Below are positions 1 to 64,000 of a stretch of DNA of 64,000 nt, in pieces. Each line of letters opens with the position of its first letter. Positions within the stretch are counted from its first letter, which is position 1. The DNA is taken from assembly GCF_030693625.1 (NCBI RefSeq), contig NZ_JAUYAF010000063.1, positions 52,828 to 116,827 of the forward strand, read 5' to 3'. Origin of the DNA: Phenylobacterium sp. (GTDB lineage Bacteria; Pseudomonadota; Alphaproteobacteria; Caulobacterales; Caulobacteraceae). A program made the position numbers and the translations under genes. Below the pieces are notes generated by a model. It saw only the letters and a list, made by a program, of their open reading frames with translations. It was not told the origin of the DNA and made no database searches.

Positions 1-1541
1 GTGGCCTCTTCCGGGTTCAGGGTCGAGCGCGGGCGGTCAAGGCCGAGCGCGGTGGCCAGGGTGATATCCCAGCCGTAGGGATCGGAGCGGTAGACCACCT
101 TGCCCTGATCGTCGACGAAGGCGGTGTGGTAGAGCAGCCGCACCGGAATGATGGCCGCCAGCGGCACGACCCCGGTCTTCCCCGAAGCCAGGACCTCCTC
201 GAAGCGCTCCGAAGCGCCATAGAGCTCCGAAAGGTGACGCGCGAACTCCACGGCGTTCTCCACCCGCACACAGCCATGGCTGCGGTGGCGGGCGGCGCGG
301 GCGAACAGGCTCTTGGACGGGGTGTCGTGCAGATAGATGGCGTAGGGGTTCTGCATGTCGAACTTCACTAGGCCCAGGGCCGCGGTCGGCCCCGGCCTCT
401 GCACAACCCGGCCGCCGGTGACGTACATGTTCTGCCGACGCAGATAAGCCGCGCCGCGCGGCAGGATCTCGGCCCGCGCGATGCTGGCCGGCACGTTCCA
501 GGGCGGATTGACCACCAGCTGGCTGAAGGCCGACTGCAGGCTCGGCGTCGCACGGTTGGCGCTGCCCACCACGGTCCGCGCCGCCCAATCCATGGCGCCG
601 TCGCGGTAGAAGGTCAGGAAGGCCGCGGCCGTATTGACGTCGATGCGGGTCGCCGGGGCCTCCCGGCGCAGCCAGCGGCGGCGCTCCAGGTTCAGCACCA
701 GCTGGCGGGCGTGGTCGGTCGGCCCGGCGTTCAGCACCGCCACCGTCGTGTTCCCCACCCGGCCGGTGGGCTGCATGCCGTTCTCGGCCTGGATCAGCTT
801 CAGGGCCTCGGAGATCGGCGCCGACAAGGTCTGGGAGGCCATGGGGGGACCGGTGAGGTAGCCCAGGTCATAGAGCCGCTGGGCGATCATCGGGACGCGG
901 TAGTCCTGGCCGCCCGGCTGGATCGCGCCGCCCTGGGGAATGGCCGAGACCCCTGCCTGCCCGATCTGAGCCCGCAGCGCCACATAGGCCGCCGACAGGG
1001 TCTTGTACTCCGCGTCGCGCGGCGCGAGCCCGTCGAGCCAGGCGCCGATCCCCCGGCGGTCCAGCGCCTGGGACAGGCCAGGCGCCACGTCCACGGTCTG
1101 ACGTTCCAGCGTGAACAGCTTGAAAAGCTTGGTGGGGTCCACGAGGCCGCGCGCCAGGGCGTCGGCATAGGTCAGCGCCGCGAGCGTCAGTCCCGCCTCG
1201 CGGCTGGCCGGATCGCGTGCGGCGGGCGGCCGGAAGGCGTCGCCGTCCAGGCCGTGACGGACGGCGCCGTCGAGCGCCTGCGAGAACTGCCTGGCCTGGT
1301 CATCGGTCCAGGCCGGGGTCCAGCCGCGCAGGGCGTAGAAGCGGATCAGGCGGGGATCGGTCGCCACCGACTGCAGGACGCGAGGGTCCACGGTGGGATT
1401 GGGCAGAAGCTGCGCGCTGGCTATCGTGGGAGCCGCCAGCCCCATGCCGAGGGCCCACGCGCCAAACTGCCGGCGCGTCGCCCGCGCCGGTTCGGCCTCG
1501 CCCCCCGGACGCCCTACGGCGTCACCGCCCCCGAACACCAT
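1..1541 (-). CDS. YcbB-type L,D-transpeptidase, 3' end outside window
   Basis: Periplasmic murein L,D-transpeptidase, the family that makes 3-3 peptidoglycan cross-links or attaches proteins to peptidoglycan. The frame is open from an ATG at 1541 to the left edge (513 codons, no stop), so the C-terminus is missing. The N-terminus carries a twin-arginine-like signal (TRRQFGAWALGMGLAA, about residues 22-37) ending near ASA-Q. A peptidoglycan-binding-like segment follows the middle of the protein (IAQRLYDLGYL to TTVAVLN). The YkuD catalytic motif is RSHGCVRV, with Cys424 at 270-272. Length and domain order fit the YcbB group (about 500-600 aa). A Tat signal on this family is less usual than Sec; the motif is visible, the export route is inferred. 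Its start lies about 100 bp from the convergently placed end of kduD at 1639; both genes read leftward. Confidence 0.88.
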   Translation of the reverse strand, partial: MVFGGGDAVGRPGGEAEPARATRRQFGAWALGMGLAAPTIASAQLLPNPTVDPRVLQSVATDPRLIRFYALRGWTPAWTDDQARQFSQALDGAVRHGLDGDAFRPPAARDPASREAGLTLAALTYADALARGLVDPTKLFKLFTLERQTVDVAPGLSQALDRRGIGAWLDGLAPRDAEYKTLSAAYVALRAQIGQAGVSAIPQGGAIQPGGQDYRVPMIAQRLYDLGYLTGPPMASQTLSAPISEALKLIQAENGMQPTGRVGNTTVAVLNAGPTDHARQLVLNLERRRWLRREAPATRIDVNTAAAFLTFYRDGAMDWAARTVVGSANRATPSLQSAFSQLVVNPPWNVPASIARAEILPRGAAYLRRQNMYVTGGRVVQRPGPTAALGLVKFDMQNPYAIYLHDTPSKSLFARAARHRSHGCVRVENAVEFARHLSELYGASERFEEVLASGKTGVVPLAAIIPVRLLYHTAFVDDQGKVVYRSDPYGWDITLATALGLDRPRSTLNPEEA

Positions 1542-1638
1542 CAAATCCAGTCCACGCTTTTACGGCCCCAGCTATGGGGCAACGCGCGAGCCGCGACTAG
1601 GTGGCTCACCTCGCAGGTGATCTTGGAAATCGGGCGGA

Positions 1639-2394
1639 TCAGCGGCCGAGCCAGCCGCCATCCACGGCCAGCAGCGTCCCGTGCACATAGTCCGCCGCCG
1701 AGGACGACAGGAACACAGCCGCCCCGCCGATGTCGGCCGGCGTGCCCCAACGTCCGGCCGGAATGCGGGCCAGGATGTCGCGCGATCGGTCCTCGTCGGC
1801 CCGCAGGGCGGTGGTGTTGTTGGTGGAGAAGTAGCCCGGCGCGATGGCGTTGACGTTGATCCCCTTGGCCGCCCACTCGTTGGCCAGGGCCTTGGTGATC
1901 CCCGCCAGCCCGCTCTTGCTGGCCGCATAGGACGGCACCCGGATGCCCCCCTGGTAGGACAGCATCGAGGCGATATTGACGATCTTGCCCCCTCGCCCCT
2001 GTTCGATCATGCGGCGCCCCACCGCCTGGGTGAGGAAGAAGGTGGTCTTCAGATTGACGTCCATCACCGTGTCCCAGTCGTCTTCCGTGAAGTCGACGGC
2101 GTCGTTGCGGCGGATGATCCCGGCGTTGTTCACCAGGATGTCGATCCCGCCGAAATGCTGGACGGTCTCGGCCACGATGCGGCCGATGGGCTCCATCGTG
2201 GAGAGATCGGCCGAGATGTCGTGGAAGCGGCGCCCCAGGGCCTCGACGGCGAAGCGGGTGTCCACCGGCGGGGTGCGGCCCACGGCCACGATGTCGGCGC
2301 CGGCCGTGGCCAGGGCCTCGGCGATGGCCTGGCCCAGGCCGGTGTTGGCCCCGGTGACGATGGCGGTCTTGCCGGTCAGATCGAAGGCAGACAT
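1639..2394 (-). CDS. kduD: 2-dehydro-3-deoxy-D-gluconate 5-dehydrogenase (SDR)
   Basis: Classical short-chain dehydrogenase of 251 aa. It interconverts 2,5-diketo-3-deoxygluconate and 2-keto-3-deoxygluconate in breakdown of pectin/alginate-derived uronates. Visible motifs are the Rossmann glycine motif TGANTGLG (residues 14-21), NNAG (89-92), Ser143 and the YAASK catalytic Tyr156/Lys160, and the C-terminal VDGGW end typical of KduD. It lies five bases downstream of kduI on the same strand, so the two are surely co-transcribed. SDRs are hard to assign by sequence alone; the KduI neighbour and near-standard length make KduD the best reading. Confidence 0.9.
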   Translation of the reverse strand: MSAFDLTGKTAIVTGANTGLGQAIAEALATAGADIVAVGRTPPVDTRFAVEALGRRFHDISADLSTMEPIGRIVAETVQHFGGIDILVNNAGIIRRNDAVDFTEDDWDTVMDVNLKTTFFLTQAVGRRMIEQGRGGKIVNIASMLSYQGGIRVPSYAASKSGLAGITKALANEWAAKGINVNAIAPGYFSTNNTTALRADEDRSRDILARIPAGRWGTPADIGGAAVFLSSSAADYVHGTLLAVDGGWLGR

Positions 2395-2399
2395 GACCC

Positions 2400-3245
2400 C
2401 TACTTCAGCTGGCAGATGTCGAGGACGTTCATGTCGGTATAGTCGAGGTTCTCCCCACCCATGGCCCAGATGAACCCGTAGTTGGAGGTTCCCGCTCCCA
2501 TGTGGATCGACCAGGGCGGGCTGATCACCGCCTCATCGGCGCCGACCACGATGTGGCGCATGGCGTCCGGCTCGCCCATGAAGTGGAAGACCTTATTGTC
2601 CCCGGCCAGGTCGAAATAGAAATAGATCTCCGAACGGCGGTCGTGCAGGTGCGGCGGCATGGTGTTCCACACGCTGCCCGGCTTCAGGAAGGTAACCCCC
2701 AGCAGCAGCTGGGCGGACTCGCAGACCCCGGGGATGATGTACTGGTAGATGGTGCGCTCATTGGAGGTCGCCGCCTCGCCGCGCTCCAGGGGGTTGGCCT
2801 GGCTGATGGCGATGTGCTGCAGCTTGCAGACCTTATGGGCCGGCGTGGAGGCCAGGTAGAACCTGGCCGGGTTCGCAGCGTCCACGCTCTCGAAGATCAC
2901 GTCCACCACCCCCATCGGGATGTAGAGCCCGTCGCGCGGGGCCATGTCGAAGGCCCGGCCATCGACGGTGATCCTCCCGGCCCCGCCGACATTGACCACC
3001 CCCAGCTCGCGGCGTTCCAGGAAGGGATGGCCGGCGGCCGAGGCCGGCTCGGTCTGGGCCGGCAGCTTCACCGGTCCGGCCACCGGAGCCGCCCCGCCGA
3101 TCACGAACCGCTCGTTGTGGCTGTAGTTCAGGCTGACCGTGTCGGCCACGAACAGGTCCTGGACCAGATAGCGGTCGCGCAGATCGTCATTGCCGGCGCC
3201 CTTCATCATGTCCGGATGGGTGGCGTGGTAGGTTTTCTTGAACAT
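2400..3245 (-). CDS. kduI: 5-dehydro-4-deoxy-D-glucuronate isomerase
   Basis: Cytoplasmic cupin-fold isomerase that converts 5-keto-4-deoxyuronate to 2,5-diketo-3-deoxygluconate, the step before KduD. Zinc ligands are visible as [10 protein letters not shown] (His199, His201, Glu206) and His248 in SIHMG, matching the spacing of the E. coli enzyme. The 281-residue length is standard. I choose the ATG at 3245 because AGGAA sits about ten bases upstream; a TTG seven codons earlier would also be open. It leads a kduI-kduD operon. Upstream are a repeat pair and, at 3620-3638, an operator-like sequence shared with the pectate lyase promoter at 41973. Confidence 0.93.
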
Positions 3246-3272
3246 GATCAGGTTCCTATGAAGCAATAGCGC

Positions 3273-3473
3273 CCTTCTCCCCTTGCGGGAGAAGGTGGCC
3301 CCGCCGAGCGGGGTCGGATGAGGGGTCGAAGGCCGTATCCGCAGATTTCATTGGCGCCCCAGTCGCGGCGGACCGGTGAGCCGAGATGGCGTAATTGGTT
3401 TTCTTGAGAGCGAGGCGTGACCCCTCATCCGACCGGTCTCCGACCGGCCACCTTCTCCCGCAAGGGGAGAAGG
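3273..3473. repeat. Inverted pair of 55-bp palindromic repeats (REPIN-like)
   Basis: Two copies of a 55-bp unit lie head to head: 3273-3327 in forward and 3419-3473 in reverse orientation, with about 90 bp of unrelated sequence between. Each unit has an outer hairpin (CTTCTCCCCTTGCGGGAGAA), then GGTGGCC, a variable stem and CGGATGAGGGGTC. The same paired arrangement recurs at 7479-7640 and a half unit at 15270. Reading frames through it give the peptide LLPQGEK and are not genes. Confidence 0.85.
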
Positions 3474-3619
3474 ACGAAGTCTGCGCCACCAGTGCAGTCT
3501 GTCGGCGTGTTTCGGCAGACCGTAGGCGAAATCGGCTGCCTCTGAGGATCAGCGACTTGGGCATGGTGGGGTGCGACGGCGTTTCCGAGGGCGCGGGCCG
3601 ACAGCCCGTCTGGACACAA

Positions 3620-3638
3620 GGTAACCGGTGTCATTTCC
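3620..3638. promoter_or_regulatory. Putative LacI-family operator upstream of kduI
   Basis: GGTAACCGGTGTCATTTCC matches GGAAACCGGTGTCATTTTC (reverse complement of 41973-41991, pectate lyase promoter) at 17 of 19 positions. It lies about 375 bp upstream of kduI in the 418-bp gap 3246-3663. That gap otherwise holds only the paired repeats; I see no gene in it. Binding by the LacI regulator at 39418-40458 is an inference. Confidence 0.5.
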
Positions 3639-3663
3639 AGGCGCAACGGACTTTCCCACCCAC

Positions 3664-4074
3664 TCAACCTGGACTAGCGGGGAAGCTGGGCAGATCCGCA
3701 TCGAAGAGATGCCAGGCTGGCGCCGAGCCCGTCCAGACATGGGCCTGGGGCCGGAACAGAGTTGGATCGTCAAGACTACCGGCGCAGATGGGGATCATCT
3801 CTGGGTGCTGTGAATTCGCCGCAGAGATTCCTGTCCCGCAGACCTCGCAGAAGGTCCGACCGACCTGCCCTCCACTGGCCGCCGTAGTCCAGTATTCCCG
3901 CAAAACCCCCCGGGTCAGCCGGAAGGCCGCGCGCGGAAAGGCGATGGCCGTCGCTGGCCCGCCGCCCGATCGGTACTGGCAGTCGCGACAGTGGCATAGG
4001 CCGCCGCCCAGAGGCGGAGGGTCGATCTCATAGCGGACGGAGCCGCACATGCACCCGCCGGTTATCGTGCTCAT
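3664..4074 (-). CDS. GFA/CENP-V family zinc protein
   Basis: A 136-aa member of the family named for glutathione-dependent formaldehyde-activating enzyme. These small zinc-binding proteins mostly have no proven substrate. Zinc-ligand cysteines are visible as GGCMCGSVRYE near the start, CHCRDCQ in the first third, and CEVCGTGI in the second half. The ATG at 4074 is preferred because GAGGAG lies eight bases upstream and the CxCG motif begins immediately after; the frame extends further upstream without family similarity. It is divergent from the MazG-like gene at 4180. Confidence 0.85.
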   Translation of the reverse strand: MSTITGGCMCGSVRYEIDPPPLGGGLCHCRDCQYRSGGGPATAIAFPRAAFRLTRGVLREYWTTAASGGQVGRTFCEVCGTGISAANSQHPEMIPICAGSLDDPTLFRPQAHVWTGSAPAWHLFDADLPSFPASPG

Positions 4075-4179
4075 CAGTCGCTCCTCGACTTTGGGAAGGG
4101 CGCCGGCGGGAGCTTGCTCAAACCGTTCCGGCGCGATGAACTTAGGCCGGGCGTGGGTTTGCGTCCATGGGGGCGAAAG

Positions 4180-4497
4180 ATGGCCGACTTCAAGGATCTC
4201 GACGAGCGCGCCTGGGCGATCCGCCGGCTCTATGCCGAGTTGGAAACTCAGCGCTATGGCCGACCCTGGACCGGCGAGGAGGTGGCCCTGGGTTTCATGG
4301 GCGACGTCGGCGACCTCGCCAAGCTGGTCCAGGCCGCCGAGGGGGTGCGCGCCATACCCGACGCGAAAGCCAAGCTGGCCCACGAGCTGGCCGACTGCCT
4401 GTGGAGCGTCATGACCCTGGCCCGGCTCTACGAGGTGGATCTGGAGGCCAGCTTCCTGGGCACGATGGACGAGCTCGAAGCGCGGCTGAAGCCATGA
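4180..4497 (+). CDS. MazG-like nucleotide pyrophosphohydrolase domain protein
   Basis: An all-alpha protein of 105 aa resembling the MazG/dUTPase-like NTP pyrophosphohydrolase superfamily. The first acidic helix reads EEVALGFMGDVGDLAKLV and the second HELADCLWSV, giving the ExxE/ExxD-like metal pattern in slightly altered form. Substrate is unknown; family members hydrolyse non-canonical or excess NTPs. The ATG at 4180 follows a G-rich stretch (GGGGGCGA); an ATG 22 codons earlier gives an N-terminus with no family similarity. Its stop overlaps the start of the next gene (ATGA), implying translational coupling with the acetyltransferase. Confidence 0.72.
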   Translation: MADFKDLDERAWAIRRLYAELETQRYGRPWTGEEVALGFMGDVGDLAKLVQAAEGVRAIPDAKAKLAHELADCLWSVMTLARLYEVDLEASFLGTMDELEARLKP

Positions 4498-4984
4498 TCG
4501 CCTTCCGGCCGCTGGCCGCCGCCGACTTTCCGATGCTGACCGGCTGGCTCGCCGAGCCCCACGTCCGGCGCTTCGTCCAGAAGACCCCGATGACCCTGGA
4601 GGACGTGGCCAGCAAGTATGGCCCCCGTGTCCGGGGCGCGCAGCCGATCATCTGCCATGTCGCGCAAAGCGACGGCGCCGACTTCGGCTACCTGCAGGCC
4701 TATCGCAACCGCGACTGGCCCGACGCCGCCGACGGCCAGACCGACGGGATCAGCCTGGACCTCCATATCGGTGAGCCGGCCTTCCTCGGCCGGGGCCTGG
4801 GCCGCGCCATGCTGGACGCCTATGTGCGCGGCCTCGCCCTGCCCCACTTCGCCCAGACCACCGCCTACATCGCCCATGAGCTGGCCAACACGGTCGCCCT
4901 CGCCTGCTCGAAGGCGGTGGGGTTCACGCCCCTGCGCGAGTTCGTCGAGGAGGGCGAGCCGATGCGATTGCTGCGCCTGAAGCT

Positions 4985-4988
<4 letters not shown>
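4494..4988 (+). CDS. GNAT acetyltransferase, AAC(6')-like
   Basis: N-acetyltransferase of 164 aa. The acetyl-CoA-binding loop is FLGRGLGRAMLDAY, and the overall pattern (LAEPHVRRFV near the start, FGYLQAY in the middle, NTVALACSKAVGF after the loop) resembles the aminoglycoside 6'-N-acetyltransferase branch of GNATs. Resistance function is not demonstrated and such chromosomal homologues often act on other amines. The start overlaps the MazG-like stop by ATGA. The 3' end overlaps the convergent monooxygenase gene by four bases. Confidence 0.82.
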
Positions 4989-6469
<1,481 letters not shown>

Positions 6470-6579
6470 ACCCGATCCTCGAAATGTTGCGTGGCAGCAT
6501 AGACACATGCCGCGCGCGGAAAGGAAGCCCCCACGCCGCCGCACTCGCCAAGCCTGGCCATGGGTGGAAACATCGCCCC

Positions 6580-7476
6580 ATGACCGAGACCAAGTCCAAG
6601 CGCATTCCCTTCGACGCCGACCTCGTCCGCCGCCTGGTGGCCGGCCAGTTTCCGCAGTGGGCCCACCTGCCCGTCCGCCCGGTGGTCTTCGGCGGCAAGA
6701 ACAACACCACCTTCCACCTCGGCGACGAGATGAGCGTGCGGCTGCCCAGCGCACGGGCCTATGTGGCCCAGGTCGAGAAGGAGCAGGCCTGGCTTCCGAG
6801 GCTGGCCCCGCAACTGCCCCTGCCCGTTCCCGAGCCGGTGGGCCTGGGCGAACCTGGCGAAGGCTATCCCTGGCCCTGGTCGGTCTATCGCTGGATCCAG
6901 GGGGAGACCGCCAGCCTGGAGCGCATCCCAGACCTGCCGCAATTCGCCCGCGACCTGGCGGCGTTCCTGAAGGCGCTGCAGGCCCTGGAGGTGACCGACG
7001 GCCCGGTGGCCGGCCAGCACAACTTCTTCCGTGGCGGCCCGCTGGCCACCTATGACGACCAGACCCGCAAGGCGATCGAGGATCTGGGCGCCAGCATCGA
7101 CGGGGCCACAGCCCTGGCGATCTGGGAACAGGCCCTGGCGGCGGAATGGACCAACCCGCCGGTCTGGGTGCACGGCGACGTGGCGGCGGGCAATCTGCTG
7201 GTGAGGGACGGCAAGCTCAGCGCCGTCATCGACTTCGGCATCCTCGGCGTCGGCGACCCCGCCTGCGACCTGGCCATCGCCTGGACGCTGCTGCATGGCG
7301 AGGCGCGCGCCGCGTTCCGCGAGGCCTTGCCCCTGGATCAGGCGACGTGGGCGCGGGGCCGAGGCTGGACGATCTGGAAGGCGCTGATCGTGGCGGCGGG
7401 TCTGCCAGGGTCGAGCGAGGAGGAGATGGCGAGGAGCCGCGCGATCATTGTGGATTTGGTGGGGGAGGGAATCTGA
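6580..7476 (+). CDS. Aminoglycoside phosphotransferase (APH) family kinase
   Basis: Protein-kinase-like small-molecule kinase of 298 aa. Brenner motif WVHGDVAAGNLL (HGD 198-200, Asn205) and the metal-binding IDFGILGVGDPACD (Asp218) are intact; an N-terminal lobe with FGGKNNTTFHLG precedes. Family members phosphorylate aminoglycosides, macrolides, homoserine or other alcohols. The genomic setting does not name a substrate, so a resistance claim is not justified. ATG 6580 is taken; a frame extension upstream to 6484 overlaps the divergent promoter region. The gene is followed directly by a repeat pair. Confidence 0.85.
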   Translation: MTETKSKRIPFDADLVRRLVAGQFPQWAHLPVRPVVFGGKNNTTFHLGDEMSVRLPSARAYVAQVEKEQAWLPRLAPQLPLPVPEPVGLGEPGEGYPWPWSVYRWIQGETASLERIPDLPQFARDLAAFLKALQALEVTDGPVAGQHNFFRGGPLATYDDQTRKAIEDLGASIDGATALAIWEQALAAEWTNPPVWVHGDVAAGNLLVRDGKLSAVIDFGILGVGDPACDLAIAWTLLHGEARAAFREALPLDQATWARGRGWTIWKALIVAAGLPGSSEEEMARSRAIIVDLVGEGI

Positions 7477-7478
7477 CC

Positions 7479-7640
7479 CCTTCTCCCCTTGCGGGAGAAG
7501 GTGGCCGGTCGGAGACCGGTCGGATGAGGGGTCACACTCCCCCATCCGCGCATCTCGCAACGCCCTAACCCGATAGGTCAGCGCGACCCCTCATCCGACC
7601 CTGCTCCGCAGGGCCACCTTCTCCCGCAAGGGGAGAAGGA
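7479..7640. repeat. Second inverted pair of 55-bp palindromic repeats
   Basis: Units at 7479-7533 (forward) and 7585-7640 (reverse) repeat the arrangement seen at 3273-3473, with a different 50-bp spacer. The pair lies between the stop codons of two convergent genes (kinase stop at 7476, glcB stop at 7643), a place where it could act as a bidirectional transcription stop. Confidence 0.85.
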
Positions 7641-7642
7641 CT

Positions 7643-9787
7643 TCAGGCCAGCTGAGCCTTACGTTCCCGACGGCGGCGCGACAGGATGTGCTCGGTGTAG
7701 CCGTTGGGCTGCGACCGTCCCTCGAACACCAGTTCCAGCGCCGCCTGGTAGGCCACGCTGTCGGGGTTCCCGGACATCGGCTGGTACAGGGCGTCGCCGG
7801 CGTTCTGACCGTCCACCACCTTGGCCATGCGGGCGAAGGTCTCGCGGACCTGGGCCTCGGTGCAGACGCCGTGGTGCAGCCAGTTGGCGATGTGCTGGCT
7901 GGAGATCCGCAGGGTGGCGCGGTCCTCCATCAGGCCCACATCGTGGATGTCCGGCACCTTGGAGCAGCCGACACCCTGGTCGATCCAGCGCACGACGTAG
8001 CCGAGGATGCCCTGGGCGTTGTTGTCCAGTTCCTGGGTGATGTCCTCGGCGTTCCAGTTGGAACGGGCCAGGGGCGGGGTCAGCAGGTCGTCGAGGCCGG
8101 TGGCGGAGGTCGCGGCCGCCATGGTCGACTGCAGGCCGGGCACGTCCACCTCGTGATAGTGCAGGGCATGCAGAACCGCCGCAGTGGGGGACGGCACCCA
8201 GGCGGTGTTGGCCCCGGCCTTGGGGTGGCCGACCTTGGTCGCCAGCATGTTCTGCATCTGATCGGGGGCGGCCCACATGCCCTTGCCGATCTGCGCCTTG
8301 CCGGGGAAGCCCGTGGCCAGGCCGATCTCGACATTGCGCTTCTCATAGGCCGGCAGCCAGGGCTCGGCCTTGATGGCGTCCTTGCGGACCACGGGGCCGG
8401 CTTCCATGGCGGTGTGGATCTCGTCGCCGGTGCGGTCGAGGAAGCCGGTGTTGATGAACACGATCCGCTCGCGGGCGGCATGGATGCAGGCGGCCAGGTT
8501 GGCGCTGGTGCGGCGCTCCTCGTCCATGATGCCCAGCTTGACGGTGTTGCGTTCGAGACCGAGCGCGTCCTCCACCAGGTCGAACAGGCGAACCGCCAGG
8601 GCCACTTCGTCGGGCCCATGCATCTTGGGCTTCACGACATAGACCGAGCCCGCCGGGCTGTTGAGGCGCTTGCCCTTCAGGTCGTGCAGGGCGGCGGTGA
8701 CGGTGACCAGGGCGTCCACCACGGTCTCGTAGACCGGCGCGCCATTGAAGCGCACGGCGTCCAGCAGCATGTGGTGGCCGACATTGCGCACCAGCATCAG
8801 GCTGCGGCCGCGCAGGGTGAGCTCGCCGCCCTTGACGCTGGCATAGGTGCGGTCGGCGTCGAGGCGCCGGGTCTCGGTCTGGCCGCCCTTCTGGAAGCTG
8901 GCTGAGAGGTCGCCGCGCATCAGGCCGAGCCAGTTGCGGTAGACGCCCGCCTTGTCCTCGGCGTCAACGGCGGCGACGGAATCCTCGCAGTCCTGGATGG
9001 CGGTCAGCGCGGCCTCCACCAGCACGTCGGAGACGCCCGCGGCGTCGTCCTTGCCGATGTTGTGGGCGCGGTCGATCTGGATCTCCAGGTGCAGGCTGTT
9101 GTGGGCCAGCAACACGCCCTCCGGCGCCTCCGCCGATCCCCGCCAGCCGGCGAACTGACCCGCGTCCTTCAGGCCGGTGGTGGCGCCGTCCTTGAGGCTG
9201 ACCGCCAGGGCGCCGTTCTTCACCACATAGCTCGTGGCGTCCGAATGCGAGCCGCTCGCCAGGGGCGCCACGCGGTCCAGCAGACCGCGGGCGAAGGCCA
9301 CTACCTTGGCCCCGCGCAAGGGGTCATAGCCCTTGCCGCCGGTCGGCGGCTCCAGGGCGTCGGTGCCGTAGAGGGCGTCATAGAGGCTGCCCCAGCGCGC
9401 GTTGGCGGCGTTGAGCGCGAACCGCCCGTTCGAAACCGGCACCACCAGCTGCGGCCCGGCGACCTTGGCGATCTCCGGATCGACGTTGACGGTCGAGATC
9501 TCGAAGGGCGCGGGCTCCGGCAGCAGGTAGCCGATCTCGCGCAGGAAGGCGATCTCCTCGGCGACGCTGAAATCCTTGCCCTTGCGCGCCTTCCACCAGG
9601 CGTCGATCTGTTCCTGCAAGGCGTCGCGGCGGGCCAGCAGCTCGGCGTTGCGCGGCGTGAAGTCTGCCAGGATGGACTCCAGGGCGCCCCAGAACTTGGC
9701 GGCGTCCACCCCGGTCCCGGTGAGCAGTTCCTGTTCCACAAAGGCGTGCAGGATGTCGTCGACGGTCAGGGTGCTGCTGATATCCAT
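7643..9787 (-). CDS. glcB: Malate synthase G
   Basis: Condenses glyoxylate with acetyl-CoA to malate; 714 aa, the usual length of the monomeric G isoform (about 720). Recognisable blocks are [16 protein letters not shown] and [18 protein letters not shown] in the TIM barrel, [16 protein letters not shown], and the C-terminal [15 protein letters not shown] region with [15 protein letters not shown]. The start ATG at 9787 ([11 protein letters not shown]) has no strong ribosome site; a start 15 codons upstream is possible. It sits next to the RamB/ScfR-like regulator and close to isocitrate lyase, so the two glyoxylate-shunt enzymes flank one regulator. It also serves the glycolate pathway encoded by glcDEF at 50.8 kb. 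Confidence 0.96.
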
Positions 9788-9916
9788 GTGCGTACCGGGC
9801 TCTCGAATTGGGCGTTCAAGGGCCCGCCGCACCGGCGACGCGCCCCACTCAACGGGCGCTTTACTGCACGGAAGCGCGCGGCTTTGAAGCCCCCATTTTC
9901 AGGGAGGGCGCAAGTT

Positions 9917-11326
9917 TCAGCTGTCGGAGAAGCCAAAGGGCAGGCTGGTGCGGCGGATGTCGTCGGGCAGGATCTGGCGACCGATGGGGGGCGCCGAGCG
10001 GGCCGTGCATTCGGTGCGGTGGCACAGGCGGCAGGTCACGCCGATGGGGGTCGCGGCCTCCGGCGGCAGGTCCTGGGTATAGACCAGCTTGCCCGCGTGC
10101 TCGGCGGCGCAGCCGAGCGCGATGGCCCGCTCCACCCTTGGGCTGCCGAAGGACCCGCCGCCGGCCGTCACCGTGCGGGCGATGGAGAAGAACCGCTGGC
10201 CGTCGGGCAGTTCCAGCCACTGGGTGACGATCTCGCGGGGCGTCTTGAACACCTGGTGCAGCGACCACAGGGGACAGCCGCCGCCGTGCCGCGCGAAGGG
10301 GAAGCCCGCCCCGTCCAGGCGTTTGGAGACGTTGCCGGCCGGATCGACGCGGATGAAGAAGAACGGCACCCGCTCCTGTCCCGGCTTCTGAAGGGTCGTC
10401 AGCCGGTGGGCGGTCTGTTCGAAGCTGGCGCCGAACTGCCGCGCCAGGGCCTCGACGTCGTAGCGGCGGGCCTCCACCGCCCGGGCGAAGGCCGAATAGG
10501 GCATGATCACCGCGGCCGCCGCATAGCTGGCGAGGGCGCGCCGGGTCAGGCGCTCGCCGCTCTCGGTGACGAAGGTCCCCTCGGCCAGGACGGCGTCCAC
10601 CTCCTCGCGCATCTCCAGATAGGCCAGCTGCAGGGCCAGCTGGAACATCTGGCTGGCCGTATCCAGGCCGTCGTCCAGCAGGATCTCCTTGCGGTGCCAG
10701 TCCAGTCGCCGGATTGAGCCCACCATGACGGCCGACGGCATGCGGCGAACCCGCAGGCCGTGCCGCGCCTTCAGGTAACCCACCAGGTTGTCCTGCCCGG
10801 CGACGCCCTGGGCGATGCGCTCGGCGGCGTCGTCCAGGCTGGGGAAGCTGTTGCGCCGGGCGGCCAGGAAGCGCCGGGATTCAGCGACCGGATCGGTGGC
10901 GTCGCTCCCCTCCCCGCCGGTCTCGTGGGTTTCCGCGCCCCGGTCGGCCAGGGCCAACTGCTCCTCGCGATAGGTCGTGTAGAGCCTCAGCAGGGCCTCG
11001 GTGATGCCGGGGAAGTTACCCGACAGGTCGGAGGTTTCGAGGGCCGGCAGGTCGATGTCGGCGAACATCGGGTCCTTCAGCACCGCCTGCAGCCGCGCGG
11101 TCTCGTCGGCCCCGCTGGTCCCGGCCAGGGTCGACATGTCCAGCTTGTAGGTCTGGGCCAGGCGCAGCAGCATCTCGGCGCTGAGCGGCCGGTGATTGCG
11201 CTCCAGCAGCGCGACGTAGGAGGCCGAGACTTCCAGGTCGCGGGCCATGTCGGCCTGGGTCAGGCCAAGGTCCCGGCGCAGGCGGCGCAGGCTTGGCCCC
11301 ACATAGAGGCGGCGTTCGGCGACCAT
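9917..11326 (-). CDS. XRE-family short-chain-acyl regulator (ScfR/RamB-like)
   Basis: A 469-aa transcription factor with an N-terminal XRE helix-turn-helix (LRRLRRDLGLTQADMARDL, then VSASYVALLERNHRPLSAEML, residues about 10-60). A long ligand domain of the short-chain fatty acyl regulator type follows, including a C-terminal cysteine cluster CRLCHRTEC. Relatives such as RamB control acetate and glyoxylate-shunt genes in response to acyl-CoA status. Its position between glcB and aceA, divergent from aceA, supports that role here. The ATG at 11326 is chosen because the HTH begins directly after it. The 146-bp region to aceA carries inverted repeats suited to an operator. Confidence 0.88.
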   Translation of the reverse strand: MVAERRLYVGPSLRRLRRDLGLTQADMARDLEVSASYVALLERNHRPLSAEMLLRLAQTYKLDMSTLAGTSGADETARLQAVLKDPMFADIDLPALETSDLSGNFPGITEALLRLYTTYREEQLALADRGAETHETGGEGSDATDPVAESRRFLAARRNSFPSLDDAAERIAQGVAGQDNLVGYLKARHGLRVRRMPSAVMVGSIRRLDWHRKEILLDDGLDTASQMFQLALQLAYLEMREEVDAVLAEGTFVTESGERLTRRALASYAAAAVIMPYSAFARAVEARRYDVEALARQFGASFEQTAHRLTTLQKPGQERVPFFFIRVDPAGNVSKRLDGAGFPFARHGGGCPLWSLHQVFKTPREIVTQWLELPDGQRFFSIARTVTAGGGSFGSPRVERAIALGCAAEHAGKLVYTQDLPPEAATPIGVTCRLCHRTECTARSAPPIGRQILPDDIRRTSLPFGFSDS

Positions 11327-11342
11327 GTCAGTTACAAATCCC

Positions 11343-11392
11343 GTTGTCGAAACATTACAACATGACAACGACGCCGCGTAAAGTTCGACAAC
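11343..11392. promoter_or_regulatory. Inverted repeats between the regulator gene and aceA
   Basis: GTTGTCGAA (11343-11351) is matched by its exact reverse complement TTCGACAAC (11384-11392). TTGTC (11344-11348) also pairs with GACAA (11364-11368). The elements lie in the divergent regulator/aceA promoter region and are the best candidates for the operator of the ScfR/RamB-like protein. Binding is inferred. Confidence 0.5.
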
Positions 11393-11472
11393 TAGACCTC
11401 GCAGGCTCTCCCCAAGGCGTGAGCGGCTCTGCTATCGCCCCGCTCAACATCACTCCTGGCATCGAGGCCGAC

Positions 11473-13065
11473 ATGGCGTACCAAGATCATATCATTCAGA
11501 TGGGCCAGCTCATCTCGTCGAAGAAGGGTCCGTGGGAGGCGATCGACGCCGAATCCGTGGCCCGCATGCGCGTCCAGAACCGCTTCAAGACCGGTCTGGA
11601 AATCGCCCGCTACACCGCCGGCATCATGCGCAAGGACATGGCGGCCTATGACGCCGACTCCTCGCAGTACACCCAGTCCCTGGGCTGCTGGCACGGCTTC
11701 ATCGGCCAGCAGAAGCTGATCTCCATCAAGAAGCACTTCGGCACCACCGACCGCCGCTACCTCTACCTGTCGGGCTGGATGGTCGCCGCCCTGCGTTCGG
11801 AATTCGGCCCCCTGCCCGACCAGTCGATGCACGAGAAGACCTCGGTGCCGGCCCTGATCGAAGAGCTCTACACCTTCCTGCGCCAGGCTGACGCCCGTGA
11901 GCTGGGCGGCATGTTCCGCGACCTCGACGCCGCCCGCGCGGCCGGCGACAAGGCCAAGGAAAAGGCCATCATCGACGCCGTCGACAACTATCAGACCCAC
12001 GTCGTCCCGGTGATCGCCGACATCGACGCCGGGTTCGGCAACGCCGAAGCCACCTACCTGCTGGCCAAGAAGATGATCGAGGCCGGCGCCTGCGCCCTGC
12101 AGATCGAAAACCAGGTCTCCGACGAAAAGCAGTGCGGTCACCAGGACGGCAAGGTCACCGTGCCGCACGAGGACTTCCTGCAGAAGGTCCGCGCCTGCCG
12201 CTACGCCTTCCTCGAACTGGGCGTTGAAGACGGCGTCATCGTCACTCGCACCGACTCGCTCGGCGCCGGCCTGACCAAGCAGATCGCCGTCTCCACCACC
12301 CCGGGCGACCTGGGCGACCAGTACAACAGCTTCCTCGACTGCGAAGAAGTCGCCCCGGCCGACATGAAGAACGGCGACGTGGTCCTGAACCGCGACGGCA
12401 AGCTGCTGCGTCCCAAGCGCCTGCCCTCGAACCTCTTCCAGTTCCGCGAAGGCACCGGTGAAGACCGCTGCGTCCTCGACTCGATCACCTCACTGCAGAA
12501 CGGCGCCGACCTGCTGTGGATCGAAACCGAAAAGCCCCACGTCGAGCAGATCGCCGGCATGATGGACCGCGTCCGCGCGGTGATCCCGAACGCCAAGCTG
12601 GTCTACAACAACAGCCCGTCCTTCAACTGGACCCTGAACTTCCGCCAGCAGGTCTATGACGCCTACAAGGCGGCCGGTAAGGACGTCTCGGCCTATGACC
12701 GCGACAAGCTGATGAGCGTGGACTACGACACCACCGAACTGGCCGTGGAAGCCGACGAACGCATCCGCACCTTCCAGGCCGATGGCGCCAAGCGGGCGGG
12801 CATCTTCCACCACCTGATCACCCTGCCGACCTACCACACCGCGGCCCTGTCCACGGACAACCTGGCCAAGGAATACTTCGGGTCGCAGGGCATGCTGGGC
12901 TACGTGAAGAACGTCCAGCGCAAGGAGATCCGCGAAGGGATCGCCTGCGTGAAGCACCAGAACATGTCGGGCTCCGACATCGGCGACGACCACAAGGAAT
13001 ACTTCGCCGGCGAAGCGGCCCTGAAGGCCGGCGGCGTCCACAACACCATGGGCCAGTTCGCCTAA
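11473..13065 (+). CDS. aceA: Isocitrate lyase, long form
   Basis: Cleaves isocitrate to glyoxylate and succinate, the first step of the glyoxylate shunt. The 530-aa length marks the long bacterial subtype rather than the 430-aa E. coli type. The active-site loop is DEKQCGHQDGK with Cys221; DIDAGFGNAEATY (183-195) supplies metal/substrate residues, and SLGCWHGFIGQQKL occurs near the N-terminus. I choose the ATG at 11473, preceded by GAGG; upstream codons in the same frame overlap the operator region. A strong intrinsic terminator follows at 13094. Codon use is cleaner (almost all C/G-ending) than in neighbours, suggesting high expression. Confidence 0.95.
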   Translation: MAYQDHIIQMGQLISSKKGPWEAIDAESVARMRVQNRFKTGLEIARYTAGIMRKDMAAYDADSSQYTQSLGCWHGFIGQQKLISIKKHFGTTDRRYLYLSGWMVAALRSEFGPLPDQSMHEKTSVPALIEELYTFLRQADARELGGMFRDLDAARAAGDKAKEKAIIDAVDNYQTHVVPVIADIDAGFGNAEATYLLAKKMIEAGACALQIENQVSDEKQCGHQDGKVTVPHEDFLQKVRACRYAFLELGVEDGVIVTRTDSLGAGLTKQIAVSTTPGDLGDQYNSFLDCEEVAPADMKNGDVVLNRDGKLLRPKRLPSNLFQFREGTGEDRCVLDSITSLQNGADLLWIETEKPHVEQIAGMMDRVRAVIPNAKLVYNNSPSFNWTLNFRQQVYDAYKAAGKDVSAYDRDKLMSVDYDTTELAVEADERIRTFQADGAKRAGIFHHLITLPTYHTAALSTDNLAKEYFGSQGMLGYVKNVQRKEIREGIACVKHQNMSGSDIGDDHKEYFAGEAALKAGGVHNTMGQFA

Positions 13066-13093
13066 AGCGACCTGATCTACGGACGACAACAGG

Positions 13094-13124
13094 ACGGCCC
13101 GGAGCTCACGCTCCGGGCCGTTTT
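13094..13124 (+). terminator. Rho-independent terminator of aceA
   Basis: A perfect 12-bp stem ACGGCCCGGAGC / GCTCCGGGCCGT with loop TCAC is followed by TTTT, 28 bp after the aceA stop. Confidence 0.9.
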
Positions 13125-13199
13125 GCTTGGGCCTCGCAGTTTCGCCGAAAATAGGGCTTGAGGCGGAACCTGGGTCCGGCCTCATAGGTGGCGCATCCC

Positions 13200-14591
13200 A
13201 TGGAGACGCCAGTGAGCGAGCGCTTTCTAAGTCCCATCGAGACCGCGCGTCGCCTCGGCGTCGGGGTGCGGGCCCTGCGCCTGTACGAACGGAGAGGCCT
13301 GGTGTCGCCCCGGCGGACCCGGGCCGGCTGGCGCGTCTACGGTCCAGGCGAGATCGAGCGCCTGCACCAGGTGCTGACCCTGAAGTCGCTGGGCCTGTCC
13401 CTGGCCCGCATCACCCAGCTTCTCGATGGGCGGGACGCGGACCTGCCGGCCCTGCTCGCCCTGCAGGAGGACGTGCTCACCACGCGCATCAATGACCTGC
13501 AGCGGGCGCGCAAGTCGGTCCAGGCCGCCCGCACGAAGGTCTCGCGGGATGGGCGGCTCGCCCTGGAAGACCTCATCGACCTCGTCAGGGAGACCACCAT
13601 GTCCACGCTGGACGAAGCCCGGCTGGCGGCCAGCGCCCAGGTGCTGGCCGACGCGATCGACCCGGGCCTGCCGGGCCTCTACCGCGGCAAGGTGCGCGAC
13701 AACTACGACCTGCCGGACGGGCGGCGCATCCTGGTCACCTCCGACCGACTGTCGGCCTTCGACCGGGTGCTGTGCTGCATTCCGTTCAAGGGGCAGGTGC
13801 TGAACGGTGTCGCCCGCTGGGCCTTCGAGCAGACCGCCGACCTCTGCCCCAACCACGTGCTGGACTATCCCGACCCGAACATCATGGTCGGCCGGCGCCT
13901 CGAGATCCTGCCGGTGGAGTTCGTCGTGCGCGGCTATCTGGCGGGTACGACAAGCACCTCGATCCTGACCCTGTACCGGGCCGGTCGCCGCGAGATGTAC
14001 GGGCATCTGCTGCCCGACGGCCTCGCCGACCACCAGGCGCTCGAGATGCCGATCATCACCCCCACCAGCAAGGCCGCCGACGGCGCCCATGATGAGCCGC
14101 TGACCGAGAGCGAAATCCTCGCGCGCGGTCTGCTCAGCGAGGCCCAATGGCGGCAGGTCAGCGAGATCGCCCTGGCCCTCTTCGCCCGGGGCCAGGCGCT
14201 GGCCGCGGAGCGCGGCCTGATCCTCGCCGACACGAAGTATGAGTTCGGCGTCGATGCCAACGGAACCATCTGCCTCGCCGATGAAATCCACACCCCCGAC
14301 TCCAGCCGCTACTGGCGGGCCGACACCTATCCGCAGCGCCTCGCCGCCGGCGAGCCTCCCGACAGCTTCGACAAGGACGTGATCCGCGCCTGGGTCGCCG
14401 CGCGATGTGACCCGTACAACGAGGATGTCCCGGAAATCCCCCCGGAGCTGATTTGGAAGACCGCCCTGACCTATGTCGAGGCCCACGAGCGGATCACCGG
14501 GCGGGCGTTCGAGCCGCCCCGGCCCGCGCCACCAGTGCACGAGCGCGTCCTAGCGGCTCTAGGCGATTTCCACCAACCGCACGCGGCATGA
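13200..14591 (+). CDS. MerR HTH fused in frame to SAICAR synthetase (PurC)
   Basis: A single 463-aa frame. Residues about 8-75 are a MerR helix-turn-helix ([20 protein letters not shown], then [20 protein letters not shown]) and 75-130 the usual MerR dimerisation helix, ending [10 protein letters not shown]. From Met134 it becomes a full phosphoribosylaminoimidazole-succinocarboxamide synthase: [67 protein letters not shown] and [10 protein letters not shown] are all present. The ATG at 13200 has AGGTGG eight bases upstream. An internal AGGGAG (13587-13592) sits six bases before the Met134 codon, so PurC might also be made separately. PurC acts in purine synthesis; what the MerR part senses is unknown. 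The stop overlaps the HAD gene by ATGA. Confidence 0.87.
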
Positions 14592-15259
14592 CCCTGCCCT
14601 ACCGCCCACGCGCCGTGATCTTCGACATGGACGGCTTGCTGTTCGATACCGAGGCGCTGTGGCAGGAGGGTCTGCTGGCCGCCGCCGCCGAGGCTGGGCA
14701 CACGATTCCGGACGCGGTCTACAACGGGTCGATCGGCGTGCGGCGGTCGCAATGCGGCCCCTTGTTCCGATCGCACTTCGGCGGGGACTTCCGGTTTGAG
14801 GACTTCCATGCCGATTGGCGGCGGCACTTCTGGCTGGTGGCCGAGAACAGGCCCGCCATGAAGCCCGGCGTTCTCGAACTGCTGGACGCCCTGGACCAGC
14901 TCCGGCTGCCCCGCGCCATCGCCACCTCTTCATCCCGCGCGACGGTCGAGCGTCACCTGGCCGCGCACGGCCTGACCGAGCGCTTCGCCGAGATCGTCTG
15001 CCGCGGCGACTACGAGAACGGCAAACCCGCGCCCGATCCCTTCCTGAAAGCCGCCGAGCGGCTCGGCGTCGAACCCCGGTTCTGCCTGGCCCTCGAGGAC
15101 TCCCACATCGGCGTCCGGTCGGCGGCGGCGGCCGGCATGATGACCGTTATGGCGCCGGATCTGACGGAGCCCACCGAGGACATTCGCGCGCTCTGCGTCC
15201 TTGTCGTTCGCGACCTCCATGATGTCTGCGATCTGGTTCATACCCATTTGCCCAAATAG
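14588..15259 (+). CDS. HAD-superfamily hydrolase (beta-phosphoglucomutase-like)
   Basis: A 223-aa HAD phosphatase of subfamily IA. Motif I is [11 protein letters not shown] (Asp13, Asp15), motif II the [13 protein letters not shown] segment, motif III the Lys in GKPAPDPF, and motif [17 protein letters not shown]. Such proteins act on phosphosugars or nucleoside monophosphates; the substrate cannot be read here. The start codon overlaps the PurC-fusion stop (ATGA), so the two are translationally coupled, and a nucleotide-related phosphatase would fit. A half repeat unit follows the stop. Confidence 0.87.
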
Positions 15260-15269
15260 CTACGCGCGT

Positions 15270-15292
15270 CCTTCTCCCCTTGCGGGAGAAGG
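15270..15292. repeat. Isolated half unit of the palindromic repeat
   Basis: The outer hairpin CTTCTCCCCTTGCGGGAGAA of the 55-bp repeat occurs alone, ten bases after the HAD stop codon, without the GGATGAGGGGTC part. It could serve as a transcription stop. Confidence 0.75.
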
Positions 15293-15427
15293 ACAAACTG
15301 GAGGCGCGCAGAGGGGGTGCGGCCCCTAGTTCGGCGCCGGCGCGTGGGATTGCAGGGTCGCGCCACAAGTCGCGTGACGCCGTTCTGCGACTGGTACATC
15401 CTGCCCCGGAGCTTCCGGGGGGAAGGC

Positions 15428-16099
15428 ATGGACGGCAAACAAGACCAACCAACAGTCAGCGGACCCGAGCCCTCGGGTTTGTCGACGCTGTGGGCTCGGC
15501 TCAGGGCGGCGCTGGCGGCACTCGCCGCGCGGAGGCCCAGGCCCGCCGACCCGGCTCCTCGCGAGAAGGCCTCCCGGCGGGCGGCCAAGGCGCGTCAGGA
15601 CCCGGCGGCGGCGGCGCTGGTGAAGGCCTGGCGCGAGGTCCATGGACGGCCGGCATTCTGGATGGCCCCCTTCTTCCTGGTGTTCGCCGCCCTCTATGCG
15701 GTCCCGCATCTGGCGCTGATCCTCGAGCCGCAGGCGCCGCGCAGCCTGATCAACGACCTGGTCGCCGCCTTGCCCACCTGGGCCGAACCGCTCTCGGCGA
15801 TGCTGGCCGGGTGGCTGTGGGCGCCATGGTGGCTAGGGCTGATCGCCCTACTCTTGCGGCTGCGGGCCGCCTGGACAGCCGGCAAGGCCGTGCTGGACGC
15901 CGTCGGCTGGGGGATGGCCGCCCTGGTGGTCGAGGGCGGGGCCTGGCTGTTCTTCGGCCGCGAGGCGCTGGAGGCCTTCAGCGTGGCCGAACAGACCGGG
16001 GCCTGGCGGCTGCTGGCGGCGGAATTCATCTTCCTGTTCCTGACCGCCGTGCTGTTCGGGCCCAACACCTACCAGCGCGTCCGCTTCGAACAGAGCTAG
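15428..16099 (+). CDS. Membrane protein of unknown function
   Basis: A 223-aa protein with a basic, Ala/Arg-rich N-terminal 75 residues and about four hydrophobic segments: FWMAPFFLVFAALYAVPHLA, the WLWAPWWLGLIALLL region, GWGMAALVVEGGAWLFF, and LLAAEFIFLFLTAVLFGP near the end. No catalytic motif is visible and I do not recognise a family. The ATG at 15428 has GGGGGAAGG just upstream; the longer upstream frame crosses non-coding sequence. It converges on the serine hydrolase gene. Confidence 0.7.
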   Translation: MDGKQDQPTVSGPEPSGLSTLWARLRAALAALAARRPRPADPAPREKASRRAAKARQDPAAAALVKAWREVHGRPAFWMAPFFLVFAALYAVPHLALILEPQAPRSLINDLVAALPTWAEPLSAMLAGWLWAPWWLGLIALLLRLRAAWTAGKAVLDAVGWGMAALVVEGGAWLFFGREALEAFSVAEQTGAWRLLAAEFIFLFLTAVLFGPNTYQRVRFEQS

Positions 16100-16105
16100 C
16101 GGGTT

Positions 16106-17293
16106 CTAGGCCGTCGCCAGGGCGTGGAACGCCATGATCGCACCGTAGCCTCCCAAGCCGTAGCCGGCGGTCAGCTGCTCCAGTTCCAGCATGTTGTGCA
16201 TCAGCAGGATGGCCACCGAGCCGTCGGTGGGGTCGGCCTGCCACCAGCCGCCATAGGCGCCGGGCCAGCCCACCGTGCCCATCCCGCCCTTGCCGCGGAT
16301 CACCGGGGCGGTGGCCGGATCCATCGTCACCGCGACCCCCAGGCCAAAGCCGCAGCCGGGGCCGAAGGTGGGCATGCCGAACATCAGGGTTCCGAGCCGC
16401 TGCGCCTCCGTCAGCCGGTTGGTCGTCATCAGGGCCAGGGTCTGCGGCGAGAGCAGGCGTCCGTCCACGAAGGTCCGCGCGAAGGCCAGGTAGTCGTCCA
16501 CCGTCGACCAGAGCCCTGCCCCGCCCGAGGCGAATTCCATGTCGTCGGGTCGCTCAGCCAGGGCCGCGCCGCCTGGAACGGTGGGCAGCTTCTTCAGCCG
16601 GCCCTCCATGTCGAAGCCATAGAGCCCCGCGCGACGATGGCGCGCCTCCGGCGGCACGGAGAAACCGGTGTCGGTCATGCCCAGGGGTTCGAACACCCGG
16701 TGACGCAGCACCTCTTCCAGGGGCGCGCCCTCCATGCGGGCCAGCAGCAGGCCCAGCAGGTCGGTGGACCGGCCATAGGTGAAGGCCGCCCCCGGCTGGC
16801 CCACCAGCGGCAGGGCGGCCAGGCCCGCGATCCAGGCGTCGGGCGACAACGGGCTGTCGAGATCCGGTCCCAGGGCCTCGCGGTGGGCGGCGTCGATGGG
16901 ACCGGTGTGGAAGCCCGCCTGGGTCAGGCCGGCCCGGTGCGTCAGCAGATCCTCGAAAGTGATCTGGCGGTCGGCGGGCGTGGTGTCGTCCAGCGGCCCG
17001 TCGGGATCGCGCAGCACCCGCATGGCCAGGAATTCCGGCGCCACACGGGAGATCGGGTCCTCCAGGGAAAAGCGCCCCTCCCGCAGCATCGTCATGGCCG
17101 CCGCCGAGACGATGGGCTTGGACATCGAGGCGATGCAGAAGATGGAGTCCCGCTGCATCGGCAGCCCGGCCTCGATATCGCGCCATCCGACCGCGGCGAC
17201 CTTGGCCTCCCCGCCCCGCCAGACCAGGCCGACGGCGCCGGCCAGCTCCCCGGCCGCCACCACCGCCCCCAGGGCCTTTTCGATCGCGTCCAT
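16106..17293 (-). CDS. Serine hydrolase, beta-lactamase class C / EstB family
   Basis: A 395-aa penicillin-binding-protein-fold hydrolase. The nucleophile motif is SMSK (Ser56, Lys59), the Tyr motif is TYGRS in place of YxN, and GWPGAYGGWW replaces the KTG box, the pattern of EstB-like esterases rather than true beta-lactamases. No signal peptide is seen, suggesting a cytoplasmic esterase. The ATG at 17293 is preferred: GGAG lies seven bases upstream. An ATG at 17314 lies inside the operator repeat and has AGG abutting it. It is divergent from the tetR gene and very likely controlled by it. Confidence 0.87.
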   Translation of the reverse strand: MDAIEKALGAVVAAGELAGAVGLVWRGGEAKVAAVGWRDIEAGLPMQRDSIFCIASMSKPIVSAAAMTMLREGRFSLEDPISRVAPEFLAMRVLRDPDGPLDDTTPADRQITFEDLLTHRAGLTQAGFHTGPIDAAHREALGPDLDSPLSPDAWIAGLAALPLVGQPGAAFTYGRSTDLLGLLLARMEGAPLEEVLRHRVFEPLGMTDTGFSVPPEARHRRAGLYGFDMEGRLKKLPTVPGGAALAERPDDMEFASGGAGLWSTVDDYLAFARTFVDGRLLSPQTLALMTTNRLTEAQRLGTLMFGMPTFGPGCGFGLGVAVTMDPATAPVIRGKGGMGTVGWPGAYGGWWQADPTDGSVAILLMHNMLELEQLTAGYGLGGYGAIMAFHALATA

Positions 17294-17304
17294 GGCCGAC
17301 TCCA

Positions 17305-17335
17305 AAATAGACATCCTATAAAATAGACTTCCTAT
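17305..17335. promoter_or_regulatory. Tandem operators between serine hydrolase and tetR
   Basis: AAATAGACATCCTAT (17305-17319) and AAATAGACTTCCTAT (17321-17335) are direct repeats offset by 16 bp; each is internally dyad-symmetric (ATAG-N5-CTAT). The AT-rich block includes TATAAAAT and stands out from the GC-rich surroundings. It is a good candidate for two TetR dimers covering the divergent promoters. Confidence 0.65.
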
Positions 17336-17362
17336 TAATTGGCAATCGCCTAGATTCCGGCC

Positions 17363-17956
17363 ATGACCCAGGAGACCCGCCGCAGACCCAAGGGCGACAA
17401 GCGCGCCCGCACCCGCGCCGCCCTGATGGAAGCCGCCCGCCAGCTCACCCGTGAAAAGGGGTTCGAGGCGGTCACCCTGGAGGATGTCGCCCGTCGCGCC
17501 GGCATGACCAGCGGGGCGATCTACGGCAACTTCAGGAACCGCCGGGATCTGTTCCTGGCCATCGCCCAGACCGACTGGGCGCCCATCAAGCCGGTGATCG
17601 CGCCAGGCTCGAGCTTTCCCGAGATTATGCAGGCCTTCGCCCAGGCGACTCTGGCCGCGGCCCCGGACCTACGGCTGGCGGCCCCGGCCCGCCTCAGCGG
17701 CATGGCCCACACCCTCAACCACGAAGAGGTCCGCGCCCGGGTTCGCGAGATCACCGCCGAGAGCTACGCCGGCGGCGCGGCCTGGCTGGCTGACATCATG
17801 GAGGCAGGCGACAGCCCCATGGCGCCCGAGGTCCTGGTGGTGGTGATCCACGCCCTGACCGAGGGCCTGCTGTTCCAGCGGTTCATGACCCCGGACCTGG
17901 TCCCCGACGAGGTGTTCTATTCAGCCTTCGCGGCCCTGGCGGCCCGTCCGCGCTAG
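17363..17956 (+). CDS. TetR-family repressor
   Basis: A 197-aa regulator with an N-terminal TetR HTH: TREKGFEAVTLEDVARRAGM followed by TSGAIYGNFRNRRDLFLA (about residues 30-70). The C-terminal ligand domain has no assignable inducer. It is divergent from the serine hydrolase across tandem operators, so auto-repression plus control of the hydrolase is the simplest model. Confidence 0.9.
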   Translation: MTQETRRRPKGDKRARTRAALMEAARQLTREKGFEAVTLEDVARRAGMTSGAIYGNFRNRRDLFLAIAQTDWAPIKPVIAPGSSFPEIMQAFAQATLAAAPDLRLAAPARLSGMAHTLNHEEVRARVREITAESYAGGAAWLADIMEAGDSPMAPEVLVVVIHALTEGLLFQRFMTPDLVPDEVFYSAFAALAARPR

Positions 17957-17999
17957 CGGGCCTCGCAGGCGGCCCGCCGTCTTCTTTTCTTCGGCCCCC

Positions 18000-18026
18000 T
18001 GTCGGCTGAGGGCATACTCGTTCGTC
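18000..18026 (+). promoter_or_regulatory. ECF42-type promoter of the sigma operon
   Basis: TGTCGG (18000-18005), 17-bp spacer, CGTC (18023-18026), 25 bp before the DGPF start codon. The same elements with the same spacing precede the VOC gene (19703) and the second DGPF gene (20239). The pattern agrees with the TGTCGA / CG(A/T)C motif reported for ECF42 sigma factors. Confidence 0.7.
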
Positions 18027-18050
18027 CTAGCCTCGATCAGGGACGCCCAG

Positions 18051-18422
18051 ATGCTCTACGCCATCCTCTGCTACAACTCCGAAGAGATCGTCTATTCCTG
18101 GAGCCAGGAAGAGGACGACAAGGTCATGGCCGACCTCGACGTCGTGCATCAGAAGCTGCACGCCCAGGGCCGCCTCGGCCCCTCGCTGCGCCTGCTCCCC
18201 ACCACCGCGGCCACCAGCCTGCACCGCGAGGGCGGCCTGATCACCGACGGCCCCTTCGTGGAGACCAAGGAGCAGCTGCTCGGCTTCTATGTCCTGGAGT
18301 GCAAGGACCTCGAGGAGGCCATCGAGACCGCCAAGGAGCTCACCAAGGCCAATCCCGGCTCGGGCGGCGGCTACGAGATTCGCCCGATCCGCCTCTTCCT
18401 GCCGGGCGGCGACGTGGCATGA
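18051..18422 (+). CDS. DGPF/YCII-domain protein
   Basis: A 123-aa YCII-related protein with the signature LITDGPFVETKEQLLGFYVL in the middle and a C-terminal YEIRPIRLF end. DGPF proteins are the constant genomic partners of ECF42 sigma factors; their biochemical role is unsettled, and they have a ferredoxin-like fold resembling dimeric small-molecule enzymes. The stop overlaps the sigma-factor start (ATGA), giving translational coupling. An ECF42-type promoter lies directly upstream. Confidence 0.88.
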   Translation: MLYAILCYNSEEIVYSWSQEEDDKVMADLDVVHQKLHAQGRLGPSLRLLPTTAATSLHREGGLITDGPFVETKEQLLGFYVLECKDLEEAIETAKELTKANPGSGGGYEIRPIRLFLPGGDVA

Positions 18423-19675
18423 GCGACCTGGCCTGGATCGAGCAGGCGATCACCGCCGCCCGGCCCCAGGCCGTCGGCGCCTTGCTGCGCTATTTCCGCG
18501 ACCTCGACACCGCCGAGGAGGCCTTCCAGAACGCCTGCCTGCGGGCGCTGAAGTCCTGGCCCGAAAACGGCCCGCCCCGTGACGCCGCCGCCTGGCTGAT
18601 CATGGTGGGGCGCAACGCCGCCATCGACCAGGTCCGCCGCCAGGCCAAGCAGACGGCCCTTCCGCCGGAGGACCTGATCTCCGACCTCGACGACGTGGAA
18701 ACCCCGATGGCCGACCGGCTGGACGGGGCGCACTACCGCGACGATATCCTGCGGCTGCTGTTCATCTGCTGCCATCCAGATCTGCAACCCACCCAACAGA
18801 TCGCCGTCGCCCTGCGGATTGTCTCGGGGCTTTCCGTCAAGCAGATCGCCCGCGCCTTCCTGGTGGGCGAGAGCGCCATGGAGCAGCGGATCACCCGGGC
18901 CAAGGCCAAGATCGCCCGCGCCGACGTGCCCTTCGAGACCCCGGGCGCGGTGGAGCGCTCCGAGCGGCTCGGCGCGGTGGCGGCCATGGTCTACCTGCTG
19001 TTCAACGAGGGCTATTCCGCGGGCGGGGCCGAGATCGCCGCCCGCAGCCCACTTTGCGAAGAGGCCATCCGGCTTTCGCGCCTGCTGCTGCGCCTGTTCC
19101 AGGCCGAGCCGGAGATCATGGGCCTGACCGCCCTGCTGCTCCTGCAGCACGCCCGTGCGGCGGCCCGCTTCGACGCCGCCGGCGACGTGATCCTCCTGGA
19201 GGACCAGGACCGCACGCTGTGGAGCGCGCGCAACATCGCCGAGGGCCTGGCCCTGATCGACAAGGCCATGCGCCATCGCCGGCCGGGCGCCTATCAGGTG
19301 CAGGCCGCCATCGCCGCTTTGCATGCCCGCGCCGCCCGGTTCGAGGACACCGACTGGGGGCAGATCGACCACCTCTATGCGACGCTGGAGATCATGACCC
19401 CCTCGCCCGTCATCACCCTGAACCGCGCGGTGGCGGTGTCGAAGGTGCGCGGGGCCCAGGCGGCGCTGGACATGATCGAGCCCCTGGCCAATCGCCTGGG
19501 CGGCTACTTCCACTATTTCGGCGCCCGCGGCGCCCTGCTGCTGCAGCTCGGCCGCACCGACGACGCCCGCGAGGCCTTCAACCGCGCCATCGCGCTGGCC
19601 AATACGCCGGCCGAAGCGGCCCATATCCGCATGCACCTGGACCGACTGCAGCAGGACCACGCCAGGAGCGCCTGA
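18419..19675 (+). CDS. ECF42-type RNA polymerase sigma factor
   Basis: A 418-aa sigma factor, twice the usual ECF size. Region sigma2 spans about residues 10-75 (FRDLDTAEEAFQNACLRALK, AAWLIMVGRNAAIDQVRR) and sigma4 about 105-165 (LSVKQIARAFLVGESAMEQR). A long C-terminal helical domain with TPR-like repeats follows, including LLFNEGYSAGGA, TLNRAVAVSKVRGAQAALD and RTDDAREAFNRAIAL. This architecture and the DGPF neighbour are diagnostic of ECF42, whose C-terminal extension is thought to replace an anti-sigma factor. Likely targets are its own operon and the genes at 19773 and 20309, all with matching promoters. Confidence 0.93.
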   Translation: MSDLAWIEQAITAARPQAVGALLRYFRDLDTAEEAFQNACLRALKSWPENGPPRDAAAWLIMVGRNAAIDQVRRQAKQTALPPEDLISDLDDVETPMADRLDGAHYRDDILRLLFICCHPDLQPTQQIAVALRIVSGLSVKQIARAFLVGESAMEQRITRAKAKIARADVPFETPGAVERSERLGAVAAMVYLLFNEGYSAGGAEIAARSPLCEEAIRLSRLLLRLFQAEPEIMGLTALLLLQHARAAARFDAAGDVILLEDQDRTLWSARNIAEGLALIDKAMRHRRPGAYQVQAAIAALHARAARFEDTDWGQIDHLYATLEIMTPSPVITLNRAVAVSKVRGAQAALDMIEPLANRLGGYFHYFGARGALLLQLGRTDDAREAFNRAIALANTPAEAAHIRMHLDRLQQDHARSA

Positions 19676-19702
19676 GTCAGACGCAGCGAAAACACCATTC
19701 GA

Positions 19703-19729
19703 TGTCGGATCGGGGCCTCGCCATTCGTC
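19703..19729 (+). promoter_or_regulatory. ECF42-type promoter of the VOC gene
   Basis: TGTCGG (19703-19708), 17-bp spacer, CGTC (19726-19729), identical in both hexamer and spacing to the promoter at 18000. Confidence 0.68.
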
Positions 19730-19772
19730 CTGAGACCGTCGCGCCGCAGGGGCGCGCACTTGGAGCATCGCC

Positions 19773-20183
19773 ATGACCCAAACCCTCGATCCCGTCTTCA
19801 AGGGCGTCATCCCCTATCTCAGCGTCGAGGGCGCGGGCGCCGCCGCCGAGTTCTACCAGAAGGCCTTCGGCGCCCAGGAGCTGCGCCGTATGCCCGCCGA
19901 CGACGGCAAGCGCTTCATGCATATCCACCTGGAGATCAACGGCGGCTCCCTGATGCTCAGCGACGCCTTCCCGGAGAGCGGCTACGGCCATCAGCCCTCG
20001 CACAGCTTCACCATGCAGCTGGTGGTCGCCGACCTCGACGGCTGGTGGAAGCGCGCCGTGGACGCGGGCGGCAAGCCCACCTCCGAGCCGCAGGTGATGT
20101 TCTGGGGCGACTATTACGGCGCCATGGCGGACCCGTTCGGCGTCCACTGGGCCTTCAACCAGCCTGCGGAACAGCCCGTCTGA
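19773..20183 (+). CDS. PhnB-like VOC-family protein
   Basis: A 136-aa vicinal-oxygen-chelate/glyoxalase-fold protein of the PhnB-like type (IPYLSVEGAGAAAEFYQKAF at the start, MADPFGVHWAF at the end). Proteins of this kind are recurrent members of ECF42/DGPF loci but have no established reaction. It has its own ECF42-like promoter at 19703, so it belongs to the local regulon rather than to the sigma operon alone. Confidence 0.86.
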   Translation: MTQTLDPVFKGVIPYLSVEGAGAAAEFYQKAFGAQELRRMPADDGKRFMHIHLEINGGSLMLSDAFPESGYGHQPSHSFTMQLVVADLDGWWKRAVDAGGKPTSEPQVMFWGDYYGAMADPFGVHWAFNQPAEQPV

Positions 20184-20238
20184 GCCACGCTTTTCTCCCC
20201 CGTTCGCTGCGCGACAGAGGAGGAAAGAGTCCTGGGCC

Positions 20239-20265
20239 TGTCGATTTCGACCTCGCCCGTTCGAT
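20239..20265 (+). promoter_or_regulatory. ECF42-type promoter of the second DGPF gene
   Basis: TGTCGA (20239-20244), the exact reported -35 motif, 17-bp spacer, then CGAT (20262-20265). The last six spacer bases also resemble those of the 19703 promoter. Confidence 0.62.
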
Positions 20266-20308
20266 GAGTCTGCAGGGTCGCGTCGGCCCGACGTCAGGAG
20301 ATACCGCC

Positions 20309-20668
20309 ATGCCCCGCTACCTGCTCAGCATCATCCAGCCCGACGGTCCGCCCCCGCCGCCGGAATTCCTGGGGCCGATCATGGCGGACCTGGTCAAGGT
20401 CAACGCCGATCTCAGCGCCGCCGGCGCCCGGGTGTTCGCCGCGGGCCTGACGCCGCCCTCGGGCGCCAAGGTGCTGAAGCTGCAGGATGGGGAGGTCCAG
20501 GTCACCGACGGCCCCTTCGTCGAGGCCAAGGCGCAGATCGGCGGGTTCACGGTCATCGAGGTCGCCGACGAGACCGCCGCCCTGGCCTGGGGGGGCCGCT
20601 TCGCCAAGGCCATCACCCTGCCCATCGAGGTCCGCGCCCTGCAGCCCGACCACCCGCCGGCGACCTAG
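20309..20668 (+). CDS. Second DGPF/YCII-domain protein
   Basis: A 119-aa YCII-related protein, paralogous in type to the protein at 18051: MPRYLLSIIQPDG start and VQVTDGPFVEAKAQIGGFTV signature. The ATG at 20309 has AGGAG nine bases upstream; the frame stays open further 5' across the promoter and is not coding there. It has its own ECF42-type promoter. Confidence 0.87.
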   Translation: MPRYLLSIIQPDGPPPPPEFLGPIMADLVKVNADLSAAGARVFAAGLTPPSGAKVLKLQDGEVQVTDGPFVEAKAQIGGFTVIEVADETAALAWGGRFAKAITLPIEVRALQPDHPPAT

Positions 20669-20768
20669 AGCTTGCCATGACCGGACCGCCGGCGCTCATC
20701 GCGCCGAACGGGCAACTCCGGCCGTCGCCGGCGGTTCTCTCCCTTTCCACAGCATCCGGAGCCGAGCC

Positions 20769-22178
20769 ATGGCCGCCCAGCCCACTTTCCAGGCCCACGA
20801 TCCCGCCACGGGTCAGCCGGGCCGTTCCTATGTCGGCCATACCGACCAGGAATCCTTGGCGATCGCCCGCGCCGCACGGGCCTGCTTCGACACCTGGAAG
20901 CGCACCAACTTCGCCGAGCGCGCCGCCCCGATGCGCCGCGCCGGGCAGGTGTTGCGCGGCCGCGCGCCGGAGTTCGCGGCGCTCATGACCGATGAGATGG
21001 GCAAGACCCTCACAGAGGGCTTGGCCGAGATCGAAAAATGCGCCGCCCACTGCGACCACTTCGCCGAGCAGGCTGAGGCCTACCTCGCCGACCAGCCCGT
21101 GGACATGGGCGGCCCCAAGGCCAAGGTCGCCTTCCGGCCCCTGGGGACCATCCTGGCGGTCATGCCCTGGAACTTCCCCTTCTGGCAGGTGATCCGCTTC
21201 GCCGCGCCCACCTTGATGGCGGGAAACACCGCGGTGCTGAAGCACGCCAGCAACGTGCCCGGCTGCGCGCTCGCGCTGGAGGAGGTGTTCCGCGAGGCCG
21301 GTTTCCCGGCCGACGCCTTCCGCACCCTGCTGATCCCGAGCAAGGCCGTGAAGCTGATTATCGAAGATCCCGCGATCGCCGCCGTCAGCCTCACCGGCAG
21401 CGTTCCGGCGGGCAAGCAGGTGGCCTCACAGGCGGCGGCCGTGCTGAAGAAGAGCGTGCTGGAGCTGGGAGGCAGCGACGCCTACCTGGTGCTGGAGGAC
21501 GTCGACGTGGCCGGCGCGGCGGAGATCGCCGCGGCCGCCCGCATGGTCAATGCCGGCCAGAGCTGCATCGCCGGAAAGAGGTTCATCGTCGTCGCCGAGA
21601 TCCGAGAGGCCTTCGAGATCGCACTTGTTGAGGCCATGCGCGCCTTTGAGATGGGCGACCCGCGCGCCAGGGACACCAAGCTCGGCCCGCTGCAGAGCGT
21701 CGAGGCCCGCGACGGGATCCACCGTCAGGTCACCGAGAGCCTCGCCAAGGGCGCCCGCCTGCTGCTGGGTGGCCAAGTCCCCAACCAGCCCGGCGCCTGG
21801 TATCCGGCCACGGTCCTGGCCAGCGTCGTCCCCGGCATGCCGGCCTACGACGATGAGGTGTTCGGCCCTGTCGCTGCGGTGATCGAAGCCCGCGATGAGG
21901 CCGACGCCATCCGCATCGCCAATGACTCGCCCTTCGGTCTCGGCTCCGGCGTCCTGACCGGCGATCTGGCCCGCGGTGAACGGATCGCGACCGAAGAGCT
22001 GGAGGCGGGCATGAGCTTCGTGAACCAGAACGTCCGATCCGACAGCCGCCTGCCTTTCGGAGGCGTCAAGGATTCCGGCTTCGGCCGCGAATGCGCTGGC
22101 TTCGGCATCCGCGAGTTCGTCAACGTCAAGACCGTCGTGGTCCATGCCGCCCCTGTCCCGGCGGGTGGACCGGAATAG
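20769..22178 (+). CDS. NAD(P)-dependent aldehyde dehydrogenase, succinate-semialdehyde type
   Basis: A 469-aa aldehyde dehydrogenase close to the short Sad/YneI-type succinate-semialdehyde dehydrogenases. Visible are the cofactor segment VMPWNFPFWQVIRF, the general base region LELGGSDAY, the catalytic Cys in NAGQSCIAGKR, and the C-terminal DSRLPFGGVKDSGFGRE. The ATG at 20769 follows CGGAG; upstream codons in frame run through the intergenic region. No ECF42-like promoter is visible, so it is not evidently part of the sigma regulon. Substrate is inferred from length and motifs only. Confidence 0.87.
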   Translation: MAAQPTFQAHDPATGQPGRSYVGHTDQESLAIARAARACFDTWKRTNFAERAAPMRRAGQVLRGRAPEFAALMTDEMGKTLTEGLAEIEKCAAHCDHFAEQAEAYLADQPVDMGGPKAKVAFRPLGTILAVMPWNFPFWQVIRFAAPTLMAGNTAVLKHASNVPGCALALEEVFREAGFPADAFRTLLIPSKAVKLIIEDPAIAAVSLTGSVPAGKQVASQAAAVLKKSVLELGGSDAYLVLEDVDVAGAAEIAAAARMVNAGQSCIAGKRFIVVAEIREAFEIALVEAMRAFEMGDPRARDTKLGPLQSVEARDGIHRQVTESLAKGARLLLGGQVPNQPGAWYPATVLASVVPGMPAYDDEVFGPVAAVIEARDEADAIRIANDSPFGLGSGVLTGDLARGERIATEELEAGMSFVNQNVRSDSRLPFGGVKDSGFGRECAGFGIREFVNVKTVVVHAAPVPAGGPE

Positions 22179-22180
22179 AT

Positions 22181-23119
22181 TCAGGCCGGAGACCGCAGCC
22201 TTCCGACCAAGTGGACGAGGCCCACGATCACCGCACCAGCCGCCAGGCCCACAACTGCTGAACCCACCGCGAAGCCGAGCCAGCCGGTGATCGCGCCGAC
22301 GCCGGGCGCCGCGCCCGCCCAATGGGAAAGACCCTCCACCAGGTGCGGGATCGCCATCCATCCGTAGTGCTCGAGGCCGTGCACCAGGATGCCACCGCCG
22401 ACCCACAGCATGGCCGCGGTGCCGATGGTCGCCAGGCCGGACAGCAGGACCGGCATGGCCTTCACCAGGCCCCGTCCCAGGGCGCGGCCGCCCCGTGTGC
22501 CGCCCTTCGCCAGGTGCAGGCCGATGTCGTCCATCTTCACCAACAGGCCCACCACGCCGTAGACGCCGACCGTGATCGCCAGGCCCACGACCGCCAGGGC
22601 GACGGCCTGGATCGGGAAGGGCCGCCCGGCCAGGTCGGCCAGGGCGATGAACATGATTTCCGCCGACAGGATCAGGTCGGTGCGGATGGCGCCGGCCACC
22701 TTCTGGTCCTCCAGGGCGGTGGAGCTGAGCGCCAGCTCCTCCATCTCCTCGCCCGCCTCGTGCGGCACGAAGGCCTCCAGGATCTTCTCGCTGGCCTCAA
22801 AGGCCAGATAGGTCCCGCCGATCATCAGCAGCGGCGTCACCAGCCAGGGCGCGAAGACGCTGAGCGCCAAGGCCCCGGGCAGCAGGAAGATGAACTTGTT
22901 GCGCAGCGAGCCCAGCGCGATCTTCCAGACGATGGGCAGCTCGCGGTCCGGGGTGAAGCCCATGGCGTAGCCGGGGGTCACGGCGGCGTCATCCACCACC
23001 ACCCCCACGGCCTTGGACCCGGCCTTGCCCGCCGCGCCGGCCACGTCGTCCACCGAGGCCGCCGCGATCTTGGCGATCGCCGCAACGTCGTCCAGCAGCG
23101 CCGCAAGGCCGGAAGCCAT
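22181..23119 (-). CDS. DUF808/YedI-family membrane protein
   Basis: A 312-aa inner-membrane protein of the YedI (DUF808) family, whose function is unknown. The N-terminus MASGLAALLDDVAAIAKIA and the following AGKAGSKAVGVVVDDAAVTP are highly characteristic, and several long hydrophobic segments follow. Its stop lies two bases from the end of the convergent aldehyde dehydrogenase gene. Confidence 0.9.
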   Translation of the reverse strand: MASGLAALLDDVAAIAKIAAASVDDVAGAAGKAGSKAVGVVVDDAAVTPGYAMGFTPDRELPIVWKIALGSLRNKFIFLLPGALALSVFAPWLVTPLLMIGGTYLAFEASEKILEAFVPHEAGEEMEELALSSTALEDQKVAGAIRTDLILSAEIMFIALADLAGRPFPIQAVALAVVGLAITVGVYGVVGLLVKMDDIGLHLAKGGTRGGRALGRGLVKAMPVLLSGLATIGTAAMLWVGGGILVHGLEHYGWMAIPHLVEGLSHWAGAAPGVGAITGWLGFAVGSAVVGLAAGAVIVGLVHLVGRLRSPA

Positions 23120-23267
23120 CGGTCAGTCCCTCAAAGATTGGTCCGCCTCCAATCGGTGAAAACATCCGAGGTTCCAAGCGGAAACACCGCGGCCATGACC
23201 TGGCGGGTAATGGCGCCGCTTCTACGCCGCCCCTAGTCTGATCCCAGGTGAAACGGGAGGTGAAGCG

Positions 23268-23690
23268 ATGTCGAGGTTCTGGCGCAACTGGTTGACGGTC
23301 TGGGGCTGGGCGGTCGTCCTGTTCGGTCTGGTCCTGGCCGGGGCCGGCTTCGAGGCCACGAGCGGTCCGACCCGCCTGCTCTTCGATGTGCTGAACGGCC
23401 CCGAGGACCTGATCCTGAGCGCACAGATGCGTTTCGCGGTGGGTCTGATGGGGGCGGTCACCCTCGGCTGGGCGCTCACCCTGCTCGTGACCTTCGACGC
23501 AGCTCACAGGCTGGGCGCGGCGGGCGGGCCGGCTTGGCGCGGCGGGCTCGCCAGCGCGGTGGTCTGGTACGTGATCGACTCAGGCATCTCCGTCGCCACC
23601 GGCTTTGGCCTCAACGCGGTCTCCAACACCCTGCTGATGGCCGGCCTGCTCACGCCGCTCATGGCCAGCGGCGTGCTGCGCCGGGCCTAG
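23268..23690 (+). CDS. Small membrane protein, unknown function
   Basis: A 140-aa protein with about four hydrophobic segments (WAVVLFGLVLAGAGF, FAVGLMGAVTLGWALTLLV, SAVVWYVIDSGISVATGF, and NTLLMAGLLTPLMASGVL). No family recognised. GGGAGG lies just upstream of the ATG. Its last four bases overlap the end of the convergent AraC gene. Confidence 0.68.
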   Translation: MSRFWRNWLTVWGWAVVLFGLVLAGAGFEATSGPTRLLFDVLNGPEDLILSAQMRFAVGLMGAVTLGWALTLLVTFDAAHRLGAAGGPAWRGGLASAVVWYVIDSGISVATGFGLNAVSNTLLMAGLLTPLMASGVLRRA

Positions 23691-24733
23691 CCGTCCTTCC
23701 AGCCGCGCGGCCCCTGTCCGGTCCACCGCTTGAAGGCCCGCGAAAAGGCGCTGCGGTCGGAAAAGCCCAGCAGGTAGGCGGTCTCGTTCACCGACAGCCG
23801 CGCAAGGTAGGTCTTGGCGAGCTCCTGGCGCAGCTCGTCCAGCACCTGTTCGTAGCTCACCCCTTCGGCCTTCAGCCGGCGATAGAGGGTCGGGCGGCTG
23901 AGGTTCATGGCCCTGGCCGTCGCCGCCATGCCGGCCGCCCCCAGGTGGAGGCGCGGCATCAGCAGGCGCTCCACCTCGCCGCGCACGGTGCGGGTGGCCT
24001 CCAGCCGCGCCAGCAGGGCTTGCGCCCGGTCGTTGAAGATGCCGAACACATACTGGTTGGCGCCGTGGGTCTTCAGAGACAGCCAGGACGGTTCGATCCG
24101 CAGGGCGTTGCGCGCCGCGCCGAACACCACCGGCGCCTTGAGCACCGCCTCATAGGCCTCGGCATGGGCGGGCCTGGCATGGGTCACCTCCACCGCCGTC
24201 ACGAAGGGGAAGTCGCCGTAGCCGCGCGCGACCTCGCAGACAAAGCGGGCGAAGGTCTCCTCGGTGAGCTCCGGGAAGGCGTTGGGGTCGGGACGGCGGT
24301 CCTCCAGCCACAGCTCCGCGCCCTGGGGGACCAGTTCGAACCGCTCCCCGCCCCCCAGGTCCACCTCGGCGATCAGCCGTCGGTAGCGGTTCAACTGCTG
24401 CAGGGCCTCGCCCATGGTCCCGGCGGCGCGGCAGATCAGCCCCACCAGCGACACCTCCTCGAAGTTCGTCGCCGCGCCGAACCGCAGGCCCAGGTCAGGG
24501 GCCTCGCAGATCGCCTTGGCGGCCCGCATCAGCGCCACATGGCTCGCCAGCGGCACGCGGTTGTCACGGTCGGTCAGGGCGTCGGGCGTGATCCCCGACC
24601 GCGCCAGCAGCTCTGCCCGTCCCGCCCCCAGCGACACCGCGAAGTCCAGCAGCGCCTGGGCGTAGCCCGCCGAGACGGTGGGCCGGTCCGTGCGGTTGAT
24701 CCCTGAGGTCACAAGTCTGGGTCCTGCGGTCAT
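23687..24733 (-). CDS. AraC-family regulator with arabinose-binding-like domain
   Basis: A 348-aa activator. The N-terminal two thirds match the arabinose-binding domain type of OruR/GbdR-like regulators (LLARSGITPDALTDRDNRVP near the start). The C-terminal HTH reads AATARAMNLSRPTLYRRLKA then NETAYLLGFSDRSAFSRAFK, ending in the RWTGQGPRGWK box. The ATG at 24733 is used; a longer frame overlaps the divergent promoter. It faces the DUF2306 membrane protein, a plausible target. Confidence 0.87.
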   Translation of the reverse strand: MTAGPRLVTSGINRTDRPTVSAGYAQALLDFAVSLGAGRAELLARSGITPDALTDRDNRVPLASHVALMRAAKAICEAPDLGLRFGAATNFEEVSLVGLICRAAGTMGEALQQLNRYRRLIAEVDLGGGERFELVPQGAELWLEDRRPDPNAFPELTEETFARFVCEVARGYGDFPFVTAVEVTHARPAHAEAYEAVLKAPVVFGAARNALRIEPSWLSLKTHGANQYVFGIFNDRAQALLARLEATRTVRGEVERLLMPRLHLGAAGMAATARAMNLSRPTLYRRLKAEGVSYEQVLDELRQELAKTYLARLSVNETAYLLGFSDRSAFSRAFKRWTGQGPRGWKDG

Positions 24734-24797
24734 CGACGGCCGGGCGCGCCGCCCTAGGGTCGCACAAGGAAGCTTCACCGGCCGGGAGAGTAAAGTC

Positions 24798-25598
24798 ATG
24801 TCCACCGCGCCGAAAGCCGAACGGCTGCTGCGGGCCTCGGCGGTCCTTTGGTACGCGATCGCGGTCGCGGGGCTGTGGGCCTTTGGCGCCTACATCGCCG
24901 CCCTCTATGGCGCGGGTTTGGCGGGAGGCGACATCAGCCGTTGGAACCGGGTGCTGCCCGACGGCCACGGCTATGTCGCCGGCGACCTCGAGGGCAATCT
25001 GGCGCTCGGCGCCCACCTGGCGACGGCCTTCATCGTCACCCTGAGCGGGGCGCTGCAACTGGTCCCCCAGATCCGCGCCCGCGCGCCTGCGCTGCACCGG
25101 TGGAACGGACGTCTATTCGTCGCTGTCGCGGTCGTGGCGGCGACGAGCGGCCTCTTCATCGCGCTGACCCGCGGCGCGGTGGCGGGGATCTATATGACGG
25201 TCGGCAACGCCCTCAACGCCGCCCTGGTCCTGACCTTCGCCGCCCAGGCCTGGCGCACGGCGCGAGCGCGGGCCTTCGTCAGCCACCGGCGCTGGGCCCT
25301 GCGCCTCTTCCTGGTGATCAACGCTGTCTGGTTCTACCGACTGGGCATGATGCTGTGGTTCGCCGCCAACCAGGGCCCAGTGGGGCACACCGCCGCCTTC
25401 GACGGCCCCTTCGACATCTTCCTGGCCTTCGCCCACGTGCTCCTGCCCCTGGTGATCCTGGAGCTCTACCTGGCGGCCGGAGCGCGGGGCGGCGCGGGCG
25501 CCAAGGGCGCCATGGCCGCGCTTCTGCTCGTTCTCAGCCTGGCGACGGCCGTGGGCGTGCTGCTGGTGGCGATGGGGATGTGGCTGCCGCGGCTCTAG
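24798..25598 (+). CDS. DUF2306 membrane protein
   Basis: A 266-aa integral membrane protein with about seven hydrophobic segments. Recognisable features are the paired HLATAFIVTLSGALQLVPQI and ALHRWNGRLFVAVAVVAA, then FVSHRRWALRLFLVINAVWFYR, the histidine-rich pattern of DUF2306 proteins (possible b-type haem or proton-channel-like fold; unproven). GGGAGAG precedes the ATG at 24798. It is divergent from the AraC regulator. Confidence 0.8.
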   Translation: MSTAPKAERLLRASAVLWYAIAVAGLWAFGAYIAALYGAGLAGGDISRWNRVLPDGHGYVAGDLEGNLALGAHLATAFIVTLSGALQLVPQIRARAPALHRWNGRLFVAVAVVAATSGLFIALTRGAVAGIYMTVGNALNAALVLTFAAQAWRTARARAFVSHRRWALRLFLVINAVWFYRLGMMLWFAANQGPVGHTAAFDGPFDIFLAFAHVLLPLVILELYLAAGARGGAGAKGAMAALLLVLSLATAVGVLLVAMGMWLPRL

Positions 25599-25643
25599 AG
25601 TACGCGCTCCGCCCCTCTGTCGCGACGACCTCCCATATGGCGG

Positions 25644-26240
25644 CTAGCCGGTGATCCGGGCGGAAGCCAGGATCGACTCCACCTCCGGGAGGCTGGCCTG
25701 GAAGTAGTGCTCGGCCGGCGCGAGATAGACTGTCAGGTAGAGCTTGCCCGAAACCTCGGCGACAACGCCCGTGCCCTTGATCCCCAGGCCCTCACTGGTG
25801 CTGGCGTTCAGATCGAAGCGCACGCCGGGCGCCCCACCCAACAGCGCGGCGCGGGGGCGGACCAGCTCCACCCGTTGATACCCCATGGCCGCCACGCTGT
25901 CGGAGACGAATTCCAGCCTTTCGCTGGCCGACATCCCGGCGCGCATCAGCGGAGTCGGGCGCTCCTTCACATACGACCTCACGATGTTGTCACCGGGGAC
26001 CAGACCACTGCCTACATAGAGGGCGTTCAGCAGGGGGCCGTCGATGGACAGCACCCGCACCTTCTTGCCCCTGTTGATCATGATCGGGGTGATGTCCGAC
26101 CACATGCGGCCCAGGGTCACCTCTTGGCCGGCGCCTGCCTGGAAGCGGCCGGCCGGGGCGGCGGTCACGGTGGCGCAGCCCGCCAGGGCGAGCGCGACGA
26201 GAGCGGCGGCCAGGGGCCGAGTTACAAAACGCATGGTCAT
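25644..26240 (-). CDS. Lipoprotein of unknown function, last gene of envelope operon
   Basis: A 198-aa protein with a lipoprotein signal peptide (ALVALALAGCA). The mature part is a compact domain without visible catalytic motif, including TLGRMWSDITPI and a C-terminal YLAPAEHYF segment. Its ATG at 26240 overlaps the stop of the M48 protease gene (ATGA). An ATG two codons later has GGGGA better placed. Co-translation with the protease suggests a shared envelope role. Confidence 0.78.
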   Translation of the reverse strand: MTMRFVTRPLAAALVALALAGCATVTAAPAGRFQAGAGQEVTLGRMWSDITPIMINRGKKVRVLSIDGPLLNALYVGSGLVPGDNIVRSYVKERPTPLMRAGMSASERLEFVSDSVAAMGYQRVELVRPRAALLGGAPGVRFDLNASTSEGLGIKGTGVVAEVSGKLYLTVYLAPAEHYFQASLPEVESILASARITG

Positions 26241-27463
26241 TTCCCCGATGTCAGGCTGTTCAGGCTGTCTTGCACGATCCAAGCGTCCTCCGCGGCGGGC
26301 GCCTTGGTCAGGTAGTTGTCGTAAGCGGCCTTGGCGCCGGCCGGGTCGCCCTCCTTGCGCCGCAGATCGCCGAGCTCGCGCCACACGGCGACGGGGGCGT
26401 CTGAATAAGCCGCCGCGGCCAGATAGGCCTCCCGCGCCAGGGCGAGATCGCCATCGCCCCGCCGTTGGCGATAGGCCTCGCCGCGATAGAAGTTGAGCAC
26501 GCCCAGATCCTCGCCGTCCCTGGCCAGCCGGTCGATGAGATGCAGGGTCTGGCCGAAGTCGCGCCGTCTCAGGTCGTCCCGCAGCCATGCGGCGAGGTGC
26601 GGCCGGATCGCCGTCCGATGCCGGGCGCGGCCGGGTGCTCCGGCGTCGGGTAGAGCCTTCAAGTCGGCCTGCAGCGCCTGTATTCGCTCGGCGTCCACCG
26701 GATGGCTGGCGAATATGTTGGTGCGGGCGCCCGAATTGCGCACCCGCTTGAAATCCGACGCCTGGGTCTCGTCCATCTGCGCGCGCCAGATCTCGGTCGC
26801 CGCCGCTGGCCTATAGCCGGCCTGCGCGGCGCGACCGAGGCCCAGGCGGTCGGCCTCCAACTCGTTAGCCCGGTCAAATCCGAACAACGAGGCCATGCCA
26901 GCCAGATAGACCACGTCGATCAGGCCCCGGGTCGCATCCATAATGGAGCTTGCCCCGTCGTAGGTGTGGGCGCTGCTCGCCGCGGCCACACCCACCACCG
27001 CCACTCCAGCGGAGAGCACCATCATGGCGTTCGCCGTCGACTTCCTCCGCCGCCAGGAGGTCAGCGAGTGGTTGCGGTCGAAATGACTGATCTCATGACC
27101 CAGGATGAAGGCGAGCTGCGCCTCGTCGGCGGCCCGCAGCAGCGTTCCCGACCAGACCTCAGTATAGCCGTTGGGCGCCATGGAGGCGTTGAAGAACGGG
27201 CGGTCCATCACATAGACCCGGATGTCGGCGCAGTGGTCCCGCGCGACCTTGCAGGCCACGTCACGCACATAGGCGTTCAGAGCCGGGTCGCGGTCCAGCT
27301 CCGCCGACTGCCGTGCGCCGATCTCCGCCTTGTCCGACACAGACCAGAGTCCGCCTTCGTCGCTGGCTAGGTCGGGGCGCACGCCGGCCAGCCGCTGCGC
27401 CTGGGCGGCGGAGCCGACGGCCAGGCTGGCGACCGCGACGGCCGCCAGTAACCCGGCGCGCAA
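26237..27463 (-). CDS. M48-family periplasmic metalloprotease with TPR-like tail
   Basis: A 408-aa zinc protease related to BepA/LoiP. A signal peptide ends near AQAQ; the zinc motif is LGHEISHFDRNH (His123, Glu124, His127), and the third ligand is in NELEADRLGLG. A C-terminal helical region (EAYLAAAAYS, WRELGDLRRKEGDPAGAKAA) looks TPR-like, as in BepA, which acts in outer-membrane protein quality control. The start is a TTG with GAGGG five bases upstream; that site overlaps the stop of the preceding lipoprotein gene. It sits between two lipoproteins in one operon. Confidence 0.87.
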   Translation of the reverse strand: MRAGLLAAVAVASLAVGSAAQAQRLAGVRPDLASDEGGLWSVSDKAEIGARQSAELDRDPALNAYVRDVACKVARDHCADIRVYVMDRPFFNASMAPNGYTEVWSGTLLRAADEAQLAFILGHEISHFDRNHSLTSWRRRKSTANAMMVLSAGVAVVGVAAASSAHTYDGASSIMDATRGLIDVVYLAGMASLFGFDRANELEADRLGLGRAAQAGYRPAAATEIWRAQMDETQASDFKRVRNSGARTNIFASHPVDAERIQALQADLKALPDAGAPGRARHRTAIRPHLAAWLRDDLRRRDFGQTLHLIDRLARDGEDLGVLNFYRGEAYRQRRGDGDLALAREAYLAAAAYSDAPVAVWRELGDLRRKEGDPAGAKAAYDNYLTKAPAAEDAWIVQDSLNSLTSGK

Positions 27464-27471
27464 TGAAGCCC

Positions 27472-28146
27472 TCAGAGCGGCGCGTCCTTGAGCATCGCCG
27501 TAACCAGCAGCTTGGCGCCGTCTGGCTGGCGCATGTCGGCGTTGGGGCCTGCCAGCGCAGTATTGTACCAGACGATTCGGCCGGTCTTGAGGTCCACCAG
27601 GGACGCCATGGCGTACTGGTTTCCCAAGGGGACGCTCACCCCCAAGGCCGCGAAACCGATCATGGCCACGACCCGACCGCCGCTCGCATAGGTTCCGCGC
27701 GCGGTGACGAACAGGGCATAGTCGGCCTCGTAGGCGCTGCCGAGCGCCTGGGCGCCCTCCCCCAGTGTCCAGTCGAACGCACCCTTTTTGGTGGGGATGT
27801 AGCCGTAGGGGATGGATCGGGTGACGGCCTCGTTAAGCCGCAGCAACTGGCCGGTCCGTCCCTCCATCGCGCCTTCCGGATCGATCATCCTGAACTGATG
27901 GGCGCGCGCCTTAAGCGAGGCCGACATCTCGGCCGCCAGGTTGTCCTCGCCCTGCTGGCTCCAGTCGGCGCGGGCCTCCTGGAGGCCCGATGCGGTCAAG
28001 ACCGCGAGGTGCACTTCCGGCTGCAATAGGATGATGCGCGCGCCGGCCGGGGGCTTTGGCGCGTCCTTGAAGGCCAGTTGAGTGCTGGTGGTCGTGCAGG
28101 CGGCCAGCAGCCAGCAAGCGGCCACCGCCGCAACGATGCGTTTCAT
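27472..28146 (-). CDS. Lipoprotein of unknown function, first gene of envelope operon
   Basis: A 224-aa protein with a clear lipobox (CWLLAACTTTST). The mature domain has LLQPEVHLAVLTASG, then a segment ending YALFVTARGTYASGGR and a C-terminal LVDLKTGRIVWYNTAL. The last resembles the end of GNA1162/CsgG-like lipoproteins, but I do not claim membership. It is eight bases upstream of the M48 protease gene and starts the three-gene operon 28146-25644. Confidence 0.78.
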   Translation of the reverse strand: MKRIVAAVAACWLLAACTTTSTQLAFKDAPKPPAGARIILLQPEVHLAVLTASGLQEARADWSQQGEDNLAAEMSASLKARAHQFRMIDPEGAMEGRTGQLLRLNEAVTRSIPYGYIPTKKGAFDWTLGEGAQALGSAYEADYALFVTARGTYASGGRVVAMIGFAALGVSVPLGNQYAMASLVDLKTGRIVWYNTALAGPNADMRQPDGAKLLVTAMLKDAPL

Positions 28147-28303
28147 CTGGGAAAGCCCCCCGGCTCTAAGCGCGGCCTACGCACCGCAGGTACAACCTAG
28201 ACGTTTCCCAGTGGCCATGTCGACCCTGATTCCGGGCCAGCCCCTGGCCCTCGCGAAGGCCGCAGCCCTAAGATAGCGGCGCGTCTTGGGGAGCGGCGGT
28301 GGG

Positions 28304-29554
28304 ATGAAAGGTTCAAAAGCTCGCGACGTCTTCCGCCTCCCCGGCTTCCTGGCCTTCTGGAGCGCCGAAACGGTCTCGGAGTTCGGGACCTACATCACCA
28401 CCCTGGCCCTGCAGGTTATGGTGGTGGTGACCCTGCAAGGCGGCGCTACCGATGTTGGCCTGCTGAACGCCTCGCGGTGGCTGCCCTATCTGGCGCTCGG
28501 CCTGATCATCGGCGCCCTGGTGGACCGCTGGCGGCGCAAGCCTCTGCTGGTGGGGACCGACCTTGGCCGCGCCGTCCTGCTGGGCGCGATCCCGGCGCTG
28601 TGGTGGCTGGGCGGGCTCAGCCTGCCGCTGCTGATGGTGTTCGTGGCCCTGTTTGGGGTGCTGACCCTGCTGAATGACGCGGCCTCCCAGTCCTTCGTGC
28701 CGCGCCTGGTTCCCGCCCCCTTCCTGCTGGCCGCCAACGCCCGCCTGGACCAGGGCGCCTCGGCGGCCCAGACCTCCGGCCCGGCGGTGGCCGGCGCCCT
28801 GATCAGCGCGGTGGGCGCGCCCCTGGCCGTGCTGGTGGACGCCGCCTCCTACCTGGTCTCCGCCCTGGTGGTCTGGCGCATTCCGGTGGAGGAGCCGCGC
28901 CGCGCGGCCGCCGGCCTCCGCCCGCACCTGCGCCGGGAGATCGGCGAGGGCCTGGCCTTCGTCTACCGCCACCGGGTGCTCAGCCCCTTTGCGGTCGGCA
29001 CCCACGGCTGGTTCCTGTTCAATTCCATGCTGACCACCGTCTTCGTGCCCTTCGTCCTGCTGGAGCTGAAGCTCACCCCGTTCGAGATGGGGCTGGCGCT
29101 GGCCGCCGCAGGGGTCACCGGACTGGTGGGCAGCCTGCTGGCCACCCGGATCGGACGCGCCTGGGGAGCCGGCGGGGCGGTGATCGCCTGCCGCGCCCTG
29201 ATGCCCGGCGCATGGGCGGTCATCGCCCTGGCCCCCGCCGCGGGCGGCGCCTGGACCCTGGCGGCGCTGGCGGTCGGCCAGGGTCTCTACGGCCTGGCCA
29301 TGGGCGCCTCCAACGCCAACGAGATGGGCTACCGTCAGGCCGTGACGCCGGACGCCCTGCAGGCCCGCATGAACACCACCATGCGCTCCCTGAACCGGGC
29401 CATGATCGTGATCGGCGCGCCCCTGGGCGGCTGGCTGGCCGACACCCTGGGCTATCGCCCCACCTTCTGGATCGCCATAGCGGGCTTCGTGGCCGTCACC
29501 CTCTTCCTGGCCGCCAGCCCCTTTCGCCACGCGCGGCATGGGGACCCGGCCTAG
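28304..29554 (+). CDS. MFS exporter, EntS/MFS_3 type
   Basis: A 416-aa major-facilitator protein with about twelve hydrophobic segments. The N-terminus (FRLPGFLAFWSAETVSEFGT) and the loop DRWRRKPLLVGTDLGRA are typical of the MFS_3 group of drug or siderophore exporters. The ATG at 28304 is chosen; a TTG six codons earlier is also open. No neighbouring biosynthetic genes reveal the cargo. Confidence 0.86.
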   Translation: MKGSKARDVFRLPGFLAFWSAETVSEFGTYITTLALQVMVVVTLQGGATDVGLLNASRWLPYLALGLIIGALVDRWRRKPLLVGTDLGRAVLLGAIPALWWLGGLSLPLLMVFVALFGVLTLLNDAASQSFVPRLVPAPFLLAANARLDQGASAAQTSGPAVAGALISAVGAPLAVLVDAASYLVSALVVWRIPVEEPRRAAAGLRPHLRREIGEGLAFVYRHRVLSPFAVGTHGWFLFNSMLTTVFVPFVLLELKLTPFEMGLALAAAGVTGLVGSLLATRIGRAWGAGGAVIACRALMPGAWAVIALAPAAGGAWTLAALAVGQGLYGLAMGASNANEMGYRQAVTPDALQARMNTTMRSLNRAMIVIGAPLGGWLADTLGYRPTFWIAIAGFVAVTLFLAASPFRHARHGDPA

Positions 29555-29573
29555 GAGGGCGCGGGCCGCCTCC

Positions 29574-30017
29574 CTAGCGCCAGTCGTCAGGCCGGGGCGG
29601 GTCCATCGGCGGCTGGCCGCCCTTCCGGATCGGGGCGTCCGGCCGGGTCCAGAAGGCGCCGGTGTGGGCGTTGTCGCTCCGGTGGAGGATCACGCTGGCG
29701 GGATCGAAGTTCACGAACATGCGGGCGTTGACCGCGCGGATCGTCGAGGGCTGGTCCAGGGCGGTGTGGTGGGTGACGCAGCCGCAGGCCTTGCAGCGCC
29801 AGAAACCGATCCACCGGTTGCCCCAGATATAGGCCTCAACCGCGTCCTCGCCCTGGACGAGCTCCACGCTGAGTTCGGTCTTGCCGATGGGATCGGAGCG
29901 GTAGGCCCAGAGCACGCCGTAGCGGCGGCAGATCGAACAGTTGCAATCCAGCACCCAGGCCGGCGCCGGCTCCAGGGTGATCCGAACGGCTCCACAGTGA
30001 CAGGCGGCCCTGACCAT
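29574..30017 (-). CDS. GFA-family zinc protein (second copy)
   Basis: A 147-aa member of the same family as the protein at 3664 but only distantly similar. Zinc ligands are ACHCGAVRI, CNCSICRRYG and CKACGCVTHH. AAGGAG lies seven bases before the ATG at 30017. It is 25 bases downstream of the acyl-CoA ligase gene on the same strand and may be co-transcribed with it. Confidence 0.85.
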   Translation of the reverse strand: MVRAACHCGAVRITLEPAPAWVLDCNCSICRRYGVLWAYRSDPIGKTELSVELVQGEDAVEAYIWGNRWIGFWRCKACGCVTHHTALDQPSTIRAVNARMFVNFDPASVILHRSDNAHTGAFWTRPDAPIRKGGQPPMDPPRPDDWR

Positions 30018-30042
30018 CGGCGGCTCCTTCTCTCGACGAGGC

Positions 30043-31716
30043 TCAGCCCCAGCGCGCGGCCGCCTCGTCCCGCAGTTGCCGCTTGAGGATCTTGCCAGAG
30101 GCGATGCGTGGCAAGGGTTCGGTGGCGAAATGGAAGTATCGGGGGATTTCGAACCGGGCCAGACGCGGCTCGAGGAAGGCCCGCAGCTCGGCCTCGTCGA
30201 TGGGCGAACGGGCATGGATCGTCGCCCCCACCTCCTCGCCCAACCGTTCGTCCGGCACGCCGTAGACGCTAGCCTCCAGCACCTCGGGATGCTCCAGGAT
30301 CGCGGCCTCCACCGCCCCGCAGCCGATGTTCTCCCCGCCGCGGATCACCAGGTCCTTGATGCGGTCGACGATGTAGACGAAGCCGTCCTCGTCCACATAG
30401 GCCACGTCGCCGGTGCGCATCCAGCCGTCCACGAAGGTCTCGGCGTTGGCGTCGGGCCGGTTCCAGTAGCCGCGCATGATCGAGGCGCCCCGGATCTGCA
30501 GCTCGCCCCGCGCCATGCGGGGTTGCTCAACGCCCGCCTCATCGACGATGCGGATGTCCAGCACGCCTGACACCCGCCCCGAGCTGGCCGGATGGGCCAG
30601 GTAGTCGGCGCCGGCGATGCTGGTGCCGATGGCGTTGGTCTCGGTCATGCCCCAGCCGGTGTTGGGGGCGGCGTTGGGGAAGGCCTTGTCGATGGCGCGG
30701 ACCTGTTCGGGCGCGCGGCTCGCCCCGCCGCCGCCCACGGCGATCAGCGAGCTGAGGTCGCGGCCCTCGCGCCGGGCGATCTCCACGAGGTCGCCAGTCA
30801 CCGCCGGCGGGCCGTTGAAGCCGGTGATGCGCTCGCGCTCGATGATCTCGACGGCGCGGGCCGGGTCCCACTTGTACATGCAGACCAGCCGGCGCTGGGC
30901 GCGGAAGCTCTGCAGCAGGCTGACGTGAAGTCCCGAGACGTGGAACAGCGGGATCGACAGCAGCGCCGCCGGCTGCGGCCCGCCCGCCACCGGCGCGAAC
31001 CCGGCCAGCATGCCGGCCTGGGCGTCCAGCTCCCAGGACAGCAGGGCCGACATGATGTTGCGATGGGTGGAGACCGCCCCCTTGGGATGCCCGGTCGAGC
31101 CCGAGGTGTAGAGCATGATGGCGTCGTCGTCGGGGCCGACCTCGCGCGCCGGCGGCGCGTCGCCCGCGCCGGCCATCACCTCGCCATAGCTGCGCACACC
31201 CGCCGCCAGCGGCGACGTCGCCCGCACCGCGATGACCGACAGGCCCTCGGGCTGCGCCTCGCAGGCGGCCAGGCGGTCCAGCCGCTCCTGGTCGGCCAGC
31301 AGCAGCTTGGCGCCGCTATCTTTCAGCCCGTATTCCATCTCGTGCGGCTGCCACAGGGCGTTCATCGCCACCGCGATCGCCCCGATCGAGGTGGCCGCCA
31401 TGAAGCCCAGGATCCATTCCGGATAGTTGCGCATGGAGATGGCGACCCGGTCGCCCTTGGCCACGCCATAGTCGGCCACCATCGCCGCCGCCAGCCGCTG
31501 CGACTGCGCCCACGCCTGCTCGAATGTCAGCCGCTCGTCCTCATAGACGATGAACGGCAGGTCGCTGCGCCCGGCTTCGAACAGGGTCCGCAGGTTGACC
31601 GGCGCATTGGCGAAGGCCCGCACCCGGCGGCCCAACGCCTCGATCTCGGTCAGCTCATAGGGCAGCCCCTGGCCAGTCAGCTGCGCCAGCGCCTCAATCC
31701 TGTTCACGTGTCTCAC
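30043..31716 (-). CDS. AMP-forming acyl-CoA synthetase
   Basis: A 557-aa ANL-superfamily ligase that activates a carboxylic acid through an acyl-AMP to its CoA thioester. The P-loop-like motif is YTSGSTGHPKGAVSTH; NTGWGMTETNAIG supplies the second core motif, and GWMRTGDVAYVDEDGFVYI with RIKDLVIRGGENI the hinge region; KILKRQLR near the end holds the catalytic Lys. The start is GTG (31716), with another GTG three codons in. Substrate class cannot be told; a medium-chain or branched acid is likely by family. Confidence 0.9.
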   Translation of the reverse strand: MRHVNRIEALAQLTGQGLPYELTEIEALGRRVRAFANAPVNLRTLFEAGRSDLPFIVYEDERLTFEQAWAQSQRLAAAMVADYGVAKGDRVAISMRNYPEWILGFMAATSIGAIAVAMNALWQPHEMEYGLKDSGAKLLLADQERLDRLAACEAQPEGLSVIAVRATSPLAAGVRSYGEVMAGAGDAPPAREVGPDDDAIMLYTSGSTGHPKGAVSTHRNIMSALLSWELDAQAGMLAGFAPVAGGPQPAALLSIPLFHVSGLHVSLLQSFRAQRRLVCMYKWDPARAVEIIERERITGFNGPPAVTGDLVEIARREGRDLSSLIAVGGGGASRAPEQVRAIDKAFPNAAPNTGWGMTETNAIGTSIAGADYLAHPASSGRVSGVLDIRIVDEAGVEQPRMARGELQIRGASIMRGYWNRPDANAETFVDGWMRTGDVAYVDEDGFVYIVDRIKDLVIRGGENIGCGAVEAAILEHPEVLEASVYGVPDERLGEEVGATIHARSPIDEAELRAFLEPRLARFEIPRYFHFATEPLPRIASGKILKRQLRDEAAARWG

Positions 31717-31757
31717 ATCCCTGAAGTCGCCCGAACTGGCGCCGAGCCAAGTGCGCG

Positions 31758-31877
31758 CTAGGCGCCAGAGTTCGAGAGCGATGTCCAGTCGGCGTAGCCC
31801 TTGGGCGCCCGCCAGGTGACCGTGAGGCCGCGATAGCGGGCCCTATGGGCGGCGAAGCGCTGCGATGAGTCGATCAC
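31758..31877 (-). CDS. Possible small ORF or gene remnant
   Basis: A 39-codon frame (GTG start, TAG stop) in the 211-bp gap between two divergent genes. It encodes a basic, Trp-containing peptide (YRGLTVTWRAPKGYADW). Third codon positions are mostly G/C as in real genes here, but no good ribosome site is seen and a stop lies three codons upstream of the GTG. I do not recognise it; it may be the tail of a lost gene. Confidence 0.25.
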   Translation of the reverse strand: MIDSSQRFAAHRARYRGLTVTWRAPKGYADWTSLSNSGA

Positions 31878-31927
31878 AGCGTCAGCTTACCCTATGACGG
31901 GGTGTTCAACGCGCCACCGGAGATCCA

Positions 31928-32644
31928 ATGGGCCACGTCAAACGGTATCTCCCCCTGTTGCTGCTGCTGGTCGCCGTCGGCGCCATGTTGGCCAGCGGGG
32001 TCACGCGCTACATCAGCCTCGAAGCGCTCCAGGCCAATGAGGCCGCCCTGCGTCAGCTGGTGACGGAGCGGTTACCCTTGGCCCTGGCGGCCTTCGTGGT
32101 GATCTATGCCGTGGCCACGGCGGTCAGCCTGCCGGGTGCCACCATCCTGACCCTGACGGGCGGATACCTGTTCGGAACCTGGCTGGGCGGAGCCGCCACG
32201 GTTATCGGCGCCACCATCGGTGCGGTGCTGGTCTTCTATGCGGTGAGGACCTCCCTCGGCCAGACGCTTCGGGATCGCGCGGAAGCTTCGGGGGGCCGCC
32301 TGAAAGCGGTGATCGACGGTGTTCAGGCGGGCGCCTTCGGCTACATCCTCACCCTGCGTCTGATCCCTCTTGCCCCGTTCTGGCTGGTCAACGTGGCCGC
32401 CGCCCTGGCCCATGCGCCGTTGCGAGCCTACGCCCTGGCGACGTTCTTCGGCATCATGCCCGCCACCTTCATCTACAGCGGCATAGGCGCCGGCATCGGA
32501 GAACTGTTGTCCCGGGGAGAGACCCCCGATCTGGGCGTGATCTTCGAGCCGAAGATCCTGCTGCCGCTGGTCGCCCTCGGCCTCCTCTCCCTCGGGACGA
32601 CCCTGTTCCAGCGGCATCGCGCCAGATCGGGCCCGGCGCTATGA
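31928..32644 (+). CDS. TVP38/TMEM64 (DedA-like) membrane protein
   Basis: A 238-aa integral membrane protein of the SNARE-associated/VTT family. The conserved core reads LPGATILTLTGGYLFGTWLG then GATIGAVLVFYAVRTSLG, with LRLIPLAPFWLVNVAAAL and FGIMPATFIYSGIGAG further on. Family members are linked to lipid scrambling or envelope homeostasis. Its stop overlaps the start of the disulfide reductase gene (ATGA), a gene pairing seen in other bacteria. Confidence 0.88.
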   Translation: MGHVKRYLPLLLLLVAVGAMLASGVTRYISLEALQANEAALRQLVTERLPLALAAFVVIYAVATAVSLPGATILTLTGGYLFGTWLGGAATVIGATIGAVLVFYAVRTSLGQTLRDRAEASGGRLKAVIDGVQAGAFGYILTLRLIPLAPFWLVNVAAALAHAPLRAYALATFFGIMPATFIYSGIGAGIGELLSRGETPDLGVIFEPKILLPLVALGLLSLGTTLFQRHRARSGPAL

Positions 32645-34065
32645 GCAAGATCGCAAAGATGCGGGCCGATATCGTGGTCATCGGCGCCGGCTCTGGCGGG
32701 CTTTCCGTCGCCGCCGGCGCGGCCCAGCTCGGCCTGAAGGTCGTACTGTTCGAAAAGGGCGAGATGGGTGGGGACTGCCTCAACTATGGCTGCGTCCCCT
32801 CCAAGGCCCTGATCGCAGCCGCCACCGCCGCCCACGACGCCCGCCCAGGTGGCCGGCTTGGTGTGACGACCGAAGGCGTGACGGTCGATTTCACCCGCGT
32901 GATGGCCCACGTGCACGCCACTATCGCCACCATCGCCCCGGTCGACAGCCAGTCTCGGTTTGAAGGCTTGGGGGTCACCGTGGTGCGCGAATCCGCCCGG
33001 TTCGTGGACGCCCGCACCGTGGCCAGCGAAAGCGTCCGGGTCGTGGGTCGCAAGATCGTCGTGGCCACCGGGTCGCGGGCCGCGGTTCCGCCGATCCCGG
33101 GACTCGATCAGGTCCCTTATCTCACCAACGAGACGGTGTTCGACCTGAAGGCGCTGCCGGAACGGCTGATCGTGCTTGGCGGCGGGCCTATCGGGATCGA
33201 GCTGGGCCAGGCCTTCCGCAGGCTGGGCGCCGAGGTGGTCATCATCGAGGCCGGCGAAGTCCTCGGCCGCGAGGACCGCGGCGCGGCCCAGGTCGTCATC
33301 GACCAGCTCGAGGCCGACGGGATCGAGCTGCTGGGCGGACACAAGGCCGTGCGGGTGGAGGCGGGGCCGACGGTCATCGTGCAGTCCGAGGCGGGCGAAC
33401 GCGCCATTACAGGCTCCCACCTGCTGGTGGCGGTGGGCCGCCAGCCGGCCTTGGAAACGCTCGACCTCGATCGTGCGGGGGTGGCCTACGACCGCAACGG
33501 CATTCGAACCGACAAGTCCCTGCGCAGCAGCAACCGTCGGGTCTACGCCGTCGGGGACGCTGCCGGCCGCGGACAGTTCACCCACTTGGCCGGCGCTCAT
33601 GCGGGCCTGGTGGTCCGCCGCGCGATCTTCGCCCTGCCCGTCGACGCCGACGACCTACAGGTCCCAAGGGTGACCTATGCGGACCCTGAACTCGCGGCCA
33701 TCGGGATCAATGAGGACGAGGCGCGCAAGGCCCACGGCGACAGCATTCGGGTCGAGACGTTCGAATTCACCGACAACGACCGGGCCCAGGCGGAGGGCGA
33801 CACCCGCGGCTTCGGCAAGCTGGTCACCACCAGCAAGGGCAAGGTGCTGGGCGTCACCATCGTGGGGCGACATGCCGGCGATCACATTCACATCTGGGCG
33901 CTGATGTTGTCGTCGCGGCTGAAACTCAGTCAGATGACCAGCGCCATCGCGCCCTATCCGGTCCGCAGCGAGATCGGCAAGCGGCTGGCCGGCCAGTGGT
34001 ACACACCGGCCCTGTTTTCCGACCGGACACGGATGCTGGTGTCGATCCTCAAGCGGTTCGCCTGA
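32641..34065 (+). CDS. FAD-dependent pyridine nucleotide-disulfide oxidoreductase
   Basis: A 474-aa class I disulfide reductase similar to mercuric reductase and dihydrolipoamide dehydrogenase. FAD motif GAGSGG (15-20), redox pair GDCLNYGCVPSK (Cys46, Cys51), NAD motif LGGGPIGIELG, and second FAD motif VYAVGDAAG are intact. The C-terminal His-Glu catalytic box (HPTxxE) is replaced by APYPVRSEI, so the acceptor is probably not lipoamide. No N-terminal heavy-metal domain or C-terminal Cys pair is present, so mercuric reduction is unlikely. Translationally coupled to the TVP38 gene. Its end overlaps the convergent FAD protein by 17 bp. Confidence 0.88.
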   Translation: MSKIAKMRADIVVIGAGSGGLSVAAGAAQLGLKVVLFEKGEMGGDCLNYGCVPSKALIAAATAAHDARPGGRLGVTTEGVTVDFTRVMAHVHATIATIAPVDSQSRFEGLGVTVVRESARFVDARTVASESVRVVGRKIVVATGSRAAVPPIPGLDQVPYLTNETVFDLKALPERLIVLGGGPIGIELGQAFRRLGAEVVIIEAGEVLGREDRGAAQVVIDQLEADGIELLGGHKAVRVEAGPTVIVQSEAGERAITGSHLLVAVGRQPALETLDLDRAGVAYDRNGIRTDKSLRSSNRRVYAVGDAAGRGQFTHLAGAHAGLVVRRAIFALPVDADDLQVPRVTYADPELAAIGINEDEARKAHGDSIRVETFEFTDNDRAQAEGDTRGFGKLVTTSKGKVLGVTIVGRHAGDHIHIWALMLSSRLKLSQMTSAIAPYPVRSEIGKRLAGQWYTPALFSDRTRMLVSILKRFA

Positions 34066-35155
34066 CCCGCGCGACAAACCCGACGTCCAGGCGGCGCTTG
34101 AGCCACAGGGCGCTGCGCCCCTGCCACCAGAACCGTCCGCGCAGCGCCAGGCCCGAGCCGTCGCCAAGGTCCATGATCGAAAGCCACCGCCGCTGCGGAA
34201 GGTAGGGCTCGAGGCCGCCGGCCGCTGTCGCCGTGAGGTTGCACAAGAGGGTCGGCGCGGCCCGCACGCCGAAGACGCCGGCCATCGGCCTAGGCTCAAG
34301 GTCGATCACGCCGCAGTCGCCGGCGGCGAAGACACCCTCGTCGTTGATCGACCGCAATTCGGGCGTGACCCGCAGGCGTCCGCGGCCGTCCACCGGCAAT
34401 CCCAGGGCCGCGATGATCGGCGCAGCCTCCAGGCCGGTGGCCAGCACCAGCATGTCGCAGGGCCGCTGCGCGCCCTCTGACAGCACACAGTGGTCACCCG
34501 CCCGCGCCAGGACCTCGCCCGGCAGGACCACCACGCCGCGCCGAGCCAGGGAGCGCGTCAGCCGGGTGATCGGCGCCGCCGGCGCCCAGCCGGACGCCGC
34601 GCCCACCAGGCTCACATCTGGAACCACGCGGTGACGCTCCAGAAGCCCGGCCAGCGCGGCGGCGATCTCAAATCCCGACGGTCCGCCCCCGGCCACGACA
34701 ACGCTGGGAGAGCGGCCCCTGGCCCGCAGGAACCTTTCGATCGCGCTCCGGAGATCAAGCAGCCTGTCCAGGGGCTTGGCGGTCCAGACGCCGGGATCCG
34801 CCGCCAGGCCCCGGCGGTCTCGGGTGACGCTCCCCACATTGAGGGAGAGCCGGTCAAATTCGTGTTCTGTCCCGTCGTCCAGGATCAGGCGCCGCCGGGC
34901 CAGGTCGATGTCCGACGCCTCGCAGGCAAGGTAAGCCACCCCCAGTCGCGCCGCCAGCGCGCCCACGTCGACGCGCGCCGCCGCCACCTCGAGGGCGCCC
35001 GAGAGCACGCCGGTGGCCAGGCCCGAATAGTGGAACTGACGCGGCGCGATCAGGGTCGGCTCGACAGCGGCCGCCCGCAGGCGATCGAGGTGGTGGATGA
35101 CGTGCAGATGCGCATGGCCCGCGCCCACCAGGGCCAGCCTGCGGACCCCCGTCAC
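34049..35155 (-). CDS. NDH-2-like FAD oxidoreductase (SelD-associated type)
   Basis: A 368-aa two-dinucleotide-binding-domain flavoprotein. The start LALVGAGHAHLHVI is typical of the FAD domain that is fused to selenophosphate synthetase in some bacteria and also occurs alone, as here. A second dinucleotide motif is VVVAGGGPSGFEIAAAL, and GVFAAGDCGVIDLEPRPMAG closes the FAD site. Substrate unknown. I use the GTG at 35155, 13 bases after the upstream stop with AGGT before it; an ATG at 35203 inside the preceding gene is the alternative. Confidence 0.8.
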   Translation of the reverse strand: MTGVRRLALVGAGHAHLHVIHHLDRLRAAAVEPTLIAPRQFHYSGLATGVLSGALEVAAARVDVGALAARLGVAYLACEASDIDLARRRLILDDGTEHEFDRLSLNVGSVTRDRRGLAADPGVWTAKPLDRLLDLRSAIERFLRARGRSPSVVVAGGGPSGFEIAAALAGLLERHRVVPDVSLVGAASGWAPAAPITRLTRSLARRGVVVLPGEVLARAGDHCVLSEGAQRPCDMLVLATGLEAAPIIAALGLPVDGRGRLRVTPELRSINDEGVFAAGDCGVIDLEPRPMAGVFGVRAAPTLLCNLTATAAGGLEPYLPQRRWLSIMDLGDGSGLALRGRFWWQGRSALWLKRRLDVGFVARVRRTA

Positions 35156-35168
35156 TGCCGGTTGGACC

Positions 35169-35981
35169 TCACCCCTTCGCCAACCGCTTCGACAGCCCCG
35201 CAAGATAGGCCTCGATACGGGCGGCGTTGGCCCCCAGATCGCTCAGCCCCACCCGCGAGGTGGAGCGCACATCGACGAGCGAACCCTCGCCGTCGGGGGC
35301 GCGCCGGATACGCACGGCCACGTCGTCCTTGAAGCCGAACCAGAAGGTCTCCGCCGTCGCCTCGATCACCCCCGAGCTCGGCGCACCGGCCGCGAGCGTC
35401 CAGCCCTCGGCGCGGGCCTGCGCCTGGGCGGCGTCATAGGTCGCAGCGGGGGTCGCCGACACCGCCAGCGTCTTGACGGCCGGATAGGCAGCCTGCCCGA
35501 CCTCGCCCAGGGTCCGTGGGCCCAGGGCCGCGAACTGCGGCGCCTGATAGGGCTTCAGCGTCGACATCTTCGCACTCAGCGCGTTGACCGGATTGGCGCC
35601 CTGCGCCTGGCGGTCCGCCAGCACCCTCGCCGAGTGGATCGGCGGGTCGACCACGTTGGTGGCGATATCGTGGATCGGCGGAATGGCCGCGCCCCGCGCC
35701 CGCACCGTGGCCAGGTAGCCGACCCCCAGCGCCGGGATCAGCAGCGCCGCCAGGGCGATGGCCCAGCCCCGCCGGGGCGCGCGGACCAGGCAGGCGATCA
35801 GGGCGATCAGGGCCAGGGCCAGGCCGATCCCCAAAACCGGCAGGGCGAACTTCGCGATCAGCACCCCCAGTCCGAACTGCCAGGGCCACAGGCCGAACTT
35901 CACCCCCAGGGCCGCGGCCATGAAATAGACGGGGATCAGCAGGGAAACGGCCAGCGACAGCCGCGCAAGGTTAAATCTCAT
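35169..35981 (-). CDS. DUF1499-family membrane protein
   Basis: A 270-aa protein: three N-terminal hydrophobic segments (to about residue 90), then a soluble DUF1499 domain recognised by IPPIHDIATNVVDPP and by the C-terminal VRIRRAPDGEGSLVDVRSTS. Function unknown. The ATG at 35981 is used; the frame continues upstream into the phosphatidyltransferase gene region without similarity. It shares its direction with the FAD protein downstream and the phosphatidyltransferase upstream. Confidence 0.82.
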   Translation of the reverse strand: MRFNLARLSLAVSLLIPVYFMAAALGVKFGLWPWQFGLGVLIAKFALPVLGIGLALALIALIACLVRAPRRGWAIALAALLIPALGVGYLATVRARGAAIPPIHDIATNVVDPPIHSARVLADRQAQGANPVNALSAKMSTLKPYQAPQFAALGPRTLGEVGQAAYPAVKTLAVSATPAATYDAAQAQARAEGWTLAAGAPSSGVIEATAETFWFGFKDDVAVRIRRAPDGEGSLVDVRSTSRVGLSDLGANAARIEAYLAGLSKRLAKG

Positions 35982-36061
35982 GATCTCGGCCCCGGGTTTC
36001 CATAGTGCAGTTGGAAGGGCGACGGGGTCTGCCGTCAACCAGGCAGGCGAGTCGGTACGAT

Positions 36062-36673
36062 CTAGCGGTCTTGGCGGAACTCGGCCCGGGCGATCAGACT
36101 CCTCTGAACCACGGTCAGCAGGCACAGGACCGTTAACAGACTGGCGATCACCGGGAACGCGGCGGGAAACAGGCACATCAGCACGAAGGCCGCGATGGTC
36201 TCGGCGCCCTCGGCCAGGCCGGTGCTGTAGAAGAAGCTCTTGGCGCCGTGGCTCACGCTCTCCAGCCCGCGCTTGGCCGCCAGGGTCGCATAGGCCAGGA
36301 AGCTCACGGCGGTCAGGGTGAAGCTGGCCACCAGGGCCAGGGCGTAGGGCAGATGCGCCGGCTCGGCGAACCCGAACCCCAGGGGTACGGCCAGGTAGAA
36401 GACGTAGTCGCACAGGATGTCGAGATAGCCGCCGAAGTCCGTGGGCCGGGTGGCCCGCGCGATCGCCCCGTCCAGGCCGTCCAGCATCCGGCTCAGCGCG
36501 ATCAGCGCCAGCCCTGCCAGCGGCTGCTGCAACCCGATGGCCAAACCCGCCACGCCGCCCGCCACCGCGCCCGCCACGGTCACCTGGTCGGCCGTGATCC
36601 CCCGCCGCGCCAGCGCCAGCCCCAAGCGTTTCAGCGGCGGATCGATCCACGGTCGCAGCTTTGAATCGAACAT
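36062..36673 (-). CDS. CDP-alcohol phosphatidyltransferase
   Basis: A 203-aa membrane enzyme of phospholipid synthesis. The diagnostic motif DGAIARATRPTDFGGYLD ending CD (Asp68, Asp85, Asp89) is intact, with about six hydrophobic helices. These enzymes transfer a phosphatidyl group from CDP-diacylglycerol to an alcohol; the acceptor (glycerol phosphate, inositol phosphate, serine and others) cannot be told from this sequence. Confidence 0.88.
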   Translation of the reverse strand: MFDSKLRPWIDPPLKRLGLALARRGITADQVTVAGAVAGGVAGLAIGLQQPLAGLALIALSRMLDGLDGAIARATRPTDFGGYLDILCDYVFYLAVPLGFGFAEPAHLPYALALVASFTLTAVSFLAYATLAAKRGLESVSHGAKSFFYSTGLAEGAETIAAFVLMCLFPAAFPVIASLLTVLCLLTVVQRSLIARAEFRQDR

Positions 36674-36704
36674 CGCAGAGGCCCTATCCTGAGAGGTGTG
36701 CCCG

Positions 36705-36854
36705 TCAGGTTTCCCCGCTTCGCCGCCCGCGGCAGGCGTCCGAGCAGTAGCGCACCTCGTCCCACACCTTCGCCCACTTCTTGCGCCAGGTGAAAGGCCG
36801 CCCGCACACCGCGCACAGCTTGGTGGGCAGGTCGGCCTTGGCCACGCCCTTCAC
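36705..36854 (-). CDS. DUF2256 zinc-finger protein paired with photolyase
   Basis: A 49-aa protein starting at GTG 36854, which overlaps the photolyase stop (GTGA), with GGGAGG upstream. It has the DUF2256 pattern [15 protein letters not shown] followed by [10 protein letters not shown]: four cysteines for one zinc and an aromatic/basic core. DUF2256 genes are recurrent neighbours of FeS-type photolyases; the function is unknown. Confidence 0.85.
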
Positions 36855-38389
36855 AGTCCTCCCTCGCGCATGGCGGTCAGGTGCTGCTGCGCCTGATCGC
36901 GCAGGCCCGCCTGCCGCTCGGGCCCCATCCTGTCCCAGGTGGCGTAGACGAAGGGCATGCGGGCGTTGCGGCTGAACCGCTCGCGGTGGCGGGCCATGAA
37001 GTCCCAGTAGAGGGCGTTGAACGGGCACGCCCGGTCCCCGACCGCCACGGTGGGGTCATAGGCGCAGCCCTGGCAGTAGTTGCTCATCTTACGGATATAG
37101 GCGCCGCTGGCCGCATAGGGCTTGGAGGCCAGCACCCCGCCATCGGCGTGCAGGGCCATGCCGAGCGTGTTGGGCGCCTCGACCCACTCATAGGCGTCGG
37201 CATAGACCGCCAGGTACCACTCGTGCACCGCCTTGGGCGCCAGGCCCGCCACCAAAGCGAAGTTTCCGGTGATCATCAGCCGCTGGATGTGATGCGAATA
37301 GGCGTGGTCATAGGTGTGGGCCAGGGCCTCGCGCATGCAGGCCATGCGCGTCTCGCCGCTCCAGTAGAACCAGGGCAGCGGCTCTCTGGCCTCCAGGGCG
37401 TTCTGCTCGAGATAGCCCGGCATGAAACGCCAGTAGACGCCGCGCACAAACTCCCGCCAGCCGAGGATCTGGCGGATGAACCCTTCGGCGGCGTTCAGCG
37501 GCGCATGGCCCTCGCGATGGGCGGCCTCGGCCTTGCGGCACACTTCCAGCGGATAGAGCAGGCCCGCATTGATATAGGCCGCCAGCAGCGAGTGACGCAG
37601 CCAGGGCTCGCCCGCCACCATGGCGTCCTGATAGTCGCCGAACCCCGGCAGCACATGGGCGATGAAGTGGTCCAGCTCGCGCAGGGCCTGGCGCCGCGTC
37701 ACCGCGAAATGGAAGGGCTCCAGCCGACCGTAGCCATCCGGGAACCGCCGCCGCACCAGCTCCAGCGCCTCGCGAGTGATCGCATCCTTCTTGAAGCTCA
37801 GGCGCGGCGGAGACTTGAGCCCCGCCTTGGGCGGCTTGCGGTTCTCCGTATCAAAGTTCCAGCGGCCCCCGGCCGGCTTGCCGTCCGGCTCCATCAGCAC
37901 CTCGTGGCGCTTGCGCATCTCGCGGTAGAAGTACTCCATCCGCAGCTCGCGCCGGTCGCCAGCCCAGGCGTTGAACGCGTCGTGCGAGCACAGGAACCGC
38001 GTGTCGGGCAGGATGTCGAGCTTGACCGGCAGGGCCAGCTTCAGCGCCTCGAACCCCTCCCGCAGCCGCCACTCCCCCGGCTCGGTGACCACCACCCGGT
38101 CAGGCGCCAGGTCCGCCACCGCCCGCAGGATCTCGCCCTGCAGGCTCTGGCTGTTCCCCGCATCCTCCAGCGCCACATAGCGCACCTGATACCCCGCCGC
38201 CCGCAGGGCCTGGGCGTAGTGGCGCATGGCGGAAAACAGGAAGGCGATCTTCTTGACGTGGTGGTTCACGTACGACGCCTCGGCCATCACCTCGGCCATC
38301 AGGAAGACGTCGTGTTCCTTGTCGGCGGCCGCTACGACCGCCAGCCGGGTGGAGAGCTGGTCGGCGAGGATGACGCGGAGGACGGTCAA
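36851..38389 (-). CDS. Prokaryotic (6-4) photolyase (FeS-BCP family)
   Basis: A 512-aa deoxyribodipyrimidine photolyase-related protein; the family uses FAD, a lumazine chromophore and a 4Fe-4S cluster to repair UV (6-4) photoproducts. The four cluster cysteines are Cys351 (ACMREALAH), Cys439 and Cys442 (NYCQGCAYD) and Cys455 ([10 protein letters not shown]), each one position from those of Agrobacterium PhrB. The HH pair of [15 protein letters not shown] is the catalytic histidine region. Coupled to the DUF2256 gene. No LexA-like box was noticed upstream. Confidence 0.93.
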
Positions 38390-38573
38390 AGGCGCTAACC
38401 TGCCTTGCGGGTTGAGGCGTGCGGCGCCGACTCATGGGCGCAGTCAGGGATCATGGCGCCTCGCGCGGTTGGAAGACCGAGGGCCTACCTACCGGGGAAC
38501 CGTGCTCCTGTCCCCGTGATCTCGGGGGGTGCAGGCGCCGCGTCTTGAAGGCGCCGTCGCGATTTCGTATATA

Positions 38574-38587
38574 CACGTCATCACGTG
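38574..38587. promoter_or_regulatory. Palindrome upstream of vapB (putative autoregulatory operator)
   Basis: CACGTCATCACGTG is an inverted repeat (CACGT / ACGTG, 4-bp spacer), preceded by the AT-rich GTATATA, 11 bases before the vapB ATG. VapBC complexes usually repress at such a site. Confidence 0.5.
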
Positions 38588-38597
38588 GAGCGACGCC

Positions 38598-38837
38598 ATG
38601 ACCATCGCCGACAGCCGCACCTTCCGGAGTGGGAACAGCGAAGCCGTTCGCCTGCCCAAGGGCGTCGCCTTTGGCCGCGAGGTGGAGCTGACCATCATCC
38701 GCTCCGGCGACGTGCTGACCATCTATCCGAGCCGGCCGCCTATCGGGGATCTGGTCAAGACCCTAGCGGCGCTCCCCGCGCCCCGCGAGATCGAGATCCG
38801 CGATGTCGAGGACCTGCCCGAGCGACCGGGCCTCTGA
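38598..38837 (+). CDS. vapB: VapB-type antitoxin (AbrB/SpoVT fold)
   Basis: A 79-aa antitoxin. The N-terminal swapped-hairpin AbrB domain reads SRTFRSGNSEAVRLPKGVAF; the acidic C-terminal half (EIEIRDVEDLPERPG) is the part expected to plug the toxin active site. The ATG at 38598 is used because the AbrB domain follows at once. Three bases separate its stop from vapC. Confidence 0.9.
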   Translation: MTIADSRTFRSGNSEAVRLPKGVAFGREVELTIIRSGDVLTIYPSRPPIGDLVKTLAALPAPREIEIRDVEDLPERPGL

Positions 38838-38840
38838 GCC

Positions 38841-39230
38841 GTGGCCGCCTTCCTGCTCGACACCAATGTCCTGATCGGCCTGCGCGACGGCGACTCGACG
38901 GTCACCAACCGGGTCTCGGCCCTGGACGGCGCCATCCTGATGTCGATCGTCAGCCGCGTGGAGCTCGAGGGCGGGGTGCATCGCGATCCGTCGCAGGCCA
39001 GCCTGCGCCGCCCCCGGCTCGACGCCATCCTGGCCGCCCTGCCGGTCCTGGCCTTCGACGACGCGGCCGCCGACGCCCACCGGGTGATCATGGAGTCTGC
39101 CGGCTATTCCCGGCGCAAGCTATTGGACCGGATGATCGCGGCCCAGGCCCTGGTCCACCGCGCCACCCTGGTCACCCAGAACCCGGCGGACTTCCAGGAC
39201 GTGCCAGGGCTCGACCTGTTGGCCTGGTGA
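38841..39230 (+). CDS. vapC: VapC-type PIN-domain ribonuclease toxin
   Basis: A 129-aa PIN-domain protein starting at GTG. Acidic active-site residues are Asp7 (FLLDTNVLIGL), Glu41 (SRVELEGGV), Asp96 (KLLDRMIAAQAL) and Asp117 (NPADF). VapC toxins cleave tRNA or rRNA; all catalytic positions appear intact, so the toxin should be active unless bound by VapB. The following 187-bp gap to lacI holds an inverted repeat pair. Confidence 0.9.
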   Translation: MAAFLLDTNVLIGLRDGDSTVTNRVSALDGAILMSIVSRVELEGGVHRDPSQASLRRPRLDAILAALPVLAFDDAAADAHRVIMESAGYSRRKLLDRMIAAQALVHRATLVTQNPADFQDVPGLDLLAW

Positions 39231-39253
39231 GCCCCGGCCCATCCCCTCCCCCG

Positions 39254-39391
39254 TCATCCTAGGCCTTGCGCCTAAGGCCCCTCTGTCGGCGGACATCGCG
39301 ATGCAGGTCAAAGCCTCAACCGCGCCACCACACCCTGCGGCGCCCATGGATCGGAAACAGGGGTCCTAGGCACAAGGCCTAGGATCACGGG
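39254..39391. repeat. Inverted pair of CCTAGGC palindromes
   Basis: CATCCTAGGCCTTGCGCC (from 39255) and its inverted counterpart in 39360-39391 (GTCCTAGGCACAAGGCCTAG) flank about 80 bp. The right copy folds into a perfect 8-bp hairpin (TCCTAGGC-ACAAG-GCCTAGGA); the left has mismatches. It lies between the convergent vapC and lacI genes and differs in sequence from the repeats at 3273 and 61805. Confidence 0.75.
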
Positions 39392-39417
39392 CTTGGGAGG
39401 TTCGGCGCCAGGCCCCC

Positions 39418-40458
39418 CTACCCAACCTTCCCCGTAGACCCCCGCACCACCAGTTGCGGCTGGACCTCGTGCGCGTCCGCCCGCTTCTCGCGCAGGGCGT
39501 TGGGCACCAGCATCTCGCCGGCCATCCGCCCCATGTCCCGCAAGGGGAGCCGCACCGACGTCATGGGCGGCCACAGGCGCACGGCGATAGGGGCGTCGTC
39601 ATAGCCCACCACCGAGACGTCCTCCGGGATGCGCAGGCCGGCTTCGCGGGCGGCGGTGTAGACGCCGGTGGCCATCTCGTCGTTGAGGCAGAAGATAGCC
39701 GTGGGGCGGGCCTCAAGGGCGAACAGCTCCAGGGCGGCGTTGACGCCGCTCTCATAGGTATAGGCGCCGATCTTGGCGAGGTCGGGGGAGAGGGTCAGCC
39801 CGGCCTCGGCGAGGCCTTCCTCGAAGCCCTTCTTGCGCTCGATCGAAGAGCGGAAGGTGGGGGGACCGGAGATCAGGGCGATGCGGGTGTGGCCGAGGTC
39901 GGCTAGGTGGCGGGCGGCCTGGGCGGCGCCGCGGCCGTCGTGGCTGACCAGCATGCGGTCGGGCTCGTCGAGGGCCACTGATCCGATCCGCACATAGGGG
40001 ACGTCCAGCTCGCGCAGCAGGGCGGCAAGCTTCTCGTCCTCCGAGACCGGCGAGGGCAGGACCACGGCGAACAGTTTCTGGCGCTCCACGAAGTCGCGCA
40101 TGTCGGCCAGCAGGCGGGGCGAGTTGCGGTCCACCGGGCGAACCACCAGCTCGAAGCCCGAGCCGGCCATGGCGTCCAGCAGGCCCTGCTGGTGGCTGAT
40201 GGTGTGCTGGGGGTTGGGGTTGTCGTAGATCAGCCCCACCAGGAAGGAGCGGCGGAAGGCCAGGCCGCGGGCCTGCGGGTCGGGGACGTAGCCCGTCTCG
40301 CGCATGATCTCCAGAACCGCCTTGCGGGTCTCCTCCTTGACGAAGGGGCTCTCGTTGATGACCCGGCTAACCGTCTTCTTCGACACACCGGCCAGACGGG
40401 CGACGTCGTTGATGGTGTGCCGCTTGGTCTTATCGGAGCCTGGATCGCGTGCCGCCAC
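39418..40458 (-). CDS. LacI-family regulator, likely of the pectin/uronate genes
   Basis: A 346-aa repressor starting at GTG. The HTH is HTINDVARLAGVSKKTVSRV (about 14-33) with hinge LAFRRSFLVGLIYDNPNPQH. The sugar-binding domain has the usual GHTRIALISGPP, FCLNDEMATGVY and VVGYDDAPIA motifs. It lies beside the pectate lyase on the same strand. A site with the core ATGACACCGG occurs before its own start (40477), before the lyase/hydratase pair (41973) and before kduI (3620). Confidence 0.9.
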   Translation of the reverse strand: MAARDPGSDKTKRHTINDVARLAGVSKKTVSRVINESPFVKEETRKAVLEIMRETGYVPDPQARGLAFRRSFLVGLIYDNPNPQHTISHQQGLLDAMAGSGFELVVRPVDRNSPRLLADMRDFVERQKLFAVVLPSPVSEDEKLAALLRELDVPYVRIGSVALDEPDRMLVSHDGRGAAQAARHLADLGHTRIALISGPPTFRSSIERKKGFEEGLAEAGLTLSPDLAKIGAYTYESGVNAALELFALEARPTAIFCLNDEMATGVYTAAREAGLRIPEDVSVVGYDDAPIAVRLWPPMTSVRLPLRDMGRMAGEMLVPNALREKRADAHEVQPQLVVRGSTGKVG

Positions 40459-40476
40459 GGGGGAAATGTCCTCATT

Positions 40477-40496
40477 CCTGTCCCGGTGTCATAACC
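40477..40496. promoter_or_regulatory. Putative LacI autoregulatory site
   Basis: On the minus strand GGTTATGACACCGGGACAGG, 18 bases before the lacI GTG. It shares the 10-bp core ATGACACCGG with the sites at 3620 and 41973; the right half diverges. Confidence 0.4.
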
Positions 40497-40593
40497 CGCG
40501 CCGCGGTGTCGCGCCAAGCGGACCTGTCGGGGGTCCGATCAGGCCGGCGAGTTACTCCTGGCCCCGAGCTTCGAAAGCGATCCGGGCCCGCCT

Positions 40594-41925
40594 CTAGGTG
40601 CCCCGCGCCTTGGTCCCGGAGTCCAGCACCTCGGGCCGCCTGGGGGTCATGTCGTCCAGGTTCCAATCGGCCTCGTTGAAGGGCCGCCGGGTGGGGGTCT
40701 GGGTAGGATAGCCGTGCAGGTCGTTCTCGGAATCGATGATCCGGCCACGCCCCTCGGCCACGTCGGCGATCAGGCGGACGTCGTCATAGTCGCGGTCCCA
40801 GGGACGGGCGCCGGCGGTCATCAGCACGCTCTGCTGCACGGCGGTGGCGGGCATGGGCTTGAGGCCCTGCGGCCAGACCGGCGGGGTCTTCACCTCGATG
40901 ATCCTGGCCGGCGAGGTGGTGTAGCGCCCGAGCATGGGCAGCGGACGACCGATGCGGTCCACGGCGATGTTGTCGCGGGCGTGGTACTCCACGTCGCCAT
41001 AGCCGCCGAGCTGGAAGAAGGCGATCTGGTCGACCGGGGTGTCGATCCCGGCCCGCAGAGCGTTGCCCACCGCCACGATCTTGCCGACCTGGAAGGGACG
41101 GCTGCTCCACTCCTCGGCCTGCAGGTTGTAGTGCACCGCGCGCTGGCCGGGGTCGTAGATCAGGTTGTTGGCCATCACCGCGTGGACCCCGCCCTTGAAC
41201 AGCGCGCTGCGCTCGTAATTGTGGGCGTACAGATTGCCCACGATCAGCAGGTCGGTGACGTTGTCGTGGACCAGGGTGCCCTTGGAATGCTCGATCTTGT
41301 CGTGGGTCGAGTGGGCCAGGCTCTCGGCGATGATGTTGTTTGAGAAGGTGATGCGGCGGCTGGTGCCCGCACGCCATTCCTCTGGCGTGTTCCCGGTGAA
41401 TCGGGGGCCTGAGACCGAGAGGTTCTCGTCGCTGGCCCAGGTCAGGGTGCAGTGGTCGACGATGATGTTCCAGGCCGCGCCGGCGGTGGAGATGGCGTCC
41501 TCGTTCCAGCCGCTCTTCTTGGCCTGACCGGCCTCGCCTGGGCGCACGCGGATGTGCTGGATCACCACGTCGTGGCCGCCGATGTCCATGCCGCCGCGGA
41601 TCAGGGTGACGCCCGGTGAGGGCGCCGTCTGGCCCGCGATGGTCAGGAAGGGCTCGGTGACCTTGATGGTCTTGCGATCCAGGTCAATCACACCGCCCAC
41701 CTCGAAGACCACGATGCGCGGCCCCTTGGCCTCCACGGCCTCGCGGAAGGAACCAGGGCCGTCGCCGGCAAGCGTCGTGACCTTGATGATCCGGCCACCG
41801 CGCCCGCCAGGGGTCGTCGCCGCCCAGCCCTGCGCGCCCGGAAAGGCCAGGGGATCTGCGGCTTGGCCGGCGCCGGCGGCCAGCAGGATGGAAAGCGCCG
41901 CGGCGATGGCGAGACGGATGCCCAT
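40594..41925 (-). CDS. Secreted pectate lyase (parallel beta-helix, PL1-like)
   Basis: A 443-aa secreted polysaccharide lyase. A signal peptide ends near AGQAADPLAFPGAQGW. The beta-helix core includes TTLAGDGPGSFREAVEAKGP, IQHIRVRPGE, DAISTAGAAWNIIVDHCTLT and SLAHSTHDKIEHSKGT. It would cleave polygalacturonate to unsaturated oligosaccharides, whose monomers feed KduI/KduD. The ATG at 41925 has AGGGAG six bases upstream; the frame extends upstream over the operator and is not coding there. Divergent from the hydratase gene across a 118-bp region with the shared operator. Confidence 0.88.
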   Translation of the reverse strand: MGIRLAIAAALSILLAAGAGQAADPLAFPGAQGWAATTPGGRGGRIIKVTTLAGDGPGSFREAVEAKGPRIVVFEVGGVIDLDRKTIKVTEPFLTIAGQTAPSPGVTLIRGGMDIGGHDVVIQHIRVRPGEAGQAKKSGWNEDAISTAGAAWNIIVDHCTLTWASDENLSVSGPRFTGNTPEEWRAGTSRRITFSNNIIAESLAHSTHDKIEHSKGTLVHDNVTDLLIVGNLYAHNYERSALFKGGVHAVMANNLIYDPGQRAVHYNLQAEEWSSRPFQVGKIVAVGNALRAGIDTPVDQIAFFQLGGYGDVEYHARDNIAVDRIGRPLPMLGRYTTSPARIIEVKTPPVWPQGLKPMPATAVQQSVLMTAGARPWDRDYDDVRLIADVAEGRGRIIDSENDLHGYPTQTPTRRPFNEADWNLDDMTPRRPEVLDSGTKARGT

Positions 41926-41972
41926 GAGGTTCTCCCTGATGTCCCCAAAATTGCGAATTTGGGACTTGATTT

Positions 41973-41991
41973 GAAAATGACACCGGTTTCC
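41973..41991. promoter_or_regulatory. Putative LacI-family operator between pectate lyase and hydratase genes
   Basis: GAAAATGACACCGGTTTCC lies 48 bases before the lyase start and 52 before the hydratase start. It matches the 3620 site at 17 of 19 positions in reverse orientation, and its left half TGACACC with GGTTTCC approximates the palindrome TGACACCGGTGTCA. Confidence 0.55.
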
Positions 41992-42043
41992 TCTAGAGAC
42001 AACAGCGCCTTTCGGGGGGCGAGGGAGTGGGAGGCGATTCCGC

Positions 42044-42874
42044 GTGAGCGTTCCGGCGGCAAGCACGGCCGATGGCTTTCCCACGGACGACGTGGCGGCG
42101 CGGTTCGTCCGCGCGCGCCTGTCGGCCGCCGCCCTTCCAGACTTTCCCGGCCCCGTGCCCGGCGACCTCGCCACCGGTTATCGCGTGCAGGACGCGGCGC
42201 TTGCGCTGTGGCCTGACGAGGTGGTCGGCTGGAAGGTCGGGCGGGTGCCGCCCGAACACGAGGCGCGCCTGAACAGCAACCGCATCTGCGGCCCGATCTT
42301 CGCCAAGGCGCTGTGGCATGTGAAGCCCGGCCAGGTGACCCCCTTCCCGGTCTTCGAAGGCGGGTTCGCGGCCGTGGAGGCCGAGTATGTGGCGCGCATC
42401 GCCTTCGACGCCCCGGCCGACAAGCTGGCCTGGACCGCGCAGGAGGCCTCCGCCCTGATCGGCGCCCTGCACATGGGGATGGAGCCGGCGGGCAGCCCGC
42501 TGGCCAGCATCAACCTCCTGGGCCCCACGGTGGTGGTCTCCGACTTCGGCAACAACGCCGGCTTGATGGTGGGGGCGGAGATCGCCGACTGGCGCGAACG
42601 CCGGCTGGAGGACCTTCGCTGCGAGACCGTGATCGAGGGCAAGGTCGTGGGCCAGGGCGGCGCCTTCATCCTGCCGGGCGGGCCGGTGGAATCCATCCGC
42701 TTCCTGGCCGAGCACACCGCCCGGCGCGGCCGTCCGCTGAAGGCCGGCATGTACATCTGCACCGGCGCGGCGGCTGGCATCCATGACATCGCCGCGGGCG
42801 AGAGGGGCGCCGTGCGCTTCGAGGGCTACGGCGAGATCGCGTGCGCGGCCTACCCCGCCAAGCCCGCGACCTGA
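42044..42874 (+). CDS. 2-keto-4-pentenoate hydratase / FAH-family protein
   Basis: A 276-aa hydratase/decarboxylase of the MhpD type, GTG start. Recognisable parts are TGYRVQDAALALW, VVGWKVGRVPPEHEARL, the EAEYVARIAF acidic metal-binding segment, and GQGGAFILPGGPVESIRFLA. MhpD relatives hydrate 2-hydroxy-2,4-dienoates from meta-cleavage of aromatics; here the setting with pectate lyase and a uronate transporter suggests a keto-acid in sugar-acid breakdown instead. It likely forms an operon with the MFS gene 83 bp downstream. Confidence 0.82.
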   Translation: MSVPAASTADGFPTDDVAARFVRARLSAAALPDFPGPVPGDLATGYRVQDAALALWPDEVVGWKVGRVPPEHEARLNSNRICGPIFAKALWHVKPGQVTPFPVFEGGFAAVEAEYVARIAFDAPADKLAWTAQEASALIGALHMGMEPAGSPLASINLLGPTVVVSDFGNNAGLMVGAEIADWRERRLEDLRCETVIEGKVVGQGGAFILPGGPVESIRFLAEHTARRGRPLKAGMYICTGAAAGIHDIAAGERGAVRFEGYGEIACAAYPAKPAT

Positions 42875-42956
42875 CGAGACAATCTCCCGCGCTCGGCGAC
42901 GGCGCGGGGGTTCAAGAGATGTCGCCAAGGCGAAGAAACAAAAGGGCGTTCTGTCC

Positions 42957-44243
42957 ATGACCATCACCACCGACACCGGGCCCGCCGCCGCGGCGGACGG
43001 CAAGATGACCCGCCGCCGCTGGGTGATCTGCGCCCTGCTCTTCACCGCCGTGGTGATCAACTATGTCGACCGGCAGATGCTGGGGGTGCTCAAGCCCTTC
43101 ATGTCCGACGAGATGGGCTGGAGCGAGACCGACTACGCCGACATCGTCTTCTACTTCCAGGCGGCATACGCCGCCTCCTACCTGCTGTTCGGGGCCTTCG
43201 TGGACCGGGTGGGCGCCAAGATCGGCTACGCCACGGCCTTCATCATCTGGCAGCTGGCCCATATCGCGCACGCCGGCGCCAGCACCCTGAACCAGTTCTT
43301 CCTGGTCCGCGTCCTGCTGGGGATCGGTGAAGGCGGCAACTTCCCGGGCGGGGTCAAGGCCGTCACCGAGTGGTTCCCCAAGAAGGAGCGCGCCTTCGCC
43401 ACCGGCATCTTCAACGCCGGCGCCAATATCGGGGCGGTGATCACCCCCCTGGTGGCCCCGATGATCATGCTGGCCTACGGCTGGCGCGCGGCCTTCATCA
43501 TCACCGGCGTGATCGGCATGCTGTGGATCGTGGCCTGGCTGGTGATGTACCGGTCGCCGGAAAAGGAGCCCAAGGTCAACGCCGCCGAGCTCGCCCACAT
43601 CCGCTCCGACCCCGAGGATTCCGACCAGAAGGTCAGCTGGCTGAAGGTGGCCACCAAGCGGGAGACCTGGGCCTACGCGCTCGGCAAGTTTCTGATCGAT
43701 CCGGTCTGGTGGATGCTGCTGTTCTGGCTCCCGGACTACTTCAAGAAGACCTTCGACCTGAGTGTCACCACGTTCGGCCTGGTGCTGGCGGCGGTCTATC
43801 TGATATCCGACGTCGGCAGCGTCGGCGGCGGCTGGATGTCCTCGCGGCTGATGAAGGCCGGGCGCAGCCTCAACTTCTCGCGCAAGATGACCATGCTGGT
43901 CTGCGCCTTCGCCACCCTGCCCTACTTCTTCATCACCCAGATCGACGACCTGTGGACGGCGACCGCCGTGGTCGGCCTCGTGGCCGCCGCGCACCAGGCG
44001 TTCTCGGCCAATCTCTACACCCTGCCCGGCGACGTCTTCCCCCGAAGCGCCGTGGGTTCGGTCATCGGCATCGGCGGCATGCTGGGCGGGATCGGCGGCA
44101 TGGTGATGGCCAAGTCGGTGGGCCAAGTGCTGGAGTCCGCTGGCGGCTATGGCCCGATCTTCGCGGTCTGCGGCTGCATCTACTTCCTGGCCCTGCTGTC
44201 TGTGCACCTGCTCTCCCCGAGGATGGCCCCGGCAAAGGTTTAG
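42957..44243 (+). CDS. MFS hexuronate-type transporter (ExuT-like)
   Basis: A 428-aa anion:cation symporter of the major facilitator superfamily with twelve predicted helices. The N-terminal INYVDRQMLGVLKPFMSDEM, RVLLGIGEGGNFPGGVKAVT and WFPKKERAFATGIFNAGANI are hallmarks of the ExuT/GudP branch carrying hexuronates and aldarates. Import of galacturonate or lyase products would fit the neighbouring pectate lyase and the KduI/KduD genes. The ATG at 42957 starts in a polar leader; the upstream frame overlaps the hydratase. Confidence 0.88.
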   Translation: MTITTDTGPAAAADGKMTRRRWVICALLFTAVVINYVDRQMLGVLKPFMSDEMGWSETDYADIVFYFQAAYAASYLLFGAFVDRVGAKIGYATAFIIWQLAHIAHAGASTLNQFFLVRVLLGIGEGGNFPGGVKAVTEWFPKKERAFATGIFNAGANIGAVITPLVAPMIMLAYGWRAAFIITGVIGMLWIVAWLVMYRSPEKEPKVNAAELAHIRSDPEDSDQKVSWLKVATKRETWAYALGKFLIDPVWWMLLFWLPDYFKKTFDLSVTTFGLVLAAVYLISDVGSVGGGWMSSRLMKAGRSLNFSRKMTMLVCAFATLPYFFITQIDDLWTATAVVGLVAAAHQAFSANLYTLPGDVFPRSAVGSVIGIGGMLGGIGGMVMAKSVGQVLESAGGYGPIFAVCGCIYFLALLSVHLLSPRMAPAKV

Positions 44244-44304
44244 GCGAAGGCCGCTTCTGGGGGCCCATCACGAGCCCTTGTGATCCGCCGGCGCCGTCTC
44301 AAGT

Positions 44305-44318
44305 TGACGCGGGCGTCA
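44305..44318. promoter_or_regulatory. Dyad TGACGC-GG-GCGTCA upstream of P450
   Basis: A perfect palindrome with two central bases, followed by TTTTCC, 37 bp before the P450 start. It has the same outer TGAC/GTCA half-sites as TGACACCGGTGTCA but a different core, so it may be a related or separate operator. Confidence 0.35.
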
Positions 44319-44354
44319 TTTTCCGCCAATGGCAGGTCAACCGGAGGAACGGAC

Positions 44355-45611
44355 ATGAGCGACGGATCGATCGACCTGAACAGCGACGTGCGCGCGAAGG
44401 TCTATGCCACGCCTCTGGAACTGCTGGATCCGGCCCAGCCGGAACTGTTCCGCCAGGACGCGCACTGGGCGATCTTCGAGCGCCTGCGCAAGGAAGACCC
44501 GGTCCACTACACCGCCGAGCACGAGTTCGGCCCGTACTGGTCGATCACCAAGTACAACGACATCATGACCGTGGACACCAACCACGAGGCCTTCTCCTCC
44601 GAGGGCGGCATCACGATCGCCAATCAGACGGCCGGCGAAGGCCCCCTGCCGATGTTCATCGCCATGGATCCGCCCAAGCACGACGTGCAGCGCAAGACGG
44701 TCAGCCCGGCGGTCTCGCCGATGAACCTCGCCATCCTGGAGCCGCTGATCCGGGAGCGCGCCAGCAAGATCCTCGACAGCCTGCCGATCGGCGAGGAGTT
44801 CGACTGGGTCGACAAGGTCTCCATGGAACTGACCGCCATGACCCTGGCGACCCTGTTCGACATGCCGCAGGAAGACCGTCGCAAGCTGACCTACTGGTCC
44901 GACGTGGTCACCGCGGCGCCGGGCCAGGGCCTGATCGACACCATCGAGCAGAAGATGGAAATCTTCGTCGAGTACCATGCCTATTTCACCAAGCTGTGGA
45001 ACGAGCGGGTCAACGCGCCCCCGGCCGGCGACCTGATCTCCATGCTGGCCCACGGCGAGGCCACCCGGAACATGGAGCCGCGCGAGTACTTCGGGAACGT
45101 CGTGCTGCTGACCGTCGGCGGCAACGACACCACTCGCAACACCATCACCGGCTCGGTGCTGGCGCTGAACCAGAACCCCGACCAGTACAGGAAGCTGCGG
45201 GAAAACCCGGGCCTGATCCCGTCGATGGTCTCCGAGACCATCCGCTGGCAGACCCCGCTGGCCCACATGCGCCGCATCGCCACCCGCGACTTCGACATCG
45301 GCGGCAAGACCATCAAAAAGGGCGACAAGGTCGTCATGTGGTACGTCTCGGGCAACCGCGACGACGAGGTGATCGAGAACCCGAACGCCTACATCATCGA
45401 CCGCGAACGTCCCCGCCAGCACATCTCCTTTGGCTTCGGCATCCACCGTTGCGTGGGCAACCGCCTGGCCGAACTTCAGCTGAAGATCATCTGGGAAGAA
45501 ATCCTGGCGCGTTTCCCCGACATCCAGGTCGTCGCCGAGCCGAAGCGGGTCTATTCCAGCTTCGTGAAGGGCTACGAGAGCATGAAGGTGATCATTCCTA
45601 CCCGTTATTGA
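44355..45611 (+). CDS. Cytochrome P450, CYP153-like
   Basis: A 418-aa soluble bacterial P450. The haem-binding loop is FGFGIHRCVGNRLAELQ (Cys366), the I-helix oxygen motif VGGNDTTRN (254-262), and the K-helix ETIRWQTPLAHMRR (Glu294, Arg297). IRWQTPLAHMRR and the VVMWYVSGNRDDE segment are typical of CYP153-type alkane/terminal hydroxylases. No ferredoxin or ferredoxin reductase gene is next to it, so electrons must come from elsewhere. GGAGGAACGGAC precedes the ATG at 44355. A strong terminator closes the transcript. Confidence 0.88.
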   Translation: MSDGSIDLNSDVRAKVYATPLELLDPAQPELFRQDAHWAIFERLRKEDPVHYTAEHEFGPYWSITKYNDIMTVDTNHEAFSSEGGITIANQTAGEGPLPMFIAMDPPKHDVQRKTVSPAVSPMNLAILEPLIRERASKILDSLPIGEEFDWVDKVSMELTAMTLATLFDMPQEDRRKLTYWSDVVTAAPGQGLIDTIEQKMEIFVEYHAYFTKLWNERVNAPPAGDLISMLAHGEATRNMEPREYFGNVVLLTVGGNDTTRNTITGSVLALNQNPDQYRKLRENPGLIPSMVSETIRWQTPLAHMRRIATRDFDIGGKTIKKGDKVVMWYVSGNRDDEVIENPNAYIIDRERPRQHISFGFGIHRCVGNRLAELQLKIIWEEILARFPDIQVVAEPKRVYSSFVKGYESMKVIIPTRY

Positions 45612-45646
45612 TCACTGCCAAATTCTGACAGTATCGCGCAATAATC

Positions 45647-45677
45647 ACGCCGCCCCCCAATCTGGGGGCGGCGTTTT
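45647..45677 (+). terminator. Rho-independent terminator of the P450 transcript
   Basis: Perfect 11-bp stem ACGCCGCCCCC / GGGGGCGGCGT with six-base loop and TTTT, 35 bp after the P450 stop. Confidence 0.92.
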
Positions 45678-45991
45678 GCTGTCCCGCCCGCCCGCCGGCG
45701 CAAATTCCTTTCTCGATCGGGCTTTCCCGCGGTCAGGACCAGATAACGCCGTTCCGTCAATTCCCGGCTATAGAGAGGTGAATGTTGGTAGAACGTTGTT
45801 TTATTGACATGCGCGCACAAGAGTATGGTCAATTTTCAACTGACAACGGGTGAGACGGTTACCCAAGGTCAAGCGCGACATTGATTTTACACACAAATTC
45901 ACCTCTATCCGAACGCCGTTCGAGTCTGCTATCTCGAAGTATTGCCGCCGAGAGCCGTACAAGAGCTCCGGACGCGTTGGGAGGTACTAGG
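45678..45991 (+). other. Non-coding leader/promoter region of the TonB receptor
   Basis: No gene is seen in these 314 bases. The stretch 45780-45900 is unusually AT-rich for the window and contains TTGACA (45804-45809) and repeated TCAA/TTGA elements (GGTCAATTTTCAACTGACAA), compatible with a regulated promoter, though no well-spaced -10 box is evident. GGGAGG lies just before the receptor ATG. Confidence 0.45.
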
Positions 45992-48541
45992 ATGAGGAAT
46001 TCTCTGCTTATGCGGAGCGCGCTGGTTGCCGGCGTCTCCGCCGTCGCTCTGGCTTCGGCCGGTTCGGCCATGGCGCAAGCGGGCGCTGCTCCGTTCATGA
46101 TCGAGGAACTGGTGGTCACCGCTGAAAAGCGTGAAGCCAGCCTGCAGGACGTGCCGGTGGCGATCACCGCCTATACTAGCGAAAAGCGCGACCTTCTGGG
46201 CGTCGCCACTGTCGAGGACCTGGCGCGCGTCAGCCCCAGCATGGCCTACACCAACAATGACCGGATCTCGATCCGCGGGTTTGGGCGCCTGACCAACTCC
46301 ATCGGCACAGACCCGTCGGTGGCCCTGTATTCGGACGGTATCTTCTCCAACTCGATGTCGGACGCCTCGACTCCGTCGCTGTTCATCGAGCGGACGGAAA
46401 TCCTGCGCGGTCCGCAGGGTACGCTTTACGGCCGGAACTCCATCGGCGGCGCCATGAACATCATCTCCAAGCGCCCCACGGACATCTTCAACGGCGAAGT
46501 TCGCGCCTCGGTCGGCAATTACGGGACCTGGACGACCCAAGCCCTGCTGCGCGGCCCGATCACCGACGGCCTGCGCTACTCGATCGGCGGCTCGCTTGAA
46601 CGCCGCGATGAAGGCTATATTCACAACAATGGGCCGGGCGGGGACACTAGCGCCGTAAAGCGCTACTTGATCGACGCTCAAATCGAAGCTGACCTCGGTG
46701 AGAACATCACCGCCCGCCTCAGCTACCGCAAGATCGACTGGGACGACAGCTACGGCGTGGGCAACATCCACGAAGCCGTGGTCAGCCCCTACGACACCAC
46801 TTCGGTCGTCGGTCTGGGCAACTCGGCCCTCTACTACAACCCGACCTTGGGCTTCGCCGGCGTCAATCCTTCGACCGCCGATCCCTATACCATCTCGATG
46901 AACGACACCATGGAGGGCAAACTCTCCGATCACCACCGTCTGAACTTCGACATGACCTGGGATCTAGGCTGGGCCTCCCTGAAATACATCGCGGGCTATC
47001 AAGCCTATGTCTACAACACCAATGGCGACGAAGATCGCTCTTCACGAGCGGGCCTGTTCAACGTCTCCTCGGTGACGCCGTTCGGCGCCTACACCGCCAG
47101 CAACGTCTCGCCGCGCGAGCGCTTCTTCTACCAGGAGAAGCAAAAGTGGTGGTCGAACGAGATCAACCTGTCCTCCAACAGCGATGGCCCGCTGTCCTGG
47201 ATCGGCGGCATCTATCAGTACCATCAGGAATATTCTCAGCCGCAGGGTCTGCGCGTCCTGGGAGACCCGACGGTTCAGAACCCGATCAACCTGGCGACCG
47301 GCGGCGCAGCAGCGCCCAACCCGAACGGCAACTACCTGTTGGTTGACGGCACTCTGCAGGTCGACTCCTACGCCGCCTTCGCCCAGATCGAATACAAGCT
47401 GACGGAGAGCCTCACCCTCCAGGCCGGCCTGCGCTACACCACCGACGACAAGACCGGCACCGACTTCGCCAGGTATGTCTCCCGCAGCCCGACCACCACC
47501 ACGGTGCTTCGGTCCGGCGGCGTGCCACTGGCTGCGGCCGGCGACCTCGCCGTCGACTTCACCACCTTCGTGGTCTGCGGCGGCCCGACCATCGCCACCT
47601 GCCTCGCCAATCCGCTTTATGCGAACCTGACCCAGGTGGCGACCGGCGGCCTGAGCCGCAAGATGGCGGCCGACTACCAGGCCTGGTCCGGGACGATCGG
47701 TCTGCAGTGGCAGCCGGACTCCGACACCAACGGCTACGCCCGCTACAGCCGCGGCTACAAGTCCGGGGGCTGGATCGCGTCGAATGGTCTCTCGCCGTCC
47801 CCCTATGCCGATCCGGAATACGTGGACAACTACGAGATCGGACTGAAAAAGACCTTCGGTGGTCGCGTTCAGGTGAACTCGTCGATCTTCTACGCCGACT
47901 ACAAGGGCTTCCAGGCTCCGCTCACCGTGGTGCTGAACTCGACGACCGGCTCTACGGGCACGCAGTTCCTGAACCTCGACTCCATCAACTGGGGCCTGGA
48001 ACTTGAAGTGCAGTGGGCGCCGATCGAAAACCTGTCGATCTTCGGCAGCTACGCCTATCTGAACACCGAACTGCAAACGGGCTGCTGCTTCGTCGATACG
48101 GCCGATGCGAAGGCCCTGAAGGCCGGCGCACGTCCCACCGGCGTGGTCTTGCCCAATGGCAGCCGTCCGCAGACCCTCGTGGGCAATCAGTTGCCCCTGA
48201 CGCCTGAGAATAAGTTCAACCTGGGCGCCAACTACACCTTCGACTTCGACGCGGGCAGCCTGACGCTCGGCGCCACGGCCACCTATACCGGCGACCAGCA
48301 GGTCACGATCTTCGCCCAGGACGGCTACACTTCGCCTTCCAACACGGTGGCGGATGTGCGGGCCCTCTGGAAGGACACCGCGGATCGCTTCACCATCATC
48401 GGCTATGTCAAGAACGTGACCGACGAGGTGGCGATCCAGAGCTCGACCATCGGCTCGCCGTCCTCCAGCGGCAACCAGCGCCAGACGCAGAAGCTGAACT
48501 TCCCGCGCACCTACGGCGTGGAAGTGCAATACCGCTTCTAA
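45992..48541 (+). CDS. TonB-dependent outer-membrane receptor
   Basis: An 849-aa outer-membrane receptor. A signal peptide ends near SAMAQAG; the TonB box region is EELVVTAEKREASLQDVPVA; the plug domain includes LYSDGIFSN and ERTEILRGPQGTLYGRNSIG. The barrel follows and ends in the aromatic YGVEVQYRF. The ATG at 45992 has GGGAGG eight bases upstream. The type (AEKREASLQDVPVAITA) is the large sphingomonad/caulobacter group that imports varied organic substrates. Flanking P450 and dienelactone hydrolase suggest a hydrophobic or terpenoid-like ligand, while the pectin genes suggest oligosaccharides; not resolved. Confidence 0.92.
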   Translation: MRNSLLMRSALVAGVSAVALASAGSAMAQAGAAPFMIEELVVTAEKREASLQDVPVAITAYTSEKRDLLGVATVEDLARVSPSMAYTNNDRISIRGFGRLTNSIGTDPSVALYSDGIFSNSMSDASTPSLFIERTEILRGPQGTLYGRNSIGGAMNIISKRPTDIFNGEVRASVGNYGTWTTQALLRGPITDGLRYSIGGSLERRDEGYIHNNGPGGDTSAVKRYLIDAQIEADLGENITARLSYRKIDWDDSYGVGNIHEAVVSPYDTTSVVGLGNSALYYNPTLGFAGVNPSTADPYTISMNDTMEGKLSDHHRLNFDMTWDLGWASLKYIAGYQAYVYNTNGDEDRSSRAGLFNVSSVTPFGAYTASNVSPRERFFYQEKQKWWSNEINLSSNSDGPLSWIGGIYQYHQEYSQPQGLRVLGDPTVQNPINLATGGAAAPNPNGNYLLVDGTLQVDSYAAFAQIEYKLTESLTLQAGLRYTTDDKTGTDFARYVSRSPTTTTVLRSGGVPLAAAGDLAVDFTTFVVCGGPTIATCLANPLYANLTQVATGGLSRKMAADYQAWSGTIGLQWQPDSDTNGYARYSRGYKSGGWIASNGLSPSPYADPEYVDNYEIGLKKTFGGRVQVNSSIFYADYKGFQAPLTVVLNSTTGSTGTQFLNLDSINWGLELEVQWAPIENLSIFGSYAYLNTELQTGCCFVDTADAKALKAGARPTGVVLPNGSRPQTLVGNQLPLTPENKFNLGANYTFDFDAGSLTLGATATYTGDQQVTIFAQDGYTSPSNTVADVRALWKDTADRFTIIGYVKNVTDEVAIQSSTIGSPSSSGNQRQTQKLNFPRTYGVEVQYRF

Positions 48542-48565
48542 GCCACGGACTGAGAACGACAACTG

Positions 48566-48596
48566 GGGCGGCGCCGATTTCGGCGCCGCCCTTTTT
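48566..48596 (+). terminator. Rho-independent terminator of the TonB receptor
   Basis: Perfect 11-bp stem GGGCGGCGCCG / CGGCGCCGCCC, loop ATTT, then TTTTT, 24 bp after the stop. Confidence 0.93.
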
Positions 48597-48601
48597 CGTG
48601 G

Positions 48602-49327
48602 CTAGAGGTTGCGCTTGAACAGCGCCAGCAGGCGTTCCCAATGGCGCTCGGCGGCGGTCTTGTCGTAGGCGGGCCGCTGGGGGAAGGCGAAGCCGTGGTG
48701 GACGCCGGCATAGAGCTCCACCTCACCATTGACCCCGTTGGCGGTCACCGACTGGGCCAGGGCCTCCACCATCTCCAACGGCGCATAGGCGTCGATCTCG
48801 GCGCAGGCGAAATAGACCTCGCCCTGAACCTTCTGGGCGGCCAGGTGGGGACTGTCGTGGTCGTCGGTGACCAGGGACACCCCATAGATGGAGGCCGCCG
48901 CCTTGACCTTGTCGGGATAGTAGGCCGCCGCGTTGATGGCGTACTGGCCGCTCATGCAGTAGCCCACCGCCCCCATGGGGCCCTTCCGGGCCGCGGGATC
49001 GCTGTCGATATAGGTCAGCAGGGCGGCGGTGTCGGACATCACCAGCGGGATGTTGATCGACGCCATCAGCTCGAACATCCGCGCCCGATCGGCCTCGGTG
49101 GCGAAGCCGCCCAGCTCCAGCACCCCGGCCCGGTAGTAGAGGTTGGGCAGGACGACGTAGTAGCCGGCGGTCGCCAGCCGCCGGGCCATGTCGCGCAGTT
49201 CCTCGCGGATCGCCGGGGCGTCCATGTAGAACAGGATCACCGGATGCGGCCCGTCCCGCTCCGGGTGAACGATGAAGGTGGTGGTCGCCCCGTGCGGCGT
49301 GGCGATATCGACGGTCTGTTCGATCAT
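48602..49327 (-). CDS. Dienelactone hydrolase family protein
   Basis: A 241-aa alpha/beta hydrolase. The Cys-His-Asp triad is visible: Cys124 in GAVGYCMSGQYA, Asp179 in CAEIDAYAP, His211 in AGVHHGFAFP. Family members open dienelactones or related cyclic esters. It heads leftward, last in a probable operon 50691-48602 with the NIPSNAP-like and SDR genes (gaps of 7 and 10 bases). Confidence 0.9.
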   Translation of the reverse strand: MIEQTVDIATPHGATTTFIVHPERDGPHPVILFYMDAPAIREELRDMARRLATAGYYVVLPNLYYRAGVLELGGFATEADRARMFELMASINIPLVMSDTAALLTYIDSDPAARKGPMGAVGYCMSGQYAINAAAYYPDKVKAAASIYGVSLVTDDHDSPHLAAQKVQGEVYFACAEIDAYAPLEMVEALAQSVTANGVNGEVELYAGVHHGFAFPQRPAYDKTAAERHWERLLALFKRNL

Positions 49328-49334
49328 GGCGTCC

Positions 49335-49910
49335 TCAGGAGATGAGCTGGCAGGCGCGGGCGAGCGACACCCGGGTCAATTGGCGGCGTCGGGCGAAGAC
49401 CTGCATCGCCGCCGAGGTCGGGTCGCGGGAGGTCTGCCACTCTCCGAGGTCCCGGTAGCGGGTCATCAGCAGCAGACGGCGCGCGCCGCTGACCCGGTCG
49501 GCGTCGCTCTCGGCGGCCAGGAACAGGCCGAAGATTTTCGTCTCGAAGCGGGCCTCGAAGTCGGGCCAGGCCTCGCCCGACAGGCGCACGAACTCGTCCA
49601 CCGCGTCGCCGTCGATCGTGAACCAGTTGTGGACATAGATGCCGCCGGCCATGGGCGGGACATCGTCCGCCGGCCGCAGTGTGGGCGTCAGGCTGTGGTG
49701 TTCGGAGGCGACCACTCCCGGCGCCGAGGCGATAGCGGCGGCGCCGCCAGCATCCTTCACCAGCACCAGGGCTGTGTCGGAGGCGAAGCCCAGGACCGGC
49801 GCGAACACTGCCACCAGTTCTGCGCCCATGGCCCCGCGCAGGTGATCGGAGAGCGCCTTCTGGGCCATGCGCTCACGGCCCAGGGTCAGGGAATAATAGT
49901 CGTAGGCCAT
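49335..49910 (-). CDS. NIPSNAP/EthD-like dimeric alpha-beta barrel protein
   Basis: A 191-aa protein with two similar halves, each containing a ferredoxin-like barrel pattern (AVFAPVLGFASDTALVLV; YVHNWFTIDGDAVDEFVRL with WPDFEARFETKIFGLF). This resembles NIPSNAP or EthD-type proteins, which often bind or modify small aromatic or terpenoid compounds. No catalytic residues can be assigned. Middle gene of the 50691-48602 operon. Confidence 0.7.
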   Translation of the reverse strand: MAYDYYSLTLGRERMAQKALSDHLRGAMGAELVAVFAPVLGFASDTALVLVKDAGGAAAIASAPGVVASEHHSLTPTLRPADDVPPMAGGIYVHNWFTIDGDAVDEFVRLSGEAWPDFEARFETKIFGLFLAAESDADRVSGARRLLLMTRYRDLGEWQTSRDPTSAAMQVFARRRQLTRVSLARACQLIS

Positions 49911-49920
49911 GGCCTTGGTC

Positions 49921-50691
49921 CTAGTAGTTCACTCGGGCGCTGATCGCCCCGTCCACCAGCATGTTGATGCCGGTGGTGAAGGCCGAGCGCGGGCTGGCCA
50001 GGAAGACGGCGGCCGCGGCCACCTCCTCCGGGATCGCCATGCGGCCGGTCGGGTTGCGCTTGATCATCTGCTCGAAGAAGGCCGGCATCCCGGCCTTCAC
50101 ATTGCCCCAGACCCCGCCCTCGAAGAACACCGTGCCGGGCGAGACCACGTTGCAGCGGACGTGCTTGGCGGCGCCCTCCTTGGCCAGGCCCTTGGCGTAG
50201 TGGATCTGGGCCGCCTTCATGGCGCCATAGGCCGAGGCGCTCGTGGCCTCGGCGGCGGAGACCGAGGAGGTGATGATCATGCAGGCGTCGCCCTTTTCCT
50301 CGCCGGCCTTTTCCAGGAAGGACTTGGCCGCCTCATAGGCGTTGACCGCCCCCATAAGGTCGATGTCGAACATCGCCTTCCAGTCGGACTCCCGCGCGCC
50401 CTGAACCAGGGCGCTGGCGTTGGAGACCAGGATGTCGATGCCGCCCAGGGTCGTGCCGGCGGTGTTGACGAAGGCCCTCAGGGCCGGGCCGTCGGCGATG
50501 TCCACCACGTCGCCCCAGGCCTCGACGCCCTTGGCCTTTAGGGCCGCGACGGTCTCGGCCACCTGGTCGGCGTTGCGGGCGCAGATGGCGACATTGGCAC
50601 CCTCCTCGGCGAACAGCTCGGCGATCGCCCGGCCGATGCCCCGCGTCGCGCCGGTGACCACCGCCGTCTTGCCCCTGAGTTGCAGATCCAT
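49921..50691 (-). CDS. Short-chain dehydrogenase/reductase
   Basis: A 256-aa classical SDR with TGATRGIG (13-20), NAS in place of NAG (91-93), Ser143, and YGAMK (Tyr155, Lys159), ending NMLVDGAISARVNY. Substrate unknown. First gene of the three-gene operon with the NIPSNAP-like protein and the dienelactone hydrolase, divergent from glcD by about 120 bp. Confidence 0.87.
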   Translation of the reverse strand: MDLQLRGKTAVVTGATRGIGRAIAELFAEEGANVAICARNADQVAETVAALKAKGVEAWGDVVDIADGPALRAFVNTAGTTLGGIDILVSNASALVQGARESDWKAMFDIDLMGAVNAYEAAKSFLEKAGEEKGDACMIITSSVSAAEATSASAYGAMKAAQIHYAKGLAKEGAAKHVRCNVVSPGTVFFEGGVWGNVKAGMPAFFEQMIKRNPTGRMAIPEEVAAAAVFLASPRSAFTTGINMLVDGAISARVNY

Positions 50692-50813
50692 GGCCTAACT
50701 CCCGTTTTGTTTGTTGCGACCTTTCTAGCGCGGGCGGGGCCCGCCGCGAGGTCTTTCTGAGCTCGGCGTTCCAAGTGATTGACGCCCCTGCGGCGCTCGG
50801 ACCAAGAAGGGTG

Positions 50814-52313
50814 ATGCTCGATCAGTTCGACGCCCGCCTCGACGCCGATTTCCCGCCGGTCGACTCCGCGCGGCTCATCGCGGCGCTGAAGCCGTTGCTG
50901 CCGGCCGAGGGGCTGAAGACGACTGTGGAGGCCCTGCGGCCCTACGAGACCGACGGCCTGGCCGCCTACCGCTCCCTGCCGGCCGTCGTCGCCCTGCCCG
51001 AGAGCGTGGAGCAGGTGCAGGCGATCCTGCGGGTCTGCTCGGCGCTCGGCGTCCCGGTGGTGGCGCGCGGGGCGGGCACTGGGCTCTCGGGCGGCGCCCT
51101 GCCCTATCCCGGTTGCGTGTTGCTGAGCCTGGCCAAGTTCAGCCGCATACTGGAGGTGGATGCCCAGGCGCGGACCGCGCGGGTACAGCCCGGCGTGCGC
51201 AACCTGGCGATTTCCGAGGCCGTCGCACACCTCGGCCTGTTCTATGCCCCCGACCCCTCCTCCCAGATCGCCTGCTCCATCGGCGGCAATGTCGCCGAGA
51301 ACGCCGGCGGCGTGCACTGCCTGAAGTACGGCCTAACGGTGCACAACCTGCTCAAGCTGGAGATCGTGACCCTGGAGGGCGAGGTCCTGCACCTCGGCTC
51401 CGACGCCTATGACGCGCCGGGCTTCGACCTGATGGCCCTGATGACCGGGTCCGAGGGGCTGCTGGGCGTCGTCACCGAAATCACCGTCAAGCTGACGCCC
51501 CTGCCCGAGACCACCCAGGTGCTGCTGGCCGCCTTCGACGATGTGGCGGTCGCGGCCCAGGCTGTCGCCGAGATCATCGCCGAGGGGGTCATTCCGGCGG
51601 GGCTGGAGATGATGGACGGCCCGGCCCTGCGCGCCGCCGAGGACTTCGCGCTCGCGGGCTACCCCAAGGACGCCGCCGCCATCCTGCTGTGCGAACTGGA
51701 CGGCGCGGGGCCTGATGTGGCCGAGGAAATCGCCCGGGTCTCGGCCCTGCTGTCGTCCAGCGGCGCCACCGAGGTCCGCCAGGCCCGTGACGAGGACGAG
51801 CGCCGGCGGTTCTGGGCCGGGCGCAAGGGCGCCTTTCCCGCCGTCGGGCGGATCGCGCCGGACTATTACTGCATGGACGGCACCATTCCGCGCCGGGCCT
51901 TGCCCCAGGTGCTGACCGAGATCACCCGGCTGTCGGAGGTCCATGGCCTGGCGGTGGCCAATGTCTTCCACGCCGGCGACGGCAACCTGCACCCGCTGAT
52001 CCTCTACGACGCGGCCAAGGACGGCGACCAGGACGCCGCCGAGGCCCTGGGCGGCGCGATCCTGGAGCTCTGCGTCTCCGTCGGCGGCACCATCACCGGG
52101 GAGCACGGGGTTGGCCGCGAGAAGATCAACCAGATGTGCGTCCAGTTCAGCAGCGCCGAGATCGACGCCTTCCACGCCCTGAAGGCCGCCTTTGATCCCA
52201 AGGGCCTGCTGAATCCCGGCAAGGCCATCCCGACGCTCGCCCGCTGCGCGGAGTTCGGCGGCATGCACATCCACCATGGGGAACTGCCGTTTGCGCACCT
52301 CCCCCGGTTCTGA
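50814..52313 (+). CDS. glcD: Glycolate oxidase subunit GlcD
   Basis: The FAD-binding, catalytic subunit that oxidises glycolate to glyoxylate; 499 aa, as in E. coli. The FAD-linked oxidase N-domain shows VVARGAGTGLSGGALP, SIGGNVAENAGGVHCLKYG and MTGSEGLLGVVTE; the C-domain has NVFHAGDGNLHPLI and TITGEHGVGREK. First of a tight glcDEF operon; the next gene begins within its last 38 bases. The ATG at 50814 follows GAAGGG. Glyoxylate produced here can be consumed by malate synthase G at 7643. Confidence 0.94.
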   Translation: MLDQFDARLDADFPPVDSARLIAALKPLLPAEGLKTTVEALRPYETDGLAAYRSLPAVVALPESVEQVQAILRVCSALGVPVVARGAGTGLSGGALPYPGCVLLSLAKFSRILEVDAQARTARVQPGVRNLAISEAVAHLGLFYAPDPSSQIACSIGGNVAENAGGVHCLKYGLTVHNLLKLEIVTLEGEVLHLGSDAYDAPGFDLMALMTGSEGLLGVVTEITVKLTPLPETTQVLLAAFDDVAVAAQAVAEIIAEGVIPAGLEMMDGPALRAAEDFALAGYPKDAAAILLCELDGAGPDVAEEIARVSALLSSSGATEVRQARDEDERRRFWAGRKGAFPAVGRIAPDYYCMDGTIPRRALPQVLTEITRLSEVHGLAVANVFHAGDGNLHPLILYDAAKDGDQDAAEALGGAILELCVSVGGTITGEHGVGREKINQMCVQFSSAEIDAFHALKAAFDPKGLLNPGKAIPTLARCAEFGGMHIHHGELPFAHLPRF

Positions 52314-53340
52314 CCTTACCGAGAGCCTGGCCGAGCGCGTCCGCGCCGGGGGTCCTCTGCGCCTGGAGGGCGGCGGGACGCGCGCCTTCTATGGCCGTCC
52401 CTTCGAGGGTGAGCTGCTGTCGCTGGCCGGGCATCGGGGCGTCGTGGACTATGATCCCAGCGAACTGGTGATCACCGCGCGGGCTGGGACACCGGTGTCA
52501 GAGATAGAGACCCTGCTGGCCGGCGAGACCCAGATGCTGGCCTTCGAACCGCCAGTGTTTGGGCCTGCCGGCACACTTGGCGGGGCGGTGGCGACGGGAC
52601 TGTCGGGGCCGCGCCGGCCCTTCGTGGGTCCGCTGCGCGACTATGTGCTGGGCGCCCGGATCATGAACCCCCAGGGCGAGGTCCTGCGGTTCGGCGGCAC
52701 GGTGTTCAAGAACGTGGCCGGCTTCGACGCCTTCCGGCTGATGGCCGGGTCCCTGGGCTGTTTCGGTCCGATCCTGGACATCTCCCTGCGCGTGACGCCC
52801 CGGCCGCGCGCCGAGCTGGCCCTGGTCTTCGAGATGGCGGGAGAGGCCGCGCGGACCTGGGTGACCGGCCTGATGGGCCGCCCCCTGCCCCTGTCGGGCG
52901 CCTTCCATGACGGCCACCGCCTGCACCTGCGGCTCTCCGGCGGCGGGGCAGGTGTCGCGGCGACCCGGGCCGAACTGGGGGGCGAGGAAGAGCCGCTGGA
53001 GACCTGGGACGCCTTCCGCCACATGACCCACCCTGTGTTCGAGGCGCCAGTCCTGTGGCGGGTGTCCCTGCCGCCGACGGGGCCCGCCGAAGGCTTCGAG
53101 GCCACGGCCTGGGACTGGGCCGGCGGCCAGCGCTGGCTCACCGCCGACACGGTCGATCCCGGCGTCTGGGCGCGCGCCGCGCAGCTCGGCGGGCACGCGA
53201 CCCTGTACAGAGGCCAAGCCGGGAACGGCGAGGTTTTCCAGCCGCTTGCGCCGGGCGCCTTCAACCTGCACCGCCGTGTGAAGGCGGCGTTGGACCCGGC
53301 GGGGATCTTCAATCCCGGCCGGATGTATGAGGGCCTCTAG
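52276..53340 (+). CDS. glcE: Glycolate oxidase subunit GlcE
   Basis: The second FAD-binding subunit, 354 aa as annotated. Motifs are LRLEGGGTRAFYG, VDYDPSELVITARAGTPVSE, GTLGGAVATGLSGPRRP and GGTVFKNVAGFDAFRLMAGS. The start is uncertain: ATG 52276 overlaps glcD by 38 bases, while the TTG at 52291 has GGGGAA seven bases upstream. It abuts glcF with no gap (stop TAG then ATG). Confidence 0.92.
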   Translation: MGNCRLRTSPGSDLTESLAERVRAGGPLRLEGGGTRAFYGRPFEGELLSLAGHRGVVDYDPSELVITARAGTPVSEIETLLAGETQMLAFEPPVFGPAGTLGGAVATGLSGPRRPFVGPLRDYVLGARIMNPQGEVLRFGGTVFKNVAGFDAFRLMAGSLGCFGPILDISLRVTPRPRAELALVFEMAGEAARTWVTGLMGRPLPLSGAFHDGHRLHLRLSGGGAGVAATRAELGGEEEPLETWDAFRHMTHPVFEAPVLWRVSLPPTGPAEGFEATAWDWAGGQRWLTADTVDPGVWARAAQLGGHATLYRGQAGNGEVFQPLAPGAFNLHRRVKAALDPAGIFNPGRMYEGL

Positions 53341-54558
53341 ATGAAGACCGTCATCCAGGGGCCCCTGGCCGACACGACCGGGGGCGAGATCGCGGCCCGG
53401 GCCCTGCGCGCCTGCGTCCACTGCGGCATGTGTAACGCCACCTGCCCCACCTATCAGATCACCGGCGACGAGCTCGACGGACCGCGCGGCCGCATCTATC
53501 TGCTGAAACAGGCGCTCGAGGGCCAGCCGGTCAGCCAGACCACGCTGAAGCACCTCGACCGCTGTCTTAGCTGCCGGGCCTGCGAGACCACCTGCCCCTC
53601 CGGCGTCCAGTACCACCGGCTCTACGATATCGGCCGCGAGGCGGTGGCAGATCAGGTCGGCCGGCCCTGGACCGAGCGGCTGGCGCGGACGGTGATCCGC
53701 AGAGTGACCCGCTCGGCGGCCCTGCTGGGCGCGGTGCTTATCGTGGGCCGGCTCGTCCGCCCGATCCTGCCCAGGACCCTGCAGGCGAAGATCACCCCGC
53801 ACGTCGCGCCAGGCCCGCGCCCGGCCCCGCATCACCTCCGGCGGATGCTGATGCTGACCGGCTGCGCCCAGTCGGCGGCGGCCCCGCACTTCAACGCCGT
53901 CACCGCCCGTGTCTTCGACCGCCTGGGGGTCAGCCTGGTTGAAGCCCCCCGCGCCGGTTGCTGCGGCGCCGTCAGCTTCCATCTGGACGCGCCGCACGAG
54001 GGCGCGGCCGCCGCGCGCGCCAATATTGACGCCTGGTGGCCCGACATCGAGGCGGGCGCGGAGGCGGTGGTGGTCAATTCCAGCGGCTGCGCGGCCTTCA
54101 TCAAGGACTATCCCGACGTCCTGCGCGACGATCCCGCCTATGCCGAGAAGGCCCGTGTGGTGGCGTCCCTGGTGCGCGATCCCGTCCAACTGCTGTCGGT
54201 GGCCGACCTCGCCGCGCGCCGAGCCCCCGCGCAACCGCGCATCGCGGTCCACGAGCCCTGCACCCTGCAGCACGGCCTGCGCCTGACCGGTGCCATCGGG
54301 ACCCTGTTGCGCAGCCTGGGCTACGACCCCCAGCCCGTGGCCGACGCCCACATCTGCTGCGGCTCGGCCGGCGCCTATTCGCTGCTGCAGCCGGAGATGT
54401 CGGGCAAGCTCAAGGACGCCAAGCTGGCCCATCTCAACGCCCACCAGCCGGCGGCCATCTACACCGCCAACATCGGCTGCTGGATGCACCTGGCGCCCGA
54501 CTCCACCGCGCCCGTCCGCCACTGGCTGGAGGCGGTGGACGAGGTCACCCGGCCCTGA
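53341..54558 (+). CDS. glcF: Glycolate oxidase iron-sulfur subunit GlcF
   Basis: A 405-aa electron-transfer subunit. Two 4Fe-4S motifs are CVHCGMCNATCP (Cys25, 28, 31, 35) and CLSCRACETTCP (Cys75, 78, 81, 85). Two CCG-type domains follow (AGCCGAVSFH, HICCGSAGAY), completed by TGCAQS and NIGCWMH. It passes electrons from GlcDE to the respiratory chain at the membrane. Its ATG directly follows the glcE stop. Confidence 0.94.
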   Translation: MKTVIQGPLADTTGGEIAARALRACVHCGMCNATCPTYQITGDELDGPRGRIYLLKQALEGQPVSQTTLKHLDRCLSCRACETTCPSGVQYHRLYDIGREAVADQVGRPWTERLARTVIRRVTRSAALLGAVLIVGRLVRPILPRTLQAKITPHVAPGPRPAPHHLRRMLMLTGCAQSAAAPHFNAVTARVFDRLGVSLVEAPRAGCCGAVSFHLDAPHEGAAAARANIDAWWPDIEAGAEAVVVNSSGCAAFIKDYPDVLRDDPAYAEKARVVASLVRDPVQLLSVADLAARRAPAQPRIAVHEPCTLQHGLRLTGAIGTLLRSLGYDPQPVADAHICCGSAGAYSLLQPEMSGKLKDAKLAHLNAHQPAAIYTANIGCWMHLAPDSTAPVRHWLEAVDEVTRP

Positions 54559-54652
54559 CTCGCCGTTGACAGCCTGCCGCTGCGGCAGTCTCATGTCGCG
54601 ATAAGCGGGCGGGCTCGACCACGTCGGCGCAAAGACATTTAGGGAAACGACC

Positions 54653-55864
54653 ATGGCTGATTTTGGCGGCGCCGATCTCGACGCCTTCCGCGCCCAGGCC
54701 AAGACCTGGCTGGCGGAGAACTTCCCCCCGTCCCTGAAGAGCCGCAGCGACATCGCCGCAGCCGAAGCTCCGGTCCCCGTCGAAGGCGACTACAAGCTCT
54801 GGAAGGAGCGCATGGGCGCCAAGGGCTGGGGTGTTCCCACCTGGCCGTCGGAATACGGCGGCGGCGGCCTGAACAGCGCCGAGGCCCGGGTGCTGCGCGA
54901 GGAGATGGCCGCGGTCGGCGCCTGGAACCCCATCGGCGGCATGGGGGTGATGATGTTTGGCCCCACCCTGCTGGAATACGGCACCGAGGAGCAGAAGCAG
55001 CGCCACATCCCGCCCATCGTCCGCGGCGAGCTACGCTGGTGCCAGGGCTATTCCGAGCCGGGCTCGGGATCTGACCTCGCGTCCCTGCAGACCAAAGCTC
55101 AGGACATGGGTGATCATTTCCTCGTAAATGGTTCAAAAATATGGACTTCTGGCGCTCAGTACGCCGACTGGTGCTTCTGCCTGACCCGCACTGATCCCTC
55201 CAAGAAGCATGAGGGGATCAGCTTCCTGCTGATCGACATGAAGACCCCGGGCGTCGAGCCGCGGCCGATCCTGCTGATCTCGGGGTCATCGCCCTTCTGC
55301 GAGACCTTCTTCACCGATGTGAAGGTGCCCAAGGAGAACCTGGTGGGGCCGCTGAACGGCGGTTGGACGGTGGGCAAGCGGCTGCTGCAGCACGAGCGCA
55401 ACGGCCTGTCAGGTGGCGGCGGCGCGCCGGCGCGGAGCAATCCGGGGGCGCTCCGCGAGATCGCCAAGAAGTACATCGGCGTCGATGCGACCGGCCGGCT
55501 GGCCGACCGCGACTTCCGCACCCGGCTGATCGAGCAGGACATGAACGCCCGCGCCTACCAGCTCACCAACGCCCGGGTGGCCCTGGAGGCGCGAAACCAG
55601 AGCGGCCCCAGTGCGGCGACCTCGATCATGAAGAACGCCTCCTCAAGCATCAATGTGAACCACGCCGAGATGGTGGTGGAGGCCATGGGTTATAACGGCC
55701 TGGCCTGGGCCGGCGACGAGTTTAGCGCCGAGGAGCTGGCCGCCGCGCGGGCCTTCCTGCGAGTGAAGTCCGGGACAATCGCCGGCGGGTCCTACGAGAT
55801 CCAGAACAACATCATCTCCAAGCGGATCCTGGGTCTGCCCGACACCAACATCCACACCTACTAG
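54653..55864 (+). CDS. Acyl-CoA dehydrogenase
   Basis: A 403-aa FAD enzyme that introduces the alpha-beta double bond into an acyl-CoA. The signature WCQGYSEPGSGSDLASLQTK is intact, with the FAD loop ITSGAQ-like KIWTSGAQYADW and the C-terminal VKSGTIAGGSYEIQNNII containing the family's catalytic region. FadE-like members with this pattern are common in steroid, branched and fatty-acid catabolism; the chain specificity is not readable. It stands alone after glcF, 94 bp downstream. Confidence 0.9.
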   Translation: MADFGGADLDAFRAQAKTWLAENFPPSLKSRSDIAAAEAPVPVEGDYKLWKERMGAKGWGVPTWPSEYGGGGLNSAEARVLREEMAAVGAWNPIGGMGVMMFGPTLLEYGTEEQKQRHIPPIVRGELRWCQGYSEPGSGSDLASLQTKAQDMGDHFLVNGSKIWTSGAQYADWCFCLTRTDPSKKHEGISFLLIDMKTPGVEPRPILLISGSSPFCETFFTDVKVPKENLVGPLNGGWTVGKRLLQHERNGLSGGGGAPARSNPGALREIAKKYIGVDATGRLADRDFRTRLIEQDMNARAYQLTNARVALEARNQSGPSAATSIMKNASSSINVNHAEMVVEAMGYNGLAWAGDEFSAEELAAARAFLRVKSGTIAGGSYEIQNNIISKRILGLPDTNIHTY

Positions 55865-55923
55865 GATTGGGCTTTCCGGCGCGTGCGGTTGACCCGCGCG
55901 CGCCCGACGCCTAAAGCGCCGCC

Positions 55924-56013
55924 ATGGCCACCTCGACCGCCAGTGCTGCGATGACCGACCTGCGGAGCGTGCTGAACGCCCGCGGCGGCCGAGGTCTGCG
56001 CGTCTTCGGATAG
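55924..56013 (+). CDS. Possible 29-codon small ORF
   Basis: An ATG-to-TAG frame in the 238-bp gap before the synthetase-like gene, encoding MTDLRSVLNARGGRGLRVFG at its end. Third positions are G/C rich. No ribosome site is obvious. It could be a leader peptide or the start of a decayed gene; I do not recognise it. Confidence 0.2.
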   Translation: MATSTASAAMTDLRSVLNARGGRGLRVFG

Positions 56014-56102
56014 ACCGCGGGACCAGGCGTGAGCCGTTCCCGGGCGCTCCGGGGACGTGAAACCACCGCCTGACATTCCCAAATCTATCTGGAGGAGCCG
56101 CC

Positions 56103-56846
56103 GTGCTTTCCCTCTACCAATCCAATGGGTTGGTCCACTGGACCGACCGTGAGATTCGCCTGCGCGACATGATGGCCGCCCACTTCGCCGCTGAGGTGTC
56201 CGCCTTCCTGACGAACGCCAACCCCGCCTGGGACATCCGCCGGGTGGAGGCGCCGCAGCTGACGCCGCGCGAGTTGGTGTCGGAGGCCTATGGGCCCGAG
56301 GACATATTCTTCATCGAGCGCCTGGGCGACGCCCAGCTGGTCCTGCGGCCGGAGACCACGCCCTCGACCTACGCCTACATGCAGCACCTGCTCAACAGTC
56401 ACGCCAGGGTGCGCATGCCCCTGTGTGTCTGGCAGTCCGGAAAGTCGTTCCGGCGCGAGCAGGACCAGGTGAGCAAGCACATGCGGCTGAAGGAGTTCTG
56501 GCAGATGGAATTCCAGTGCGCCTACACCGCCGATACCGCCAACGACTATCACGCCGCGAGCCTGGAGCCGTTGCGCGCGATGATCGAGGCCATGGTGCGC
56601 CTGCCCACGCGCATCGTGCCCTCCGACCGCCTGCCCGCCTATTCCCAGGTGACCATGGATGTGGAGGTCGACAACGGCGACAAGTGGATGGAGGTCTGCT
56701 CCATCTCCCGGCGCACCGATTTCCCGCAAGTCGCCCGCTTCCCCACCAAGGCCGGCGAAGTGCGCGAGGTGGCGGTCCTGGTGCTGGAGATCGCCATCGG
56801 CCTGGACCGCTGCGTTTATAACTGGAGCGTCGCCGACGCCCGGTAG
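56103..56846 (+). CDS. Stand-alone class II aminoacyl-tRNA synthetase core, GlyRS-like
   Basis: A 247-aa protein starting at GTG with GGAGGAG six bases upstream. It matches only the catalytic core of alpha2-type glycyl-tRNA synthetase: VLRPETTPSTYAYM (from 80) corresponds to the LRPETAQG segment, SFRREQDQVSKHMRLKEFWQ (115-134) to motif 2, WMEVCSISRRTDF (195-207) to the GlyRS substrate region, and LEIAIGLDRCVYNW (228-241) to motif 3. The anticodon-binding domain and GlyRS insertions are missing. Motif residues for ATP binding (Arg117, Glu119, Arg236) look kept, so it may still activate an amino acid, but for an acceptor other than tRNA-Gly. Neighbours give no clear pathway. Confidence 0.8.
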   Translation: MLSLYQSNGLVHWTDREIRLRDMMAAHFAAEVSAFLTNANPAWDIRRVEAPQLTPRELVSEAYGPEDIFFIERLGDAQLVLRPETTPSTYAYMQHLLNSHARVRMPLCVWQSGKSFRREQDQVSKHMRLKEFWQMEFQCAYTADTANDYHAASLEPLRAMIEAMVRLPTRIVPSDRLPAYSQVTMDVEVDNGDKWMEVCSISRRTDFPQVARFPTKAGEVREVAVLVLEIAIGLDRCVYNWSVADAR

Positions 56847-56992
56847 GCGCCCTGCCCCGGCCGGTCCGCCGGCCGGGGAAAACCTCGCCCCACTTCCCTT
56901 GGGTCAGCCCTGACAAGGCGTCCGTCTTGGCCCATTCTCCGTATCCAGAGAGCGGCGCCCGCGAGAGCGCCGCCCATACGGAGGACGACGTC

Positions 56993-58219
56993 ATGGCCAC
57001 ATCGAAACGGGCGCTCTGGGGCGCGACCCTGGCCGCCGCGCTGGTGGCCACCACGGCCCAGGCGGCGACCCTGACCGTCAACCCCGGGCCCGACGCCCAG
57101 GAGCGGCTGCAGACCGCCCTGCTGGACGCCAAGCCGGGCGACGTGGTGGCCCTCGGGGCCGGCAAATTCGACTTCACCGACGGCCTCTCCCTCGACGTCG
57201 ACAACGTCACCGTGACCGGCGCGGGTCAGGGCAAGACGGTGCTGTCCTTCGCCGGCCAGAAGGGCGCGGGCGAGGGCCTGCTCATCACCTCGGACGGTGT
57301 CACGGTGCGCGACCTGACCCTGCAGGACAGCAAGGGCGACGGCATCAAGTCCAAGGGCGCCGACCGCATCAGCTTCGTCAGCCTCACCGTGCAGTGGACC
57401 GGCGGCCCCAAGGAGACCAACGGCGCCTACGGCGTCTATCCGGTATCCTCCACCAATGTGCTGATCGACCAGGTCACGGGGCGCGGCGCCTCGGACGCCG
57501 GCATCTATGTCGGCCAGTCGAAGAACATCATCGTCCGCAACAGCCTGGCGGAGTTCAACGTCGCCGGGATCGAGATCGAGAACTCCACCGACGCCGATGT
57601 GTTCGACAATGTCGCCACCCACAACACCGGCGGCATCCTGGTGTTCGACCTGCCGGGCCTGCCGGTGATGGGCGGCCACTCCACCCGCATCTTCCGCAAC
57701 AAGGTGGTGGATAACGACAACCCGAACTTCGCGCCCAAGGGCAATATCGTGGCCAGTGTGCCGGTGGGGGTCGGGATCATGCTGATGGCCAACCGCGACG
57801 TCCACGTGTTCGACAACGACATCTCCGGCAATCAGACCAGCGCGGTGATGCTGGTGAGCTTCAGCCGCAGCTTCGACGACAAGAGCTACAACCCCCTGCC
57901 CCGGGACATCGTGGTGCGGGACAACCGGCTGGGGCGCAACGGCTGGCTGCCCGGCCTGCCCGGCGGCAAGATGCTCGCCGCGGCGACCGGCGGGTCTCTG
58001 CCTCCGATCCTCTGGGACGGCGTCACCACCTATCCCGGCTACGACGGACCCGCCCCGCGCCTCTACCTGAAGGACGGCCCGGTGCTGAACCTGAACCTTC
58101 CCAAGGCGGGCGAGGTGGAAGCCGCCAAGCCGACGGTCACCGCGACCCTCGGATCGCCAGGCCTCCCGGAGCGCGCCGCCGTGGTGCTGCCGGTCGGCCA
58201 GGACAAGCCCGCCCAATGA
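56993..58219 (+). CDS. Secreted parallel beta-helix protein of a two-gene system
   Basis: A 408-aa exported protein: signal peptide ending TTAQAATLTV, then repeated right-handed beta-helix turns (VTVTGAGQGKTVLSF, VTVRDLTLQDSKGDGIKSKG, NVLIDQVTGRGASDAGIYVG, IEIENSTDADVFDNVATHN, VHVFDNDISGNQTSAVML). It matches from memory the TIGR03805-type family, whose members regularly pair with the cytochrome-like protein encoded next. No lyase catalytic residues are recognised. GGAGG lies eight bases before the ATG at 56993, and the stop overlaps the cytochrome start (ATGA). Confidence 0.87.
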   Translation: MATSKRALWGATLAAALVATTAQAATLTVNPGPDAQERLQTALLDAKPGDVVALGAGKFDFTDGLSLDVDNVTVTGAGQGKTVLSFAGQKGAGEGLLITSDGVTVRDLTLQDSKGDGIKSKGADRISFVSLTVQWTGGPKETNGAYGVYPVSSTNVLIDQVTGRGASDAGIYVGQSKNIIVRNSLAEFNVAGIEIENSTDADVFDNVATHNTGGILVFDLPGLPVMGGHSTRIFRNKVVDNDNPNFAPKGNIVASVPVGVGIMLMANRDVHVFDNDISGNQTSAVMLVSFSRSFDDKSYNPLPRDIVVRDNRLGRNGWLPGLPGGKMLAAATGGSLPPILWDGVTTYPGYDGPAPRLYLKDGPVLNLNLPKAGEVEAAKPTVTATLGSPGLPERAAVVLPVGQDKPAQ

Positions 58220-59274
58220 TCCGTCTCGCCGCTCTGCTGGCGGCGGTCCTGTCGCTTGGGGCGGCGCCCCAGCCCGCGCCCGTGGCGCTGGACGCGCTGC
58301 TGGCCGAGGCGCCGGCGCCGACCCTCGACGCCTACCGGCTGTTCACCGACCAGGGCGCGCGGGCTCCGAACGCCGGCCTGACGCCCTATGCCCTGAACAC
58401 CCCGCTGTTCAGCGACCACTCGGAAAAGTCCCGCTTCCTGTTCCTGCCGCCGGGGACCCAGGCGACCTATGCCGCCACGGGCGCCTTCGCCTTCCCGGTG
58501 GGGGCGGCCCTGGTGAAGACCTTCGCCTATCCCGCCGACCTGCGGAAACCGGGGGATCAGGTGCGGTTCATCGAGACCCGCCTGCTGATCCACAAGCCCC
58601 GTGGCTGGGTGGCCCTGACCTATGTCTGGAACCCCGAGCAGACCCAGGCGGTGCTGAAGCGCGCCGGAGCGCGGCTGCCGGTCGCAGTGATCGACCACGC
58701 TGGCAGGCCGCTGACCATCGACTACGCGGTCCCCAACACCAACCAGTGCAAGGAGTGCCATTCCCTCTCCGGCGTGCTGGCGCCCATCGGTCCCAAGGCG
58801 CGCAACCTGAATGGCGACCTGGCCTATGGGTCGCGGCGCGAAAACCAGCTGGCCCATTGGACGAGGACGGGCCTGCTGGCCGGCGCGCCGGATCCGCACG
58901 CCGCGCCCCGCACGGCGGTCTGGAACGACCCGGCCGAGCCCCTGGCCGACCGGGCGCGCGCCTATCTCGACGCCAATTGCGGCCATTGTCACAACCCCGA
59001 GGGCATGGCGAGCAACTCCGGGCTCTTCCTGCACCTGGAGGAGACCGACCCCGCCAACCTGGGCGTCCGCCGGCGGCCGGTCGCGGCGGGGCGCGGGTCC
59101 GGCGGCCTCGAATTCGATATCGATCCGGGCCGTCCTGAAACCTCCATCCTGCTGCACCGCATGAAGTCCCGCGAACCGGGCGTGATGATGCCGGAGCTGG
59201 GCCGCTCCCTGGTGGATGAGCAAGGCGTGGCCCTGATCGCCGACTATCTGCGGAGCCTTCCGGCTTCGCGTTGA
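58216..59274 (+). CDS. SO2930/HNE_0200-family diheme c-type cytochrome
   Basis: A 352-aa exported protein with a signal peptide (LAALLAAVLSLGAAP). A large N-terminal beta-rich domain (PYALNTPLFSDHSEKSRFLF, VLTYVWN-like segments) is followed by two c-type haem sites: NQCKECHSL (Cys178, Cys181, His182) and ANCGHCHNP (Cys255, Cys258, His259). PGVMMPELGRS near the end offers a Met ligand. This is the usual partner of the beta-helix protein upstream, with which it is translationally coupled. Function of the pair is unknown; a periplasmic oxidoreductase acting on a polymer is one idea. Confidence 0.88.
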   Translation: MIRLAALLAAVLSLGAAPQPAPVALDALLAEAPAPTLDAYRLFTDQGARAPNAGLTPYALNTPLFSDHSEKSRFLFLPPGTQATYAATGAFAFPVGAALVKTFAYPADLRKPGDQVRFIETRLLIHKPRGWVALTYVWNPEQTQAVLKRAGARLPVAVIDHAGRPLTIDYAVPNTNQCKECHSLSGVLAPIGPKARNLNGDLAYGSRRENQLAHWTRTGLLAGAPDPHAAPRTAVWNDPAEPLADRARAYLDANCGHCHNPEGMASNSGLFLHLEETDPANLGVRRRPVAAGRGSGGLEFDIDPGRPETSILLHRMKSREPGVMMPELGRSLVDEQGVALIADYLRSLPASR

Positions 59275-59344
59275 CACCCAACCAGGGGACGCCTCTTGTC
59301 GCCACAGGGCGACGGCAAGAGCGCCCCAAGAGGAAACGAAGGTC

Positions 59345-60565
59345 ATGGTCTACATCCTGGGCGGCTGGCAGAGCGACTTCTCGAAGAACTGGGCGCGCGA
59401 GCAGATGGACTTCGCCGACGCCTTCGCCGAGGTGGTGGGCCAGGGCCTGGCCGCCGTGGACCTGGAGCCCAAGGACATCGACACCGGCCACGTCGGCAAC
59501 TTCGTCGGCGACCTGTTCGCCGGCCAGGGCCTGCTGGGCGGGTTCTTCGGCCTGGTCCACCCCGACTTCGACGGCATGCCCACCTCCCGCCACGAGGCGG
59601 CCTGCGCCTCGGGCAGCGTGGCGATCCTGGCGGCCACCGCCGAGATCGAGGCCGGCCGCTACGATACCACCTGCGTCATCGGCCTGGAGATGATGCGCAA
59701 TGTCTCGGGCCAGCAGGCCGCCCAGAATCTGGGCGCCGCGGCCTGGGCCGGGCACGAGTTCCAGGACGCCACCTATCTGTGGCCCAAGGCCTTCTCCGAC
59801 CTGGGCGAGGAATATGACCGACGCTGGGGCCTCAAGTACGAGCACCTGATGCGGATTGCGGAGATCAACTTCGCCAACGGGAAGAAGAACCCCAACGCTC
59901 AGACGCGGGCCTGGGCCTTCAACGACAAGAGCTTCACCGACGACGACGAGGCCAATCCGGTCGTCGAGGGGATGATCCGCAAGAACGACTGCGGCCAGGT
60001 GACCGACGGCTCAGCCGTGGTGTTCCTGGCCTCGGAAAAGGCGGCCAGGGCCTATGCCGACAAGCGCGGCCTGCCGCTGGAGAGCCTGCCGCAGATCAAG
60101 GGCTGGGGGCACCGCTCCGCCCCCATCAGCTATGACCGCAAGGTGCGCGCCAGCGCCGGCGAACCTTATGTCTTCCCGCAGGTGAAACGGGCCATCGACG
60201 AGGCGCGCGCCCGGGCCGGGATCGACGACTTGAGCCAGGTCCATGCCGTCGAGACCCACGACTGCTTCACCACCACCGAGTACATGGCCATCGAGCACCT
60301 CGGCCTGACCGCGCCGGGCGAGGCCTGGAAGGCGGTGGAGGACGGCTCCATCGAGATGGGCGGCCGCCTGCCGATCAATCCCTCCGGCGGTCTGATCGGC
60401 GGCGGCCATCCGGTGGGCGCCACCGGTGTCCGCATGACGCTGGACGCCTACAAGCAGGTGACCGGCACGGCCGGCGACTATCAGGTGGAGGGCGCCCGGA
60501 CGGTCCAGACCCTGAACATCGGTGGCTCCACCACCACCACGGTCAGCCTGGTCGTCGGCCTGTGA
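59345..60565 (+). CDS. Thiolase-family acetyl-CoA acetyltransferase (SCP-x type)
   Basis: A 406-aa thiolase. The nucleophile lies in HEAACASGS (Cys87), the second catalytic region in ETHDCFTTTEYMAIE, and the C-terminal glycine loop in GGLIGGGHPVGATGVR. The HDCFT motif in place of NEAF marks the SCP-x/lipid-transfer branch, often acting on branched or sterol-like acyl-CoAs. Its stop overlaps the GTG of the SnoaL-like gene. Confidence 0.9.
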   Translation: MVYILGGWQSDFSKNWAREQMDFADAFAEVVGQGLAAVDLEPKDIDTGHVGNFVGDLFAGQGLLGGFFGLVHPDFDGMPTSRHEAACASGSVAILAATAEIEAGRYDTTCVIGLEMMRNVSGQQAAQNLGAAAWAGHEFQDATYLWPKAFSDLGEEYDRRWGLKYEHLMRIAEINFANGKKNPNAQTRAWAFNDKSFTDDDEANPVVEGMIRKNDCGQVTDGSAVVFLASEKAARAYADKRGLPLESLPQIKGWGHRSAPISYDRKVRASAGEPYVFPQVKRAIDEARARAGIDDLSQVHAVETHDCFTTTEYMAIEHLGLTAPGEAWKAVEDGSIEMGGRLPINPSGGLIGGGHPVGATGVRMTLDAYKQVTGTAGDYQVEGARTVQTLNIGGSTTTTVSLVVGL

Positions 60566-60990
60566 GCCCAAAGCTCGCGCTGATGAAGGCCCTGATCGCG
60601 GACTGGACCCGGGGCGACATCGACGCCGTGTTGGCGCGCATGACCGACGACGTGGTCTGGCACTACGCCGCCGCCGTCGCCCCGCCCCTCATCGGCAAGG
60701 TCAAGGCGCGCAGGTTCCTGGAGCGCTTCAAGGGCGAGATCGCGCAGGTGCGCTGGCGGATGTTCGACCACGCTGAGAGCGGCGACCGCCTGTTCGCGGA
60801 AGGCGTCGACGAGTATGTGGCCAAGGACGGCGCCGTCGTGGCCGCGCCCTACGCCGCCGTGATCGAATTCCGTGGCGATCTGATCTGCGGCTGGCGCGAC
60901 TATGTCGATATCGGCGTCATCGAGGCCCAGAAGGCGGGGGAGCCGCGCAGCGCCTGGCTCACCGCCCTCATCGACCGCCCGGCCCTGTGA
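60562..60990 (+). CDS. SnoaL-like / NTF2-fold protein
   Basis: A 142-aa protein starting at GTG, overlapping the thiolase stop (GTGA). The pattern MKALIADWTRGDIDAVLARM, VVWHYAAAVAPPLIGK and C-terminal FRGDLICGWRDYVDIG fits the SnoaL/limonene-epoxide-hydrolase-like group. Reaction unknown; co-translation with a thiolase suggests work on an acyl-CoA or lipid pathway. Confidence 0.82.
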   Translation: MSPKLALMKALIADWTRGDIDAVLARMTDDVVWHYAAAVAPPLIGKVKARRFLERFKGEIAQVRWRMFDHAESGDRLFAEGVDEYVAKDGAVVAAPYAAVIEFRGDLICGWRDYVDIGVIEAQKAGEPRSAWLTALIDRPAL

Positions 60991-61004
60991 GTTAGAGGAC
61001 ACCC

Positions 61005-61808
61005 ATGGAAATCGCTCAACTGCTGCTGCTGAACGCCGGGGTCTCCGTCGCCCTGTTCATCGCGCTGTGGCTCTATTCGATCCGCATCCAGGACCCGAGC
61101 TTCATCGACAGCTGGTGGCCGCTCGGCATGGTGGTCATGGCCTGGACCAGCTACCTGATCACCGGCGGACGCGGGCCGCACGCGGCCCTTCTGACCGGGC
61201 TCTGCGCCATCTGGGGCATGAGGCTGGGGGTCTATCTGCTCTGGCGCTGGCGCAAGCATGGCGCGGACCGCCGCTACGCCACCATGATGGGCAAGGCCAA
61301 GCTGGAGCGCGGCTGGGACTATCCGAAGGCCTCCCTGCTGCTGGTCTTCGCCCTGCAGATGCCGTTGCAGTTCATCGTCTGCCTACCGGTGCAACTGGGC
61401 CAGATCCAAGCCACCACCGACCTGGGCGCCCTGGCCTGGGCCGGCGTCGCCCTCGCCGTGGTGGGCATAGCCTTCGAGAGCGTCGGCGACTGGCAGCTCG
61501 TCCGGTTCAAGGCCGACCCCGCCAACAACGGCAAGGTGCTGGACACCGGCCTCTGGCGCTACACCCGCCACCCCAACTATTTCGGCGACGCCTGCGCTTG
61601 GTGGGGCCTGTGGCTGATCGCCGCCGACACCGGCCTGGTGGGGGCCGCCTCCATCGTCGGCCCGGTGCTGATCACCTTCCTGCTCACCAAGTGGAGCGGT
61701 GTGCCGACGGTCGAGGGCCGCATGCGCCGCAAGCGCCCGGACTACGAGGCCTATGTGGCCCGGACCTCGGGCTTCGTGCCGATGCCGCCGAAGAAGGTTG
61801 TCTCCTAG
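61005..61808 (+). CDS. DUF1295 / steroid 5-alpha-reductase-like membrane protein
   Basis: A 267-aa integral membrane protein of the DUF1295 family. Conserved parts are DPSFIDSWWPLGMVVMAW, WGMRLGVYLLWRWRKHG, FESVGDWQLVRFKADPANNG and GLWRYTRHPNYFGDACAWWG, the NADPH-binding region shared with sterol and isoprenylcysteine-type enzymes. It follows the SnoaL-like gene by 14 bases, probably one transcript from the thiolase. Its last codons enter a palindromic repeat. Confidence 0.88.
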   Translation: MEIAQLLLLNAGVSVALFIALWLYSIRIQDPSFIDSWWPLGMVVMAWTSYLITGGRGPHAALLTGLCAIWGMRLGVYLLWRWRKHGADRRYATMMGKAKLERGWDYPKASLLLVFALQMPLQFIVCLPVQLGQIQATTDLGALAWAGVALAVVGIAFESVGDWQLVRFKADPANNGKVLDTGLWRYTRHPNYFGDACAWWGLWLIAADTGLVGAASIVGPVLITFLLTKWSGVPTVEGRMRRKRPDYEAYVARTSGFVPMPPKKVVS

Positions 61809-61858
61809 AGCATGTCAGGCGCAAGTGGGCGCCGGTTCGCCGCCCGGACATGCTCTAG
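61805..61858. repeat. Palindrome CTAGAGCATGTC / GACATGCTCTAG
   Basis: A perfect 12-bp inverted repeat with a 30-bp centre, covering the DUF1295 stop codon. Elements with AGAGCATGTC ends are scattered in many alphaproteobacterial genomes; this one lies between convergent genes. Confidence 0.75.
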
Positions 61859-61869
61859 ATTCAAGAAGA

Positions 61870-61922
61870 TAGACCCTCTTTTGTCCGATCAGGTTGATTC
61901 AACCTGATCCGGAAAGGGTCTA
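61870..61922. repeat. Palindrome TAGACCCT / AGGGTCTA with inner ATCAGGTT stem
   Basis: Nested dyads: outer TAGACCCT (61870-61877) / AGGGTCTA (61915-61922), inner ATCAGGTT (61888-61895) / AACCTGAT (61901-61908). It overlaps the stop of the carotenoid oxygenase gene and is only 12 bp from the previous palindrome. Confidence 0.72.
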
Positions 61923-63377
61923 GGCGCTGAGCATATCCCGTGGCGCCCAGACCGCGTGGGTGCCGCTGCACAGCTTGTGCGGCAGGCGGATCCGGCAGAC
62001 CGGACCGGCGGCGATATCCTTGGCGTCCAGCAGGATGCACTCCGACGTGCCGGCGTTCTCGTCGGTGAGGAAGCTCACCAGGTAGCCGTCGTCCTCGTCC
62101 ACCGCGCCCACCCGCGGGCAGAAGGGCGCCTCGCTGGCATAGACGCCCTCGGGCAGGATGAACTCGCTGCTCTCGCCGGTTTCCAGGTCGTGCTTCACGA
62201 AGCCGCGGAACAGGAACCAGCCCACCTCGGCCACAGTGGAATAGGCGTAGCGGTACTTCCGTCCGGCGTAGCGGGCGTTGATCATACCGAATTCCAGGAT
62301 GCGATCATCGAGGTGGCCCTCGGTGGTCTCGCCGGTCTTCAGGTTGAAGCGCCAGCGGTGCAGCTTGGGCTTGAACCGCGACTCGTCGAGATAGGCCATC
62401 ATGTGCTCGAAGCCGGGAGGCGCGTCCTTGTTCGGCTCCGGGGTCGGGTCCTCCTGGAAGTAGCCGTCCAGCACGATCTCATCGCCCTCCTCATAGGCGT
62501 TCAGCCAGTGTAGGACGTAGGTCGGCGCGGCCTCGAACCAGCGGATCTCGCCACCGTGCCGCGGGACGATGGCGAAGCGCGAGGGGATGCCCTCGTGCAG
62601 CCGCACCGCGTGGATGTTCCGCTCCAGCAGCTTGGCGTCCCAGAACACCGGCAGATCGTTGAGGATCGAATAGTTGGTGGTGAAGGCCATGTCGTGCGGC
62701 AGGCGCGGGCCGGGCAACGGGATAGGGATATAGGTCTTCAGCCGGTTGTCGGGTCCGACCACGCCATAGTGCATGTAGGGGGCGTGCTTGGAGTAGTTGA
62801 AGAACATCAGCTCGCCGGTGGCCTCGTCCACCTTGGGATGGGCGCTGACGCCGTCGATAGGCACCCAGCTCTCCAGGCCCTCCTGCTCCAAGGTCAGGGG
62901 ATCGAGGCGGTAGCCCTCCCCGCACTGATAGAAGGTCGACAGCGCCTTGCCGGCGTGGACCACGACATCGGTGGAGGATGAGTCCTTCAGGAAGCCGTGC
63001 GCGCCCCAACCCGGACGCTTGGCCAGTTGGACGGGGTCGGCCAGGCCGCCCCAGAGCGAACCGGCGGCCTCCTGCTCGGCCTCGAAGCCACGGGTGCGGA
63101 CGAAACGGTTGCGGTAGCTGGCCTGGCCGTTCCGGAACTCGATCTGGTGGATCATCCCGTCGCCATCGAAGGGATGGAAGCGGCCCAGCGGCTGCTGCAC
63201 CTGGTTCTCGGTATTGCGCAGGTACACGCCATCGAGGTCGGGGGGGATGGCGCCGTGGGTCACCTCCAGGTCGGTGGCGTTGACCTCCTCGTGCAACGGG
63301 GTCCAGGCCCCGTTGAGATAGGGATGGTTGCTGGGCAGCAGGCTGGTGACGACAGGCGGAAGCCGTTCGACCTTCAT
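61920..63377 (-). CDS. Carotenoid oxygenase (RPE65/CCD family)
   Basis: A 485-aa non-haem iron dioxygenase that cleaves carotenoids or related stilbene-like alkenes. Family blocks are YLRNTENQVQQPLGRFHPFD with FDGDGMIHQIEF, VSAHPKVDEATGELMFFNYS (His ligand), DMAFTTNYSILNDLPVFWD, FAIVPRHGG, and C-terminal RIRLPHKLCSGTHAVW. The ATG at 63377 has GAGGA about ten bases upstream; an ATG at 63422 with no ribosome site is the alternative. No other carotenoid genes are in the window. Confidence 0.88.
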   Translation of the reverse strand: MKVERLPPVVTSLLPSNHPYLNGAWTPLHEEVNATDLEVTHGAIPPDLDGVYLRNTENQVQQPLGRFHPFDGDGMIHQIEFRNGQASYRNRFVRTRGFEAEQEAAGSLWGGLADPVQLAKRPGWGAHGFLKDSSSTDVVVHAGKALSTFYQCGEGYRLDPLTLEQEGLESWVPIDGVSAHPKVDEATGELMFFNYSKHAPYMHYGVVGPDNRLKTYIPIPLPGPRLPHDMAFTTNYSILNDLPVFWDAKLLERNIHAVRLHEGIPSRFAIVPRHGGEIRWFEAAPTYVLHWLNAYEEGDEIVLDGYFQEDPTPEPNKDAPPGFEHMMAYLDESRFKPKLHRWRFNLKTGETTEGHLDDRILEFGMINARYAGRKYRYAYSTVAEVGWFLFRGFVKHDLETGESSEFILPEGVYASEAPFCPRVGAVDEDDGYLVSFLTDENAGTSECILLDAKDIAAGPVCRIRLPHKLCSGTHAVWAPRDMLSA

Positions 63378-63422
63378 GGATTGCGCGTCCTCGGTTGCGG
63401 GGCCCTTCTGAGACGGGGCCAT

Positions 63423-63826
63423 CGGGCGACTCTAGCCGCGCCGCGACGCCGGAGCGAGGGCGCCCTTGGGGCAATTCCGGGCCTTTCGAGCCGCGCGAAC
63501 AGAGATTCTCACCGATCCATGAAACAAAATTGAGGGGGCTCTAGGTCGACGTCCTTAACAGCGCCGGCCCTCTCGCTGATGTGGAGCGCCGCTGAATCGC
63601 CCGAGAGTCATGGGTTAGGCCCCGCCGCCCTCTTAGACTCTCGTCGCCGTTCGTTATGACTCTTGGTGAATCAAACTTAAGGAACGGCCAGAGTATTCCC
63701 GGGATTCATAACTCACACATCTTCGCGTAACGATTCAAAAACCCTGCCCCACTACAACGGTGACAGAGCAAAAATGCTTGCGGTCACCAAAACGGTGAAC
63801 GAAACCTAAAAGTGGGGTTTTCCAAG
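63423..63826 (+). other. Non-coding region upstream of flagellin
   Basis: No gene is seen in these 404 bases. Composition drops in GC towards the flagellin. An inverted repeat GGTGAC (63759-63764) / GTCACC (63783-63788) with a further GGTGAA (63794) lies in the probable leader. I do not find a convincing sigma-54 -24/-12 pair at the expected spacing. GTGGGG precedes the flagellin ATG. Confidence 0.5.
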
Positions 63827-64000
63827 ATGCCGAATAGCGTCAATACCAACGTCGGGGCCATGGTCGCCCTTCAGAACCTGAACCAGACCAGCTCCGAGCT
63901 GATGACGGTCCAAAACCGCATCAACACCGGCAAGAAGATCGCTTCGGCGAAAGACAACGGCGCCATCTGGGCCATCGCCCAGAACCAACGCGCCACCTCC
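63827..64000 (+). CDS. Flagellin, N-terminal 58 residues only
   Basis: The start of a flagellin gene that runs off the right edge. The conserved N-terminal D0 helix is clear: [20 protein letters not shown] followed by [20 protein letters not shown], very close to Caulobacter-type flagellins. The protein would be exported through the flagellar type III system and polymerise into the filament. Caulobacterales usually carry several flagellin paralogues; which one this is cannot be said. Confidence 0.95.

Follow-up and report, generated by a model that had tools for sequence, protein, structure and literature searches.

A stand-alone glycyl-tRNA-synthetase-like core with a conserved leader in alphaproteobacteria and its relatives in giant phages

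Here we describe a catalytic core of glycyl-tRNA synthetase (GlyRS) type that stands alone in Phenylobacterium sp. It represents a real and conserved family of enzymes, probably active, which has its affinity with phages and is equipped with a leader of its own. The analysis covered a window of 64,000 nt (contig NZ_JAUYAF010000063.1, positions 52,828 to 116,827, forward) and homologous loci. We give about an even chance to the reading that the enzyme is a minimal synthetase of phage origin, controlled through the ribosome, which forms an aminoacyl-adenylate, probably that of glycine, and loads the amino acid onto RNA. In this mechanism ATP would serve to activate glycine or a different small amino acid, which would then be moved to an RNA 3' end, most likely that of a tRNA or a tRNA-like molecule whose anticodon plays no part in recognition. 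Leader and gene spread through alphaproteobacteria as a self-contained unit.

Anatomy of the catalytic core

The first-pass annotation had described an intact open reading frame of 247 amino acids with an excellent ribosome-binding site, which retains an LRPET segment and class II motifs 2 (SFRRE...R128) and 3 (GLDR) and lacks the anticodon-binding domain and the insertions of GlyRS. All of this proved correct (Table 1), and motif 1 is present besides, made up of helix 15-39 and Pro51. Since the protein stops 11 residues past the motif 3 arginine, the anticodon-binding domain is absent, and there are no N-terminal or core insertions relative to alpha2 GlyRS. Profile searches and structure prediction had been proposed to place the protein. 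Pfam tRNA-synt_2b matches it with an E value of 5e-10, exceeding the family cut-off. The NCBIfam glycine--tRNA ligase profile (E 1.4e-16, 60.4 bits) does not reach its cut-off of 312. Weak matches to HisRS/HisZ profiles were also seen. The AlphaFold model has a pLDDT of 89.9, and its 14 best matches are all GlyRS entries.

Alignment and structure comparison both show that the core is of class II and carries the catalytic residues of GlyRS. Aligned to a genuine GlyRS of 461 residues (L202), 12 GlyRS residues are conserved in 11/11 family proteins (L202 positions E164, R196, E198, R207, F211, E215, E283, R290, D292, E323, D329 and R330), and their equivalents in the window protein include E84, R117, E119, R128, F132, E136, E197, E229, D235 and R236. 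Little or no variation is seen at the catalytic positions among 85 distinct homologues, a set from which matches of <230 residues were excluded beforehand and broken or short ones, e.g. L047 and L077-L079, were left out. Because these homologues retain identical catalytic residues, the window core is not a product of chance. E84, E136 and E229 correspond to the carboxylates by which Thermus GlyRS grips the amino group of glycine. Where Thermus GlyRS has Ser, the residue of the family is Ala231, and in the alignment the actinobacterial GlyRS likewise has Ala at this site. Judged from these residues, glycine is a plausible substrate. A normal GlyRS alpha subunit is encoded elsewhere in the same genome.

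A class II core devoid of a tRNA-binding domain also corresponds to the definition of carrier-protein ligases in the consulted part of PMC9437257, and the first-pass annotation had likened the protein to such trimmed cores. The complete core with its catalytic residues agrees with that comparison; a carrier-protein partner was not found. Activation of Gly (or Ala) for loading onto a phosphopantetheine carrier protein, the gene of which would lie elsewhere, is in our view distinctly improbable. The annotation had looked to conserved neighbours for such a partner, but among the 29 bacterial loci listed neither a carrier-protein gene nor any other neighbour recurs across genera, and neighbours are shared solely among close relatives; a distant gene is possible. 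Furthermore, no such ligase is among the 60 of 64 profile matches listed, and several phage copies lie amid tRNA genes. For the zinc dependence described in the same part of PMC9437257 there is no invariant Cys as support; Cys occurs at four sites in 76, 80, 71 and 81 of the 85 homologues.

Table 1. Coordinates of the core gene and its upstream elements in the window
Feature	Position	Strand	Remarks
Promoter-like TTGACC - 15 nt - CCTAAA	55889..55915	+	leader consensus (70 leaders)
Upstream ORF (leader peptide)	55924..56013	+	29 codons + TAG; tail ARGGRGLRVFG; conserved codons CGA GGT ... GTC
P1 base pairing, GGT	55993..55995	+	pairs with ACC 56062-56064
P1 5' strand	56000..56009	+	within last leader codons
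P1 3' strand (CCGGGGACGT)	56049..56058	+
P1 base pairing, ACC	56062..56064	+	pairs with GGT 55993-55995
Ribosome-binding site of core gene, GGAGGAG	56091..56097	+
GlyRS-type class II catalytic core, stand-alone, 247 aa	56103..56846	+	GTG start, TAG stop
Core-gene residues			motif 1 Pro51; RPET E84; motif 2 R117, E119, R128, F132; E136; E197
Core-gene motif 3 residues	within 56103..56846	+	E229, G233, D235, R236

The leader and the hairpin P1

DNA similarity among unrelated bacterial loci sets in about 125-210 nt upstream of the core gene and ends near its stop codon, and the bacterial moving unit is leader plus core gene, a point the first-pass annotation had overlooked. With the nearest suitable ATG taken as start, the leader ORF is 26-33 codons long. 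Its peptide typically ends in GRGLRV plus two residues, and the last codons are CGA GGT CTN CGC GTC in most loci. Among 74 leader loci, some of which are one genome taken twice, GGT, GTC and a stop codon at the identical site occur in all 74, CGA in 73 (a stop in L066) and a Gly codon preceding CGA in 67. The leader frame is stop-free in 46/46 leaders of the two commonest lengths; the other frames contain stops in 46 and 27 of 46. Its pN/pS values of 0.72 and 0.83 are barely under those of the other frames (0.74-1.10), which speaks against our reading. CGA makes up 2.0% of the Arg codons in eight window genes, and the leader tail is rich in Gly (25%). Upstream of the ORF, the TTG of the promoter-like TTGACC is conserved in the consensus of 70 aligned leaders; a simple sigma-70 scan gave no site at 55889-55915.

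In 148 Rhizobium genomes the leader pattern occurs at 67 places, which are spread over 66 genomes, and the reversed pattern at none. A core-gene match lies 37-137 nt downstream of all 67, two of which sit in genomes with a broken core gene (G123, G152). The leader thus looks dedicated to the core gene, because every copy precedes the gene or a remnant of it. Conversely, the strict pattern detects a leader at 65 of the 71 full-length Rhizobium core genes and none at the other six. In Rfam, a 3.7-kb stretch of the window gave four matches only, each under its gathering score. A riboswitch or free-standing non-coding RNA partner was rejected, as the conserved upstream DNA consists of the upstream ORF end and a hairpin beside the gene. 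The leader is a clear regulatory element for which we found no description in Rfam or the open-access literature searched, and that literature likewise yielded no paper on the core family.

The hairpin, P1, consists of ten pairs joining the last leader codons with the spacer, plus three more pairs at its base. In 32 leaders picked for diversity, 94.0% of pairing cells are paired compared with 81.9% in shuffled controls (sd 1.2) and 28-42% when the strands are slid, and two-sided changes occur in 51 cells as against 20.9 in the shuffled controls (sd 2.9); none of 500 shuffles reached either value. RNAalifold also recovers the helix. Two results weigh against our reading: the pairs with two-sided change and the pair-type counts are not above shuffles, and after a slide of +1 there remain 33 two-sided cells, with a score of 0.233 versus 0.354. 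A conserved upstream ORF overlapping a conserved hairpin is what is found in translated-leader attenuators, and the leader probably controls the core gene. In the cell, a ribosome translating the leader end would open P1, and a ribosome stalled earlier need not do so. If P1 is opened by a ribosome at the last leader codons, expression should therefore track progress at the Gly/Arg codons. The Gly-rich tail fits control by glycyl-tRNA supply, suiting a GlyRS-like product; the rare Arg codon, conserved as it is, agrees equally well with arginine-tRNA or with stalling in general. A ribosome-masking model of 26 leaders gave no consistent direction of effect on the ribosome site, which was opened in seven and closed in two with the ribosome at the leader stop, and opened in nine and closed in five with the ribosome at CGA. 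A terminator scan found none. The inducer of the leader should reveal the role of the core enzyme.

Distribution and giant-phage relatives

The family of about 245 residues is scattered over alphaproteobacteria (Phenylobacterium, Devosia, Rhizobium, Mesorhizobium) and tRNA-rich jumbo phages of 311-636 kb. Within 100 genomes searched, the protein occurs in seven including its own, all among the 60 of the genus and none among the 40 others. The 72 loci on bacterial contigs, including three short partial matches, are mostly from Rhizobium and also from Devosia, Phenylobacterium, Mesorhizobium, Shinella and Pleomorphomonas. A viral-contig collection holds the gene at 16 loci, and 19 phage records carry it (some being one phage entered twice), with hosts mainly Caulobacter and Brevundimonas. 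It is whole on one Devosia plasmid, with partial matches on two rhizobial plasmids. One Rhizobium has it twice within a nearly identical 2.49-kb segment (99.96%; L070 and L071, 6358-8849). A match from Nonomuraea, an actinobacterium, was rejected as a family member, being an ordinary GlyRS of 461 residues. In a maximum-likelihood tree of 87 rows a single branch (97/91) has the bacterial copies together on the same side, and the phage copy L093 adjoins them (98/78). By these sequence relationships the core gene is a mobile gene related to giant-phage genes, and the bacterial gene probably derives from jumbo-phage genes; transfer from phage to bacterium is likely, although unproven because the root of the tree is not known.

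Some observations concern the surroundings of the gene. The 2.49-kb Rhizobium segment is made up of a transposase-like ORF, named by eye, the leader and the core gene. Upstream in the window (50775-54558) lie two FAD-binding genes and one iron-sulfur gene, which we take to resemble glycolate oxidase subunits, followed by an acyl-CoA dehydrogenase gene, and a GC-rich inverted repeat with no T run, seen by eye, directly follows the TAG stop of the core gene (56846-56880). An empty site was sought at the locus of the NosD-like downstream gene in 29 other genomes of the genus, three of which (G050, G017, G049) carry the core gene; no clean one was found, because the acyl-CoA dehydrogenase is missing from those 29 stretches. 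PADLOC gave no match for three proteins, so that a reading as defence gene was rejected, and PHROGs gave no match either.

The Rhizobium survey found a match in 78/148 genomes, full-length at 71 places. Eight of the 148 hold remnants or short matches only, some possibly by chance, and because of these the gene appears dispensable. Dispensability stands against an inducible back-up or resistance synthetase, that is, a further GlyRS activity that some inhibitor or toxin leaves unaffected and that stalling on the leader induces, as do the lack of a known inhibitor here and of an anticodon-binding domain, since a core enzyme without this domain may charge normal tRNA-Gly poorly. Such a back-up would agree with the alpha subunit, belonging to the other type of GlyRS, that the genome retains, with the sporadic presence of the leader and gene unit at unrelated loci and with the Gly codons at the leader end. 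For Ser, Ile and Trp, resistant second enzymes are known according to the part of PMC9437257 consulted; we nevertheless regard a back-up role here as quite unlikely.

The RNA-charging reading draws on the phages, where tRNA genes are present in 13/13 records tested and number 25-59 in 11 of them. At 7/20 viral loci scanned, five of the 20 being copies of one phage type, the core gene is preceded at a distance of about 50-920 nt by a tRNA with the amber-suppressor anticodon CUA (L081, L082, L088, L089, L091, L092 and L096, the latter from phage Phosso), a linkage the first-pass annotation had likewise missed. At L093 and L097 the tRNA about 20 nt upstream is a different one, the gene at L095 is placed amid tRNAs, and in two 635-kb phages it sits amid 13 and 6 tRNAs. 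In Phosso the CUA tRNA is 335 nt from the core gene and 58.9 kb from any other tRNA. In three phages, chosen post hoc for a near tRNA, random placement would bring a gene this close to one with P 0.06-0.09. Against our reading, ten of the 20 viral loci, five being one phage type, had no tRNA within the stretch scanned, and none was near the core gene in the 24 bacterial loci tested. The window has no tRNA near the gene and no CUA tRNA, and pattern search, Rfam and ARAGORN gave no CUA tRNA for the own genome among the matches listed; an encoded pair of synthetase and CUA tRNA of the pyrrolysyl-tRNA synthetase (PylRS) type was thus not found in either. A CUA tRNA of the host as partner was rejected. 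Nine bacterial genomes gave ten matches to the pattern, and the four of these that were checked with ARAGORN were all not tRNAs.

The L081-L092 group and Phosso have in common a syntenic block encoding an R2K ATP-grasp protein, CysRS, a PTH2-like protein and others. The seven CUA cases are not independent, because this block is one syntenic region of related phages; the linkage is conserved and may go back to a single event of origin. The neighbouring CUA tRNAs have discriminator G in 7/7, differ in their acceptor stems and have a different anticodon stem in two. CysRS, which scores above cut-off in the three blocks tested, could be the real partner of the CUA tRNA. The block looks like a region of tRNA supply and repair. 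It spans L096:7070-18780, where Phosso also holds an RNA ligase and a kinase/phosphatase-like protein; at L087:5001-7045 the core gene directly overlaps a full CysRS gene. CUA tRNAs occur away from the core gene in G103, G106, XbC2, G105 and Phosso (second CUA tRNAs at Phosso W01:446731-446803 and G105:293273-293302), and a CUA search of 12 viral records gave none in six, two of these six having tRNA-Arg-only or unfollowed matches. TAG ends 3/39 Phosso genes counted and therefore is not generally reassigned there, so that stop-codon recoding in Phosso was rejected. Single-domain PylRS enzymes pair with tRNA(CUA). A more specific possibility is that the family is a natural minimal synthetase, blind to the anticodon, which in jumbo phages charges a dedicated amber-suppressor tRNA. 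The two would then parallel the PylRS/tRNA(CUA) pair, with a synthetase derived from GlyRS, and bacteria would have adopted the enzyme as a mobile gene under a leader that senses how ribosomes advance at Gly/Arg codons; this we consider rather unlikely. CUA tRNAs have been reported for the phages XacN1 and RsoM2USA, and in the portions of the articles consulted the XacN1 authors found no target genes (among PMC13037316, PMC5852040, PMC6102473, PMC8504454). XacN1 is not among the 19 phage matches and is possibly outside the collection searched.

The R2K-type ATP-grasp gene near the core gene in Phosso and XbC2, together with the weak HisRS/HisZ matches, would suit a modifier of proteins or small molecules akin to EpmA, HisZ or AsnA, for example a phage translation-factor modifier adopted by bacteria. 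In a HisZ-type protein, loss of catalytic residues would be expected, whereas here these are kept, and the neighbours are not constant across bacterial genera (29 loci listed). Such fates are known for trimmed synthetase cores (PMC9437257, in the part consulted); for the present family we hold this one to be unlikely. RNA aminoacylation is thus our leading reading, held with roughly even confidence, and carrier-protein loading is less supported.

Significance and comparison with known systems

If a tRNA is charged, the family would provide a class II synthetase that is minimal by nature, with its 247 residues, and useful for testing how small a protein can be for tRNA recognition, and possibly a new orthogonal pair. 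If something else is charged, it would open a new acceptor. Either way, translation genes of jumbo phages are tied to a mobile bacterial gene.

Like translated-leader attenuators, such as the Sinorhizobium trp leader (PMC7298713), the core gene has a short upstream ORF overlapping a hairpin; its leader differs in the conserved peptide tail with the rare CGA, and no terminator or masked ribosome site was found. With the glycine:carrier-protein ligase of Bradyrhizobium japonicum (4h2s, 297 residues) it shares a trimmed class II core, the alphaproteobacterial origin and, probably, glycine. Single-domain PylRS is similar in size and likewise consists of one class II catalytic domain by itself; its chains rank directly behind the best GlyRS chains in the sequence profile comparison (best 60 of 64), and a CUA tRNA lies beside part of the phage relatives. 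In contrast to PylRS, the window protein has a GlyRS-type active site and its own genome has no CUA tRNA among the matches listed. With alpha2 GlyRS of archaea, eukaryotes and actinobacteria it has in common the core, motifs 1-3, the positions of E84, E136 and E229, the motif 2 spacing and the fold. It differs from alpha2 GlyRS in an identity of 21-27% to the GlyRS aligned, in the missing anticodon-binding domain and insertions, and in being encoded by a mobile gene with its own leader.
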